The notes under the pieces are model-generated. The model was not told where the DNA came from. It saw nothing but the letters and a program-made list of their open reading frames with translations, and searched no databases. A stretch of DNA of 43,935 nucleotides from a virus, in IMG/VR virus record IMGVR_UViG_3300008267_000100, positions 1 to 43,935 of that record. One strand, 5' to 3'. Of the stretch, positions 1-43,935 are shown piece after piece. Position numbers and translations under genes: made by a program. Positions within the stretch are counted from its first letter, which is position 1; each line of letters starts with the position of its first letter.

Positions 1-1
1 G

Positions 2-298
2 ATCAAGCAAAAGTATGATTTTCCAACTCAACTGTGTTTAGAGGTATCGTTTAATAAAGAGGATTGGTGTCGCGTAACTTGTGACACCTTTCGTGCTTTT
101 AAGGGGCCTCGTCGAATACAAGGTGAGTTATACAATGGAAAAGTTTACTATAAAGGAACAAATTACATATTTACTGGGAAGGTTAGGAAGCCTCGAGTAA
201 TAGAAATTACTGAACTAAATGCAAAACTTAAAAAGAAACATAGTCAACAAGTTGCAGTGGTTAGCACCGCAATCAGACGTAACGAAAAATTCCTCTAA
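2..298 (+). CDS. C-terminal part of an unidentified protein (5' truncated)
   Basis: An open frame runs in from the left edge and stops with TAA at 296-298, giving 98 residues of a protein whose start lies outside the window. It is rich in Lys, Arg and aromatic residues, with a stretch EVSFNKEDWCRVTCDTF and a basic tail. No family was recognised. The next gene most plausibly starts at 303, just after this stop, which fits the tight packing seen throughout. The frame is open to the window edge and collinear with the following genes, so it is probably real, but function is unknown. Confidence 0.6.
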   Translation: MKQKYDFPTQLCLEVSFNKEDWCRVTCDTFRAFKGPRRIQGELYNGKVYYKGTNYIFTGKVRKPRVIEITELNAKLKKKHSQQVAVVSTAIRRNEKFL

Positions 299-302
299 AC
301 GC

Positions 303-635
303 ATGTTAATAATCGCATCACTACTAGTATTTTTTCTCGCTCAATCTCTAGCTTGGGTTCAGATTAACGGTCAGTTTATTTGGCCTTGGATGAAGGATCA
401 TATGTTTGCTGTAAGCTTACTAGGAGTACCTATTAGCTACTTACTGATGCTAGCGACCAACTATGCGTACGCTGGAATGGATGGGAGGATTTGGCCTGGA
501 AGACTGTTGGCGTTTGCTGTTGGGATTGTTGTGTTTACGCTATTTACTACCATCCTCCTCAAGGAAGGGCTTACTGTCAAAACAATAATCAGCCTCATAT
601 TATCTTTTATTTTGATAGGGCTGCAGTTAGTGTGA
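303..635 (+). CDS. Small four-helix integral membrane protein
   Basis: The product has 110 residues from ATG 303. Four hydrophobic segments are visible (starting LIIASLLVFFLAQSLAW, then FAVSLLGVPISYLLMLA, RLLAFAVGIVVFTLF and TIISLILSFILIGLQL), so it should sit in the host inner membrane. An in-frame ATG at 219 would add 28 polar residues but would overlap the preceding gene by 80 bases; ATG 303 lies 5 bases after that gene's stop, so it is preferred. The short polar loops and Trp/Tyr residues at helix ends resemble small conserved membrane proteins of aquatic T4-like phages. No function can be assigned. Confidence 0.7.
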   Translation: MLIIASLLVFFLAQSLAWVQINGQFIWPWMKDHMFAVSLLGVPISYLLMLATNYAYAGMDGRIWPGRLLAFAVGIVVFTLFTTILLKEGLTVKTIISLILSFILIGLQLV

Positions 636-643
636 TTTTGTGC

Positions 644-652
644 TATTTATAA
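644..652 (+). promoter_or_regulatory. TATTTATAA motif, copy 1
   Basis: Exact TATTTATAA inside CTATTTATAATAG, 9 bases after the stop at 635. Unlike other copies it is far (93 bases) from the next start codon at 746. The repeated occurrence in intergenic gaps is seen directly; a role as late promoter or RNA-level signal is inferred. Confidence 0.45.
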
Positions 653-694
653 TAGGCGTTGCCAATAAAAAGTACCAAAAGCGAAAAATAGTTG

Positions 695-721
695 TTGACT
701 TTCTAAGTTTTTTGGTATACC
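695..721 (+). promoter_or_regulatory. Possible sigma70-type promoter
   Basis: TTGACT at 695-700 is followed after 15 bases by TATACC at 716-721, within a 110-base gap that is one of the largest in the window. The -35 match is good, but spacing is short and the -10 is imperfect; a second AT-rich element, TATATAAAT, lies just downstream at about 728-736. It could drive the small-gene operon that begins at 746. Confidence 0.25.
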
Positions 722-745
722 TTACATATATAAATCAAATTAGTT

Positions 746-928
746 ATGATATCAATGTTAGTTATTTTAGGAATTGCAATTGTAGTATTAGCGTTTGTTG
801 TTGTTAAGCAGTCATATGAAATTAGTAATTTAAAAGAAGCTGCTAAAGATAAAGATGCTAAGTACCACAGCTTATTGAGTTATATAGAAACTATGAAAGC
901 TGCTAAAACCACAAAGAAGTCACGATGA
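746..928 (+). CDS. Small single-pass membrane protein
   Basis: A 60-residue product with one N-terminal membrane span (MLVILGIAIVVLAFVVV) followed by a charged, probably helical or coiled-coil tail ending in KKSR. It would be anchored in the inner membrane with a cytoplasmic Lys-rich tail, though topology is inferred. Its stop overlaps the next start (ATGA at 925-928), suggesting translational coupling. Small one-span proteins like this are common in phage genomes and are often host-takeover or lysis-related accessories; nothing here picks one role. It is too long for a classic Rz1 and has no lipobox. Confidence 0.65.
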   Translation: MISMLVILGIAIVVLAFVVVKQSYEISNLKEAAKDKDAKYHSLLSYIETMKAAKTTKKSR

Positions 929-1341
929 GTTGTTTCAAATCCTTAGTTGATAGCAAGTTTATAGCTAATGCATGCGTTGAGATTCTCAAGGCTAAGCGGC
1001 TCTTAATTGAGGATATTACAATGATTGGTGGAGGTGTTAGTCATACATTCAATAGGGATCAGAGTAGACAGACCTACTATGAGGTAGGTAATATGCTTGG
1101 CTTTTTCCAAGAACTGTATCAGATTAACCTAAAAAAAAATCGCATCTACTACCTGCAGTACGAAAACTTCCTCATGGTTGTTTCCAATAGCAAAAAGCTT
1201 ATCGAATCTGCAATCGCAGCTTCCTATAATGTAAATGGTGACATTCCTGTCCATCGAGGACTTCACACCATCAACAAGACTAGAGTACATACTGTGCTAT
1301 TTAACACAGACTTTACTCTACCACCCTCTTCAGTAAATTAA
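925..1341 (+). CDS. Hypothetical protein
   Basis: A soluble-looking 138-residue protein with no signal peptide or membrane span. It contains a Gly-rich turn (MIGGGVSHTF) and mixed alpha/beta character. It overlaps the preceding gene by an ATGA and lies in the run of small genes before the sigma factor. No family was recognised and no catalytic motif is evident. Confidence 0.65.
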   Translation: MSCFKSLVDSKFIANACVEILKAKRLLIEDITMIGGGVSHTFNRDQSRQTYYEVGNMLGFFQELYQINLKKNRIYYLQYENFLMVVSNSKKLIESAIAASYNVNGDIPVHRGLHTINKTRVHTVLFNTDFTLPPSSVN

Positions 1342-1350
1342 CTTCATAAA

Positions 1351-1530
1351 ATGAGAAATAAACAAGTTATAGAGCAGCTTAACGATAAGGCTAAGCGAGC
1401 TGCGGAGCATCTATACAAAGATGCTGATTCTTACAAGCCTCACGTTACGATGGCCTATGTAAAGGATCAATTGCATCAAATTGTAAACGCCTTAGAACAG
1501 CAACAACAATATTTGGATCTAGAAGATTAA
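1351..1530 (+). CDS. Small hypothetical protein, 59 residues
   Basis: An ATG at 1351, 9 bases after the preceding stop, opens a 59-codon frame ending TAA at 1528-1530, two bases before the next start at 1533. The product begins MRNKQVIEQLNDKAKRAAEH and is predicted largely helical, charged and Gln-rich (ALEQQQQYLDLED at the C-terminus), with no membrane span. It exactly fills what would otherwise be a 191-base gap, which is the strongest argument that it is real. No function is recognised. Confidence 0.6.
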   Translation: MRNKQVIEQLNDKAKRAAEHLYKDADSYKPHVTMAYVKDQLHQIVNALEQQQQYLDLED

Positions 1531-1532
1531 GT

Positions 1533-1949
1533 ATGGCAACCGTGGAGTGTTTGAATTGTGGGGCATTGTTTCATAATCGACCTGCAGGCACTAAAATTTT
1601 AATGTGCTACGACTGTGTTCGTGAAGAAATCCACCCTAAGCTTGAAATGCAAGCAACCTTCAAGCAAAAGCGAGATGGATATCCTCGAGGTTGGAAATTC
1701 AAGAAATTATTTGTACATTCAGATGGTACAGTATATCATAGTGGTATTGAGCAACCTGATCTGAAAGGATCCCTACCTCCTACTCCTATTGAGGTTGTAC
1801 CTAAAAAATCAAAGCACGAAAAGGAAAGGGAACGTCAGGCTGCACTTGTACAGCTGCAGAAGTTGAAAAAGCAGTTAGCTAAAGAGACTCGCAAGACATA
1901 CGCAGCCAAGTTACAAGCAAAAATTAAAAAGTTACAAAAGCAAATATGA
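1533..1949 (+). CDS. Zinc-ribbon protein with C-terminal coiled coil
   Basis: The 138-residue product has an N-terminal four-Cys zinc ribbon: CLNC at residues 6-9 and CYDC at about 25-28. A central block reads YPRGWKFKKLFVHSDGTVYH, and a Lys/Gln-rich helix likely forms a coiled coil from about residue 90 to the end. The central block, with its Gly-Trp and DG turn, resembles conserved hypothetical proteins of T4-like aquatic phages. Zinc ribbons of this type often bind nucleic acid or protein partners, but no function is established. The stop overlaps the next start (ATGA at 1946-1949). Confidence 0.7.
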   Translation: MATVECLNCGALFHNRPAGTKILMCYDCVREEIHPKLEMQATFKQKRDGYPRGWKFKKLFVHSDGTVYHSGIEQPDLKGSLPPTPIEVVPKKSKHEKERERQAALVQLQKLKKQLAKETRKTYAAKLQAKIKKLQKQI

Positions 1950-2698
1950 AAAATTTCACAGCAGAAGAGTTACAGCAAAATTACACAAAGTTTATCACCT
2001 ACATCGATAAGTACATAACTGGTGATCGTAAAGATCAATTAAAGAGATTGTATGAGGAGCATGCTGAGCGTATCATGTTAATGCCTGCTAGTGGTACTGA
2101 ACACTACCACAATTGTTTTGCCGGAGGTTATGTTGATCACGTTATTCGAGTAATTGAGGGAGCTCTTTCAATTAAAACTGTTTGGGAAAACTTTGGTAGT
2201 AATATTAACTTTACCGATGAGGAGCTTATATTTGCTGCACTTAACCATGATCTAGGAAAGATTGGTTCTGAGGAAAGTGAGATGTATATCCTAAACGACT
2301 CAGAATGGCATCGCAAAAACCAAGGTAAAATTTACAAGAATAATCCAGCTAATAGCTTTATGACTGTCCCAGATAGAAGCTTGAAGCTTTTAGCTGACAG
2401 AGGTATTCGTGTATCGGAAAACGAGTGGTTTGGTATTAAGTTGCACGATGGTATGTATGATGAAGGTAATAAACACTACTACATCAGCTACGATGTCAAC
2501 TCACGACTACGTACTAGCTTACCTTACATACTCCATCAAGCCGATCAGATGGCTGCAAGAGTAGAGTACGAAGCTTGGTCATTGGAAAATACCGGTGAAC
2601 CAAAGCCAAGAACCAAATCAAATATACAAACCACATCAGCACTTAGCGACTCACAAAAGAGCGATTTAATGAGTGCCTTTAATGATTTATTCAAATGA
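1946..2698 (+). CDS. HD-domain metal-dependent phosphohydrolase
   Basis: A 250-residue protein carrying the HD-superfamily metal ligands in order: H65 (GGYVDH), H101-D102 (LNHDLGKIG) and D200 (LPYILHQAD); KLHDG (H167) lies between them. This H...HD...D arrangement is that of phosphohydrolases acting on nucleotides or related phosphate esters. Members include dNTP triphosphohydrolases, 5'-nucleotidases and YhaM-like exonuclease partners; the substrate cannot be read from sequence. The C-terminus is polar and may be flexible. It is translationally coupled to both neighbours (ATGA at 1946 and 2695) and sits two genes upstream of the late sigma factor. A role in nucleotide metabolism or signalling during infection is inferred. 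Confidence 0.8.
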   Translation: MKNFTAEELQQNYTKFITYIDKYITGDRKDQLKRLYEEHAERIMLMPASGTEHYHNCFAGGYVDHVIRVIEGALSIKTVWENFGSNINFTDEELIFAALNHDLGKIGSEESEMYILNDSEWHRKNQGKIYKNNPANSFMTVPDRSLKLLADRGIRVSENEWFGIKLHDGMYDEGNKHYYISYDVNSRLRTSLPYILHQADQMAARVEYEAWSLENTGEPKPRTKSNIQTTSALSDSQKSDLMSAFNDLFK

Positions 2699-3003
2699 TA
2701 ACTGCAATAGTGATATTATCAATCCTAGTTGGATTACTGGGATATACAACGTATATTAACTATAAGAGATACATAAAAGCTGTCGAGTACGCTGAGAATG
2801 GCTTTTTTGTTTACAACTCATTTATAGTTAATTTATATGTTAAATTTCGAGATACGTTAAGTGCAATGAAGGCTGCTGATGCAAGGGGTTCCTTTCAAGC
2901 AGATGATGAAGTTGGAGTAACTTTTGAATACCTTAAAGAGCAAATTGACGATCTCGATGAATTCATAAAAAAGTATGTCGAAGCCCAAGAAGAAGTCAAC
3001 TAA
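2695..3003 (+). CDS. Single-pass membrane protein, hypothetical
   Basis: A 102-residue protein with an N-terminal membrane anchor (ITAIVILSILVGLLGYTTYI) followed by a soluble, acidic helical part ending in EEVN. It begins at an ATGA overlap with the HD gene, and its 3' end overlaps the sigma factor gene by 29 bases, so the three are probably one translationally coupled unit. Anchored acidic-helix proteins of this size recur next to the late sigma gene in some T4-like phages, but no role is known to me. Confidence 0.7.
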   Translation: MITAIVILSILVGLLGYTTYINYKRYIKAVEYAENGFFVYNSFIVNLYVKFRDTLSAMKAADARGSFQADDEVGVTFEYLKEQIDDLDEFIKKYVEAQEEVN

Positions 3004-3679
3004 GAACTACTACTTTACATCTGATGTTGATGTAGCTATCAAGCAACTCAATACCGTACATGACCCTGCAGAGAGAGATAGATTGTATCGTCGTGAGATA
3101 CAACCAGCCTTTGAAAAATTGGTTGAGAACATTATCCACACCTTCAAATTCTACTACACAGACGGTCAATCAATTAAGGATTTGCAACACGAAGTTGTTA
3201 GTTTTTTAGTTGAAAAACTACCAAAATTTACTTCCGATAAAGGAAAGGCTTTTAGTTACTTTAGTATTGTAGCTAAAAACTACTTAATACTGAGTAATAA
3301 TAAGAACTTTAAGAAGCTCGTAGAAAGTGAGCAAATTGAAACTGCAGGTGATAAGAGTTCTATACTAGTTGTCGAAGAAGAAAATATTCAAATCGATCAC
3401 TTTGTGCAGGAGATGATTGATTACTTTGATGAGAATTTAGAAAAGGTTTATCCTAAAAGAACTGATCAAGCTGTTGTAGGGGCGGTAATAGAGCTATTCC
3501 GTCGCAAAGAAACTCTAGAGATTTTTAACAAAAAAGCATTGTACATTTACATTCGAGAAATGACAAATGCAAACACTCAGTTTGTAACTAAGGTAGTTAA
3601 GTCTTTAAAAGAGAAGTATGTTAAAATGTTTAATGACTACGACCGCTTAGGGTATATACCTCGCAACATAATCTATTAA
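2975..3679 (+). CDS. gp55: Late-transcription sigma factor, gp55-like
   Basis: The 234-residue product resembles phage late sigma factors of the T4 gp55 type, which direct host RNA polymerase to late promoters together with the sliding clamp. The best evidence is a sigma region-2-like block at about residues 65-105: DGQSIKDLQHEVVSFLVEKL, then FTSDKGKAFSYFSIVAKNYL, matching the motif where gp55 homologues show a K-F-x-x-x-K-[GT]-x-A-F-x-Y-F pattern. The N-terminus is basic (KPKKKSTK). It starts inside the end of the preceding membrane-protein gene. It is the natural candidate to read whatever late promoters control the structural genes downstream. The gp55 family diverges strongly, so the call rests on region 2 and context. 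Confidence 0.75.
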   Translation: MSKPKKKSTKNYYFTSDVDVAIKQLNTVHDPAERDRLYRREIQPAFEKLVENIIHTFKFYYTDGQSIKDLQHEVVSFLVEKLPKFTSDKGKAFSYFSIVAKNYLILSNNKNFKKLVESEQIETAGDKSSILVVEEENIQIDHFVQEMIDYFDENLEKVYPKRTDQAVVGAVIELFRRKETLEIFNKKALYIYIREMTNANTQFVTKVVKSLKEKYVKMFNDYDRLGYIPRNIIY

Positions 3680-3927
3680 TGATAATATACTATAGTCAGG
3701 AAGAACTAATTAAGTTTATCCAGGCTGAGATAAGAGCTTGGGAAAAAATAGGAGGTGGACCAAATGTATACGCCTTTGAATTTGACCCCAAATCAACCGA
3801 TCCCAAAACTCTGCAAGAGCTTGGCTACTATAGTAATCCTGATTCTTGGATCGCAGGAGCAAGAATTAAAGCGCTTAACGATCTAATGGTTCAAGTGCAA
3901 AATGCAGCAACTCCAATAAAAAAGTAA
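3679..3927 (+). CDS. Hypothetical protein, 82 residues
   Basis: A small soluble protein with a segment YAFEFDPKSTDPKTLQELGY and no Cys, signal or membrane span. The start at 3679 overlaps the last base of the sigma gene's stop (TAATG), so it is co-translated. No family was recognised. A gap with the TATTTAT motif follows, so this is probably the last gene of the regulatory operon. Confidence 0.6.
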   Translation: MIIYYSQEELIKFIQAEIRAWEKIGGGPNVYAFEFDPKSTDPKTLQELGYYSNPDSWIAGARIKALNDLMVQVQNAATPIKK

Positions 3928-3935
3928 TTTGGTTC

Positions 3936-3944
3936 TATTTATTA
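3936..3944 (+). promoter_or_regulatory. TATTTATTA motif, copy 2
   Basis: Variant TATTTATTA within CTATTTATTAG, 13 bases before ATG 3958, in a 30-base gap that opens the spike and baseplate region. Its placement at the start of the structural gene run supports a late-expression signal; mechanism inferred. Confidence 0.5.
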
Positions 3945-3957
3945 GAAATCTGTAGCT

Positions 3958-4299
3958 ATGGATAAGGATAGTGTTTTATTTGACGATAAGAGCTTTAGCG
4001 ATTTGTTGCGTGATGTTTACAACAACACAAAGAAGAAGGAAACTCAAATTAACGGATTAATTGATCAATTAAAAAACCTAATCCGCAATATCACAGACGC
4101 ATCGATGATGGTACCAATGATTAAAGAGTACTTAGAAGTGTCTGTAAAAAACGATGATAACCTTGTGAGGTTGACGGCAATCATACAACGTCTTATCGTA
4201 TCTAACGACAAAGGTTCGAAAGATGAGCTAGGGCTCTCTGAACAAGAAAAAGCACAACTCCTATCAGAAGCTCAGGACATTTTAGATAAGTCCAAATGA
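3958..4299 (+). CDS. Hypothetical helical protein preceding the spike genes
   Basis: A 113-residue protein, almost entirely helical by composition, with a hydrophobic-patterned segment ITDASMMVPMIKEYLEVSVK and an acidic C-terminus. It begins a new transcription or translation unit after the TATTTAT motif and overlaps the first spike gene by an ATGA at 4296-4299. Its position directly before the three spike paralogues suggests a spike or baseplate assembly helper or minor structural part; that is inference from position only. Confidence 0.65.
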   Translation: MDKDSVLFDDKSFSDLLRDVYNNTKKKETQINGLIDQLKNLIRNITDASMMVPMIKEYLEVSVKNDDNLVRLTAIIQRLIVSNDKGSKDELGLSEQEKAQLLSEAQDILDKSK

Positions 4300-5885
4300 G
4301 TAGCTTATTCAAAGGTTTAACTGAAGATTTCAGATCACAAACCCCATCTAATAACAACCTATCAGATGAGGGTGAGGTTTTTATTGCTCAGGTATTAGAG
4401 GTAATAAAAAACACAACCGATCTTGAAGGCTTAAAACAAGAGCCTGCTGCTACCGGGCTTATTCGATTCAACAAAACAACTCTAGCTAAGAGACCAGAAA
4501 GCGCAGCTGCATCAGTTGCAGAACCTCTGGATAGAGCAAACTATAGATTGCCATTAGCTGGTGAACAGGTGCTTGTTGTAAGGCGGATCGATCGATACTA
4601 CTACTTCAATGTCATGTCGCCTTTATTGGGCATGCTACTAAACATAGATCCAACTCTATTGTTGTCTCCCTATGAGTCAAGTGACTTATCGGATGTAGAG
4701 GTGGATCCAGATGTCGAAGCAATACGATTTGAATTAAGACATGATTTTGAGCAGGAAACTCTAAAGAAAAAAACAAGCCTACAAACAAGACCGAGAGAAG
4801 GTGAAACTATCTTAGAGGGTAGGATGGGTGGAGTTATTAAACTGACTCACACAAATACAAAGGAAGGTGTTTGGGATAAAGAGAAGCAGATAACTAATTT
4901 GGGAATTAGTGAAAATGGAGATCCAATGCTCGTGATCAAATCCCATGTCAGAGAAAAAAACTCTGAATTTGATATAACACAAACAAACGCACTTGAAGAC
5001 GACAACATAAACGTGGATAGATCAAGTCTATATTTAACTACTACTCAAGTCGTCCCACTACAAGTTCTTACTAGCCGCAAAATGTATAGCTGGAATCTGC
5101 CTTTATTCCAAGGGAAGTTTGCACTAGCAGATGATCCCTCGGCAAGATTTAGCTCAATGTTCCCTGAATTGAGTTATGACCCAAATTTTGTACCATCGGT
5201 GGACGTGTCTGGTTTACAGGCACAAGTAGGGCCTGGTGGAGTAGTTAGTGGTGTTAACGATTCCGGAGTACCAGGATCAAGTGCAACTGCAAAGTCAATA
5301 GACGATCTGAAGGTGAAGTTTCAAAGTCTAGGATACAGCTGGCCAGGCCAATTACACTTTGTAGGAATTAGATCATCAACAAACATTAATACAGGTGGTG
5401 GTGTTGCTACTAAAAACAGATTTGCCGACTTGGTAGGTTATGTAGACGAAACAGTATCTCCGCCAGTTGTTAAATTCTTTCCAGCAACAACAGTACCAGG
5501 TAAATCTTATCTAAGAACCTTTTACCCAGGCCAAAATAGAACAGCTATTCTGATGCCGGCTCAATATAAAAATGGGTTCAAGATTGGAATACACATAGAG
5601 TACAAGGCGTTTAGACAGAACGCTGTATTTGGGATATTTAATGACCGAAACCAAGACGACGTACCAGACTCAACACCATCCGACACTGCGTCAGGTGGAA
5701 ACTATGGAATAAATTTGCACCGTGCTGGAGCTAACTACCTTGCCACTACCGTAGACAATTATAGTGCTGGCTGCCAAGTACTCCAGCAAAACATACACCT
5801 TCAAGAGATGCTTCGTGCTGCTGAAGCAGCTTCGTCGATTATGGGCACTACTTCCTTTACTTACACTCTAATAATGTCTTTTTAA
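4296..5885 (+). CDS. gp5-like spike/hub protein with L,D-transpeptidase-like domain (paralogue 1)
   Basis: A 529-residue protein. Residues 1-300 match its two downstream paralogues: an OB-fold-like stretch (LDRANYRLPLAGEQVLVV, about 78-95), the block EGETILEGRMGGVIKL (about 168-183), GDPMLVIK, and NVDRSSLYLTTTQ (about 239-251), as in gp5 baseplate proteins of marine T4-like phages. A Gly-rich linker (about 305-325) leads to a unique C-terminal domain with H475, then S490-A-G492-C493 in GINLHRAG...YSAGCQV. The H-x14-S-x-G-C spacing is the catalytic signature of L,D-transpeptidase/YkuD-type cysteine enzymes, although the usual Arg after Cys-x is not present. It should sit at the tail tip and cut murein during entry. 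The first half is solid; the enzyme class is inferred from a short motif. Confidence 0.8.
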   Translation: MSSLFKGLTEDFRSQTPSNNNLSDEGEVFIAQVLEVIKNTTDLEGLKQEPAATGLIRFNKTTLAKRPESAAASVAEPLDRANYRLPLAGEQVLVVRRIDRYYYFNVMSPLLGMLLNIDPTLLLSPYESSDLSDVEVDPDVEAIRFELRHDFEQETLKKKTSLQTRPREGETILEGRMGGVIKLTHTNTKEGVWDKEKQITNLGISENGDPMLVIKSHVREKNSEFDITQTNALEDDNINVDRSSLYLTTTQVVPLQVLTSRKMYSWNLPLFQGKFALADDPSARFSSMFPELSYDPNFVPSVDVSGLQAQVGPGGVVSGVNDSGVPGSSATAKSIDDLKVKFQSLGYSWPGQLHFVGIRSSTNINTGGGVATKNRFADLVGYVDETVSPPVVKFFPATTVPGKSYLRTFYPGQNRTAILMPAQYKNGFKIGIHIEYKAFRQNAVFGIFNDRNQDDVPDSTPSDTASGGNYGINLHRAGANYLATTVDNYSAGCQVLQQNIHLQEMLRAAEAASSIMGTTSFTYTLIMSF

Positions 5886-5886
5886 T

Positions 5887-7434
5887 ATGAGTAGTTTATT
5901 TCAAGGATTATTTGAACACATTGACAAGTATAGGTCGACTCCTTTACCATCCAACGTTTCTCCCGATACATTAATCTTAGGACAAGTGCTTAAAGTGTTA
6001 ACAGGAGAGGAGCTTGAAGAAGGTGCCAATAAAGGAGACTTTGATAGCTTAGCAGATCCAATGGAGCCTTTAAAGTATGCTGGGTTAATTTTATTCAAAG
6101 CCGACAAACTAGATGGATACAAGTATGAAAACGAAGTTAGTCGCATTGCTCTTCCTATAGACAGGAGTAACTACAGACTTCCTATACCAGGTGAGATAGT
6201 ACTGCTAGTTGCTGCAGTAAGTGATAACGCACTGTCTTCGGATAAGGTATATTATTACACTAATATTATTACTGGAAAGGATCCTATACGCAATACATCA
6301 AGCCCATACAAACTAACTGGAGCAAGTAGAGTTACAAAACCACCAGCAATACAACTACCAGGTGCTCTTGCAGCTGCCCAAGACGAATTCTCATCACGCT
6401 TTGAAAAGCGATTTGCCCACAACACTCACACTATGACTAAAGAAGGAAAAGTTGTTCCTTTGATGCGTGAAGGTGATAAAATCGTAGAAGGGCGTTTTGG
6501 AGGTTCGATAAAGTTTACAAGTACTATCGCTAAGGTTGCACCTCAAGCTTGGCCCAACTCTCCTTTAGGAAAAAACGTAGTTGATAATAGCAATGACGGA
6601 GATCCCTTTATCATTATAAAAAACACAAAACCAATACTAGCAGAAAACGATCCAACTGACAAAGTAACTCTAGTTGACGATGACATTAACGCTGATATGA
6701 GTAGTATATACGTTAATACATCACAACCAATCCCACTAATTGTAGGAAGTAGTAAAAAAATGTACACATGGAATATAGAAATAGAATCTAAACCTGATTC
6801 CATATTCGCTTCTATTGACAAAGAGACTGTCCGCTTGCAAGAATTTTTTCCTGATACGTATGATCCAAATCAAGTAGTAACTGGAACGGCACAAATATCA
6901 ATCCTAAACACCGGTGGAGAATTATCAGGGCTAGTACCGGGAGGTGTCGGTACAGGAGGACCATTAGGTACAAATGGAAATTTAGGTGACGATGTGATGA
7001 AACCAATTGGTCAAGGTCGACATAAGCTAGCAATAGAAGCAGCAGACGCTTTTATTAGAATGGCTGACGCTGCTCGAGCAGTAGGAGTTAACCCAGTAGT
7101 TACAGACTCCTATAGACCCTTTTCTGTTCAAGATGCTATATTCGATTGGGATCTATATGTAGCTACAGGAGGAGATCGGACGCATACAGCAGCAAATTTT
7201 ACACGAAGTGCAAAGCGTAAAAAGAAAGGAACAAATGGAACAGTAGCTGTAGCATTCCCAGGAACTTCAAACCATGGATGGGGAAAAGCAATTGACATCT
7301 CAGGCGCTGCATGGAAAAAGTTTGTTAGAAATCGTGGTGTAGAGTTTGGATGGTCTTGGTATGAAGGAAGGCAAGTTAATGAAGATTGGCACTTTACCTA
7401 CGATCCAACAAAAAAAGATATATGGCCAGCATAA
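5887..7434 (+). CDS. gp5-like spike/hub protein with M15 (VanY-type) peptidase domain (paralogue 2)
   Basis: A 515-residue paralogue of its neighbours, starting MSSLFQGL one base after the previous stop. It shares the OB-like part (IDRSNYRLPIPGEIVLLV), EGDKIVEGRFGGSIKF, GDPFIIIK and DDDINADMSSIYVNTSQ. A Gly-rich linker (about 338-365) joins a C-terminal M15 zinc peptidase. The signature S461-N-H463-G-W-G466-K-A468-I-D470 fits SxHxxGxAxD, and E499-D-W501-H502 provides the catalytic Glu and third zinc ligand; the DSYRPFSVQ stretch upstream is the usual M15 substrate loop. M15 enzymes are D-Ala-D-Ala carboxypeptidases or L-Ala-D-Glu endopeptidases; which applies is unclear. Likely role: cutting peptide cross-links at the tail tip during DNA delivery. 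Confidence 0.87.
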   Translation: MSSLFQGLFEHIDKYRSTPLPSNVSPDTLILGQVLKVLTGEELEEGANKGDFDSLADPMEPLKYAGLILFKADKLDGYKYENEVSRIALPIDRSNYRLPIPGEIVLLVAAVSDNALSSDKVYYYTNIITGKDPIRNTSSPYKLTGASRVTKPPAIQLPGALAAAQDEFSSRFEKRFAHNTHTMTKEGKVVPLMREGDKIVEGRFGGSIKFTSTIAKVAPQAWPNSPLGKNVVDNSNDGDPFIIIKNTKPILAENDPTDKVTLVDDDINADMSSIYVNTSQPIPLIVGSSKKMYTWNIEIESKPDSIFASIDKETVRLQEFFPDTYDPNQVVTGTAQISILNTGGELSGLVPGGVGTGGPLGTNGNLGDDVMKPIGQGRHKLAIEAADAFIRMADAARAVGVNPVVTDSYRPFSVQDAIFDWDLYVATGGDRTHTAANFTRSAKRKKKGTNGTVAVAFPGTSNHGWGKAIDISGAAWKKFVRNRGVEFGWSWYEGRQVNEDWHFTYDPTKKDIWPA

Positions 7435-7440
7435 TATAAT

Positions 7441-9102
7441 ATGAGTAGCATATACACCGGAATAGGAGACGTACTAGGACCCAATGCACCAGCGTTGGGG
7501 GAATCGTTCTTTCAACGTAACTACGAGAGAATTAGAGTAGCACAAGTCCTGGATGTTATTGTAGACAGCAGCTCTCCCTACTATACAAGTGAGATTGGAT
7601 TTGGCGTAATCCGATTCCGATTCATACCAGAGCACTACAGAAGACCTGAAGAGCTTATAAATTTCTTTGCGTTCCCCATTGACCGATCAAGTTATACAGT
7701 TCCGTTGCCAGGAGAGGGAGTGTTAATATACCCAAGCTTTGTAGGAAATAAGCTTACGTATATGTACGGACAAATCATACAACTAAGCGCTAACAACGCT
7801 TACAACGTAGAACCATTTGCAGCAACAACAGCAGATAGAGTTGGTGTGGATGTCTTAGACTTAGCTGTTGATGAGCAAGAATTGGCGTTGCGTTTTGAAA
7901 AAAAACTACAAATACCAATTGAAACTTATAAGGCTAATACACCATACGTTAGATTGCTTCGTGAAGGAGATTCTATAATAGAAGGTAGATTTGGAAGCAG
8001 TTTATATTTTTCAAGTACGCAAGAAAAGAACATACTGCAGAGTGTATTTAAGGCTCCTAACATAGGAAGAGATGAGTTGCGAAAGAGCCTAACATCAGAA
8101 GACGGTGATCCCATTGTAATACTTCAAGCTAACAAGAGAGACTTCAGCTCTGGTGAAGCAGTGATTCCAGTGGCACCATCAATTAACGACGATATGTCCT
8201 CTATATATCTAACAAGTACGCAAGTTATTCCAATGAGGGTTATGGGTAGTGAAAAAATGCTTAGTTGGAATGTAAGTGTCGTAACTTCCAAACAACAAAA
8301 GAGACCAATACAAGTAACTGAAGATACTGCAACAGCACTCCTAACAGAAGGGTTCCCAGACAGGTATGATCCAAACCAAGCCTTTAGTGTTAATCTTAAT
8401 GTAGCAATTGGCGGTGCAACTGGTGGAGGTTTGAGTGGTGGAGGAACTGCTGGCGCAGCTCTAGGCCTGCCCGAAAGCGAAGCACTATCTTACGATTTAA
8501 TTTTATCACACGAGGGTACCATTCTTGAGGCAATGTGGGATATTGCTAACTGGCGAATAGGACATGGAAGTAGTACATTTACGCTAGCAGATGGAACAGT
8601 AATCAAACTACCAGGAAATAAATCACAATGGCCATCTGGTTTTGATCAAGCAACTAAACAGCTTGTATTCACAGATATTGGCAACGAAGTGGAGACTAAG
8701 GGGAAGTTTCATAAAAATGGTTATATTTGGGTTTCTAAAAATAGTGGTAGAACAGCATCACCTTTAATAACTCAAGCAGACGCTGACAGAGATTTGGCTC
8801 GTCGAGTAAAAGAAGAGTTTTTGCCTGATACAAAAAAGGATGTAGTAAAAGCTTGTAGGCAAGCTAACCTCGATGGTGAGGCTGTTTGGACTAATTTAGG
8901 TAAAGGTGCACATGCTGCTTTATGTAGTATTAAATACAATTACGGAAACGTAACACAAAACGGTGCAGCAAAAGCAGCTGCTCAATCGCAAGGAAATAAA
9001 GATACATTAGCAAGTTGGATTGAGAACGAACTTCAAGGAGGATCAAAGGATCGTCACCGTGATGAAGCATTCACTTGCAGAACTGGACAAGTTAGTAGGT
9101 AA
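7441..9102 (+). CDS. gp5-like spike/hub protein with GH24-like lysozyme domain (paralogue 3)
   Basis: A 553-residue third paralogue. The shared part includes IDRSSYTVPLPGEGVLIY, EGDSIIEGRFGSSLYF, GDPIVILQ and NDDMSSIYLTSTQ. After a Gly-rich linker (about 325-345) comes a lysozyme-like domain: E358 in DLILSHEG and D367, nine residues apart as E11 and D20 are in T4 lysozyme, then NWRIGHGSSTFTLADG, a form of the WRIGYGS block found in phage lysozymes. Later come a D/A-rich helix (TQADADRDLARRVKEEF), ALCSIKYNYGN and a terminal CRTGQ matching the T4 FRTGTW region. T4 gp5 itself carries a lysozyme domain, so this is the paralogue closest in design to T4, but with the enzyme at the C-terminus. Confidence 0.87.
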   Translation: MSSIYTGIGDVLGPNAPALGESFFQRNYERIRVAQVLDVIVDSSSPYYTSEIGFGVIRFRFIPEHYRRPEELINFFAFPIDRSSYTVPLPGEGVLIYPSFVGNKLTYMYGQIIQLSANNAYNVEPFAATTADRVGVDVLDLAVDEQELALRFEKKLQIPIETYKANTPYVRLLREGDSIIEGRFGSSLYFSSTQEKNILQSVFKAPNIGRDELRKSLTSEDGDPIVILQANKRDFSSGEAVIPVAPSINDDMSSIYLTSTQVIPMRVMGSEKMLSWNVSVVTSKQQKRPIQVTEDTATALLTEGFPDRYDPNQAFSVNLNVAIGGATGGGLSGGGTAGAALGLPESEALSYDLILSHEGTILEAMWDIANWRIGHGSSTFTLADGTVIKLPGNKSQWPSGFDQATKQLVFTDIGNEVETKGKFHKNGYIWVSKNSGRTASPLITQADADRDLARRVKEEFLPDTKKDVVKACRQANLDGEAVWTNLGKGAHAALCSIKYNYGNVTQNGAAKAAAQSQGNKDTLASWIENELQGGSKDRHRDEAFTCRTGQVSR

Positions 9103-9125
9103 TCCCTACAAAAGAAGTTACACAG

Positions 9126-9134
9126 TATTTATAA
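9126..9134 (+). promoter_or_regulatory. TATTTATAA motif, copy 3
   Basis: Exact TATTTATAA in the 40-base gap between the lysozyme spike gene and the needle gene, 8 bases before ATG 9143. Its presence here implies the needle can be expressed separately from the three enzyme-bearing paralogues. Confidence 0.5.
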
Positions 9135-9142
9135 TAAAATAG

Positions 9143-10171
9143 ATGCCAATACCACCAATTCCCGATAACTTTGCGCAAGCACTACAACAAGCAGTAGGAG
9201 GTAGTAATGCGGCAAACGCACCAGCACAAGCAACTCCTGCTGGAGTTAATGGAGAGATAGTAGCAAATCCTGCCACATTAGCTCCAACAGGCCCAACAGG
9301 ATCCTCAGCTCCAACAGGTTCTGAAGCAACCGGTTCAAATCAACCTTGGAATTTACCAATGGATGATTTTCTATTCCAAAGCGGAATTGAACCGCTACCA
9401 GATGATATGTACGACAAGCAAACTCTTAAGCTGGGTTTGGGTGCAGTGGGATTATCTCCTAGAGGAGATTTTGTAGTAAATGATCATGCAGACGGAAGCC
9501 CTTCCATTCTTATCAACTCAGATCGCGTAATCATTAACTCAAAAAGTAGTCACACTATTATAGCAGGAGCTGACGGTGTTGCTTTAACATCACCAACAAA
9601 GGTAAACATAGATGCTGATGAAAGTGTAACAATTTTTGGTGCACAGGGCATATACTTAGGAGTCCCTAATAAAGGAGAGAGGCCAGCTGAGTATCCGGAT
9701 TCAAGTATTGTCAATCTTGCCAATCCAGCCTTCTTCAAGGACGGAAAAAAACTTAAATCATTCCCAGCACCGGATGTTCCGTACGAACCTATGGTATTAG
9801 GACTAAAGTTAGTAAACTGGCTTGAAGACCTTTTATTAGTTATCAAAAACCAACAAATACTAACACCAGTAGGTTTAGGAGCAACGAGAGAGGATGCACA
9901 ATGGGACTATATAGCGCTACAAAGCAGATTAAACGAATTAATATCAGATTACATCTACATCGACGGTTATTCACACGAAAAGCCTGATTTTAAATCAGTA
10001 CCTAAGCCTCCTGAAAAGGTTACAAAACCAAGAACCTCTATTGAAGTTAATGCAAGTGTTACTATTACTCAAGCAACACCAACAGTAGGCCCTGTGAGTT
10101 CACCCAACGCAAATAAACCAGGCTATTATGAAAGCAATAGCGTAACAACACCAAGCTTAAAAACAAATTAA
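9143..10171 (+). CDS. Baseplate central-spike needle (gp5 C-terminal beta-helix-like)
   Basis: A 342-residue protein with a Pro/Ala/Thr/Gly-rich N-terminus (about 20-70), then a repetitive beta segment at about 115-175 (SILINSDRVIINSKSSHTII, VNIDADESVTIFG, GIYLGVP), the pattern of the intertwined trimeric beta-helix of T4 gp5. The following helical part (LGLKLVNWLEDLLLVIKNQQ) resembles the region after the beta-helix in marine gp5 proteins. It lacks the OB and enzyme parts. In T4, spike hub, lysozyme and needle are one gene; here the needle appears as its own gene next to three enzyme-carrying hub paralogues. The Pro/Thr-rich C-terminus may bind the tip or baseplate. Confidence 0.75.
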   Translation: MPIPPIPDNFAQALQQAVGGSNAANAPAQATPAGVNGEIVANPATLAPTGPTGSSAPTGSEATGSNQPWNLPMDDFLFQSGIEPLPDDMYDKQTLKLGLGAVGLSPRGDFVVNDHADGSPSILINSDRVIINSKSSHTIIAGADGVALTSPTKVNIDADESVTIFGAQGIYLGVPNKGERPAEYPDSSIVNLANPAFFKDGKKLKSFPAPDVPYEPMVLGLKLVNWLEDLLLVIKNQQILTPVGLGATREDAQWDYIALQSRLNELISDYIYIDGYSHEKPDFKSVPKPPEKVTKPRTSIEVNASVTITQATPTVGPVSSPNANKPGYYESNSVTTPSLKTN

Positions 10172-10173
10172 AG

Positions 10174-11013
10174 ATGGCTAATTTATCAGGTTCACTATCT
10201 CAAGTAGGTTCTGTTGTTTTATTAACAGAAGCAGCAACAAAATTTTCCGAAATGGCAGCTGCGTTTTCGCAAGCTAATGCTGGGAAGACTTTGACAATTA
10301 TACAAGGATATATGTCGGAATGGGATATGTACAAGGAGTATTACGATAATTACGTTGGTGCGCTCAAAAGCGAATTAGAGAATACAGTTAAGCCAATACT
10401 AGATAATGCTACTCCAACTGAAGCTGATCGTACAACCCTATCTAACTGGTTCAAAAACACAGGTTACAACGACTACAATTATCAGAACACTCCTCTTGCA
10501 GCTGCACAATCAACCTGGACACACCATAAGAAGTTTAAATGCTCGTGGGCCCATGCGTATTTTGCTGATGGTACCATAATATATGGAATCCCTAATAACT
10601 TAGACAACGATCCACGCCGCACTGGTCGGTTTATACTTATTAGTACTGGTGGAGATCAATCAATGCTACAATGGTTGTTTCGAAACAGCTTTAAGTATGG
10701 CTTCTATTGGTATGGTCCATTAGATGGAGCATTTATATATGTTGGTACAAATCCTCTAAAGGAGGATAAGCAAAAGATTTTAACAAATCTTGGAATGCAG
10801 ACTAATTTTTTTGGAGTTATAGGAGCACAAACACAAACCTATCCAACTACTCCCGATGAAGTGACAAGGTTTGTTAATAGCCTTGAAAAAACTGGAACAA
10901 TAACAAACTCAAGTGGTGAGACAGTTGATGCTGTAGTTTGCAACGGAGTCACTCGTCCTAAAACAGATTTTAATTGGACAGGATGGACCTTAGTGATGAA
11001 TGACATAAGTTAA
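10174..11013 (+). CDS. Hypothetical spike-associated protein, possibly a decayed M15 peptidase fold
   Basis: A 279-residue protein starting 2 bases after the needle gene. A helical N-terminal half is followed by segments that echo M15 layout: IIQGYMSEWDMYKEYY (compare the substrate loop), SWAHAYFADG (compare SxHxxGxAxD) and LQWLFRNSFKYGFYW followed by GAFIYVG, where active enzymes have NAxxYGF then E-x-W-H-F. The zinc-binding Trp-His is absent, so if homologous it is catalytically dead. Position suggests a baseplate hub or spike partner. The M15 relationship is inference from weak pattern similarity; the gene itself is secure. Confidence 0.6.
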   Translation: MANLSGSLSQVGSVVLLTEAATKFSEMAAAFSQANAGKTLTIIQGYMSEWDMYKEYYDNYVGALKSELENTVKPILDNATPTEADRTTLSNWFKNTGYNDYNYQNTPLAAAQSTWTHHKKFKCSWAHAYFADGTIIYGIPNNLDNDPRRTGRFILISTGGDQSMLQWLFRNSFKYGFYWYGPLDGAFIYVGTNPLKEDKQKILTNLGMQTNFFGVIGAQTQTYPTTPDEVTRFVNSLEKTGTITNSSGETVDAVVCNGVTRPKTDFNWTGWTLVMNDIS

Positions 11014-11024
11014 TTATAGTATTA

Positions 11025-14000
11025 ATGAATTTTCAAAGCAATTTTCAACAGAGACTAATAAAAGATCTCGATGATGGAGTCTACAGCAATGCCAGCTCAT
11101 TTGCAGCAGGTATCACAAGGCACTACATGAGCTCCCTTAGTTTAAATGCACCAACTACATTTGGACCAACTCTTCCTGCGCAGATACCACTAACCCTTCC
11201 AGCCCCTGCTCAACTAGGAGCTCCTGCACCCGTTGGTCCAACATCACCACTAACAAACAAAAAAAGACAAAAGGTATTCCAGAACACAGTTCGAGCATAT
11301 TTTGTAGCTAAAGAAATATCAATAGGTAAAGTACAAATCCTGCAGTTAAGTCGAGACATCAAATCGACAACAGCACGATATAAGGATATTACACGACAAG
11401 TAAAGGACTATTATAATAGAATACAAGAACTAGATGACCAACTACAGCAACTTAAGGATAGTATCGAAAGTGTAGTGCCTGAGTTAAAAAAGTTTATACA
11501 ATCCAAGAAAAATATACTACTCCAAACAAAAACTGAAATACAAACTTTACGAACTAAGTTTAGACAACTTAATCAGCAAGGCCTTTCAGATTTCAACTTT
11601 GAAGCAATAATACAGGACGAGCTTGAGGATTTGGAGTTTTTTCTTAACTTAGAGGTTAATATAAGTTTTGATTTTGGAGCTTTTGAAGACTCATTTGAAG
11701 CTATAAGAGGTATATTGGATCGTTCAATTAACACTACAAGAAAATACACAAACATTTTTTCAAGAGAAGCCACGTATAAAGCCTATTTTGCAAAAAAAAT
11801 AGAAGCAGCTGCAAAAGAAGTGCTTAGGCTGGTTAATGCCTTTTTCCAACCTGAAAAATACATTGCTTACTGGAAGGAGTTGATCTATATACCAGGAGGT
11901 AGACGTATAGGAAAAATCATGTTAAATTTTATTAACAACAACAAAGTGCTTAAAGAAGCAAAGAAGAAGTTGTTAGTTAAAGTAGAAAATTTAAAAACAA
12001 GCGTAAAGCAGCAGTTAGATAGGAAGCTGGATGCCTTGCTAGAAAAGCTTGACGAAGCAAAGGATTACGTAATAACCAGGTTAAAAATAAAAGAAAGATT
12101 AAGTAAGTTTCAAGAAAAACTACAATCATCTAAAATAATTAACAACATATTAAAAGCTGTTAAAGCTAAAATTAAATTCATTAAAAATGTAGTAAAACAT
12201 GCTAAGCTAGTTCTAGCTGAGATTTCTAAGATAGCCGTTAAGTTATATGGCTTGTACGAAGGAATAAAGCAAGTATCGACTGGTAGTCAGCAAATTGTAC
12301 GTAGAATTAAAGATAAGTATCAGAGTGTTCAAAATGACATAGAAATATCTAAATCGCCGGAAGCACAACAAAGACGTCAAGAAGCCTTTGATGCGATTAA
12401 AGACTTTGATCCAAAAAAAATACTAAACGAGAATCCAGCAAAGAGCGTAGCCAATTCGTTACAGATTAGCACACCAATTTTAACAACCATTCTAAGTGAT
12501 ATACAAAAGCTACTGAACCTAAACTCAGTACAGCTGGCAGCTTTTATTAGAAGTCGAAGTAGGAGAGTCCAATCTCAAATAAAATCCATAGATCAACTTC
12601 TAACTAAAGACATACCACGACTTCAAGTACTACTTAACGCAAATCCAAATTCATCAAACTATAAACAACAAATAAATAAAGCAGATGCGATTTCAAAAAG
12701 CGAAACTGGTTTAGTAGGAGTAGCAAGCGTCTTTGCTGAGTCAGAGGGTACACCAAAGACTTATCTCTTTTTAGTGAAGCTTTGTAGGTTAGCTGGTGAA
12801 AAGCTGGAGGAGATGCAAAATAAGCTTCTACAAAGAATAAAAGCTGAGACTACAAATCTACTAGATGTTAATAAACAGAAGGATGCCGTATTAGATTACG
12901 TTAACACTATCACAGAAAAGAATCCTAAAATAAAAAAAATAAAAAACAAAAAAGCTGCTAAGGAGCTTGATATAGCTGCAATCAAGGCTAAGGTTTTAAA
13001 ACTAAAAAAATTAGCCAAGCAAGTCAGGTTAGGAACTAGTATAATTATAAATGGCTATCGTGTGTTTGTAGGACTCATGCAAAATACACAAACACCAATA
13101 TCCAGCAACGAAAACGCAGTAAGATCCTTAATTGCAAGTTTTTGTGATTTGCAAATCGATCGTGGCAAAATGGAGCGTACACGTAAAGCAAAGGTGATAA
13201 AAGATTTTAACGTAAAGATAGCTGATCTTAAAGCATATGAGGCCATCTACAAGTTCATAACAGAAATTATAAAAGAGGCACAATCTACTAAAATTGTTGA
13301 TAAGATAAAACAAGAGTTGGGAGAAAAGGCTGAACAGTTGGATGCTAAAACCAAAGCAGCTCTTCAAGGACTGTTTGACATATTAGAAGGTGTACGTGCA
13401 GATCCATCAATTACAACAATAGCGAACATTCCACCAACACTTTTTGGACAAATAAACATAGTAACATCTATTATCGCAGCAGAAAGAAAAGCTTTTGCAA
13501 AGCTTAGAAATAAAATTAAAAATCTAGGAAGCTTCATACCTCCCAAAACTACAGATCCAGGACTTCTCTTTATACGTGGAGCTTTACGAAAAACCTCTTC
13601 ATTAATCTTACTAATATTTAATGGAGTTTCAAAGTTTTTCAAGACACTCGTAAGCTTTATGGAAAAAATAATGGATCCAGTGTTTGACTTTGTTAGGAAG
13701 GTATTTGGAGAGCAAAAGGATAAAATAATAGAACAAGAGCGTGAGAGGATTAATACTCTTATTGAACGTAAAACTAATCTAGAGGGACGTGTGATGTCTC
13801 TAATGTTTGGATTAGCAGCTAGGTTATTTTGGACAGGAATTACGTGGCAAAATGCAGTAGGAACTCGTTTCCTAGTTCTAAATGTAGGCTCATTTAGGCC
13901 ACAGATGAAGTCAACTAGTGAAAATGGTGCACAGGGCTATGGTGAGGAGTTAGCAAAGGGCTTTAATAACCAACTACGCAACATGACGGGCTTAGTTATA

Positions 14001-14132
14001 CCGGTACCATCTACTGGAATCGTTCCTTTTACCTTCAAAGGATACCTACCACTACAGGCCCAACCACCACAATCACTTACGCCAGCAGAAGTACCTGATA
14101 GCGACTACATATATGGTACTACTTTTATATAG
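11025..14132 (+). CDS. Long coiled-coil virion protein, candidate tape measure or baseplate hub protein
   Basis: A 1035-residue protein. The N-terminus has a Pro/Ala/Leu-rich stretch (about 45-70), then long Lys/Glu/Gln-rich heptad-like helices occupy most of residues 80-900, for example ITRQVKDYYNRIQELDDQLQ. A less charged region follows near 860-935 (SLILLIFNGVSKFFKTLVSF, FGLAARLFWTGITW), and the C-terminus is beta-like and Pro-rich. Length, helicity and an apolar segment fit a tail tape measure protein, and the location between spike and wedge genes fits a hub-tail component. T4 gp29 is shorter (590 residues). No specific tape-measure motif is seen and no sheath or tube gene is in the window, so the role is unproven. 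Confidence 0.65.
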   Translation: MNFQSNFQQRLIKDLDDGVYSNASSFAAGITRHYMSSLSLNAPTTFGPTLPAQIPLTLPAPAQLGAPAPVGPTSPLTNKKRQKVFQNTVRAYFVAKEISIGKVQILQLSRDIKSTTARYKDITRQVKDYYNRIQELDDQLQQLKDSIESVVPELKKFIQSKKNILLQTKTEIQTLRTKFRQLNQQGLSDFNFEAIIQDELEDLEFFLNLEVNISFDFGAFEDSFEAIRGILDRSINTTRKYTNIFSREATYKAYFAKKIEAAAKEVLRLVNAFFQPEKYIAYWKELIYIPGGRRIGKIMLNFINNNKVLKEAKKKLLVKVENLKTSVKQQLDRKLDALLEKLDEAKDYVITRLKIKERLSKFQEKLQSSKIINNILKAVKAKIKFIKNVVKHAKLVLAEISKIAVKLYGLYEGIKQVSTGSQQIVRRIKDKYQSVQNDIEISKSPEAQQRRQEAFDAIKDFDPKKILNENPAKSVANSLQISTPILTTILSDIQKLLNLNSVQLAAFIRSRSRRVQSQIKSIDQLLTKDIPRLQVLLNANPNSSNYKQQINKADAISKSETGLVGVASVFAESEGTPKTYLFLVKLCRLAGEKLEEMQNKLLQRIKAETTNLLDVNKQKDAVLDYVNTITEKNPKIKKIKNKKAAKELDIAAIKAKVLKLKKLAKQVRLGTSIIINGYRVFVGLMQNTQTPISSNENAVRSLIASFCDLQIDRGKMERTRKAKVIKDFNVKIADLKAYEAIYKFITEIIKEAQSTKIVDKIKQELGEKAEQLDAKTKAALQGLFDILEGVRADPSITTIANIPPTLFGQINIVTSIIAAERKAFAKLRNKIKNLGSFIPPKTTDPGLLFIRGALRKTSSLILLIFNGVSKFFKTLVSFMEKIMDPVFDFVRKVFGEQKDKIIEQERERINTLIERKTNLEGRVMSLMFGLAARLFWTGITWQNAVGTRFLVLNVGSFRPQMKSTSENGAQGYGEELAKGFNNQLRNMTGLVIPVPSTGIVPFTFKGYLPLQAQPPQSLTPAEVPDSDYIYGTTFI

Positions 14133-14158
14133 TCCTTACCGCTTTTTGTAAAAGGTGC

Positions 14159-14167
14159 TATTTATAA
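14159..14167 (+). promoter_or_regulatory. TATTTATAA motif, copy 4
   Basis: Exact TATTTATAA in the 46-base gap after the long coiled-coil gene, 11 bases before ATG 14179, at the head of the baseplate wedge genes. Confidence 0.5.
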
Positions 14168-14178
14168 AAAAATAGCAA

Positions 14179-14532
14179 ATGAAACTGAGTCAATTTAAAA
14201 GTATGCTTCGTGAGCTTATAAGAGAAGAAGTTCGCGGTGTTGTAAAACAGGAGTTACGAGTGTTATCAGAGCAGAAGGTTCTACAAAAGCAACCACCAAA
14301 GCAGGCAAACAGACCTCAGCGAACCACACCACTAGTGACCTTAGATGAACCCTTTGGTATGGCATCAGACACACCGTTTGGGCAACTACTACAAGAGACA
14401 GCAGCAAACATGGCTGGTTTTGGTGAAGAAGTAGAGGAAACTAACCCAGACTTTCCAATGGGCTCAACAGGAACAAATGCATTTGTTAAGGATTATTCTG
14501 AAGTACTTAAAAAATCCCAAGGAATTAGATAA
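14179..14532 (+). CDS. Hypothetical baseplate-region protein
   Basis: A 117-residue protein with an amphipathic basic/acidic N-terminal helix (LSQFKSMLRELIREEVRGVV) and a Pro/Gly-rich, probably disordered remainder (about 40-105). Its stop shares a base with the gp25 start (TAATG at 14530-14534). The N-terminal type recurs at the start of small structural or assembly proteins of T4-like aquatic phages. Likely a minor virion or assembly factor, by position only. Confidence 0.65.
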   Translation: MKLSQFKSMLRELIREEVRGVVKQELRVLSEQKVLQKQPPKQANRPQRTTPLVTLDEPFGMASDTPFGQLLQETAANMAGFGEEVEETNPDFPMGSTGTNAFVKDYSEVLKKSQGIR

Positions 14533-14954
14533 TGGCCTACGTTATTCAAGTCAATTCGGTTGATTTAGAAAAGAATGTGGCATTAGGTATTGATTTACCT
14601 ATGGTGGGAGCGGTGGGTGCAGTCTTCAAGTCAAACTACTTTAGCTTAGATCAAGCAGTTGCAAATGCAAAAAATCTCCTATTAACAGAACCTGGAGAGA
14701 GAGTGATGTTGCCAACTTTTGGTTGTGGGTTAAAAAAAGCTCTGTTTGAGCAGCTGACAACTGAAACCTTAATAAACCTAGAAGCAAGAATAAGAAACGC
14801 ATTTCAGACCTTCTTACCTTACATATTTATACAAAACTTAGTATTAACACCAAACGATACAAGACAATCTATAGCCATTCGATTAGATATTAGTCTAAAT
14901 GAATCAGGAATAGACACAAGATCGATATTTTTAGAAGTCAATGGCGGAACGTGA
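14532..14954 (+). CDS. gp25: Baseplate wedge protein gp25 (GPW/gp25 family)
   Basis: A 140-residue protein, close to the family's usual size (T4 gp25 is 132). It has the diagnostic core LLLTEPGERVMLPTFGCGLK followed by ALFEQ (about residues 50-75), which in gp25/GpW-family proteins corresponds to the EPR-type core joining sheath and wedge. In contractile tails gp25 sits at the top of the wedge and nucleates sheath assembly together with gp6. The next gene is gp6, overlapping by 14 bases, the same pairing as in T4 and other contractile injection systems. Confidence 0.92.
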   Translation: MAYVIQVNSVDLEKNVALGIDLPMVGAVGAVFKSNYFSLDQAVANAKNLLLTEPGERVMLPTFGCGLKKALFEQLTTETLINLEARIRNAFQTFLPYIFIQNLVLTPNDTRQSIAIRLDISLNESGIDTRSIFLEVNGGT

Positions 14955-16821
14955 TATAAAATACAACAGTAGGGATTTTGATGCGCTGAAACTGGGCTTA
15001 ATAGAGTTCACCAAAGCATACTATCCAGAATCCTATACCGACTTCAACGAAGCCTCACCCGGCTCTCTATTTGTCGATTTAGCAGCCTACGTAGGTGATG
15101 TTTTAAGCTACTATACGGATAGTAACTTAAAAGAATCCATGCTCCTATATGCGCAAGAAAGACGAAACCTACTAAATCTTGCTGCAGCAGTTGGATATAA
15201 GCCAAAAATATCAGTTCCAGCATTAGTTGACCTAGATGTATACCAACTAATGCCAGCAATAGGCACAGGTGAAAATAGTGAGCCGGATACCTCATACGGA
15301 CTTAAAGTAGAAAGAGGACTAGAGGTACGCACAAAAACCCCAGCCATCACTTTCACAGTTCAAGATACGATTGATTTTAAAGTGAACGATGTGTTTAATC
15401 CCACTGAATACTCTGTCTACAGCATTGACAACAACACAGGAGATCCGATATACTATTTAGCAAAAAAAACTGTAAGAGCAATCAGCGGCAGACTCATTAC
15501 AACTACAGTCGATATTGGATCGCGTGAACGCTTTACTAAGATTTTATTAGAAAACGATCCAAATAATCCAATCATTGGAGTCGAGACTATTTTAGATAGT
15601 GACGATAATATCTGGTACGAGGTACCTTACTTAGCACAGGATACAATCTTTGAAGAGGTTACTAATACAGCACTCAATGATCCGGATTCGGCTGTTTATA
15701 GCAACGAGACCCCGTACTTATTGCGGTATAAAAAAGTACCAAGAAGATTTATTACGCGAGTAGTAGAGGATGGATTAGAGATTCAATTTGGTGCTGGGAT
15801 ATCCTCAAATCCGGACGAAGAACTGCTGGCTACACCAGAGCAAATAGGACTAAACCTACCAACTGGTAAAGCTAACACAGATGCGTCGTTTGACCCAAGC
15901 AATCCGCTATTAACAAGTGCATATGGTTTAGCTCCATCAAACACGACACTGACAATTAACTACTATGTTGGAGGTGGTGTAACATCAAACGTTGCCTCAA
16001 ATACTATTGTGGAGATTGCAGCTGCCAACGTCACCAATTCTCAACTACCAGCTAGCACACCAACACTTAACAACGCTGTCATACAGAGTCTTGCTGTCAA
16101 TAACGCAACTGCGGCAACTGGAGGAAGAAACGAAGAAACAATAGAAGAAATAAGACAAAATGCACTTGCTCAATTTACTGCACAAAGTAGAGCTGTGACT
16201 CGAGAAGATTACATAGTGCGTTGCTATTCCATGCCAAGTATTTACGGCTCAGTAGCAAAAGCATATATAACACCAGATGAGCAAAATAACTTGCTAACAT
16301 CAGACGCAAATGATGTTGTAGCAAATCCACTAGCTTTAAATTTATACACACTAGGTTACGATAGTAATAAGCAATGTACACCTCTAAACGCTGCTATAAA
16401 AAGTAATGTAAAAAATTACATTGACAGGTATAGAATGCTAACAGACAGCATTAACATAAGAGATGCTTTTATTATTAATATTGGTGTTAAGTTTGACATA
16501 GTAGCACTTCCAAACTTCAATAACAATGAAGTGATTCTACGTTGTATTGCTAGAATGAAAGACTTTTTTAATATCGATAGATGGCAAATAGGGCAGCCAA
16601 TCGTTCACAGTGAAGTGATAACAGCCCTACTACAAGTCAAAGGTGTGCAGACCGTATCAAGAGTTCGCATCACAAATATATTTGATGACGGATACAGCAA
16701 CGTAGTGTATGACATACAAGCAGCAACCGTAAATGGAATCACCTACCCAAGTCTAGATCCAGCAATATTTGAAGTAAAATACCCTGACATTGACATCGAA
16801 GGCAGAATAACCCCATTCTAA
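14941..16821 (+). CDS. gp6: Baseplate wedge protein gp6-like (J-like)
   Basis: A 626-residue protein similar in length to T4 gp6 (660). The N-terminus (NSRDFDALKLGLIEFTKAYY, then ASPGSLFVDLAAYVGDVLSY and NLLNLAAAVGYKP) is the typical gp6/baseplate-J opening in marine T4-like phages. The segment AVTREDYIVRCYSMPSIYG at about residues 418-436 is the conserved core found in J-family proteins, and ALLQVKGVQTVSRVRI follows near the C-terminus. gp6 dimers form the inner ring of the baseplate and bind gp25 and gp53. The start overlaps gp25 by 14 bases, as expected for stoichiometrically coupled parts. Confidence 0.9.
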   Translation: MAERDIKYNSRDFDALKLGLIEFTKAYYPESYTDFNEASPGSLFVDLAAYVGDVLSYYTDSNLKESMLLYAQERRNLLNLAAAVGYKPKISVPALVDLDVYQLMPAIGTGENSEPDTSYGLKVERGLEVRTKTPAITFTVQDTIDFKVNDVFNPTEYSVYSIDNNTGDPIYYLAKKTVRAISGRLITTTVDIGSRERFTKILLENDPNNPIIGVETILDSDDNIWYEVPYLAQDTIFEEVTNTALNDPDSAVYSNETPYLLRYKKVPRRFITRVVEDGLEIQFGAGISSNPDEELLATPEQIGLNLPTGKANTDASFDPSNPLLTSAYGLAPSNTTLTINYYVGGGVTSNVASNTIVEIAAANVTNSQLPASTPTLNNAVIQSLAVNNATAATGGRNEETIEEIRQNALAQFTAQSRAVTREDYIVRCYSMPSIYGSVAKAYITPDEQNNLLTSDANDVVANPLALNLYTLGYDSNKQCTPLNAAIKSNVKNYIDRYRMLTDSINIRDAFIINIGVKFDIVALPNFNNNEVILRCIARMKDFFNIDRWQIGQPIVHSEVITALLQVKGVQTVSRVRITNIFDDGYSNVVYDIQAATVNGITYPSLDPAIFEVKYPDIDIEGRITPF

Positions 16822-16822
16822 A

Positions 16823-17911
16823 ATGATATACAGTATTTACAATATAAAAGATGCTACTATATACGAACAGTATCCTAAGCTCAATACTGGTATTGATAAT
16901 ATTTTAGAACTCTCTAAAGTCATTGACAACACAGCAAGCTTCAACTCAAGGATATTGCTAAAATTTGATTTAGCAGAATTTACTACTAAGTTTAATTCCA
17001 CTATACTAACACAAACAGCAAGCTACTTTCTCAGGCTAACAGCAACAAATCCAAGTGAAATTCCTCTCGATTATACGCTATATGCTTATCAAGTTTCACA
17101 GAGCTGGAATATGGGGACAGGTAAGTACACAACGCAGTTAGTAGATGATAATGGGGTTTCGTGGCAGTACCGCTTAACGAGCCTTAATGGCACTAGCGCA
17201 TGGCCAACAACTTCTTTTGCAATAGGAACAACTGGTAGTTGGAGTTATACATCAGGAGGAGCTGCTTGGTACACAGCATCAGCGCACAGTCAGAGTTTTA
17301 GTTACGAAACTACTGATGTACTAATGAACGTAACAACAGCTGTGCGTGAATGGATTAGTGGTGCAAAACCAAACGAAGGATTTCTTCTAAAAAAGAGCAA
17401 TATAGATGAAGCAGATTTAACAAGCTCATTTAATGCGTTACGATTCTATAGCAAAGAGTCGAACACTATCTACAGTCCAAGATTGGAGATGCGTTACGAC
17501 GACTCAATCTACCACACATCATATTCTATTGTAAACTATAATGACGAAGTAGTTGTAAATGTAACAAATCTACAAGAACAGTACTTAGACACAGGAAAAG
17601 CTAGAATAAACGTATCAGCACGACCTAAATATCCTGTACGAACACATGCAACAAGCAGTAACTATCTTGATGTATACCAACTTAACAGTTCTAGCTTCTA
17701 TAGTATAAGAGATGCGCACACTAATATTGAAATTATACCATTTGATGAAAATAATACAAAGATTAGTGCTGACACTAAAGGTAGTTACTTCCTGTTAGAT
17801 TTTAACACACTAGCCCCACAGAGGTACTACAGATTGCTAATTAAATCAAAGGTAAGCTCAACCGAGCAGTATATCTATGATAGTAATTGGATCTTTAAAG
17901 TAGTACAATGA
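16823..17911 (+). CDS. Structural protein with DNRLRE-like domain
   Basis: A 362-residue protein starting one base after the gp6-like gene. The N-terminal ~220 residues look like a DNRLRE domain: DATIYEQYPKLNTGIDN, SRILLKFDL, then YFLRLTATNP, a Trp at SQSWNMGTGKY and VTTAVREWISG. This beta-sandwich is common in surface and carbohydrate-associated proteins. The C-terminal part is beta-rich, ending RYYRLLIKSK...NWIFKVV, perhaps another sandwich. Likely a baseplate or appendage protein adjoining the wedge; an enzymatic role is not evident. Its stop overlaps the next start (ATGA at 17908). Confidence 0.65.
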   Translation: MIYSIYNIKDATIYEQYPKLNTGIDNILELSKVIDNTASFNSRILLKFDLAEFTTKFNSTILTQTASYFLRLTATNPSEIPLDYTLYAYQVSQSWNMGTGKYTTQLVDDNGVSWQYRLTSLNGTSAWPTTSFAIGTTGSWSYTSGGAAWYTASAHSQSFSYETTDVLMNVTTAVREWISGAKPNEGFLLKKSNIDEADLTSSFNALRFYSKESNTIYSPRLEMRYDDSIYHTSYSIVNYNDEVVVNVTNLQEQYLDTGKARINVSARPKYPVRTHATSSNYLDVYQLNSSSFYSIRDAHTNIEIIPFDENNTKISADTKGSYFLLDFNTLAPQRYYRLLIKSKVSSTEQYIYDSNWIFKVVQ

Positions 17912-20589
17912 GAACGAGAACGGGAAAACTATTAGCAGACCTAAATGATTCAATAGGAGCCGAAGCCTCTGCTTCAGTTCCAAATCAAAGGTTCGCAGGT
18001 ATAGATGAAAATCAGACAACCTACAACCTATTTCCCTACGAACTCAACGATCCACCAGTAATCCTAAAAGGAATTTTTGAAGCATCAGAGCCTCAAATGC
18101 AAAGTGACTTGAGCTATAAGCCTAGCGATGGTAATGTTATATATTACAGTGAAGAGAACACGGTTAAGGTTATGGTTGGTACGTCCTTTGCACTAAGAAT
18201 ACAAGCGCAGCAACCTAATGTGCTGAATGTTGAAAATGGGGTTCCCGAAATCAAGCCTTTAAATCGAGAGTTAAGATACGAATGGCTTAAAGATGGTGAT
18301 TTAGTGTTTGAAGTAGAGCCGTCCTTTCTTGAAGATAGACCTGATAGAATATCAGCTAATGTTTCGGAGTTGGTTTTCACAAACGTATCAGCACGAATGG
18401 CTGGACGATATAGTTGTATTATAATTAATGATATTGGAGAAACAGAATCGGAAGTAATCGATTTGGAGATATACGATCCAACTTTACCCGACGACCCGTA
18501 CTTTAAAGTAAACTTAATACAAAACGGATTCGCCACAGACGGAACGAGCAACTGGACAACTCTTGTTGGTGATGTTACGTCAAAGCCTCTTTTAAGCAAG
18601 GCATCTGAGTTTAATGCTAAAGTACCAAATTCCGCGTTGTTTGGCCATACGGCTATGGGAATGTATCCATATCCAACCAACATTAGATTCAATGGTATTC
18701 GCAACTACAATATTGCAAGTATTGCAACCGGCAAGAAAGCCTCCTATTTCACAAGAGATAATCTACAATATTTAGCAAATGGCGGTACTGAAGTAGCTGT
18801 CATGTATCAGGATGTGGATTTATCGGAAATAACTGATTTTATTAGTGGTAAAGTTTATGGCTGCACAGGAGTGCGAGCTTATTTTGGATGCATTATAGGT
18901 AATGCTATTTCAAGATACATTCCCACCTTTGATATGCTGCTTCCCGAAAACAAGTACGACAGGCAATTTTACTTTATGGGAGCTCCTCGTATTTCTTATG
19001 AAAATTTTATACTGACGGGACCCGGTCTCATTGAAGAAAGCGTTACTGTCACAATACAAGAATACAACGGATCAGCACCACTACCTAGCCTAGTTTATGA
19101 AAATAATCAAACTAAGTATGTTAGTAGCATACAAATAAAAGATACGCTGTCGTCCATTTACAATGCAACAACTAATGAGCAAGTAGACCCACCAGCAATA
19201 GGAAATGTAACTACTGTAGAAGGTGCATCAATAACACCAATACCTATAACAGGCAGAAACGGCCGTGTAATTAACACCTACAAGCAGCTTTACGCTAATA
19301 AGGAAGACTATTTTGCATTTGGACAATATGCTGACTATAGAGATAGCATAATTCGATTTTTGAATCCTAAAACTAATAGAATCAAAGTCACAATTGCCTT
19401 TGAACTAGACACAGCCAGAAACTTGCAAATAATGCCTGGAGTGACTTCTAATGGCTTATTAGATGTTGAACCATTTACTAAACCTTACTATAAACTAATA
19501 CCAAAAGAGTTTACAAAAGACGCTATCACAATAGTTAGACAGAGTCAAAATGAACAGTATCAAACAAAGCCATTTTCCGAACTTTTTCCACAAAGCGTGC
19601 CAAAAACCATGGCAACTGGGTTAGGATTAGTATTGGAACCAATAACAGCTCGCAGTGTTAAAATCGAAAACTTTCGCGACGAAATTGGAAAGATTCCAAC
19701 TAAAGCAGCAGAGGTTAGACCGCCGTCCGTCAATGCTTACACAGACGCAAATACATTTGCGCAAGCGGCTGCAAATACAACAGGTATAGCGAGTGCTTTT
19801 GATTTGCAAGGAGAAGTACCAATTTATTTTTGGAGAAAATACAATGATGCGAAAGCCACTTCAACTCTCTTTGATCAAGAAGAATATAGCAGAGATGACG
19901 AAACGTGTGACGGTAGTATTGTTATTTCAAATCTCGCAACAGGAGAGGTGTACTATAGTACAGAAGAAACACACGCTGGAGACACCAGTATTAACTTTCC
20001 AGGACTATCCACTATCAGAATACAAGTGAGATCGCATGGTAAGGATGATAGACCAGATGATGGTAATTGGAGAGAAGGAGTTTACCCATGGCTAAGTATA
20101 CAAACAGTAAACGAAACTAGCTTAATAGATGTCGATGGTCGAACTAGAGTTGTACACCTATGGCCTTCTTTAGTTTCGGGTGTCACCTCCCCGATAGCAT
20201 TCTTCCAACATAACGCACCAGTCCCATCAGGATTTTATAATACAAGCGTTGTAGATGCAGTGGCAGCTGCAGCAGGAATAGCAGCAGGAGTATATACAGT
20301 TAATCCAACTGTTGGCTACATAACATCCGCAGCAGTATCGGAGTTGTTTGCTGGTCAACCGACTTTGAACTTTGTAGGAGCATCACTTCCACAGCCACTA
20401 GGAATAGGAGGCAATAGTCAAGGTCAGGACAGACTAGCGAGAACAATTATTGTCGACGTACCATCTAACCAAATATCACAGATATATGCAGGTCTAAGGC
20501 ACAACAACAACGGCAATAATACTAATGGCGGTACAATATATGCAAAGATAGGTTTTCAAAGTAATATACTATCATACTATAAGATATAG
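17908..20589 (+). CDS. Large virion protein with Ig-like and carbohydrate-binding-like domains (1)
   Basis: An 893-residue protein. About residues 85-190 form an immunoglobulin-like domain: RYEWLKDGDLVFE (near 122), then VSARMAGRYSCIIIND (near 160), with the Trp and the Tyr-x-Cys of I-set domains but apparently no partner Cys in the early strand. Next is NLIQNGFATDGTSNW (about 203-217), a start typical of CBM4/9-like jelly-roll domains. The rest is beta-rich, with Pro/Ala-rich stretches near 600-640. It shares architecture with the next gene. Ig-like domains on phage virions are thought to bind cell-surface or environmental glycans. Probably a baseplate-attached fibre or decoration; exact position unknown. 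Confidence 0.7.
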   Translation: MRTRTGKLLADLNDSIGAEASASVPNQRFAGIDENQTTYNLFPYELNDPPVILKGIFEASEPQMQSDLSYKPSDGNVIYYSEENTVKVMVGTSFALRIQAQQPNVLNVENGVPEIKPLNRELRYEWLKDGDLVFEVEPSFLEDRPDRISANVSELVFTNVSARMAGRYSCIIINDIGETESEVIDLEIYDPTLPDDPYFKVNLIQNGFATDGTSNWTTLVGDVTSKPLLSKASEFNAKVPNSALFGHTAMGMYPYPTNIRFNGIRNYNIASIATGKKASYFTRDNLQYLANGGTEVAVMYQDVDLSEITDFISGKVYGCTGVRAYFGCIIGNAISRYIPTFDMLLPENKYDRQFYFMGAPRISYENFILTGPGLIEESVTVTIQEYNGSAPLPSLVYENNQTKYVSSIQIKDTLSSIYNATTNEQVDPPAIGNVTTVEGASITPIPITGRNGRVINTYKQLYANKEDYFAFGQYADYRDSIIRFLNPKTNRIKVTIAFELDTARNLQIMPGVTSNGLLDVEPFTKPYYKLIPKEFTKDAITIVRQSQNEQYQTKPFSELFPQSVPKTMATGLGLVLEPITARSVKIENFRDEIGKIPTKAAEVRPPSVNAYTDANTFAQAAANTTGIASAFDLQGEVPIYFWRKYNDAKATSTLFDQEEYSRDDETCDGSIVISNLATGEVYYSTEETHAGDTSINFPGLSTIRIQVRSHGKDDRPDDGNWREGVYPWLSIQTVNETSLIDVDGRTRVVHLWPSLVSGVTSPIAFFQHNAPVPSGFYNTSVVDAVAAAAGIAAGVYTVNPTVGYITSAAVSELFAGQPTLNFVGASLPQPLGIGGNSQGQDRLARTIIVDVPSNQISQIYAGLRHNNNGNNTNGGTIYAKIGFQSNILSYYKI

Positions 20590-20591
20590 GA

Positions 20592-20600
20592 TATTTATAA
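20592..20600 (+). promoter_or_regulatory. TATTTATAA motif, copy 5
   Basis: Exact TATTTATAA only 2 bases before ATG 20603. At this distance a bacterial -10 element would place the transcription start inside the gene, so this copy is the strongest argument for caution about a simple promoter reading. Confidence 0.5.
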
Positions 20601-20602
20601 TC

Positions 20603-23600
20603 ATGCCTACTACGTTTAGTTTAAAACCAAAGAATGGAATTATAAAGGGTGGCTTAAAGCCAAACTTTTTCCTTTATGATGACACTTTTGGTGCACCAAT
20701 CATCGTATCGCCATCTGCAGACAATAGAGTTCAATTTAGAGTCCAACAAACAACTTTAACAAACTCTGACGGAAGTTTAAAGCAAGCAAGAGTCATAGAC
20801 AATACATTGTCTCTTTTAACAGGCACCGCCTTTACATTAGCTGTAATAGTAGTTGATCCAGACAATCCCAAAGATAGATCTAGCATAGAAAATTTAGTTT
20901 TTAGATGGTATAAAAATGGATCGTACCTTTACCAAGTTAATAACCAAAACAACTTTAAGGGATCTAATGTGCTAGTTTTTGACCAACAAAACTGCACACC
21001 AGAAATTTCAGGAGTATATAGATTAGATATTATCAATCAAAGCGGTACAACACAAACAAACGACCTTACACTCAGAGTATACGATACAACAAGACTTGAT
21101 CAATTGTACAATAATGTCATAAATAATGGTAGTGGTGAGGCTGGATTAGATGGGTGGGAGGTTGAAGATAGCGTATTAGTTAGTGAATTTAGAAGTGGAA
21201 CTATACCTTGTCGAAATTTTGGAAGCATTCTTAAGGAGGATAAACTTGCAACACAAGAAAATGCAACACTCACAGATGGGGATAAATCTATAGCTCCTAT
21301 ACAACCAGAACAATCCTTCACCTTCTCTAAAACTAGCGCCTGGGTAAATTTTGGAGAATACTACAGACGTTGGTTAGAGGATCCCAATATAAAAAATGAT
21401 GCAGACACAAAGTGGTGGTATAGCTATATGCATCCAAATTTAATACCGAATGAAGATCCGCAAGAACAGTATGCATGCTTTTACCCATCAAAAAGGTTTG
21501 TAGATGATTACAATCAAAATGCTGGCAAACTAGGTCTTGTGGAGGAAACAAAAGACCACCACACATACTTCACAAAAGGCCCAGTACAACGAACAAATAA
21601 CTCAACTGCAACCATGACGCAGACAATCGAGCTCGATAGTATAGGAAATTTTATCGATGGCAATGTTTGTGGAGTAGACAATATTGTAGCTAACTTTTTT
21701 AGCTATGTGGGTTTGGGAGTAGATGCATATCAATATGAGGTTGAGTTTAAGGATGTATTTAAGCCTGGACCTGGAGATTGGCCACTATATGAGGGAATAT
21801 CCATTACTATAGATGAGGCACAGGAAAATGCAAGTAGTTACTTCAACACCCCAACCTTGCAATACGATCTACCGAATGATGATGGCAACCTTGCCTTCTC
21901 CATTGCAAAAGGCCCACTTGGATTTATACGAAATTACCTCAGCGACACAGCAATTCACACAGAGGAAAACGCAAGTTGGATTATTAACCGTAATGAGTCA
22001 AAGTACATTAAACTTAACCGATCCATATACAACTATGGACCAGACTACACTCCGCCACCATGGCGTTACCCTATATTAAAGGAGTTATTTGAAGAATCTG
22101 TAGCTACAGGCACTAACTCAGCAACAATTCTTGTTGGTGAACCGAGATGGGGCAGCTTTAGACAGCTATACGGCAGATTGCTATTTGCTGACGGAGCAGC
22201 TGCAGAAGTTGTAGGCACTGAGTTAGAAGGGCTAGAAGCACTGACACACCCAGCCTATAGATCTCAAAACCCTAGCAGCACATCTAGAGCATCCGGTTCA
22301 CAGTTTTTTGTGGAAACGATGAATGCTCGATTTGAAGCAGTTGATGAGTTTATTATGACCAAGTTAGTACAACCATTACTACCATATTTTCAATCTAGAA
22401 CACTAGGTCAATTTGATTTAGCATTTCCATCATCAACCTACGGAGGAAGACAGCAACAATATTATAAAGCACTTAAAGCATTAATACACCTAGTTGTATC
22501 AAAGGATAGGTTTTATGAGATTAGGCAGCAGTATGGTGCAATGGGCGTCATAAGAAAGTTGAAATTTCAAGACACAACAAATACATACCTCGCAGCACGA
22601 ACTAACGCAGAAAATCTTTTTAGTGGTATATCAGATACACAAACCGATACAAACAGCTGGTATCTCTATTATAAGAGGATGTTCGAGTTCTATATGTATG
22701 AAATAAAGGAAGGAGTTGTAGTTCCCAATTTCCTACTAGTAAAAAAAGCAGATCCTAATCTAACACTCAACTCTATACCTCTAGTACCACAACAGTGGAA
22801 AAAGTTTCGTGAAAGTGGTAATGTATCGGATGTTTCTTTTACTGAAAGTGATAAAGTTGATTTGACACTGGCAAAAGAAATAAAACTCACACCACTATGC
22901 AACAATACCGTCAGTTTTACCTTTACTTATATTGACAACTTTGGAGTGGAACTTACGAGAGAAATAATAGAGGGGCCACAAGTTGATGATATCTTTTCTG
23001 TAAAAGAAAAAGCTCTATTTGCTACAGTGGTAGGTAAGCTTCTTCAACGAACGTGCAGACTACCAGACGAGTTGATTCAAGTGACCTATAAAGGATATGC
23101 TCCGCTATTTTGGATAAGTAAAACGCAAATAACAGACGGTACGTGGATAACAAACAACTACGTAGATATGCAGCCTGTAATCGGTGTAACTAATCAATTA
23201 GCTGTTGATCGAGGAGCAGCTGCCTTTTTTGCAATTCAAAAAAAACTTAATATTCCTAAGAGAACTAGATCAATACAAGTATCTGTCTTATTTGATCACA
23301 ACTCAAGGGCATATGTGATTGAACCAAGTTCAGGGATCGATAGATATGACTTAGACGAAATTCCTGCAGAACACACATCACAGGAGTTTAAATACTATCG
23401 ATCAGGAAATCCACGAACCGGCGTAACTCACATGAAATTAGTGCTATTTGATAATGAGTTTAAACGAACGTCACAGCAACCACAATACTACCTACCTCCA
23501 TATCACATATGGGGAGAGTTGAAGCGAAGAATCACAGCACCAATGTATTACCTACGATCAGGTGATAGCCGAGGACAAGCAGTCAATGCGCCAGCATCGG

Positions 23601-23734
23601 TAGAGTCTTTTGACTACAATCCACCATCAAGACAGAGCACCATGGAGCAAAATATAGTTAAACCTCCACGAGATGTTATGGCTAGAGAGTCAGCAGAAGC
23701 TGCACAAACTGCACAACAGGGATTAAAGAATTAA
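20603..23734 (+). CDS. Large virion protein with Ig-like and carbohydrate-binding-like domains (2)
   Basis: A 1043-residue protein sharing the layout of the preceding gene: an Ig-like domain at about residues 60-165 (VFRWYKNGSYLYQVN, then ISGVYRLDIINQSG), here without the core Cys, followed by NVINNGSGEAGLDGW (about 170-184), a CBM-like jelly-roll opening. A long beta-rich central part follows, then a C-terminus ending in an Ala/Gln-rich helix (ESAEAAQTAQQG). The pair most likely arose by duplication and divergence. A role as a large baseplate appendage or adhesin is inferred. The start is set by the motif-plus-ATG at 20592-20605. Confidence 0.7.
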   Translation: MPTTFSLKPKNGIIKGGLKPNFFLYDDTFGAPIIVSPSADNRVQFRVQQTTLTNSDGSLKQARVIDNTLSLLTGTAFTLAVIVVDPDNPKDRSSIENLVFRWYKNGSYLYQVNNQNNFKGSNVLVFDQQNCTPEISGVYRLDIINQSGTTQTNDLTLRVYDTTRLDQLYNNVINNGSGEAGLDGWEVEDSVLVSEFRSGTIPCRNFGSILKEDKLATQENATLTDGDKSIAPIQPEQSFTFSKTSAWVNFGEYYRRWLEDPNIKNDADTKWWYSYMHPNLIPNEDPQEQYACFYPSKRFVDDYNQNAGKLGLVEETKDHHTYFTKGPVQRTNNSTATMTQTIELDSIGNFIDGNVCGVDNIVANFFSYVGLGVDAYQYEVEFKDVFKPGPGDWPLYEGISITIDEAQENASSYFNTPTLQYDLPNDDGNLAFSIAKGPLGFIRNYLSDTAIHTEENASWIINRNESKYIKLNRSIYNYGPDYTPPPWRYPILKELFEESVATGTNSATILVGEPRWGSFRQLYGRLLFADGAAAEVVGTELEGLEALTHPAYRSQNPSSTSRASGSQFFVETMNARFEAVDEFIMTKLVQPLLPYFQSRTLGQFDLAFPSSTYGGRQQQYYKALKALIHLVVSKDRFYEIRQQYGAMGVIRKLKFQDTTNTYLAARTNAENLFSGISDTQTDTNSWYLYYKRMFEFYMYEIKEGVVVPNFLLVKKADPNLTLNSIPLVPQQWKKFRESGNVSDVSFTESDKVDLTLAKEIKLTPLCNNTVSFTFTYIDNFGVELTREIIEGPQVDDIFSVKEKALFATVVGKLLQRTCRLPDELIQVTYKGYAPLFWISKTQITDGTWITNNYVDMQPVIGVTNQLAVDRGAAAFFAIQKKLNIPKRTRSIQVSVLFDHNSRAYVIEPSSGIDRYDLDEIPAEHTSQEFKYYRSGNPRTGVTHMKLVLFDNEFKRTSQQPQYYLPPYHIWGELKRRITAPMYYLRSGDSRGQAVNAPASVESFDYNPPSRQSTMEQNIVKPPRDVMARESAEAAQTAQQGLKN

Positions 23735-23752
23735 TAAAACCAATATAGGTTG

Positions 23753-23761
23753 TATTTATAA
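23753..23761 (+). promoter_or_regulatory. TATTTATAA motif, copy 6
   Basis: Exact TATTTATAA in the 35-base gap, followed by an A-run and then the GTG start at 23770 (8 bases after the motif). Confidence 0.5.
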
Positions 23762-23769
23762 TAAAAAAA

Positions 23770-26700
23770 GTGGCTACAAACAAGGTAACACCATTTCAAC
23801 AGCAAGCGTTTAACAACACAAGCAAAAACCCTGCATCTCCCAAGCCACAAAAGCCAAGACCTGGAGGAGAGGTGGAATCGCTTGAAATATCGCCTGAAGC
23901 CATTGCCATAAATCAGTATGCACAACCTAATCCATTTGGGGCCTATCCAAAGAGCTTAGTATCTCATCCTAATGATGCCATACAACTGGACATCTTCAAC
24001 GACCAGGATTTTTACTTTGAGAGCATTAGCCAAGCAACCAACTACAACATTCAAGGATCTCAAATTACAGTAGATTTAGAAGCTGAGTTGCGTAATGTTG
24101 GCTATGAGGCAGGTGATTTCCGAGTAAGCATTCGTCCAATTCGCAACTATCTTGGATCAGCAGCATCAACAAAGTTGATTATTCAAGAAGTGTCGCCAGA
24201 CAGACTTGAGGTCAGAGTTATACCAGCACAAATAAATGCAGGCAATACCCTCAATACAGAGCAAGCAATTGCCGCAAATCAAAATTTTGCAGACTTCTTT
24301 GCAAATGGTTTCTTTGAACTAGATAAGCAACTAGTGCTAGCCGGTCTGTATCTGTTTACAGACAGTCGAACCTCCTTTTCCATAAACGACTATATACAAG
24401 ATAGGTTCACGATACCTACTTCGCCGTATAGCATCATCTTTAAGCTTAACGAACCGTTGCCAATTGCAACAAACGTGAACAGCCTTATATGGATTGCACA
24501 GGAGGTAAATGCGCCAGTTATTGAGGATATAATAATGGTGCCTTTAAGGCAAGGCCGTGATTTGAGAGTAATAAAAGGCCCCAACTTTGATATTATTCGC
24601 AAAAAGACCTTAGCAACAAACTCAGAATATCTAGGCTGGGATGAAATCTTACAATACAATGAAAGGCCGCTAACTCGTACTATATTTAGCCAATCTCTTG
24701 TTGAAGGAATTGAGCTTAACGTAGACTACACACGATTTGAAAACTTTGTAAAGTTTGGCAGTGCTTATGATCGAGTAAAGAATTTCGAATACAAAATACG
24801 ATTGCTTGAAAACTACCAAGCAGTTTCTTCAAGTTTAGCTTCCTCTAATGCATCAGAAAGCTTTTACGTACAAACGCAAATTACAAGTACTCTAAGTAAA
24901 ATGGATGCTGTAATTGGTGCATTTGATGGTTATGAGCGTTATATGTACTTTGAGTCATCGAGCTATGTAACCAATAGTTTTGGTGAGTTTTTAGATATGG
25001 CTTGGCCTAAGAGTGGATCATCTAAGCCATATACTCTACATTCCTATTCATCATCACAAGCTGAAAATTGGTTAAGTGGAATTCTTACATCAGCTAGCCT
25101 ACATGATAACATCAACCCAAATGCGTTATACAAGTTAGTACCATCCCATATTCAAGAAGGTAATGAAGATATAGTTGATTCTTTTATCAAAATGTTAGGT
25201 CATTTTTTTGATATTCAATATGAATACATAAATCAACTACCTAAAATACATGATCGTCAAGAAAAGTTGACTGAAGGTTTTGCGAAGGAATTAGTTTACC
25301 ACATAGGCACAACTTTAGGGATAGATTTCAGCAATGGAGATAACTTTGAGGATTTATGGTCCTATACTCTGGGCCTCGATTCTGATGGAGTGTCTAACAA
25401 CACGCTGCAGATAACAGGAGATGATAGAACAAGAGAGGTGTGGAAACGTATAATAAATAACCTACCTTTATTATTAAAATCCAAAGGAACAGAAAGAGGA
25501 GTTCGTGCCTTAATTAATTGCTTTGGTATTCCATCAACAATTTTGAGAATTAAAGAGTTTGGAGGACCAGAGCCTGAACTCGATAAAACTTCACAATATA
25601 AACACGATCGGTTCTACTACATGACGCAAGTAGGTAACGATGGAGGAAACTTTCAATACATAGAGATACCATTTAAAGACTTAGCACAATCTGGTAAACT
25701 TCCAAAGTCTGTAGAGTGGAGAATGCAGATGGCACCAAGTCAAAGTGCTTCCCAAAGATTAGCAGTAGTAGGTAGTGCTCAAGTAAGTGCAATAGACGGC
25801 AACTCGATTAGATTTACAATAGGAGGAAGTAACGTACTCTTCTCTAGCTCAATATACGACGGCACACCTCATAGCTTCGCCCTAGTATCAAACGCAGCTT
25901 CTACTGCAACAACTTTATATGTTACAAAAGTAAATTATGGAGTAGCAACTACAGTATCGGGAACTATAGCTACTAGTCTGGGTGCTGGGTCCGGTATGAC
26001 CTACATACCTAACAGCACAAATACTACTCCATTCTCAGGCAGCGTTCACGAAATTAGATACTGGACAGATCCACTATCATTGCGTGTTGTGCAAGCACAT
26101 GCACTAGCTCCCACTAGCTTTTTTACCGACGATTTAACAACAGAAACTGGTGGCACAGGCAGCTACACTCAACTAGGCCTAAGAATAACTGCAGGATCGG
26201 ACAATAAGAAAATCGACTACTCAGTTACAACTAACGTAACTTCATCCCATCCAGATCGCAGCATTACAACATTCGATGGAGGAGCAACTAGCTTAGCTGC
26301 AACATTTGTAAACTTTGCGAAAACGGGAGCTGTACCACTAGCAGAAACCCATTATCTAGAATGGCCAGATATTGCTGGTAATAGGCAGGTAAGCAATAAA
26401 GTCCGAGTTGACAGTATCATTAACACAAGCGATCAGCTATATACTAACATCAAAACGCAAGCATCACTTCAAGACAATCAACCAGTCGACAGTCCACGCT
26501 TAGGAGTTTACCTATCTCCAACAGACGAAGTTAATCAAGATATTGCAGAGCAGTTTGGTGGCTTAACAATGGATGATTTTATTGGATCGTATAATGATGT
26601 TTATAACGAAGGTTACGATGATTTAAGAGCTCTTAGAGGTTTTTATTTAAAAAAGGTGCTTGGTAGATACAACTCCCAGAACTACATTAGATTATTGCAA

Positions 26701-27993
26701 TACTTTAATGCATCAGTCTTTACAATCATAAAGCAGTTAGTACCACATCGAGCAAATCTACAGACAGGACTAGTAATCGAACCCGATCTCTTAACAAGAA
26801 ACAAAGCTAGGATAGCAAATAGACCGGTATACGAGGATCAATACAATGAAGGAGTATTAGATTTACCTTCAATTGAAGAACCAACCGCAGACATAAAAAT
26901 CATTGAGGATGGTTTGATTGACATGCCTGAGACAGAGATAGAGAGTGTTTATGTTGGGACTCCCGAAGGCACACTTAACGGCACACAAATGCTATCATTG
27001 AGTGCTAAAGCTAATGAATACAACAACTACCAAGTACCATCTCAAGGCACACGCTTAGCAACAATGTATTCTGGAAGTACACCAGGATCGCTTATAAACA
27101 AAAAAGAAGCGTTGGAAGATGATATATACATCTACGAAACTTCCTATGGCCGGGACAAACACTTAGGAAGTCAGTATAACTTTTACACATGGTACGGTCC
27201 AGTAGAAGATCCAACCGCATACGCATATCTAGGATTGGTATCTAACTCAGCAGGTTTTATATACGCACCAGCCGTAAGTGAGGATTATAGTAATCCAATA
27301 GGAACACAGGTTTATGATAGTAGAGCTTCTGAATTGCTAAGTCCTGGCGATATCGTATACAAACAGGGTGGTGATATCCTAAGAGGAGAGGCGCAAGGAA
27401 AGGGCTGGACCGAAACTAACCTGGCTTTTTCAGGAAGCTATGAACAAATACCAATTGCAAGATTGGGTGTTAGATTTTTTCCTGCAGGAACTGCTACAAA
27501 CACATACTGGCTCTATTTATCTGCCGCTAACGCTCTACTATCTCCAGGCAGCGCCTTTTCTACAATTACCATTCCCTTACCATACGAACAAGCTCCTGAT
27601 GCAGTGTACGAACTTTCATGGCAAGGAAGTTCGCTTACATCCATACAATTTGGTAGTAGTGAATATGTCTATCTCGCTCCTAGCGATGGAACAATACAAT
27701 CAAAAGCAGGAGGAGGCGTACTGACAATACTAGCTGGAGGTAGTAAATCCATACAAAACCTCAAACTATCCATAATCAACTATCCAGGCCAATTTCAAGA
27801 CTACCACATCGGCCCTAACGCATCTATTGGTCAACGCAACCAAAAATACAATGGATGCAAATTAACATCACCTGACTTTAATGAAGATAGTCCGGATACA
27901 ATTGACGGAGGACCTGTAATTACAATAACAGAAGGACCAGCAATTAATCTTAACGTTAATCCAAATCAAGACGGAACATATACTTTCAGGTAA
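23770..27993 (+). CDS. Very large baseplate/tail structural protein with LamG-like domain
   Basis: A 1407-residue protein, the largest in the window. The best start is GTG at 23770 (MATNKVTPFQQQ), directly downstream of a TATTTATAA copy. The N-terminal third is beta-rich. A segment LLLKSKGTERGVRALINCFG followed by IPSTILRIKEFGGPEP (about 570-605) is a conserved block of large baseplate-region proteins in T4-like aquatic phages. About residues 648-780 look like a concanavalin/LamG-type lectin sandwich (VEWRMQMAPSQSASQRLAVV ... SGSVHEIRYWTDPLS). The tail includes PHRANLQTGLVIEPDLLTRN and a Gly-rich, jelly-roll-like C-terminus. Probably an outer baseplate component bearing a glycan-binding module. 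Confidence 0.7.
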   Translation: MATNKVTPFQQQAFNNTSKNPASPKPQKPRPGGEVESLEISPEAIAINQYAQPNPFGAYPKSLVSHPNDAIQLDIFNDQDFYFESISQATNYNIQGSQITVDLEAELRNVGYEAGDFRVSIRPIRNYLGSAASTKLIIQEVSPDRLEVRVIPAQINAGNTLNTEQAIAANQNFADFFANGFFELDKQLVLAGLYLFTDSRTSFSINDYIQDRFTIPTSPYSIIFKLNEPLPIATNVNSLIWIAQEVNAPVIEDIIMVPLRQGRDLRVIKGPNFDIIRKKTLATNSEYLGWDEILQYNERPLTRTIFSQSLVEGIELNVDYTRFENFVKFGSAYDRVKNFEYKIRLLENYQAVSSSLASSNASESFYVQTQITSTLSKMDAVIGAFDGYERYMYFESSSYVTNSFGEFLDMAWPKSGSSKPYTLHSYSSSQAENWLSGILTSASLHDNINPNALYKLVPSHIQEGNEDIVDSFIKMLGHFFDIQYEYINQLPKIHDRQEKLTEGFAKELVYHIGTTLGIDFSNGDNFEDLWSYTLGLDSDGVSNNTLQITGDDRTREVWKRIINNLPLLLKSKGTERGVRALINCFGIPSTILRIKEFGGPEPELDKTSQYKHDRFYYMTQVGNDGGNFQYIEIPFKDLAQSGKLPKSVEWRMQMAPSQSASQRLAVVGSAQVSAIDGNSIRFTIGGSNVLFSSSIYDGTPHSFALVSNAASTATTLYVTKVNYGVATTVSGTIATSLGAGSGMTYIPNSTNTTPFSGSVHEIRYWTDPLSLRVVQAHALAPTSFFTDDLTTETGGTGSYTQLGLRITAGSDNKKIDYSVTTNVTSSHPDRSITTFDGGATSLAATFVNFAKTGAVPLAETHYLEWPDIAGNRQVSNKVRVDSIINTSDQLYTNIKTQASLQDNQPVDSPRLGVYLSPTDEVNQDIAEQFGGLTMDDFIGSYNDVYNEGYDDLRALRGFYLKKVLGRYNSQNYIRLLQYFNASVFTIIKQLVPHRANLQTGLVIEPDLLTRNKARIANRPVYEDQYNEGVLDLPSIEEPTADIKIIEDGLIDMPETEIESVYVGTPEGTLNGTQMLSLSAKANEYNNYQVPSQGTRLATMYSGSTPGSLINKKEALEDDIYIYETSYGRDKHLGSQYNFYTWYGPVEDPTAYAYLGLVSNSAGFIYAPAVSEDYSNPIGTQVYDSRASELLSPGDIVYKQGGDILRGEAQGKGWTETNLAFSGSYEQIPIARLGVRFFPAGTATNTYWLYLSAANALLSPGSAFSTITIPLPYEQAPDAVYELSWQGSSLTSIQFGSSEYVYLAPSDGTIQSKAGGGVLTILAGGSKSIQNLKLSIINYPGQFQDYHIGPNASIGQRNQKYNGCKLTSPDFNEDSPDTIDGGPVITITEGPAINLNVNPNQDGTYTFR

Positions 27994-27999
27994 CGTGCA

Positions 28000-28008
28000 T
28001 ATTTATTA
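28000..28008 (+). promoter_or_regulatory. TATTTATTA motif, copy 7
   Basis: Variant TATTTATTA 15 bases before ATG 28024 in the 30-base gap after the 1407-residue protein gene. Confidence 0.45.
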
Positions 28009-28023
28009 AAAAGTAAAATACAA

Positions 28024-28734
28024 ATGGGATACTTAGATAATTCAACTGTCACAGTAGATGCCATCCTAACAAATAAAGGTAGGCAGATCTTAGCAGCAGG
28101 TGGACAATTAAACATAACCAAGTTTGCATTGTCTGATGATGAAATTGATTACACATTATGGAATCCGTCACACACTTTAGGTACAAACTACTACGGTGCT
28201 GTGATTGAGGACATGCCAATTGTTGAAGCAAATCCAGATGAAACGCAAACAATGCGCTATAAATTGGTAACGCTTCCAAAAACAATTACAAACATTCCTG
28301 TTATTGTCGTCAATCCAACTGCAATTACACTTGTAGGTCAGAATAGTGAGCAAGTAGTTACACCATCAGCAGCTAATTTCCCGGGTGGTAACTCATCACT
28401 TGGTTACACTGCAATACTATCTGATAGCTCTGTAGCTACGCTAGAAGTGGCTCCTAACGGAGTAATTAGCGGTGTAAATGTAGTCGCCGGCCAAGCTGCT
28501 GGTACTAGCGCAGGCATAACAGGATTCCTTGACGACGAAACTACAAACGCTGTTGCAACAGGCACATCAATTACTCGTGTTGGTAAGGCGTTTGTTGTGA
28601 AACCAAAAGTTACAACAGTCGATAAGACTGCACTTCTCACTATCATTGCAAATGAGACTGGTGGGTTTAAGACTGTAACAGTAGCAGTAAGCGCAAACTA
28701 CCCATTTGCAGAGGCAATAGTAACAGCTAGATAA
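28024..28734 (+). CDS. Virion structural protein with Big-like C-terminal domain
   Basis: A 236-residue protein. The N-terminus (VDAILTNKGRQILAAGGQLN, then ITKFALSDDEIDYTLWNPSH and YYGAVIEDMPIVEA) is a conserved opening of structural proteins in T4-like aquatic phages. From about residue 95 the sequence becomes beta-rich and Ala/Val/Thr-rich; SDSSVATLEVAPNGVISGV with an Ala/Gly run resembles a bacterial Ig-like (Big2) fold. It precedes the paralogous appendage genes and may form a fibre base or a decoration. Confidence 0.65.
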   Translation: MGYLDNSTVTVDAILTNKGRQILAAGGQLNITKFALSDDEIDYTLWNPSHTLGTNYYGAVIEDMPIVEANPDETQTMRYKLVTLPKTITNIPVIVVNPTAITLVGQNSEQVVTPSAANFPGGNSSLGYTAILSDSSVATLEVAPNGVISGVNVVAGQAAGTSAGITGFLDDETTNAVATGTSITRVGKAFVVKPKVTTVDKTALLTIIANETGGFKTVTVAVSANYPFAEAIVTAR

Positions 28735-28756
28735 GATATAAATAACGCAATAACAA

Positions 28757-29809
28757 ATGGCAGAAATTTATAAGAGCTTTAACCCAACGGACGATGTAGT
28801 TGTTGGAGACATTCAAACGATTAGCTCACCGTTATGGTCCGAAAACATAAATCCCCTATCAGGTGGCTACGCAGCGGGTATCGGTTTCTTTACGTCGTCG
28901 ACCCAACAAACAAATGCAGGAGCATACTACACAGATGTGTATCACAGAAACCCAGCAACACAGGTAAATGCAGAAGTGCAATTTGCAATAGCTTATGGAC
29001 ATCGATTCGGTAGTGGATCTGTAGGAGATCCAAACACAGTTGGCCAAAACGTCAACGATACGCCAACTCGAGCTATATATAGCCAATACAAGAACCTACT
29101 TCTACCACCAACAGACCCAGCCTTCAGTTTTGCTGGTGTAAATCCTAATGATATTTTTGTAATTAACATCGCAAGATCGCGTTACCGTCAAAAAATTGAC
29201 CCGGGAAACTGGGAGTTGAGAATTGGTAGAGGTGCTACTGCAGCTGACTGGGATGATACCTATAGCAGCTTCATAGATGATAGCAGTGCATCAGACAATC
29301 CCGAAGTTAATGCAGCAGGACGTATATTTACAATCTACTCGGGATCAGGAGGAGTGTTTGAGAGTACCACAGTCTACGGTCTATTCTATCCTGATGCAGG
29401 TATTATGGTATTTAATGCATCGAGATTGAGTTCCTCACTCGGCATGGTACCAAACACAGAATTTAACACAGGAAGTAGTAGTAATACGGTTAGAAACGCA
29501 CTTAGTCTATTTAGACGCATAAGCGGTTCGAGCTACTTTGCAGCAAGAAGTGAAGAAAAGGTAAATTCAACTCACTACTTTGTTCGTGTTACAAATAAGC
29601 AATTTAACTTTAGTAATAATCCAACCTTTGTAACTGGATCTAGCGGCGGATTTTTGTATCCACAAATGTTTAGCAATCCAAGTGTGTATATTACAACCGT
29701 TGGTATGTATGACAACAACAACAGATTGTTAGCAGTTGCTAAGCTAAGCCAACCATTGTTAAAATCATTTAACCGTGAAGTGCTTATTAAAGTGAAACTA
29801 GACTACTAA
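28757..29809 (+). CDS. Appendage/tail structural protein, paralogue A
   Basis: A 350-residue protein beginning MAEIYKSFNPTDDVVVGDIQ, paralogous to the next gene over its whole length. Shared blocks are QFAIAYGHR, PTRAIYSQYKNLLLPP, DIFVINIARSRYRQKIDPGN, YGLFYPDAGIMVFNAS, SYFAARSEEKVNSTHYFVR and the C-terminal LLKSFNREVLIKVKL. The family, with its R/EQKIDPGN(W/F)EL block, recurs in multiple copies in aquatic T4-like phages and is taken to be a virion appendage. A forward TATAAATAA lies at 28737-28745, 11 bases upstream of the ATG. An intrinsic terminator follows its stop. Confidence 0.7.
   Translation: MAEIYKSFNPTDDVVVGDIQTISSPLWSENINPLSGGYAAGIGFFTSSTQQTNAGAYYTDVYHRNPATQVNAEVQFAIAYGHRFGSGSVGDPNTVGQNVNDTPTRAIYSQYKNLLLPPTDPAFSFAGVNPNDIFVINIARSRYRQKIDPGNWELRIGRGATAADWDDTYSSFIDDSSASDNPEVNAAGRIFTIYSGSGGVFESTTVYGLFYPDAGIMVFNASRLSSSLGMVPNTEFNTGSSSNTVRNALSLFRRISGSSYFAARSEEKVNSTHYFVRVTNKQFNFSNNPTFVTGSSGGFLYPQMFSNPSVYITTVGMYDNNNRLLAVAKLSQPLLKSFNREVLIKVKLDY
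28982..29007 (+). repeat. 26-base patch identical to paralogue B
   Basis: These 26 bases are identical to 30095-30120 in the next paralogue and are followed, after one mismatch, by 11 more identical bases. A second 24-base identical patch is 29059-29082 versus 30166-30189. Elsewhere the two genes differ considerably at the DNA level, so identity is patchy. Confidence 0.75.
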
Positions 29810-29844
29810 TAAGGTCCCCTCTTTGGATAGTATCCAAGGACTGA

Positions 29845-29875
29845 CCCTCCAACGTTGGAGGGTTTCTTTTTATTT
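29845..29875 (+). terminator. Rho-independent terminator between appendage paralogues
   Basis: A perfect 18-base inverted repeat, CCCTCCAACGTTGGAGGG (29845-29862), can form a 7-bp GC-rich stem with an ACGT loop, followed at once by TTTCTTTTTATTT. It is the only strong intrinsic terminator noticed in the window. It lies 36 bases after the stop of paralogue A and just upstream of a TATTTATAA copy and paralogue B, so it marks a transcription-unit boundary. Confidence 0.9.
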
Positions 29876-29878
29876 GCA

Positions 29879-29887
29879 TATTTATAA
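29879..29887 (+). promoter_or_regulatory. TATTTATAA motif, copy 8
   Basis: Exact TATTTATAA directly after the terminator T-run and 3 bases before ATG 29891. The terminator followed by this motif suggests that transcription re-initiates here, though the distance to the ATG is unusually short. Confidence 0.5.
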
Positions 29888-29890
29888 ACA

Positions 29891-30901
29891 ATGGCAGAGA
29901 TTTTTAAAAACTTTGATCGCATAGAAGATGTCGTATTTAATGACATTCAAGTTATTAGCTCACCACTATGGTCAGGAGACGTCAATCCATTACAAAGCTT
30001 CTTTACATCATCAGCTCAACAAAGAGTTGCAGGAAACTACTACACCAACGCATACGACAAAAATCCTGAAGCTTCAACAAACGCTGCTGTACAGTTTGCA
30101 ATAGCTTATGGACATCGATTAGGTAGTGGATCAGCAGCAATTGCTGGATCAGATATACCATCGCATACGCCAACTCGAGCTATATATAGTCAATATAGAA
30201 ACATACTTCTACCACCAACAGATACCATTTTTACGTTTGGAGGTGTAGACTCGCAAGATATATTTGTAATAGATGTAGCACGTAATCGATATAGACAAAA
30301 GGTTGATCCGGGAAACTGGGAATTGAGAATGGGGAGAGGCTCATCCGGAGTTGGTTGGGCAACTAACTATATGAGCCTTATTGATGGTAGTGGAGCAAAC
30401 GAAAATCCAAACCGAAGCGAAGCTGGTCGAATATATAACATATACTCAGGATCGGCAGGAGTCAAGTTTAACGACACTGTGTACGGTCTGTTTTACCCTG
30501 ACATGGGTCTTCTAGTTTTTGCAGCATCAACATTAGCATCAGCACTAACACTAACACTAAACACAGCTAATACCAACGCAACTCGTAACGCAGTGTTGTT
30601 GTTTAACCGCATAAGCGGAGCTGGATACTTTGCAGCTAGAAGTGAGGAAAAGATAAGTTGCACACATTACTTTGTTCGAGCGACAAATAGAGAGTTCAAC
30701 TATAGCAATAATCCAAGTTTTGTATCTGGATCTTTTGGAATGTTCGCTCACACTTCTATGAAAGGCAATCCTAGTGTATACATTACAACTATAGGATTGT
30801 ATGATGATTTGAATCGATTAGTAGCTACTGCAAAGCTCAATCAACCAATGCTCAAGACATTTAATCGTGAGGTACTTATTAAAGTAAAATTACAACACTA
30901 A
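29891..30901 (+). CDS. Appendage/tail structural protein, paralogue B
   Basis: A 336-residue paralogue of the preceding gene (MAEIFKNFDRIEDVVFNDIQ; QFAIAYGHR; PTRAIYSQYRNILLPP; DIFVIDVARNRYRQKVDPGN; YGLFYPDMGLLVFAAS; GYFAARSEEKISCTHYFVR; LKTFNREVLIKVKL). The homology begins at the first residue, which fixes the start at 29891. Two patches of identical DNA of 24-26 bases, against a more diverged background, suggest a fairly recent duplication or later gene conversion. A terminator and motif separate its expression from paralogue A. Confidence 0.7.
   Translation: MAEIFKNFDRIEDVVFNDIQVISSPLWSGDVNPLQSFFTSSAQQRVAGNYYTNAYDKNPEASTNAAVQFAIAYGHRLGSGSAAIAGSDIPSHTPTRAIYSQYRNILLPPTDTIFTFGGVDSQDIFVIDVARNRYRQKVDPGNWELRMGRGSSGVGWATNYMSLIDGSGANENPNRSEAGRIYNIYSGSAGVKFNDTVYGLFYPDMGLLVFAASTLASALTLTLNTANTNATRNAVLLFNRISGAGYFAARSEEKISCTHYFVRATNREFNYSNNPSFVSGSFGMFAHTSMKGNPSVYITTIGLYDDLNRLVATAKLNQPMLKTFNREVLIKVKLQH
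30095..30120 (+). repeat. 26-base patch identical to paralogue A
   Basis: Second copy of the repeat at 28982-29007; see also the 24-base patch 30166-30189 matching 29059-29082. Confidence 0.75.
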
Positions 30902-30904
30902 GTT

Positions 30905-32497
30905 ATGGCAGGAATTTTTAAAAATCTCGATGCATCGGACATAAGGTTAACTCCGTTTAGAGCATATAAGCAATTTGAAGGAGTAAACTCCTATACAACA
31001 TATTCCGCAGTCCTCAACACAAAAGTTATTGATGGCTTAGAAGACATAGGTAACAATCCCTTTTACACAAACGAGTTCGTAGAATTCACCACAAACTCAC
31101 AATCAGCAAATACTGTCTGGCATAGTATAGATAATATGTTCTACAGACACTACTACCATAACCCAAAAGCAGCTTTTGGATCTATTATACCCACTTACCA
31201 ACCCCGCTATCTTAGTGATGAAGCATTGGTAATTAGTATACCGCAATCAAATTTTGGAGAGCAAATAGAGCCAACGAGCTTTCAAATGGTAGTTGATGGT
31301 CGTACATACGTTGATGATTTATATGGCAACGTCTACGATAGCCAAAGATGGGATACAGGCTACGAGATATCAGCAAGCAACATACTCTTTGCTCTTAAGC
31401 CATCAACTCATACTAGATTTTTTAGCAAAAAGATAACAGAGACCATACTTCCTGGTGCAGACCTATACCAAGCAAAAGTAGAACTAGAAAATTGCTTAGT
31501 AACAGCATCAGCCTACGAAACTACATTTTTTCTAGATAATAGTGAGAAATCAGCCACAACAGCTTCTATTACGATAGTGCCAAATGGTTCCGAGGTCAGC
31601 CAGTTATTTAACTTTCAAAACAAAGATTATGGTATAACTCTTACCTACTACGGGAATAATAACTGTGTTTTGTTAGAAAAAACACAAGAAGTTGAGGTGA
31701 TTAAGGTAGATATTAATGGCAACACATACACCCAAGTAGTTACAAGATACCCATATCGACTGTACTATAATGGGTCTAACAAAGTAGTTTTTTCAAAAAG
31801 CGATGGCGCAAACACACTACAATACACATCCACCTTTAGCTACACACCTGGAAACCCATTACACTTAATACGAAGTGGAAGTACCTTTAGGTTAATTAAC
31901 GGTAGTGGTACTGGTGAGACTTTTACAGATACCTTATATGATCAGGAGCGTTATTGTGTTAATAGCGCAAATATTCACGTAGGATTAGGTTCTGATAGAA
32001 TGTTTGTGAGTGGAGCAGAGGGTGCATTTGGAAACATTTACTTTTACAAAGAAGCACCTTCCTACCAAGCATTAGCTAAGTTGGCAAATACAACAACTGG
32101 AGGAAGGAATAATCCATACCAAACCGTAGGTAATGTCCTAAGACACCATGGATTAATTGTTATCACAGACAAAGGCTTAGTGTCTAATATAGAATCAAAC
32201 GGAATAACAAGCCTTAAGTATCGTGGTACCACCACTATTTTTGAAAACGAAATAAGCTGTACAGTAGGTCCAGGAGAGTTTGGCATGACTTTCAATCCAA
32301 CTGCACACCAATACGATCCTAAACGAGACCAATATAGACCTGCTGACTTTGTGACTGGATCAGCCTTCCGGCCTTATATAACAAGGATAGGATTATACGA
32401 CGATCTACATAGGCTAGTAGCCATAGGTTCTTTAAGTCAACCAGTACAACTACCAAAAAATGTTGATACGACATTTATAGTAAAATACGATTACTAA
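30905..32497 (+). CDS. Appendage/tail structural protein, longer paralogue C
   Basis: A 530-residue protein, related at both ends to paralogues A and B: N-terminal MAGIFKNLDASDIRLTPFRA, a middle block LVISIPQSNFGEQIEPTSFQ (compare NRYRQKVDPGNWEL), and C-terminal PYITRIGLYDDLHRLVAIGS ... FIVKYDY (compare YITTIGLYDDLNRLVATAKL). An extra central section of roughly 200 residues (about 190-390) is beta-rich with repeated Tyr/Thr/Ser and looks like an inserted sandwich domain that may display a binding surface. It starts 3 bases after paralogue B's stop, and its stop overlaps the endonuclease start. Confidence 0.7.
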   Translation: MAGIFKNLDASDIRLTPFRAYKQFEGVNSYTTYSAVLNTKVIDGLEDIGNNPFYTNEFVEFTTNSQSANTVWHSIDNMFYRHYYHNPKAAFGSIIPTYQPRYLSDEALVISIPQSNFGEQIEPTSFQMVVDGRTYVDDLYGNVYDSQRWDTGYEISASNILFALKPSTHTRFFSKKITETILPGADLYQAKVELENCLVTASAYETTFFLDNSEKSATTASITIVPNGSEVSQLFNFQNKDYGITLTYYGNNNCVLLEKTQEVEVIKVDINGNTYTQVVTRYPYRLYYNGSNKVVFSKSDGANTLQYTSTFSYTPGNPLHLIRSGSTFRLINGSGTGETFTDTLYDQERYCVNSANIHVGLGSDRMFVSGAEGAFGNIYFYKEAPSYQALAKLANTTTGGRNNPYQTVGNVLRHHGLIVITDKGLVSNIESNGITSLKYRGTTTIFENEISCTVGPGEFGMTFNPTAHQYDPKRDQYRPADFVTGSAFRPYITRIGLYDDLHRLVAIGSLSQPVQLPKNVDTTFIVKYDY

Positions 32498-32904
32498 TGA
32501 GTAAAAAAAGGGTTACAATTAAAATTGCGAGACAAAAAGGTTATAGAAGTGGTTTAGAAGAGTCAGTAGATGCTCTGTTAAAACAATCAGGAATTGACGG
32601 TCAATATGAGCAACACAAGGTGCCATATACAGTACCAGTATCTTATCACGAATACACCCCCGATTTTCGTCTTCCTAATGGAATCTTTGTAGAAACCAAA
32701 GGTCGTTTTGTGTTAGAAGACAGAAAAAAGCATGTATTAATTAAACAGCAACATCCTGAGCTCGATATTAGGTTTGTGTTCCAAAACTCTAAAAATAGAA
32801 TTAGAAAAGGATCACCAACAACTTACGCTGACTGGTGCAAGAAGCATGGCTTTCTATACGCAGATAAAACTATTCCACAAGAGTGGTTGGATGAAACGAA
32901 ATAA
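32497..32904 (+). CDS. T7-type endonuclease I (Holliday junction resolvase)
   Basis: A 135-residue protein very similar to T7 gp3. The T7 catalytic residues E20, D55, E65 and K67 appear here as E21 (SGLEESV), D56 (YTPDFRLPNG), E66 and K68 (GIFVETKGRF), a uniform offset of one. Further matches are EDRKKHVLIKQQHPELDIR, KGSPTTYADWCKKHG and IPQEWL. The enzyme is a dimer that resolves four-way junctions and cuts branched DNA, allowing packaging-ready DNA and recombination; in T7 it also helps degrade host DNA. T4 uses the unrelated endonuclease VII (gp49) for this job. It precedes the primase and the Mre11/Rad50-like gene. Confidence 0.95.
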   Translation: MSKKRVTIKIARQKGYRSGLEESVDALLKQSGIDGQYEQHKVPYTVPVSYHEYTPDFRLPNGIFVETKGRFVLEDRKKHVLIKQQHPELDIRFVFQNSKNRIRKGSPTTYADWCKKHGFLYADKTIPQEWLDETK

Positions 32905-32922
32905 GGCGTATAGTTGTTTTAT

Positions 32923-33846
32923 ATGGACGTAAACCAGTTACAACTAAAGCAAATAGTAGATAGTCATTTGGGAGTAGGTATCGCTAGTAAGACTGGTGAA
33001 ACTAGCTACTTCTGTCCATTCTGTAACCATTACAAAAAGAAACTACAAGTAAATTATATCTCTGAGGTATTCCATTGTTGGGTTTGTAATACAAAAGGTA
33101 GGTCGATTGCTACACTTTTAAGTAAGTCAAACGCTCCTAAGCATTTATTTCTTAAAGCACTAGAGCTGACAACAAGAAAGCCGCAAAACCACACAAGTGA
33201 AGCAAAAACCACACAAGTAACATTACCAGCAGAGTACGTTCCAATGTGGAAAGGAAACACAAACAGTCCCTATTTTAGGAACGCTCTTCACTATCTTTTA
33301 GAAAAAAGAAAGCTAACCAAATACGACATCTTAAAGTACCAAATTGGATATTGTGAGAGTGGTGAATATGGTGGAATGGTTATTATTCCAAGCTACGATG
33401 AGCATGGACTACTAAACTATTTTGTAGGTAGAAGCTTCTATTCCAACCCAACAATCAAACACAAAAACCCTGACTCCTCAAAGGATATAATAGGCTTTGA
33501 ATCGATGATAGATTGGAGTCAACCTATAACAATTGTCGAAGGAGCTTTTGATGCAGTATCGACAAAAAGAAATACTATACCGTTGTTTGGCAAGAATATT
33601 TTAAGTAAATTAAAGTCAAAGATTATAGAGCAACGTGTACGAACTATATACCTCGCTTTGGACCCCGATGCTATTGGTAAGGCCGTGCCTGAGGTAGAGT
33701 TCTTTATAAATAATGGAATCGATGTTAAGCTAGTAAAGTTGGAGCAAGATCCAAATGATACTGGCTTTGAGGGTATGAGAACTGTGATTAACCAAACGCC
33801 AAGTGTGGACTTGTTTGATCTCGTTAGTTTAAAGATGGCAATATGA
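32923..33846 (+). CDS. gp61: DNA primase, T4 gp61-like (zinc finger plus Toprim)
   Basis: A 307-residue protein from ATG 32923; a TTG at 32914 would add only three residues and is less likely. The N-terminal zinc-binding domain has C31-P-F-C34 and H51-C52-W-V-C55. The Toprim core shows E206 in ITIVEGAFDAVS and D247-P-D249 in IYLALDPDA, the metal-binding acids of DnaG-type primases. Size and organisation fit phage primases such as T4 gp61 (342 residues), which make RNA primers for lagging-strand synthesis with the replicative helicase (not in this window). The gene overlaps the start of the recombination nuclease gene by 4 bases. Confidence 0.88.
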   Translation: MDVNQLQLKQIVDSHLGVGIASKTGETSYFCPFCNHYKKKLQVNYISEVFHCWVCNTKGRSIATLLSKSNAPKHLFLKALELTTRKPQNHTSEAKTTQVTLPAEYVPMWKGNTNSPYFRNALHYLLEKRKLTKYDILKYQIGYCESGEYGGMVIIPSYDEHGLLNYFVGRSFYSNPTIKHKNPDSSKDIIGFESMIDWSQPITIVEGAFDAVSTKRNTIPLFGKNILSKLKSKIIEQRVRTIYLALDPDAIGKAVPEVEFFINNGIDVKLVKLEQDPNDTGFEGMRTVINQTPSVDLFDLVSLKMAI

Positions 33847-36800
33847 TAAACAAGATTAAAAGCGAACTAAAGACTGTAGATAAGATTCTTCACATTGCCG
33901 ATGTGCATATACGCAATTGGAAGAGGCATAAGGAATATAAGCTTGTTTTTGACCAACTATTCGAAGCTGCTAAGCAGCTGCCTGAGAACAGTATTATTAC
34001 TGTGGGAGGAGACATTGTCCATGCTAAGACTGATATGAGTCCTGAGCTAATACATATGCTATCCTATTTGCTGTTTTCGTTAGCTGACATAAGACCTACT
34101 GTAGTTATCTGTGGAAATCACGATACAAACCTTAACAACAACAACAGACTAGATGCACTAACTCCGGTCATAGAAGCCAAGCAGCATCCAAATTTATTTT
34201 ATCTAAGAGACTCTGGAGTTCATAAGATTGGTGACGTTGTGATTAACGTAATGTCGTTATTGGACTCTGTTGATAAGTATAAAACAGCTGATAAAATTAC
34301 TACGAAACGAAAGTGCCTTATTGCGATGTACCACGGCACTATTGCTAACAGTAAAGTAGATAGTGGATTGAATATAGCTCACGGATTAGATTGGGACATC
34401 TTCGCCGGACACGATCTAGTTCTCCTTGGCGACATACACAAGAGACAGGTGCTATGCGACAGCAACCCATTAATATTCTACCCAGGCAGTACAGTACAGC
34501 AAAACTTCGGAGAATCATATGAAGGACATGGGTATGCAATTGTTGACTGCAACAACCTATCAGTAGAGTTTCACGATATTCCAAATGAATACGGCTTCTT
34601 TACTTTAGAAATTGCAGATGGTGTGCTTCCAAAGAACCTACCCATCACACAACGAACAAGTGTAAGGCTAAAGACGACCAACACACCTCCAGCCCAAGTA
34701 AAAAAGATACTAGCTGAACTTCGTAAAGAATACAAGACTAGTGATGTAATTGTTACAAACTTAGATAAGGGAAGGTCCACTTCTCAGTTAGAGATAGATG
34801 AGAGCTTTAATGGTGTCGATGTTCGCAATCTCGACTATCAAACAAAGCTAATCACAGACTATGTCGATCAGTACCACCTAGATGAGGAGCTGCTTTCAAA
34901 AGTTTTAGAAATAAATAAACTAACAAACCAAGCGCTAGCAAGTGGGGATCACGTACGCAACATTACATGGAATCCTAAGCGTTTTGAGTTTAGCAATATG
35001 TTTAGCTATGGAGAGGATAATGTGATTGATTTTGAAAAGTTAAACGGTACTTGTGGTCTTTTTGCACCTAATCATGCTGGTAAATCGGCGATACTAGACT
35101 CACTTTGTTTTTGTTTGTTTGATCATTCCTTTAGAGCAAGCAAAGCAGAGCAAGTGCTAAACAGAAAGAAAGATGGCTTTTGGTGTAAGTTTAACTTTGA
35201 ACTCAATGGATTGGATTATTTTGTTGAAAAAACTGCAACAAGATACGCTAAAGGTCCTCTTGCTGGAAAGCTGAGAGTTGACATAAATTTTTGGTACATT
35301 AACGAAGAAGGACAGCAGATCTCCCTTAACGGAGAGCAGAGGAGGGATACGGATAAGATAATACAAAGCTATGTAGGAACTTTTGATGACTTCATTTTAA
35401 CAGCTCTATCCTTGCAAGGCAATAACTCCAACTTTATTGAAAAAACTCAAGGAGAGAGAAAGGATTTGCTTGCAAACTTTCTTGACCTAAAGATATTTGA
35501 TAACCTCTACGACACCGCAAATAAAGAAATAAAAACCACTTCAATACTACTTGAGGAGTATCAAAAGCAAGACTTTGAAACAGCACTCGGAGATGCAGAG
35601 AGGTTGTTGGAGTCTGACCAGAGGTTGTACAAGGAGCAAGAGCAAGCTCAGACAGATCAAACCAAAGTAGTAGATGGAATTAATGCTCAAATACTGCAAT
35701 TAGCCAAGGAGCTGAAGCCTAACGAAGCTGATGGGTTGGATATCGATACACTCAATGCTCAAGTGACGAGAAGAGAGCAGGAAGTTACTACAAAGGAGGA
35801 AGAGCTCTCAAAATGCAATGCACAAGTTACTAAGTTACAGCAGGATATATTAACCTGCATGGACAACATAGAACAATACAATGAACAAGCTCTCGAACTA
35901 GCTTTCCAACAGCTCACAATCAAGCTTAAAGAAAAAGAGACCTTAGACCAAAAGCTACAACACTATAAGCTAACGATATCAGCAAAACTTGATAAATTAA
36001 CCAAATTAGAGGAGCATGAATATGATCCTAATTGCAAGTACTGTACATCGAATATATTTGTTAAAGATGCTATAAAAACCAAAGAAGAGTTGGAGAACGA
36101 CAAGAAGTCGATAGCACAGTTCCTCACACAAAGAAAGGCTGTAGAGCAGCATATTCAAGATAATCAACAGATGCAAACCGACTACAACAACTTGCAACGT
36201 GAGTTGGGTGAAAAGGCACGAGTGGAGCAGATACTTGCTATCCAGCAAAGCAAGCTTACCTCTTTGAAGAGTCAACTAACAACATACCAAAATAGCTTAG
36301 AACAGGCCCAAAAACAGGTAAAGACTTACAACGATAACTTATCTGTGATTGAGCACAACGAGAGGCTCAATGATCAAATTGAAACTCTCACAAACCAACT
36401 CAACCTGGAAAAGCAGAAGGCAAATGCGATTACTAAAAAACTACAGGAAATCCATGGAAGAGTGAAGGTTAGTGAGGAGTCCATCGCTCAATATGAAAAG
36501 AATATTGAACACATGCAACAGCTATCAGAAAAGCAGTTAGCATACGAATACTATCTTAAAGCAGTATGTCGTGATGGAATCCCATATGCACTAATAAGCA
36601 AGGCTATTCCATACCTACAAGCACAGGTGAACAGCATCCTAGCTCAAGTAGTTGACTTTACTGTTGAAATAGAGACAGATGGTAAGAACATCAACGTATA
36701 CATTAACTACGATGACAACAAATGGCCACTAGAACTAGCATCTGGCATGGAGAGATTCGTCAGCTCCCTAGCTATTCGTGTAGCATTGATCAAAATTACA

Positions 36801-37010
36801 AACTTACCAAAGCCAAACTTTATTGCAATAGATGAAGGTCTTGGCGTGCTAGACAGCAGCAACCTTAATTCAATGCATATGCTATTCAACTATCTAAAGG
36901 ATATGTTCAAGTTCAATCTTGTCATTAGTCACATAGACGTTGTGCGAGATATGGTTGATAACATACTTACCATTGATCGTAAAGATGACTTAAGCTATAT
37001 TAGGTATTAG
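33843..37010 (+). CDS. gp47-gp46: Fused gp47-gp46 (Mre11/SbcD nuclease plus Rad50/SbcC ATPase)
   Basis: A single 1055-residue polypeptide. Residues 1-340 are a calcineurin-like nuclease with D20-V-H22, GGDIVH (55-60), G91-N-H-D94 and GDIHK (196-200). From about 375 a Rad50/SbcC ATPase follows: Walker A GLFAPNHAGKS (405-415), a Q-loop-like region LSLQGNNSNF, long coiled-coil arms broken by a zinc hook C731-K-Y-C734, a signature LELASGMERFVSS, and Walker B FIAIDEG (D997, E998). In T4, gp46 and gp47 are separate proteins that resect DNA ends for recombination-dependent replication. No stop or frame change is visible between the halves, so the fusion looks genuine. It follows the endonuclease and primase genes. 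Confidence 0.93.
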   Translation: MINKIKSELKTVDKILHIADVHIRNWKRHKEYKLVFDQLFEAAKQLPENSIITVGGDIVHAKTDMSPELIHMLSYLLFSLADIRPTVVICGNHDTNLNNNNRLDALTPVIEAKQHPNLFYLRDSGVHKIGDVVINVMSLLDSVDKYKTADKITTKRKCLIAMYHGTIANSKVDSGLNIAHGLDWDIFAGHDLVLLGDIHKRQVLCDSNPLIFYPGSTVQQNFGESYEGHGYAIVDCNNLSVEFHDIPNEYGFFTLEIADGVLPKNLPITQRTSVRLKTTNTPPAQVKKILAELRKEYKTSDVIVTNLDKGRSTSQLEIDESFNGVDVRNLDYQTKLITDYVDQYHLDEELLSKVLEINKLTNQALASGDHVRNITWNPKRFEFSNMFSYGEDNVIDFEKLNGTCGLFAPNHAGKSAILDSLCFCLFDHSFRASKAEQVLNRKKDGFWCKFNFELNGLDYFVEKTATRYAKGPLAGKLRVDINFWYINEEGQQISLNGEQRRDTDKIIQSYVGTFDDFILTALSLQGNNSNFIEKTQGERKDLLANFLDLKIFDNLYDTANKEIKTTSILLEEYQKQDFETALGDAERLLESDQRLYKEQEQAQTDQTKVVDGINAQILQLAKELKPNEADGLDIDTLNAQVTRREQEVTTKEEELSKCNAQVTKLQQDILTCMDNIEQYNEQALELAFQQLTIKLKEKETLDQKLQHYKLTISAKLDKLTKLEEHEYDPNCKYCTSNIFVKDAIKTKEELENDKKSIAQFLTQRKAVEQHIQDNQQMQTDYNNLQRELGEKARVEQILAIQQSKLTSLKSQLTTYQNSLEQAQKQVKTYNDNLSVIEHNERLNDQIETLTNQLNLEKQKANAITKKLQEIHGRVKVSEESIAQYEKNIEHMQQLSEKQLAYEYYLKAVCRDGIPYALISKAIPYLQAQVNSILAQVVDFTVEIETDGKNINVYINYDDNKWPLELASGMERFVSSLAIRVALIKITNLPKPNFIAIDEGLGVLDSSNLNSMHMLFNYLKDMFKFNLVISHIDVVRDMVDNILTIDRKDDLSYIRY

Positions 37011-37014
37011 CGGC

Positions 37015-37023
37015 TATTTATAG
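37015..37023 (+). promoter_or_regulatory. TATTTATAG motif, copy 9
   Basis: TATTTATAG within CTATTTATAG, in the 25-base gap between the recombination gene and the next structural gene, 12 bases before ATG 37036. It restarts structural-type expression after the DNA-metabolism island. Confidence 0.5.
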
Positions 37024-37035
37024 TAAAAACGGTCG

Positions 37036-40000
37036 ATGATTATAGCAACTGCTCCAAGTTTCCTTAAACAAGGATTTATTACAAATAACTACGCCGTACG
37101 TGATACAAGCCTCACCTCACCAACCTATTTTGACATAACATACTTCCCAGAGTTTGTTGGAGGAGGTAGAAGCTTGATTAAGCTCAAAGGTAATGGAGTA
37201 AATTTACTAAGAGAGAAGCTTAGTGAGGTAGAAATCTTGGACGCCCAAGGAAACCCTGTTTATTACGAAGTCCCAACCTACATTGATAGATTTGAAAATT
37301 ACTATATATCAGTAAATGTATACGATACAACTGCTCCAGGAATAGGGTCAGTTAGTGTAGTTGGTGTAGCGACTCGAGATCTGCAAGGAAGGTCTCTCAA
37401 CCTAGACAATGTTAATGACCTAGGGCATAATGTAATTTGGACAAGGCCTTTGAGGATTTTACCATACGAGCGTAATAATTCCGAAATCATATTTGATGAC
37501 CCTCCGCAGGTATTTGTTTCTCAAGTTATAGCACCTGCAAAGGTTTCCTTCCAAGAAAATACAACCACACAATATTCCGCAATTACCGGATCAGGACTTA
37601 CGATTAAAACTTCAAACTTCAAAGGTTTTGATAAGAAGCTAGCTTCGAGCTTTAAACTTAAAGGTAGTAAAATTAAACAAACGGTAAGGGACAAGATTGT
37701 TGATAGTAGAATCAAGCAAATTAGCACAAACGTAAATAACCAACCCTTCACAGTAAACAACGTAAACACCACAACACGTAGCACTGATAGGGATATTATT
37801 GGTGGATTTATTTTAAACGAAACCAACCGATACAACACCGTACTTGTATCGAGCGAGAGCTTCTTTAGTAGCAGCTATTTAGGAGCAACAGTTGCATTCT
37901 TTAACACCTCCTATTCTCTTAGCCCATCTTATTCTATAAACTATAGTTTAAGCAATACAAACCCGTATGACGAGCTACAAACAACTTCGACATCTCAATC
38001 TGTAGAAACTCAACTAGAACGATGGAGAGCTACGATTGTTGATATCAAAGACAGTAAAACTGCCTACCTAGACCAACCAGTACAAGTAGACTTACAAAGT
38101 AGTTTAGGAGCCGGAACACGTGGAAACTACATAACACACACCTACCAGACAGTCACAGACTTCACAGCAAGCATACTCTACAGTCCTGAAACCCTACTAT
38201 ATACAACGAGTAGCGAGGTCTCACAGAGCTACATTCAGTTTACTATGCAAGATGTGCGCCCTATAGGTGGTGATATTTATAAGATAAGAATTTACTACCG
38301 CAGAGGTAGCGAAACAGGAGACTGGTCACTGCTACAAGACCAAATCATTACCCCAGTAGAGTTTTTAACTGACGCTAGATATCCTAATCAAACAAACTAT
38401 GCAACGGATCTGAGTGATTATTTTTTGTTAGGGTACTTTACAGATTACTCAGTTGTTACCGACAACTGGTCTGTTTTTAACGATCTAGCATTAACGTTCG
38501 ACACTGCAACAGCATCTTTGGATAGTAATGTTCTGATGAATGGAATCAAGTTAACAGCAACTGGAAGTACTAACAAAATACTGACAACACGCTACTACCA
38601 AAATTACCCAGAAAAGAAGGTCTTTAGTTTGATGTTTAATTGCGTATTAGACCCCTACACAGAGCTGGAGATCTATCAAAATAGCGAAACACTACAGACA
38701 ACAGTGTACAATTCAGACCCCTTTCCTCGAGCATTCGATAAAACTCTGAACTACGAACTATCAAGGTATTCTGATAGGTACAATCGTTTTGGTAGATTAA
38801 TTGGTAAGATCCAAAACAATAGTGGGATTAGAAAAGATTACAAACGTGTTATTTTTGACTTTAAAACCGATAGTGAAGGTCTAGGACGACCTCTTTTTAG
38901 AGTAAAACGATACGACGCAGTGGCAACCGCATCAGCATACATTAGCAGCATCAACCTAACGCCAAGACAACTGCACGGATTTACACCAAGCACAGTTGAG
39001 TTCGCATTTCCAGCAAAACTAGATACTAATATATCTTTAAACGAAACAATTGACTACAAATTAGAATATTACGATTTCACAGGAAATCAATCAGAATACA
39101 TTACGTATTTGGAGAATATTATAATGGAGTTGGTAACTGAGATTCCAACTAACGCATGTCAAAGTGAGCAAGCAATATTCAAATTCAACCCAATTAAGTA
39201 TTACCTATGTGACTATACTACAACAGTAGGAGAAGCTACTCAAAGTGTTTTATTAAATTACCCATCTGAAAGCTTATATTCGCTTATAGATGGATTTACC
39301 CTTAGAACTGCTTCAATACTAGACCTACCAGCAAATCTTCGTTTATGGCCTGATTGGGACTTAAAATCTCCAAATGCTTATGATGAATTTAGTAAATTCT
39401 TCGACAGATTGTACAAAGGTTTTCAGAACTTCTCACTAGGCACTCCAAACTTTGGAATAGAAACAGCGAGTCTATTTTCTCCACAACCCGCTGCCAATTA
39501 CTGGAATGCCCTTAGACCTTCCATGTCTATTGTGGATGGATCACCCTCCTCACCCAATACAAGCTTCATATCTCAGTACCCATTTACCGCATCTATTGAT
39601 CCTCCTGGACCAGCTGGTCTCTTCTCCATAAACATACCCGATCTAGCTTACGGTAGAATTACAAGTAGTTGGAACTACGTAGATAGGTTCGTAGTTGGGT
39701 ACACCCCGGGTACTCAAACCCTTCCAGAGCCACCTATAGGATCTACCTACGAAAAAAACGTTTACAGAAGTGCCTACGAGTCTGCATCAATGGGTAGCAA
39801 AACCATAGACGGTCGAATCTTTTATGAGGATGGTGGTATGGGCATTACACGCCTCAATATATCCAACTCCTTTCACTCATTTAGCATAGCTACAACAGAT
39901 GCTGAGAGAACAGAAGCATTGAAAAAACGCAGACTCTACTGGCCAGCATCGGCATCATCCTATACGTTATCGAATTTTTTCACAGAAAATGGGGGAATCT

Positions 40001-40485
40001 ATAACATAAAATTTAAATTAAAAAGATACACTGACTCAGGCCTCAAAGACTACACCCCCAGCACAGAAAGCTATATGAGTGTTTACATATTTGACGTTGC
40101 CTCTAATTATACAACAAGTGGTAGCGGTATAGCAGGCTGGTACCCTCCAGATCAGAACATAGTAAAAATAGGAAACCAATACACTGTAGGCGGAACAACT
40201 ACACCAGCTATATCCTTTACTGATAGTGCAACTGGATATAGGTACGATGAGTATAATCTGAATTTAATTCAATACGGAACACCAGCCCAGTTAGTGTTCG
40301 AAGCTGGGGGAAGTGGTGATAATTGGTTTGGGGTTGTTATTGATGATGTGCAATTTTGCAAAATTGGAACAACAACAGATCCTTACTACATAAAACCACA
40401 AATTGTTAACAATAACAGTATAATAAACAACCTACCAAACAGCGGAAATAATTTACCACAAGGTGGTATACCTATGAGTAGATAA
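37036..40485 (+). CDS. Large fibre/baseplate-type structural protein
   Basis: An 1149-residue, beta-rich, Ser/Thr/Tyr/Asn-rich protein without transmembrane or catalytic motifs. The N-terminal region (DITYFPEFVGGGRSLIKLKG, VEILDAQGNPVYYEVPTYID) suggests Ig-like sandwiches. A basic helix-like part (GSKIKQTVRDKIVDSRIKQI) is near 215-235. A late segment (GDNWFGVVIDDVQFCKIG near 1095-1112) resembles the closing strands of a jelly-roll carbohydrate-binding domain. The C-terminus is Asn/Gly-rich. Likely a long appendage or receptor-binding protein; the next small gene may be its partner. Family not recognised precisely. Confidence 0.65.
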   Translation: MIIATAPSFLKQGFITNNYAVRDTSLTSPTYFDITYFPEFVGGGRSLIKLKGNGVNLLREKLSEVEILDAQGNPVYYEVPTYIDRFENYYISVNVYDTTAPGIGSVSVVGVATRDLQGRSLNLDNVNDLGHNVIWTRPLRILPYERNNSEIIFDDPPQVFVSQVIAPAKVSFQENTTTQYSAITGSGLTIKTSNFKGFDKKLASSFKLKGSKIKQTVRDKIVDSRIKQISTNVNNQPFTVNNVNTTTRSTDRDIIGGFILNETNRYNTVLVSSESFFSSSYLGATVAFFNTSYSLSPSYSINYSLSNTNPYDELQTTSTSQSVETQLERWRATIVDIKDSKTAYLDQPVQVDLQSSLGAGTRGNYITHTYQTVTDFTASILYSPETLLYTTSSEVSQSYIQFTMQDVRPIGGDIYKIRIYYRRGSETGDWSLLQDQIITPVEFLTDARYPNQTNYATDLSDYFLLGYFTDYSVVTDNWSVFNDLALTFDTATASLDSNVLMNGIKLTATGSTNKILTTRYYQNYPEKKVFSLMFNCVLDPYTELEIYQNSETLQTTVYNSDPFPRAFDKTLNYELSRYSDRYNRFGRLIGKIQNNSGIRKDYKRVIFDFKTDSEGLGRPLFRVKRYDAVATASAYISSINLTPRQLHGFTPSTVEFAFPAKLDTNISLNETIDYKLEYYDFTGNQSEYITYLENIIMELVTEIPTNACQSEQAIFKFNPIKYYLCDYTTTVGEATQSVLLNYPSESLYSLIDGFTLRTASILDLPANLRLWPDWDLKSPNAYDEFSKFFDRLYKGFQNFSLGTPNFGIETASLFSPQPAANYWNALRPSMSIVDGSPSSPNTSFISQYPFTASIDPPGPAGLFSINIPDLAYGRITSSWNYVDRFVVGYTPGTQTLPEPPIGSTYEKNVYRSAYESASMGSKTIDGRIFYEDGGMGITRLNISNSFHSFSIATTDAERTEALKKRRLYWPASASSYTLSNFFTENGGIYNIKFKLKRYTDSGLKDYTPSTESYMSVYIFDVASNYTTSGSGIAGWYPPDQNIVKIGNQYTVGGTTTPAISFTDSATGYRYDEYNLNLIQYGTPAQLVFEAGGSGDNWFGVVIDDVQFCKIGTTTDPYYIKPQIVNNNSIINNLPNSGNNLPQGGIPMSR

Positions 40486-40487
40486 TA

Positions 40488-41006
40488 ATGAAACCAACTC
40501 GACACATTGGCAACGTTAAGGTAAATGCACCAATATTAAACTTATTGGTAGGCAATCCTTATATGGACAAGGTTCCTATTAAAAACATATACCCTGAATG
40601 GAAAGGTGAAAGTATTGAGCAGCTTAAGCAAAGCCGAGATAATCCGTATATTTTACGGATTGGTACACCAAACATTGACGAGCGGCTAAGAGCAGATCAC
40701 GCATTCTTCATCCAGTCGTATCTTTCTTACAATCCAGTAACAAAGGATATAGAAAAAAGAGAATTAATTCCTTATCGTAACGTAGAAAAGGTGTATATTG
40801 GAAAACAGAGCTTGGAAGAGAAAACCTTCAGAGAATACTCCCTATTTGTAAATGGTATTGTAATGGTGAAGGATATGATGACAATCGATTCCAGAATATC
40901 ATTCACTCAAACAGTTAAAGAACTGCAGCAAACAGTAGATTTACTAGCAAAAGAAGTAGCAACTCTTAAACTACAATTACAAAAGCAAACTATTTATAAC
41001 CAATGA
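40488..41006 (+). CDS. Hypothetical protein with C-terminal coiled coil
   Basis: A 172-residue protein with a C-terminal trimer- or dimer-type coiled coil (FTQTVKELQQTVDLLAKEVA, then TLKLQLQKQ) and a compact N-terminal part with GNPYMDKVPIKNIYPEW and YILRIGTPNIDER. It starts 2 bases after the large structural gene, suggesting a fibre accessory, connector or chaperone. Its last codons (QTIYNQ) encode a TATTTATAA copy that lies just upstream of the next gene. Confidence 0.65.
   Translation: MKPTRHIGNVKVNAPILNLLVGNPYMDKVPIKNIYPEWKGESIEQLKQSRDNPYILRIGTPNIDERLRADHAFFIQSYLSYNPVTKDIEKRELIPYRNVEKVYIGKQSLEEKTFREYSLFVNGIVMVKDMMTIDSRISFTQTVKELQQTVDLLAKEVATLKLQLQKQTIYNQ
40991..40999 (+). promoter_or_regulatory. 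TATTTATAA motif, copy 10 (inside coding sequence)
   Basis: Exact TATTTATAA in the final codons of the coiled-coil gene, 3 bases before ATG 41003 of the NMNAT-ligase gene. Confidence 0.4.
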
Positions 41007-43117
41007 GCAGTCTTAGTAATTACTTAGTAGAATCGTTATTAAACGAAATTCAAGAAGGCACAATTGTGTTATTCCCTGGAGGATTTAAACCACCTCATGG
41101 TGGTCACTTTGAATTAGCAAAGCGCTACGCAGCCGAGCCAACAGTATCGCAAGTTATTATACTAATAGGCCCTGGTGAACGTGAAGGAATCACAAGAGAG
41201 CAGAGTATAGCAGTATGGCGTGAGCTTATTAAAAACGAACCAAAGATCCTAGTACAACAAACAGAAGTCAACAGTCCACTAGCAGCAGCCTACAAGTTTA
41301 TTGAAACAGCAAAGCCAGGAACATATGCATTAGCAGCAAGTTCCAAAGGAGAAGACTATGCTAGGGTAAAAGATTTTGTGAAAGGACATAGTGAAGGTGG
41401 AAAGTACGCAAGAGAGGGTGTTTTTGTCAGAGAGTTGCCATTAAACACAAGCCCTATTATATACAAAAATAGATCAGAAAAGGCAGCTAAGTATGCACCT
41501 GGCAAAAGTGAAAACGGAAAAGGAATTAGTGCAAGTGTACTGAGAGCTGACTTAAAAAATAACGATAAGGAAGCTTTTGCAACTAGCTATCCAAACGTAG
41601 CAGATAAAGCAATTACCGATAAGATATTTGACATCTTAAAAAAAAACGCTAAGGAATCTGTAAGTGAACACTGGTCACAACCAGAACCATCCGGTAACAT
41701 GCCACTTCAAGCTGACCTATATTCAGCTCAACCAAAGAGTAGAGTATACGTTACAAAAAAAATTAATGGTCGAACACTATCGCTGACACCAAAGCAATAC
41801 TCAACCTACGTACCAGACGAAGGTGATTCATTTGATTATAGTAAGTTTGACGGAGTCGTAAGACGGTTAGCAAACCTAACAGAAGGCGGTGCAGCAGGTC
41901 ACTTGGCGCATCCATACGAAGACATAGACTTGACCTTCGGAGAGATTAAAACAATGATCGAGCTTGCTTTGGGTGGTAAGCTTGAGTACGCTCAAGAGAA
42001 GTTAGATGGACAAAACCTAATGGTTACATTTAAGGACGGTGTAATGCGTGCTGCTAGGAATAAAGGCCAAGTAAAAAACTACGGTGAAAATAGTTTAACA
42101 ATAGATCAAATCTCAAAGCAGTTTGAAGGTCGTGGACCAATCCAAACAGCTTTCGTTGAAACTATGAGAGATTTGGAAATTGCAATTAATAAACTCTCTC
42201 CCCAAGAGAAAGCAGACTTTTTCAAAAATGGCGAAAGGTTCATTAGCTTAGAAATTCTTTTTCCTGAAACATCAAACGTAATTCCTTACGGAGCTGCACA
42301 ACTTAGACTACACCACTTCAAGCAATATGATATTCAAGGCAATGTCCAAGAAGAGGATGTAGCTGGGATATATCAACTACAAAAGTCCTTAGATACAATT
42401 AAAGCAAACCAGCAAAAAACGTTTATGATCAGAACAACAGATCCAGCAAAGCTAAAAGCCGATTTGGATCTGCCAAACCAATTAAAGCAATTTACAGCTG
42501 ATGTAGACAAGGTGCGCTCTAAGTACAACCTGAGTGATTCACAATCCGTTAGCGAGTACGTTAAGCGTTGGTGGACTGATTTTATTAAAAGTAAAGCTAA
42601 GGATATGCAAGTCAAGCTACCAAAGCGAATTTTGGAGCTCCTAGTTAGCCGTTGGGCATTTACGGACAAGTCTGTAAAAATAGGTGAAATAAAAGGTGGA
42701 ATAGCTGATGATAAGTTTCGTGCATGGGTTGATCAATTTGATAAAACTGAAGTAGAAGCAACAAAGAAGATAGCACTAAAGCCAATTGAGCTTCTATTCC
42801 TGAAATTAGGAGTACGAGTATTGCAAAATATAGAAAACTTGACTGCAGTGAACCCCGATGAAGCTAAGCGTAAAATCAAACAAGATGTATCAGCAGCAAT
42901 TAGAGGAATACAAAAAGCTGCCGATACAGAAAGCATAGAAGACTCAGACGCAGCTATAAAGTTTTTAAAGCGCGAACTTACGAGATTAAAAGATATTGGT
43001 GGCTTCAATGCCATCGTTCCGACAGAAGGGTTAGTATTTAAATATAAAGGTAAGTTGTATAAGCTAACTGGAGCGTTTGCGCCTATCAATCAAATTTTAG
43101 GATATTTAAGATTTTAA
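41003..43117 (+). CDS. NMNAT-like nucleotidyltransferase fused to ligase-like nucleotidyltransferase
   Basis: A 704-residue two-part protein. Residues 20-215 are a HIGH-type nucleotidyltransferase: FPGGFKPPHGGH (24-35) and the ISxxxxR block GISASVLR (174-181), as in NMN adenylyltransferases and related cytidylyltransferases. Residues 325-704 carry the covalent nucleotidyltransferase (ligase) motifs: I, K333-L-D-G336 with the presumed adenylated lysine; R352-N-K; III-like RFISLEILF (412-420); IV, E675-G-L-V-F-K680; V, K684-L-Y-K687. A helical insertion of about 250 residues separates motifs III and IV, far longer than in T4 Rnl2. The first half may make NAD or transfer a nucleotide; the second may be an RNA or DNA ligase. 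Joint function is unknown. Confidence 0.8.
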   Translation: MSSLSNYLVESLLNEIQEGTIVLFPGGFKPPHGGHFELAKRYAAEPTVSQVIILIGPGEREGITREQSIAVWRELIKNEPKILVQQTEVNSPLAAAYKFIETAKPGTYALAASSKGEDYARVKDFVKGHSEGGKYAREGVFVRELPLNTSPIIYKNRSEKAAKYAPGKSENGKGISASVLRADLKNNDKEAFATSYPNVADKAITDKIFDILKKNAKESVSEHWSQPEPSGNMPLQADLYSAQPKSRVYVTKKINGRTLSLTPKQYSTYVPDEGDSFDYSKFDGVVRRLANLTEGGAAGHLAHPYEDIDLTFGEIKTMIELALGGKLEYAQEKLDGQNLMVTFKDGVMRAARNKGQVKNYGENSLTIDQISKQFEGRGPIQTAFVETMRDLEIAINKLSPQEKADFFKNGERFISLEILFPETSNVIPYGAAQLRLHHFKQYDIQGNVQEEDVAGIYQLQKSLDTIKANQQKTFMIRTTDPAKLKADLDLPNQLKQFTADVDKVRSKYNLSDSQSVSEYVKRWWTDFIKSKAKDMQVKLPKRILELLVSRWAFTDKSVKIGEIKGGIADDKFRAWVDQFDKTEVEATKKIALKPIELLFLKLGVRVLQNIENLTAVNPDEAKRKIKQDVSAAIRGIQKAADTESIEDSDAAIKFLKRELTRLKDIGGFNAIVPTEGLVFKYKGKLYKLTGAFAPINQILGYLRF

Positions 43118-43120
43118 ACT

Positions 43121-43426
43121 ATGAAATTAAAAAAGTTAATTCCTTTAGAAGAAAAAAAGGAAGCAATAGCAACTTCACCAGCAACAAACGTGACTTTGCA
43201 CTACGACAAAGGATTTAATGAAGTTGGAGAAACTGGATCACCAGAAGCTACATTCAGCATTAGCATTAGTAGTACGGGTGGTAAGGAATTCTTTAGAGGA
43301 GTATCCGACCGCTCAGAAGCAGATAAAATTAACGAAGGTGTTAGATTAGAGTTACGCAGAGCTATGCGTAAGTTTGATAAACACGTTCAATATATACTCG
43401 ATAAATACAAATACCAAGCTCGATGA
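43121..43426 (+). CDS. Hypothetical protein, 101 residues
   Basis: A small charged protein, with a beta-rich first half (ATFSISISSTGGKEFFRGVS) and a basic helical second half (VRLELRRAMRKFDKHVQYIL). It begins 3 bases after the NMNAT-ligase gene and overlaps the next by ATGA (43423-43426). No family was recognised; it might act with the fusion enzyme or simply share its operon. Confidence 0.65.
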   Translation: MKLKKLIPLEEKKEAIATSPATNVTLHYDKGFNEVGETGSPEATFSISISSTGGKEFFRGVSDRSEADKINEGVRLELRRAMRKFDKHVQYILDKYKYQAR

Positions 43427-43911
43427 GTTATCACGTTACGTCAGAAAAAAAGTCTTTTGTTGAATACAAAGAGGGAGATGTCTGGGAAGAGTCAGGCAAG
43501 ACTTGGACTATTAAAAATGGTGTAAAGAAGACTATATCTAAGATGGAGTCTTTCCGCAAAGAAGTTATTACACCACTTGCCTGTCCAAAGTGCACAACCA
43601 ACATGAGAAGTCAAGTCCATCAGTGGGCATGGAACACATATAAAATGTGTTTCAATTGTGTTGTTGATATGGAGCATGAAATAACAAAAGCAGGTAAATT
43701 AGAAGAGTATACAAAGGCTTTATATAAAGCCAATATGGAATCGTTTTATGGCGATTTAGAGCAGTTTGTTAGTGAGTTCGCAAAAGAGAAAACCCACATC
43801 TTTACAGAGGATGGGCTCAAAGAGAACTGGGTTGATAACACGGGAAAGGTTGTAGAAAAAATAGGGCAGGAAGAGTTAAATCAACTAAAAACTAAAATAG
43901 ACAGTATATGA
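43423..43911 (+). CDS. Zinc-ribbon protein, hypothetical
   Basis: A 162-residue protein with a zinc-ribbon-like pair C54-P-K-C57 and C76-F-N-C79, separated by a Trp-rich loop (VHQWAWNTYKM). The N-terminus (EYKEGDVWEESGKTWTIKNG) resembles a small beta domain found in hypothetical proteins of T4-like aquatic phages, and the C-terminal part is helical and acidic. It probably binds nucleic acid or protein through the ribbon, but no role is established. Its stop overlaps a following start (ATGA at 43908). Confidence 0.7.
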   Translation: MSYHVTSEKKSFVEYKEGDVWEESGKTWTIKNGVKKTISKMESFRKEVITPLACPKCTTNMRSQVHQWAWNTYKMCFNCVVDMEHEITKAGKLEEYTKALYKANMESFYGDLEQFVSEFAKEKTHIFTEDGLKENWVDNTGKVVEKIGQEELNQLKTKIDSI

Positions 43912-43935
43912 TAACCCAATCTATAATCATAGCTA
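43908..43935 (+). CDS. Start of a further gene, cut by the window edge
   Basis: ATG at 43908 overlaps the previous stop (ATGA), matching the operon's usual coupling. Nine codons are visible, reading MITQSIIIA, and suggest a hydrophobic N-terminus. Too short to identify. Confidence 0.4.

Follow-up and report, generated by a model that had tools for sequence, protein, structure and literature searches.

The tail spikes of contractile-tailed phages are, in the textbook picture, homotrimers that carry one set of enzymes. In phage T4, a cleavage of gp5 parts the needle from the hub with its lysozyme, giving (gp27-gp5*-gp5C)3 as the mature complex, and trimerisation is driven by gp5C (PMC3004832). 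For the type VI secretion spikes of V. cholerae, heterotrimers of VgrG proteins have been reported as required, a result that was qualified in A. dhakensis (PMC8668125) and is contradicted in Serratia, where no mixed trimers of VgrG1 with VgrG2 were found (PMC4924876), so that paralogous spikes can stay homotrimeric. In Anabaena phage A-1(L), the hub gp15 bears lysozyme, endoglucanase and peptidase domains on one chain (PMC10966104). The Vibrio VgrG heterotrimers and this single-chain multi-enzyme hub are the closest precedents for the locus described here, which lies in a viral DNA stretch of 43,935 nt (IMG/VR record IMGVR_UViG_3300008267_000100, analysed as a whole and called the window below).

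The proteins of the window resemble T4 gp5 in having a gp5-like N-terminal hub with a wall hydrolase beyond it, a GH24-type lysozyme in one of them (H3), and a needle that is a separate polypeptide, as it is in mature T4. They differ from gp5 in that there are three diverged hub genes without usable sequence similarity to T4 gp5, the needle is separately encoded and not cleaved off, and the enzyme is at the C-terminus. Like VgrG1-3 of V. cholerae, they are gp5-like paralogues from a spike, each ending in a different enzyme; unlike the VgrG proteins, which belong to a secretion system and have the needle in the same chain, they are encoded by a phage, have a separate needle and carry only wall-directed modules. 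Several wall-cutting domains at one tail tip are also found in A-1(L), but there a single chain of the trimeric hub bears all of them, the spike being another protein, and they are not spread over paralogues. In a search of the open literature with incomplete coverage, no description was found of phage hubs whose subunits are paralogues bearing different enzymes. Relatives of these proteins are already present in public protein databases, where they have apparently not been recognised as a set.

Organisation of the spike cassette

The cassette consists of four genes on the + strand, H1 (4296-5885, 529 aa), H2 (5887-7434, 515 aa), H3 (7441-9102, 553 aa) and the needle gene (9143-10171, 342 aa), which are separated by 1, 6 and 40 nt in the list of open reading frames. 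The needle protein is a predicted beta-helix with neither hub nor enzyme. Upstream, the gene for a 113-aa protein (3958..4299, + strand) overlaps H1 by ATGA; this protein marks the cluster in relatives and is 82-86% identical to the copies of close relatives with either arrangement. Directly downstream of the needle, a 279-aa protein is encoded (10174..11013, + strand), whose homologue in several single-hub relatives has a C-terminal VanY domain. Since a gp25-like wedge gene (14532-14954, +; PF04965, E 2.1e-11) and a gp6/Baseplate_J-like wedge gene (14941-16821, +; PF04865, E 2.2e-5; phrog_219, E 4.9e-20) follow downstream, the cassette lies, as is typical of gp5-type genes, in the baseplate cluster next to wedge genes, and is taken to be the part of a T4-type baseplate operon that encodes the spike.

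About 300 residues are common to H1, H2 and H3, and beyond residue 340-380 the three proteins are unrelated. With H1 as query against the record, the E-values were 1.6e-35 for H2 and 1.2e-30 for H3, and the pairwise identities over 280-340 residues were 34% (H1/H2), 29% (H1/H3) and 34% (H2/H3), which rules out chance similarity or a frame artefact and bears out the preliminary description of three tandem genes with a common gp5-like part and different C-termini. Almost no nucleotide similarity remains among the three genes, so the duplications must be old; this, together with the recurrence of the arrangement in independent contigs, rules out a recent duplication or an assembly artefact.

The hub regions, all matched by the hub profile, comprise residues 1-305 of H1 (4296..5210, +; profile match 1-304/307), 1-332 of H2 (5887..6882, +) and 1-320 of H3 (7441..8400, +). 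In a moderate-confidence model of H3, strands were placed at residues 31-113 with pLDDT mostly >85. Compared with viral structures, this model matched a gp5 N-terminal OB protein with a probability of 0.99 but an E-value of 0.065; the best match in the PDB was a P1 baseplate chain (E 3e-3), and the best structural match of H3 was a 549-aa phage protein annotated "Glycoside hydrolase, family 19", with 41% identity. The hub profile matched T4 gp5 and the OB domain of the 642-kb phage LR756502 weakly (E 0.15 and 0.1), and sequence searches of the PDB with the hub and needle profiles found nothing useful. The hub region is thus described as gp5-like, with an OB fold that is predicted from the model and the weak profile matches.

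Enzyme domains of the three hubs

The catalytic residues that had been named for H1, H2 and H3 were all exact when checked directly in the sequence. In H1, the C-terminal L,D-transpeptidase-like Cys domain (5300..5885, +) contains H475 and C493 in the motif GINLHR...SAGCQV. Residues 370-525 matched phrog_3000 (E 3.3e-17), and the C-terminus also matched phrog_33083, annotated as endolysin (E 1.3e-6). The His and the S-x-G-C motif are invariant across the family of this C-terminus, and the residue after the Cys is Gln or Val, not Arg. A YkuD fold was not matched in Pfam, NCBIfam or the PDB. In Bacteroides phages the phrog_3000 domain makes up a short protein by itself, and in phage LR756502 it is part of the OB hub (L008:9032-10546; OB domain PF04717 1.4e-5, phrog_430 1.5e-14), where it is C-terminal as in H1; unlike the window, the stretch of LR756502 that was read has only one such hub, and its sequence is not closely related. 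Because DpaA is a YkuD-fold enzyme that hydrolyses such bonds and does not form them (PMC10653827), a hydrolytic role is possible for the H1 domain, which is at most a putative cutter of L,D-type links.

In H2, residues 379-477 matched VanY (PF02557, E 3.4e-13), passing the family cut-off, and the SxHxxGxAxD ... WH zinc motif of M15/VanY peptidases is present (7012..7434, +; H463/D470/H502 in SNHGWGKAID...WHF). The C-terminus of H3 (8461..9102, +; E358/D367 in HEGTILEAMWD) had no family match of its own in the domain searches, and its assignment as a GH24-type lysozyme comes from alignment and modelling. Its E/D motif aligned to the Pfam-confirmed GH24 domain of a sister phage (hhalign E 2e-7, probability 93.6), and E358 and D367, which are nine residues apart in an EG(x7)D...G-x-G motif with Arg in place of the usual Thr, are invariant among H3 relatives and aligned with the catalytic residues of T4 gp5. 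The H3 model resembled T4 and P22 lysozymes with a probability >0.9 but an E-value of about 0.02, and it also resembled viral lysozymes. Both the catalytic Glu/Asp spacing and the lysozyme fold expected of GH24 are therefore found in H3. The three enzyme types in the preliminary description were upheld, as an M15 peptidase (PF02557), a GH24-type lysozyme (aligned motif and model) and an L,D-transpeptidase-like domain (phrog_3000) whose YkuD fold is putative.

The needle and single-chain relatives

The needle had no profile match in domain searches. The C-terminal halves of single-chain hub and needle proteins matched it, at E 1.6e-6 for Microcystis phage Mel-JY01 and E 3e-5 for Flavobacterium phage immuto, and L060/L122 encode an orthologue in one chain that is flanked by the same genes. 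These matches exclude that the needle is an unrelated gene; judged by this homology, the fourth gene of the window is the needle half of the relatives' hub and needle chain, and the earlier claim of a separate needle devoid of hub and enzyme holds. Hub and beta-helical needle in one chain, a hallmark of gp5-type proteins, is seen in immuto, Mel-JY01 and L060/L122 and is absent from the window. Immuto and Mel-JY01 are like the window in neighbourhood, general gene order and homologous hub and needle, and differ from it in having a single hub copy in one chain with no enzyme on it; in Mel-JY01 a separate gene is annotated as chitinase (COG3179).

Census of related spike arrangements

Scans anchored on the 113-aa protein, the needle and gp6 gave many related contigs, whose open reading frames were classed by the hub and needle profiles; counts are loci unless contigs are stated, and some loci of the same contig overlap. 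A single chain with hub and needle was found at about 48 loci, and a hub, a GH108-type gene, a needle and the 279-aa homologue at 25 loci. Three hubs, a needle and the 279-aa homologue were found at 19 loci on 9 different contigs including the window; all nine complete arrays (the window and eight IMG/VR contigs), which are few and related to one another, consist of exactly three hubs and, after them, a single needle gene of its own. Two hubs with a needle were seen at four loci (L147, L148, L150, L154), one hub with three needles on four contigs (L133, L139 = L078, L141, L144) and one hub with two needles in two cases (L074, L076). In the three-needle lineage, each needle paralogue is followed by a different C-terminal domain. 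A further scan with the H1 alignment gave no new three-hub contig, a scan with the H3 protein by itself yielded nothing useful, and a scan of genome contigs returned two uncultured-bacterium contigs only.

The two-hub and two-needle relatives indicate that three hubs are not obligatory. A third hub hidden elsewhere in the two-hub contigs was considered, but a contig of 116 kb contained none; a hub trimer of 2:1 composition would accommodate these phages. Two-hub relatives would also be accounted for if three homotrimeric hub rings were stacked in every particle with the needle on the last ring, an arrangement that would fit fixed order, non-interchangeable positions and enzyme-less copies as well. 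It is nevertheless distinctly improbable, since known gp5/VgrG-type spikes have a single trimeric OB layer (PMC3004832) and the mirror case of three needles on one hub is left unexplained.

In single-hub relatives, additional enzymes are encoded by neighbouring genes, namely GH108 in L117 (PF05838, 1.3e-8), a GH24-like enzyme in L108 and VanY on the 279-aa protein. The gene between hub and needle in such phages is not a second hub; it has no hub-profile match and encodes a GH108-type lysozyme, which is apparently degenerate in the three-needle phages. These separate neighbouring genes, including that of Mel-JY01, lend some plausibility to the idea that only one protein of the window is a true hub, while the other two are enzyme carriers that dock at the baseplate through a hub-derived domain and replace stand-alone enzyme genes. 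We regard this as very unlikely, because the whole hub region, its conserved motifs and strong constraint are kept in all three paralogues, and a docking role would not need an enzyme-less copy.

Exchange of enzyme modules on fixed hubs

The modules at positions h1, h2 and h3 are L,D-transpeptidase-like (LDT-like), VanY and GH24 in the window; LDT-like, CHAP- or NlpC-like (read from the Cys/His motif, without a family match) and GH19-like in L103, L104 and L110; LDT-like, CHAP-like and GH24 in L109; GH24, CHAP-like and GH19-like in L102; GH24-like, M23 and GH19-like in L115; Phage_lysozyme2, SGNH-like (by our own reading) and M23 in L107; none, VanY and GH19-like in L111; and none, M23 and GH19-like in L114. 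Modules without a family match of their own were classed by similarity to a matching member. C-termini without any similarity are found on hubs of 44-76% identity, and between the window and L102 the enzyme type differs at all three positions. The combined attack on glycan, D-Ala peptides and L,D links that had been proposed for the tip is thus not the conserved property, as relatives have other enzyme trios on the same hubs. In some M23 modules the first His of the usual motif is missing, and therefore activity is not assured for every module.

In all nine arrays compared (window, L102, L104, L107, L109, L110, L111, L114 and L115), at least one glycosidase-type and at least one peptidase-type module were present, an outcome that random dealing of modules yields in 0.06-0.2% of trials, a figure to be taken as a guide only because the arrays are non-independent and some classes are our own reading. 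Between L103 and L104, synonymous divergence of the hub and enzyme parts was 0.14 and 1.21 in h1, 0.37 and 2.39 in h3, and 0.84 and 0.21 in h2, jumps that are expected if recombination exchanges modules. For this one pair of relatives, dN/dS was 0.02-0.09 for all three hub genes, indicating purifying selection.

Both in group A (window, L102, L104 and others) and in group B (L107, L111, L114), the hub tree places h1, h2 and h3 in clades of their own with full support, so the hub positions are not interchangeable. To judge from these sequences, hub positions never exchange, while enzymes are swapped wholesale. The needle tree pairs the two groups with three hubs as sisters and leaves the single-hub L123 outside. 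When one ancestral triplication with conserved order was considered, a clade of the middle hubs of both groups was rejected (p 0.0035); grouping all A hubs together was not rejected, and the triplication may have occurred once or twice.

An h1 without enzyme is retained in L111, L114 and L112, and in the two-hub phages L150/L154. As two arrays keep such a copy, the third hub is not merely an enzyme carrier, and a structural role is argued for each hub copy. This evidence also bears on the alternative that the hubs form homotrimers, with one hub type per particle and a burst that is a mixture of particles hedging against variable walls. Each T4 tail contains three copies of gp5, which form a trimer (PMC3004832), Serratia VgrG1 and VgrG2 were found to form no heterotrimers (PMC4924876), and any one array combines very different enzymes, all of which would suit this alternative. 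Particles built from the enzyme-less hubs (L111, L114, L112, L150/L154) would have enzyme-free tips, though, and nine arrays all have three hubs in a fixed order, so that homotrimers are considered an unlikely explanation.

Proposed assembly of the spike

The anatomy of the cassette is firm. Co-assembly of the three hubs is favoured by their fixed number and order, the purifying selection seen in one pair of relatives, the retention of an enzyme-less h1 and the mirror-image triplication of the needle, and, like co-assembly itself, a 1:1:1 stoichiometry and simultaneous action of the enzymes are inferred. We propose that an ancestral single-chain hub and needle protein, of the kind extant in relatives, was split, the needle becoming a protein of its own, and that the hub chains, once free of the needle, could diverge. 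Triplication would have given three different subunits in which a flexible linker leads to a wall hydrolase that can be exchanged, and one copy of each would most likely go into a heterotrimeric hub, with a homotrimeric needle standing on it. The topology of mature T4, (gp27-gp5*-gp5C)3, which arises there by cleavage, would be reached here by gene splitting. During contraction, the needle would pass through the outer membrane, and glycosidase, peptidase and the third activity would digest the wall at one spot.

The heterotrimer suggested in the preliminary description is the best but unproven reading of the array. Three hubs per complete array, positional orthology, the enzyme-less hub that is kept and the three-needle mirror case speak for it; the two-hub and two-needle relatives speak against it, three being not universal. 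A hetero-oligomeric hub, most likely 1:1:1, on a separate needle is accordingly credited with about an even chance as part of the whole explanation, and the same balanced judgement applies jointly to the view that the cassette encodes, split up and in several paralogues, the central spike with which a contractile-tailed phage punctures the cell. Somewhat short of even, and hence tentative, is the broader proposal of an obligate heterotrimer of diverged hubs that presents three exchangeable cutters on a separate needle, with the needle-tripling lineage doing something similar, so that spikes would repeatedly have become hetero-oligomeric enzyme racks.

The arrays are part of a wider and apparently so far undescribed pattern in which spike proteins are split and multiplied and their hydrolases can be exchanged. 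The same three hubs with swapped enzymes in relatives suggest a puncturing tip built from three parts, with cutters that are interchangeable as a set. If this is true, the spreading of hydrolases over paralogous subunits would explain how glycan and peptide cuts are made at one entry point, and wall specificity would evolve by module swap behind a linker, leaving the assembly interface untouched. The arrays would also offer a natural test of whether members of the gp5/VgrG family assemble as heterotrimers or as homotrimers, which is still disputed for type VI secretion.

Arrangements of hub, needle and enzyme genes in related phages

For four related loci (L133:4249-8647, L139:2735-7209, L141:7259-11744 and L144:2685-7027), a single hub was accompanied by three needle paralogues, each followed by a distinct C-terminal domain, and these phages are the mirror image of the three-hub design in the window. 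The needle domains were VanY, SGNH-like and endolysin in L133, and Phage_lysozyme2, M15_4 and an unknown domain in L144. Compared with its counterpart in L141, needle 1 of L139 seems to be interrupted by a frameshift. Two hubs with one needle were observed in L147:10342-13278, L148:5935-8870, L150:8819-11262 and L154:3119-5562, with hub 1 carrying no enzyme in L150 and L154, and two needles were present in both L074 and L076.

In single-hub relatives, a GH108-type lysozyme is encoded as its own gene between hub and needle. This gene or its homologue is located at L117:11351-12280, L124:11467-12432, L133:3134-4249 and L136:11421-12503; in the three-needle phages the recognisable GH108 motif is gone and the homologue may be a pseudo-enzyme. 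The 279-aa protein encoded downstream of the needle in the window (10174-11013) showed a weak VanY-like stretch (E 0.08) lacking the zinc residues, and is possibly a degenerate peptidase turned structural. In single-hub relatives, the homologues of this protein bear an intact VanY domain on their C-terminal side.

Two three-hub phages additionally encode a stand-alone 198-aa protein of phrog_3000, the L,D-transpeptidase-like family of the first hub (L110:3504-4100 and L058:19021-19617), with ~32% identity to that hub's enzyme; this stand-alone protein is probably the endolysin of those phages. The 642-kb phage LR756502 (L008:4544-10546) carries a C-terminal phrog_3000 domain on its OB hub, an enzyme-on-hub design within a huge phage, and upstream of it a large protein (883 aa) with an apparent GH19-type domain at its C-terminal end.

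Other loci

In the window, an SbcD-like nuclease and an SbcC-like ATPase appear to be fused in one 1055-aa ORF (33843-37010), with phrog_100 covering residues 10-373 and phrog_77 residues 360-1054. In L025:47-2238, one part of the p1035 homologue occurs as two copies inverted relative to each other; the end of this contig is probably chimeric, through either assembly or amplification.
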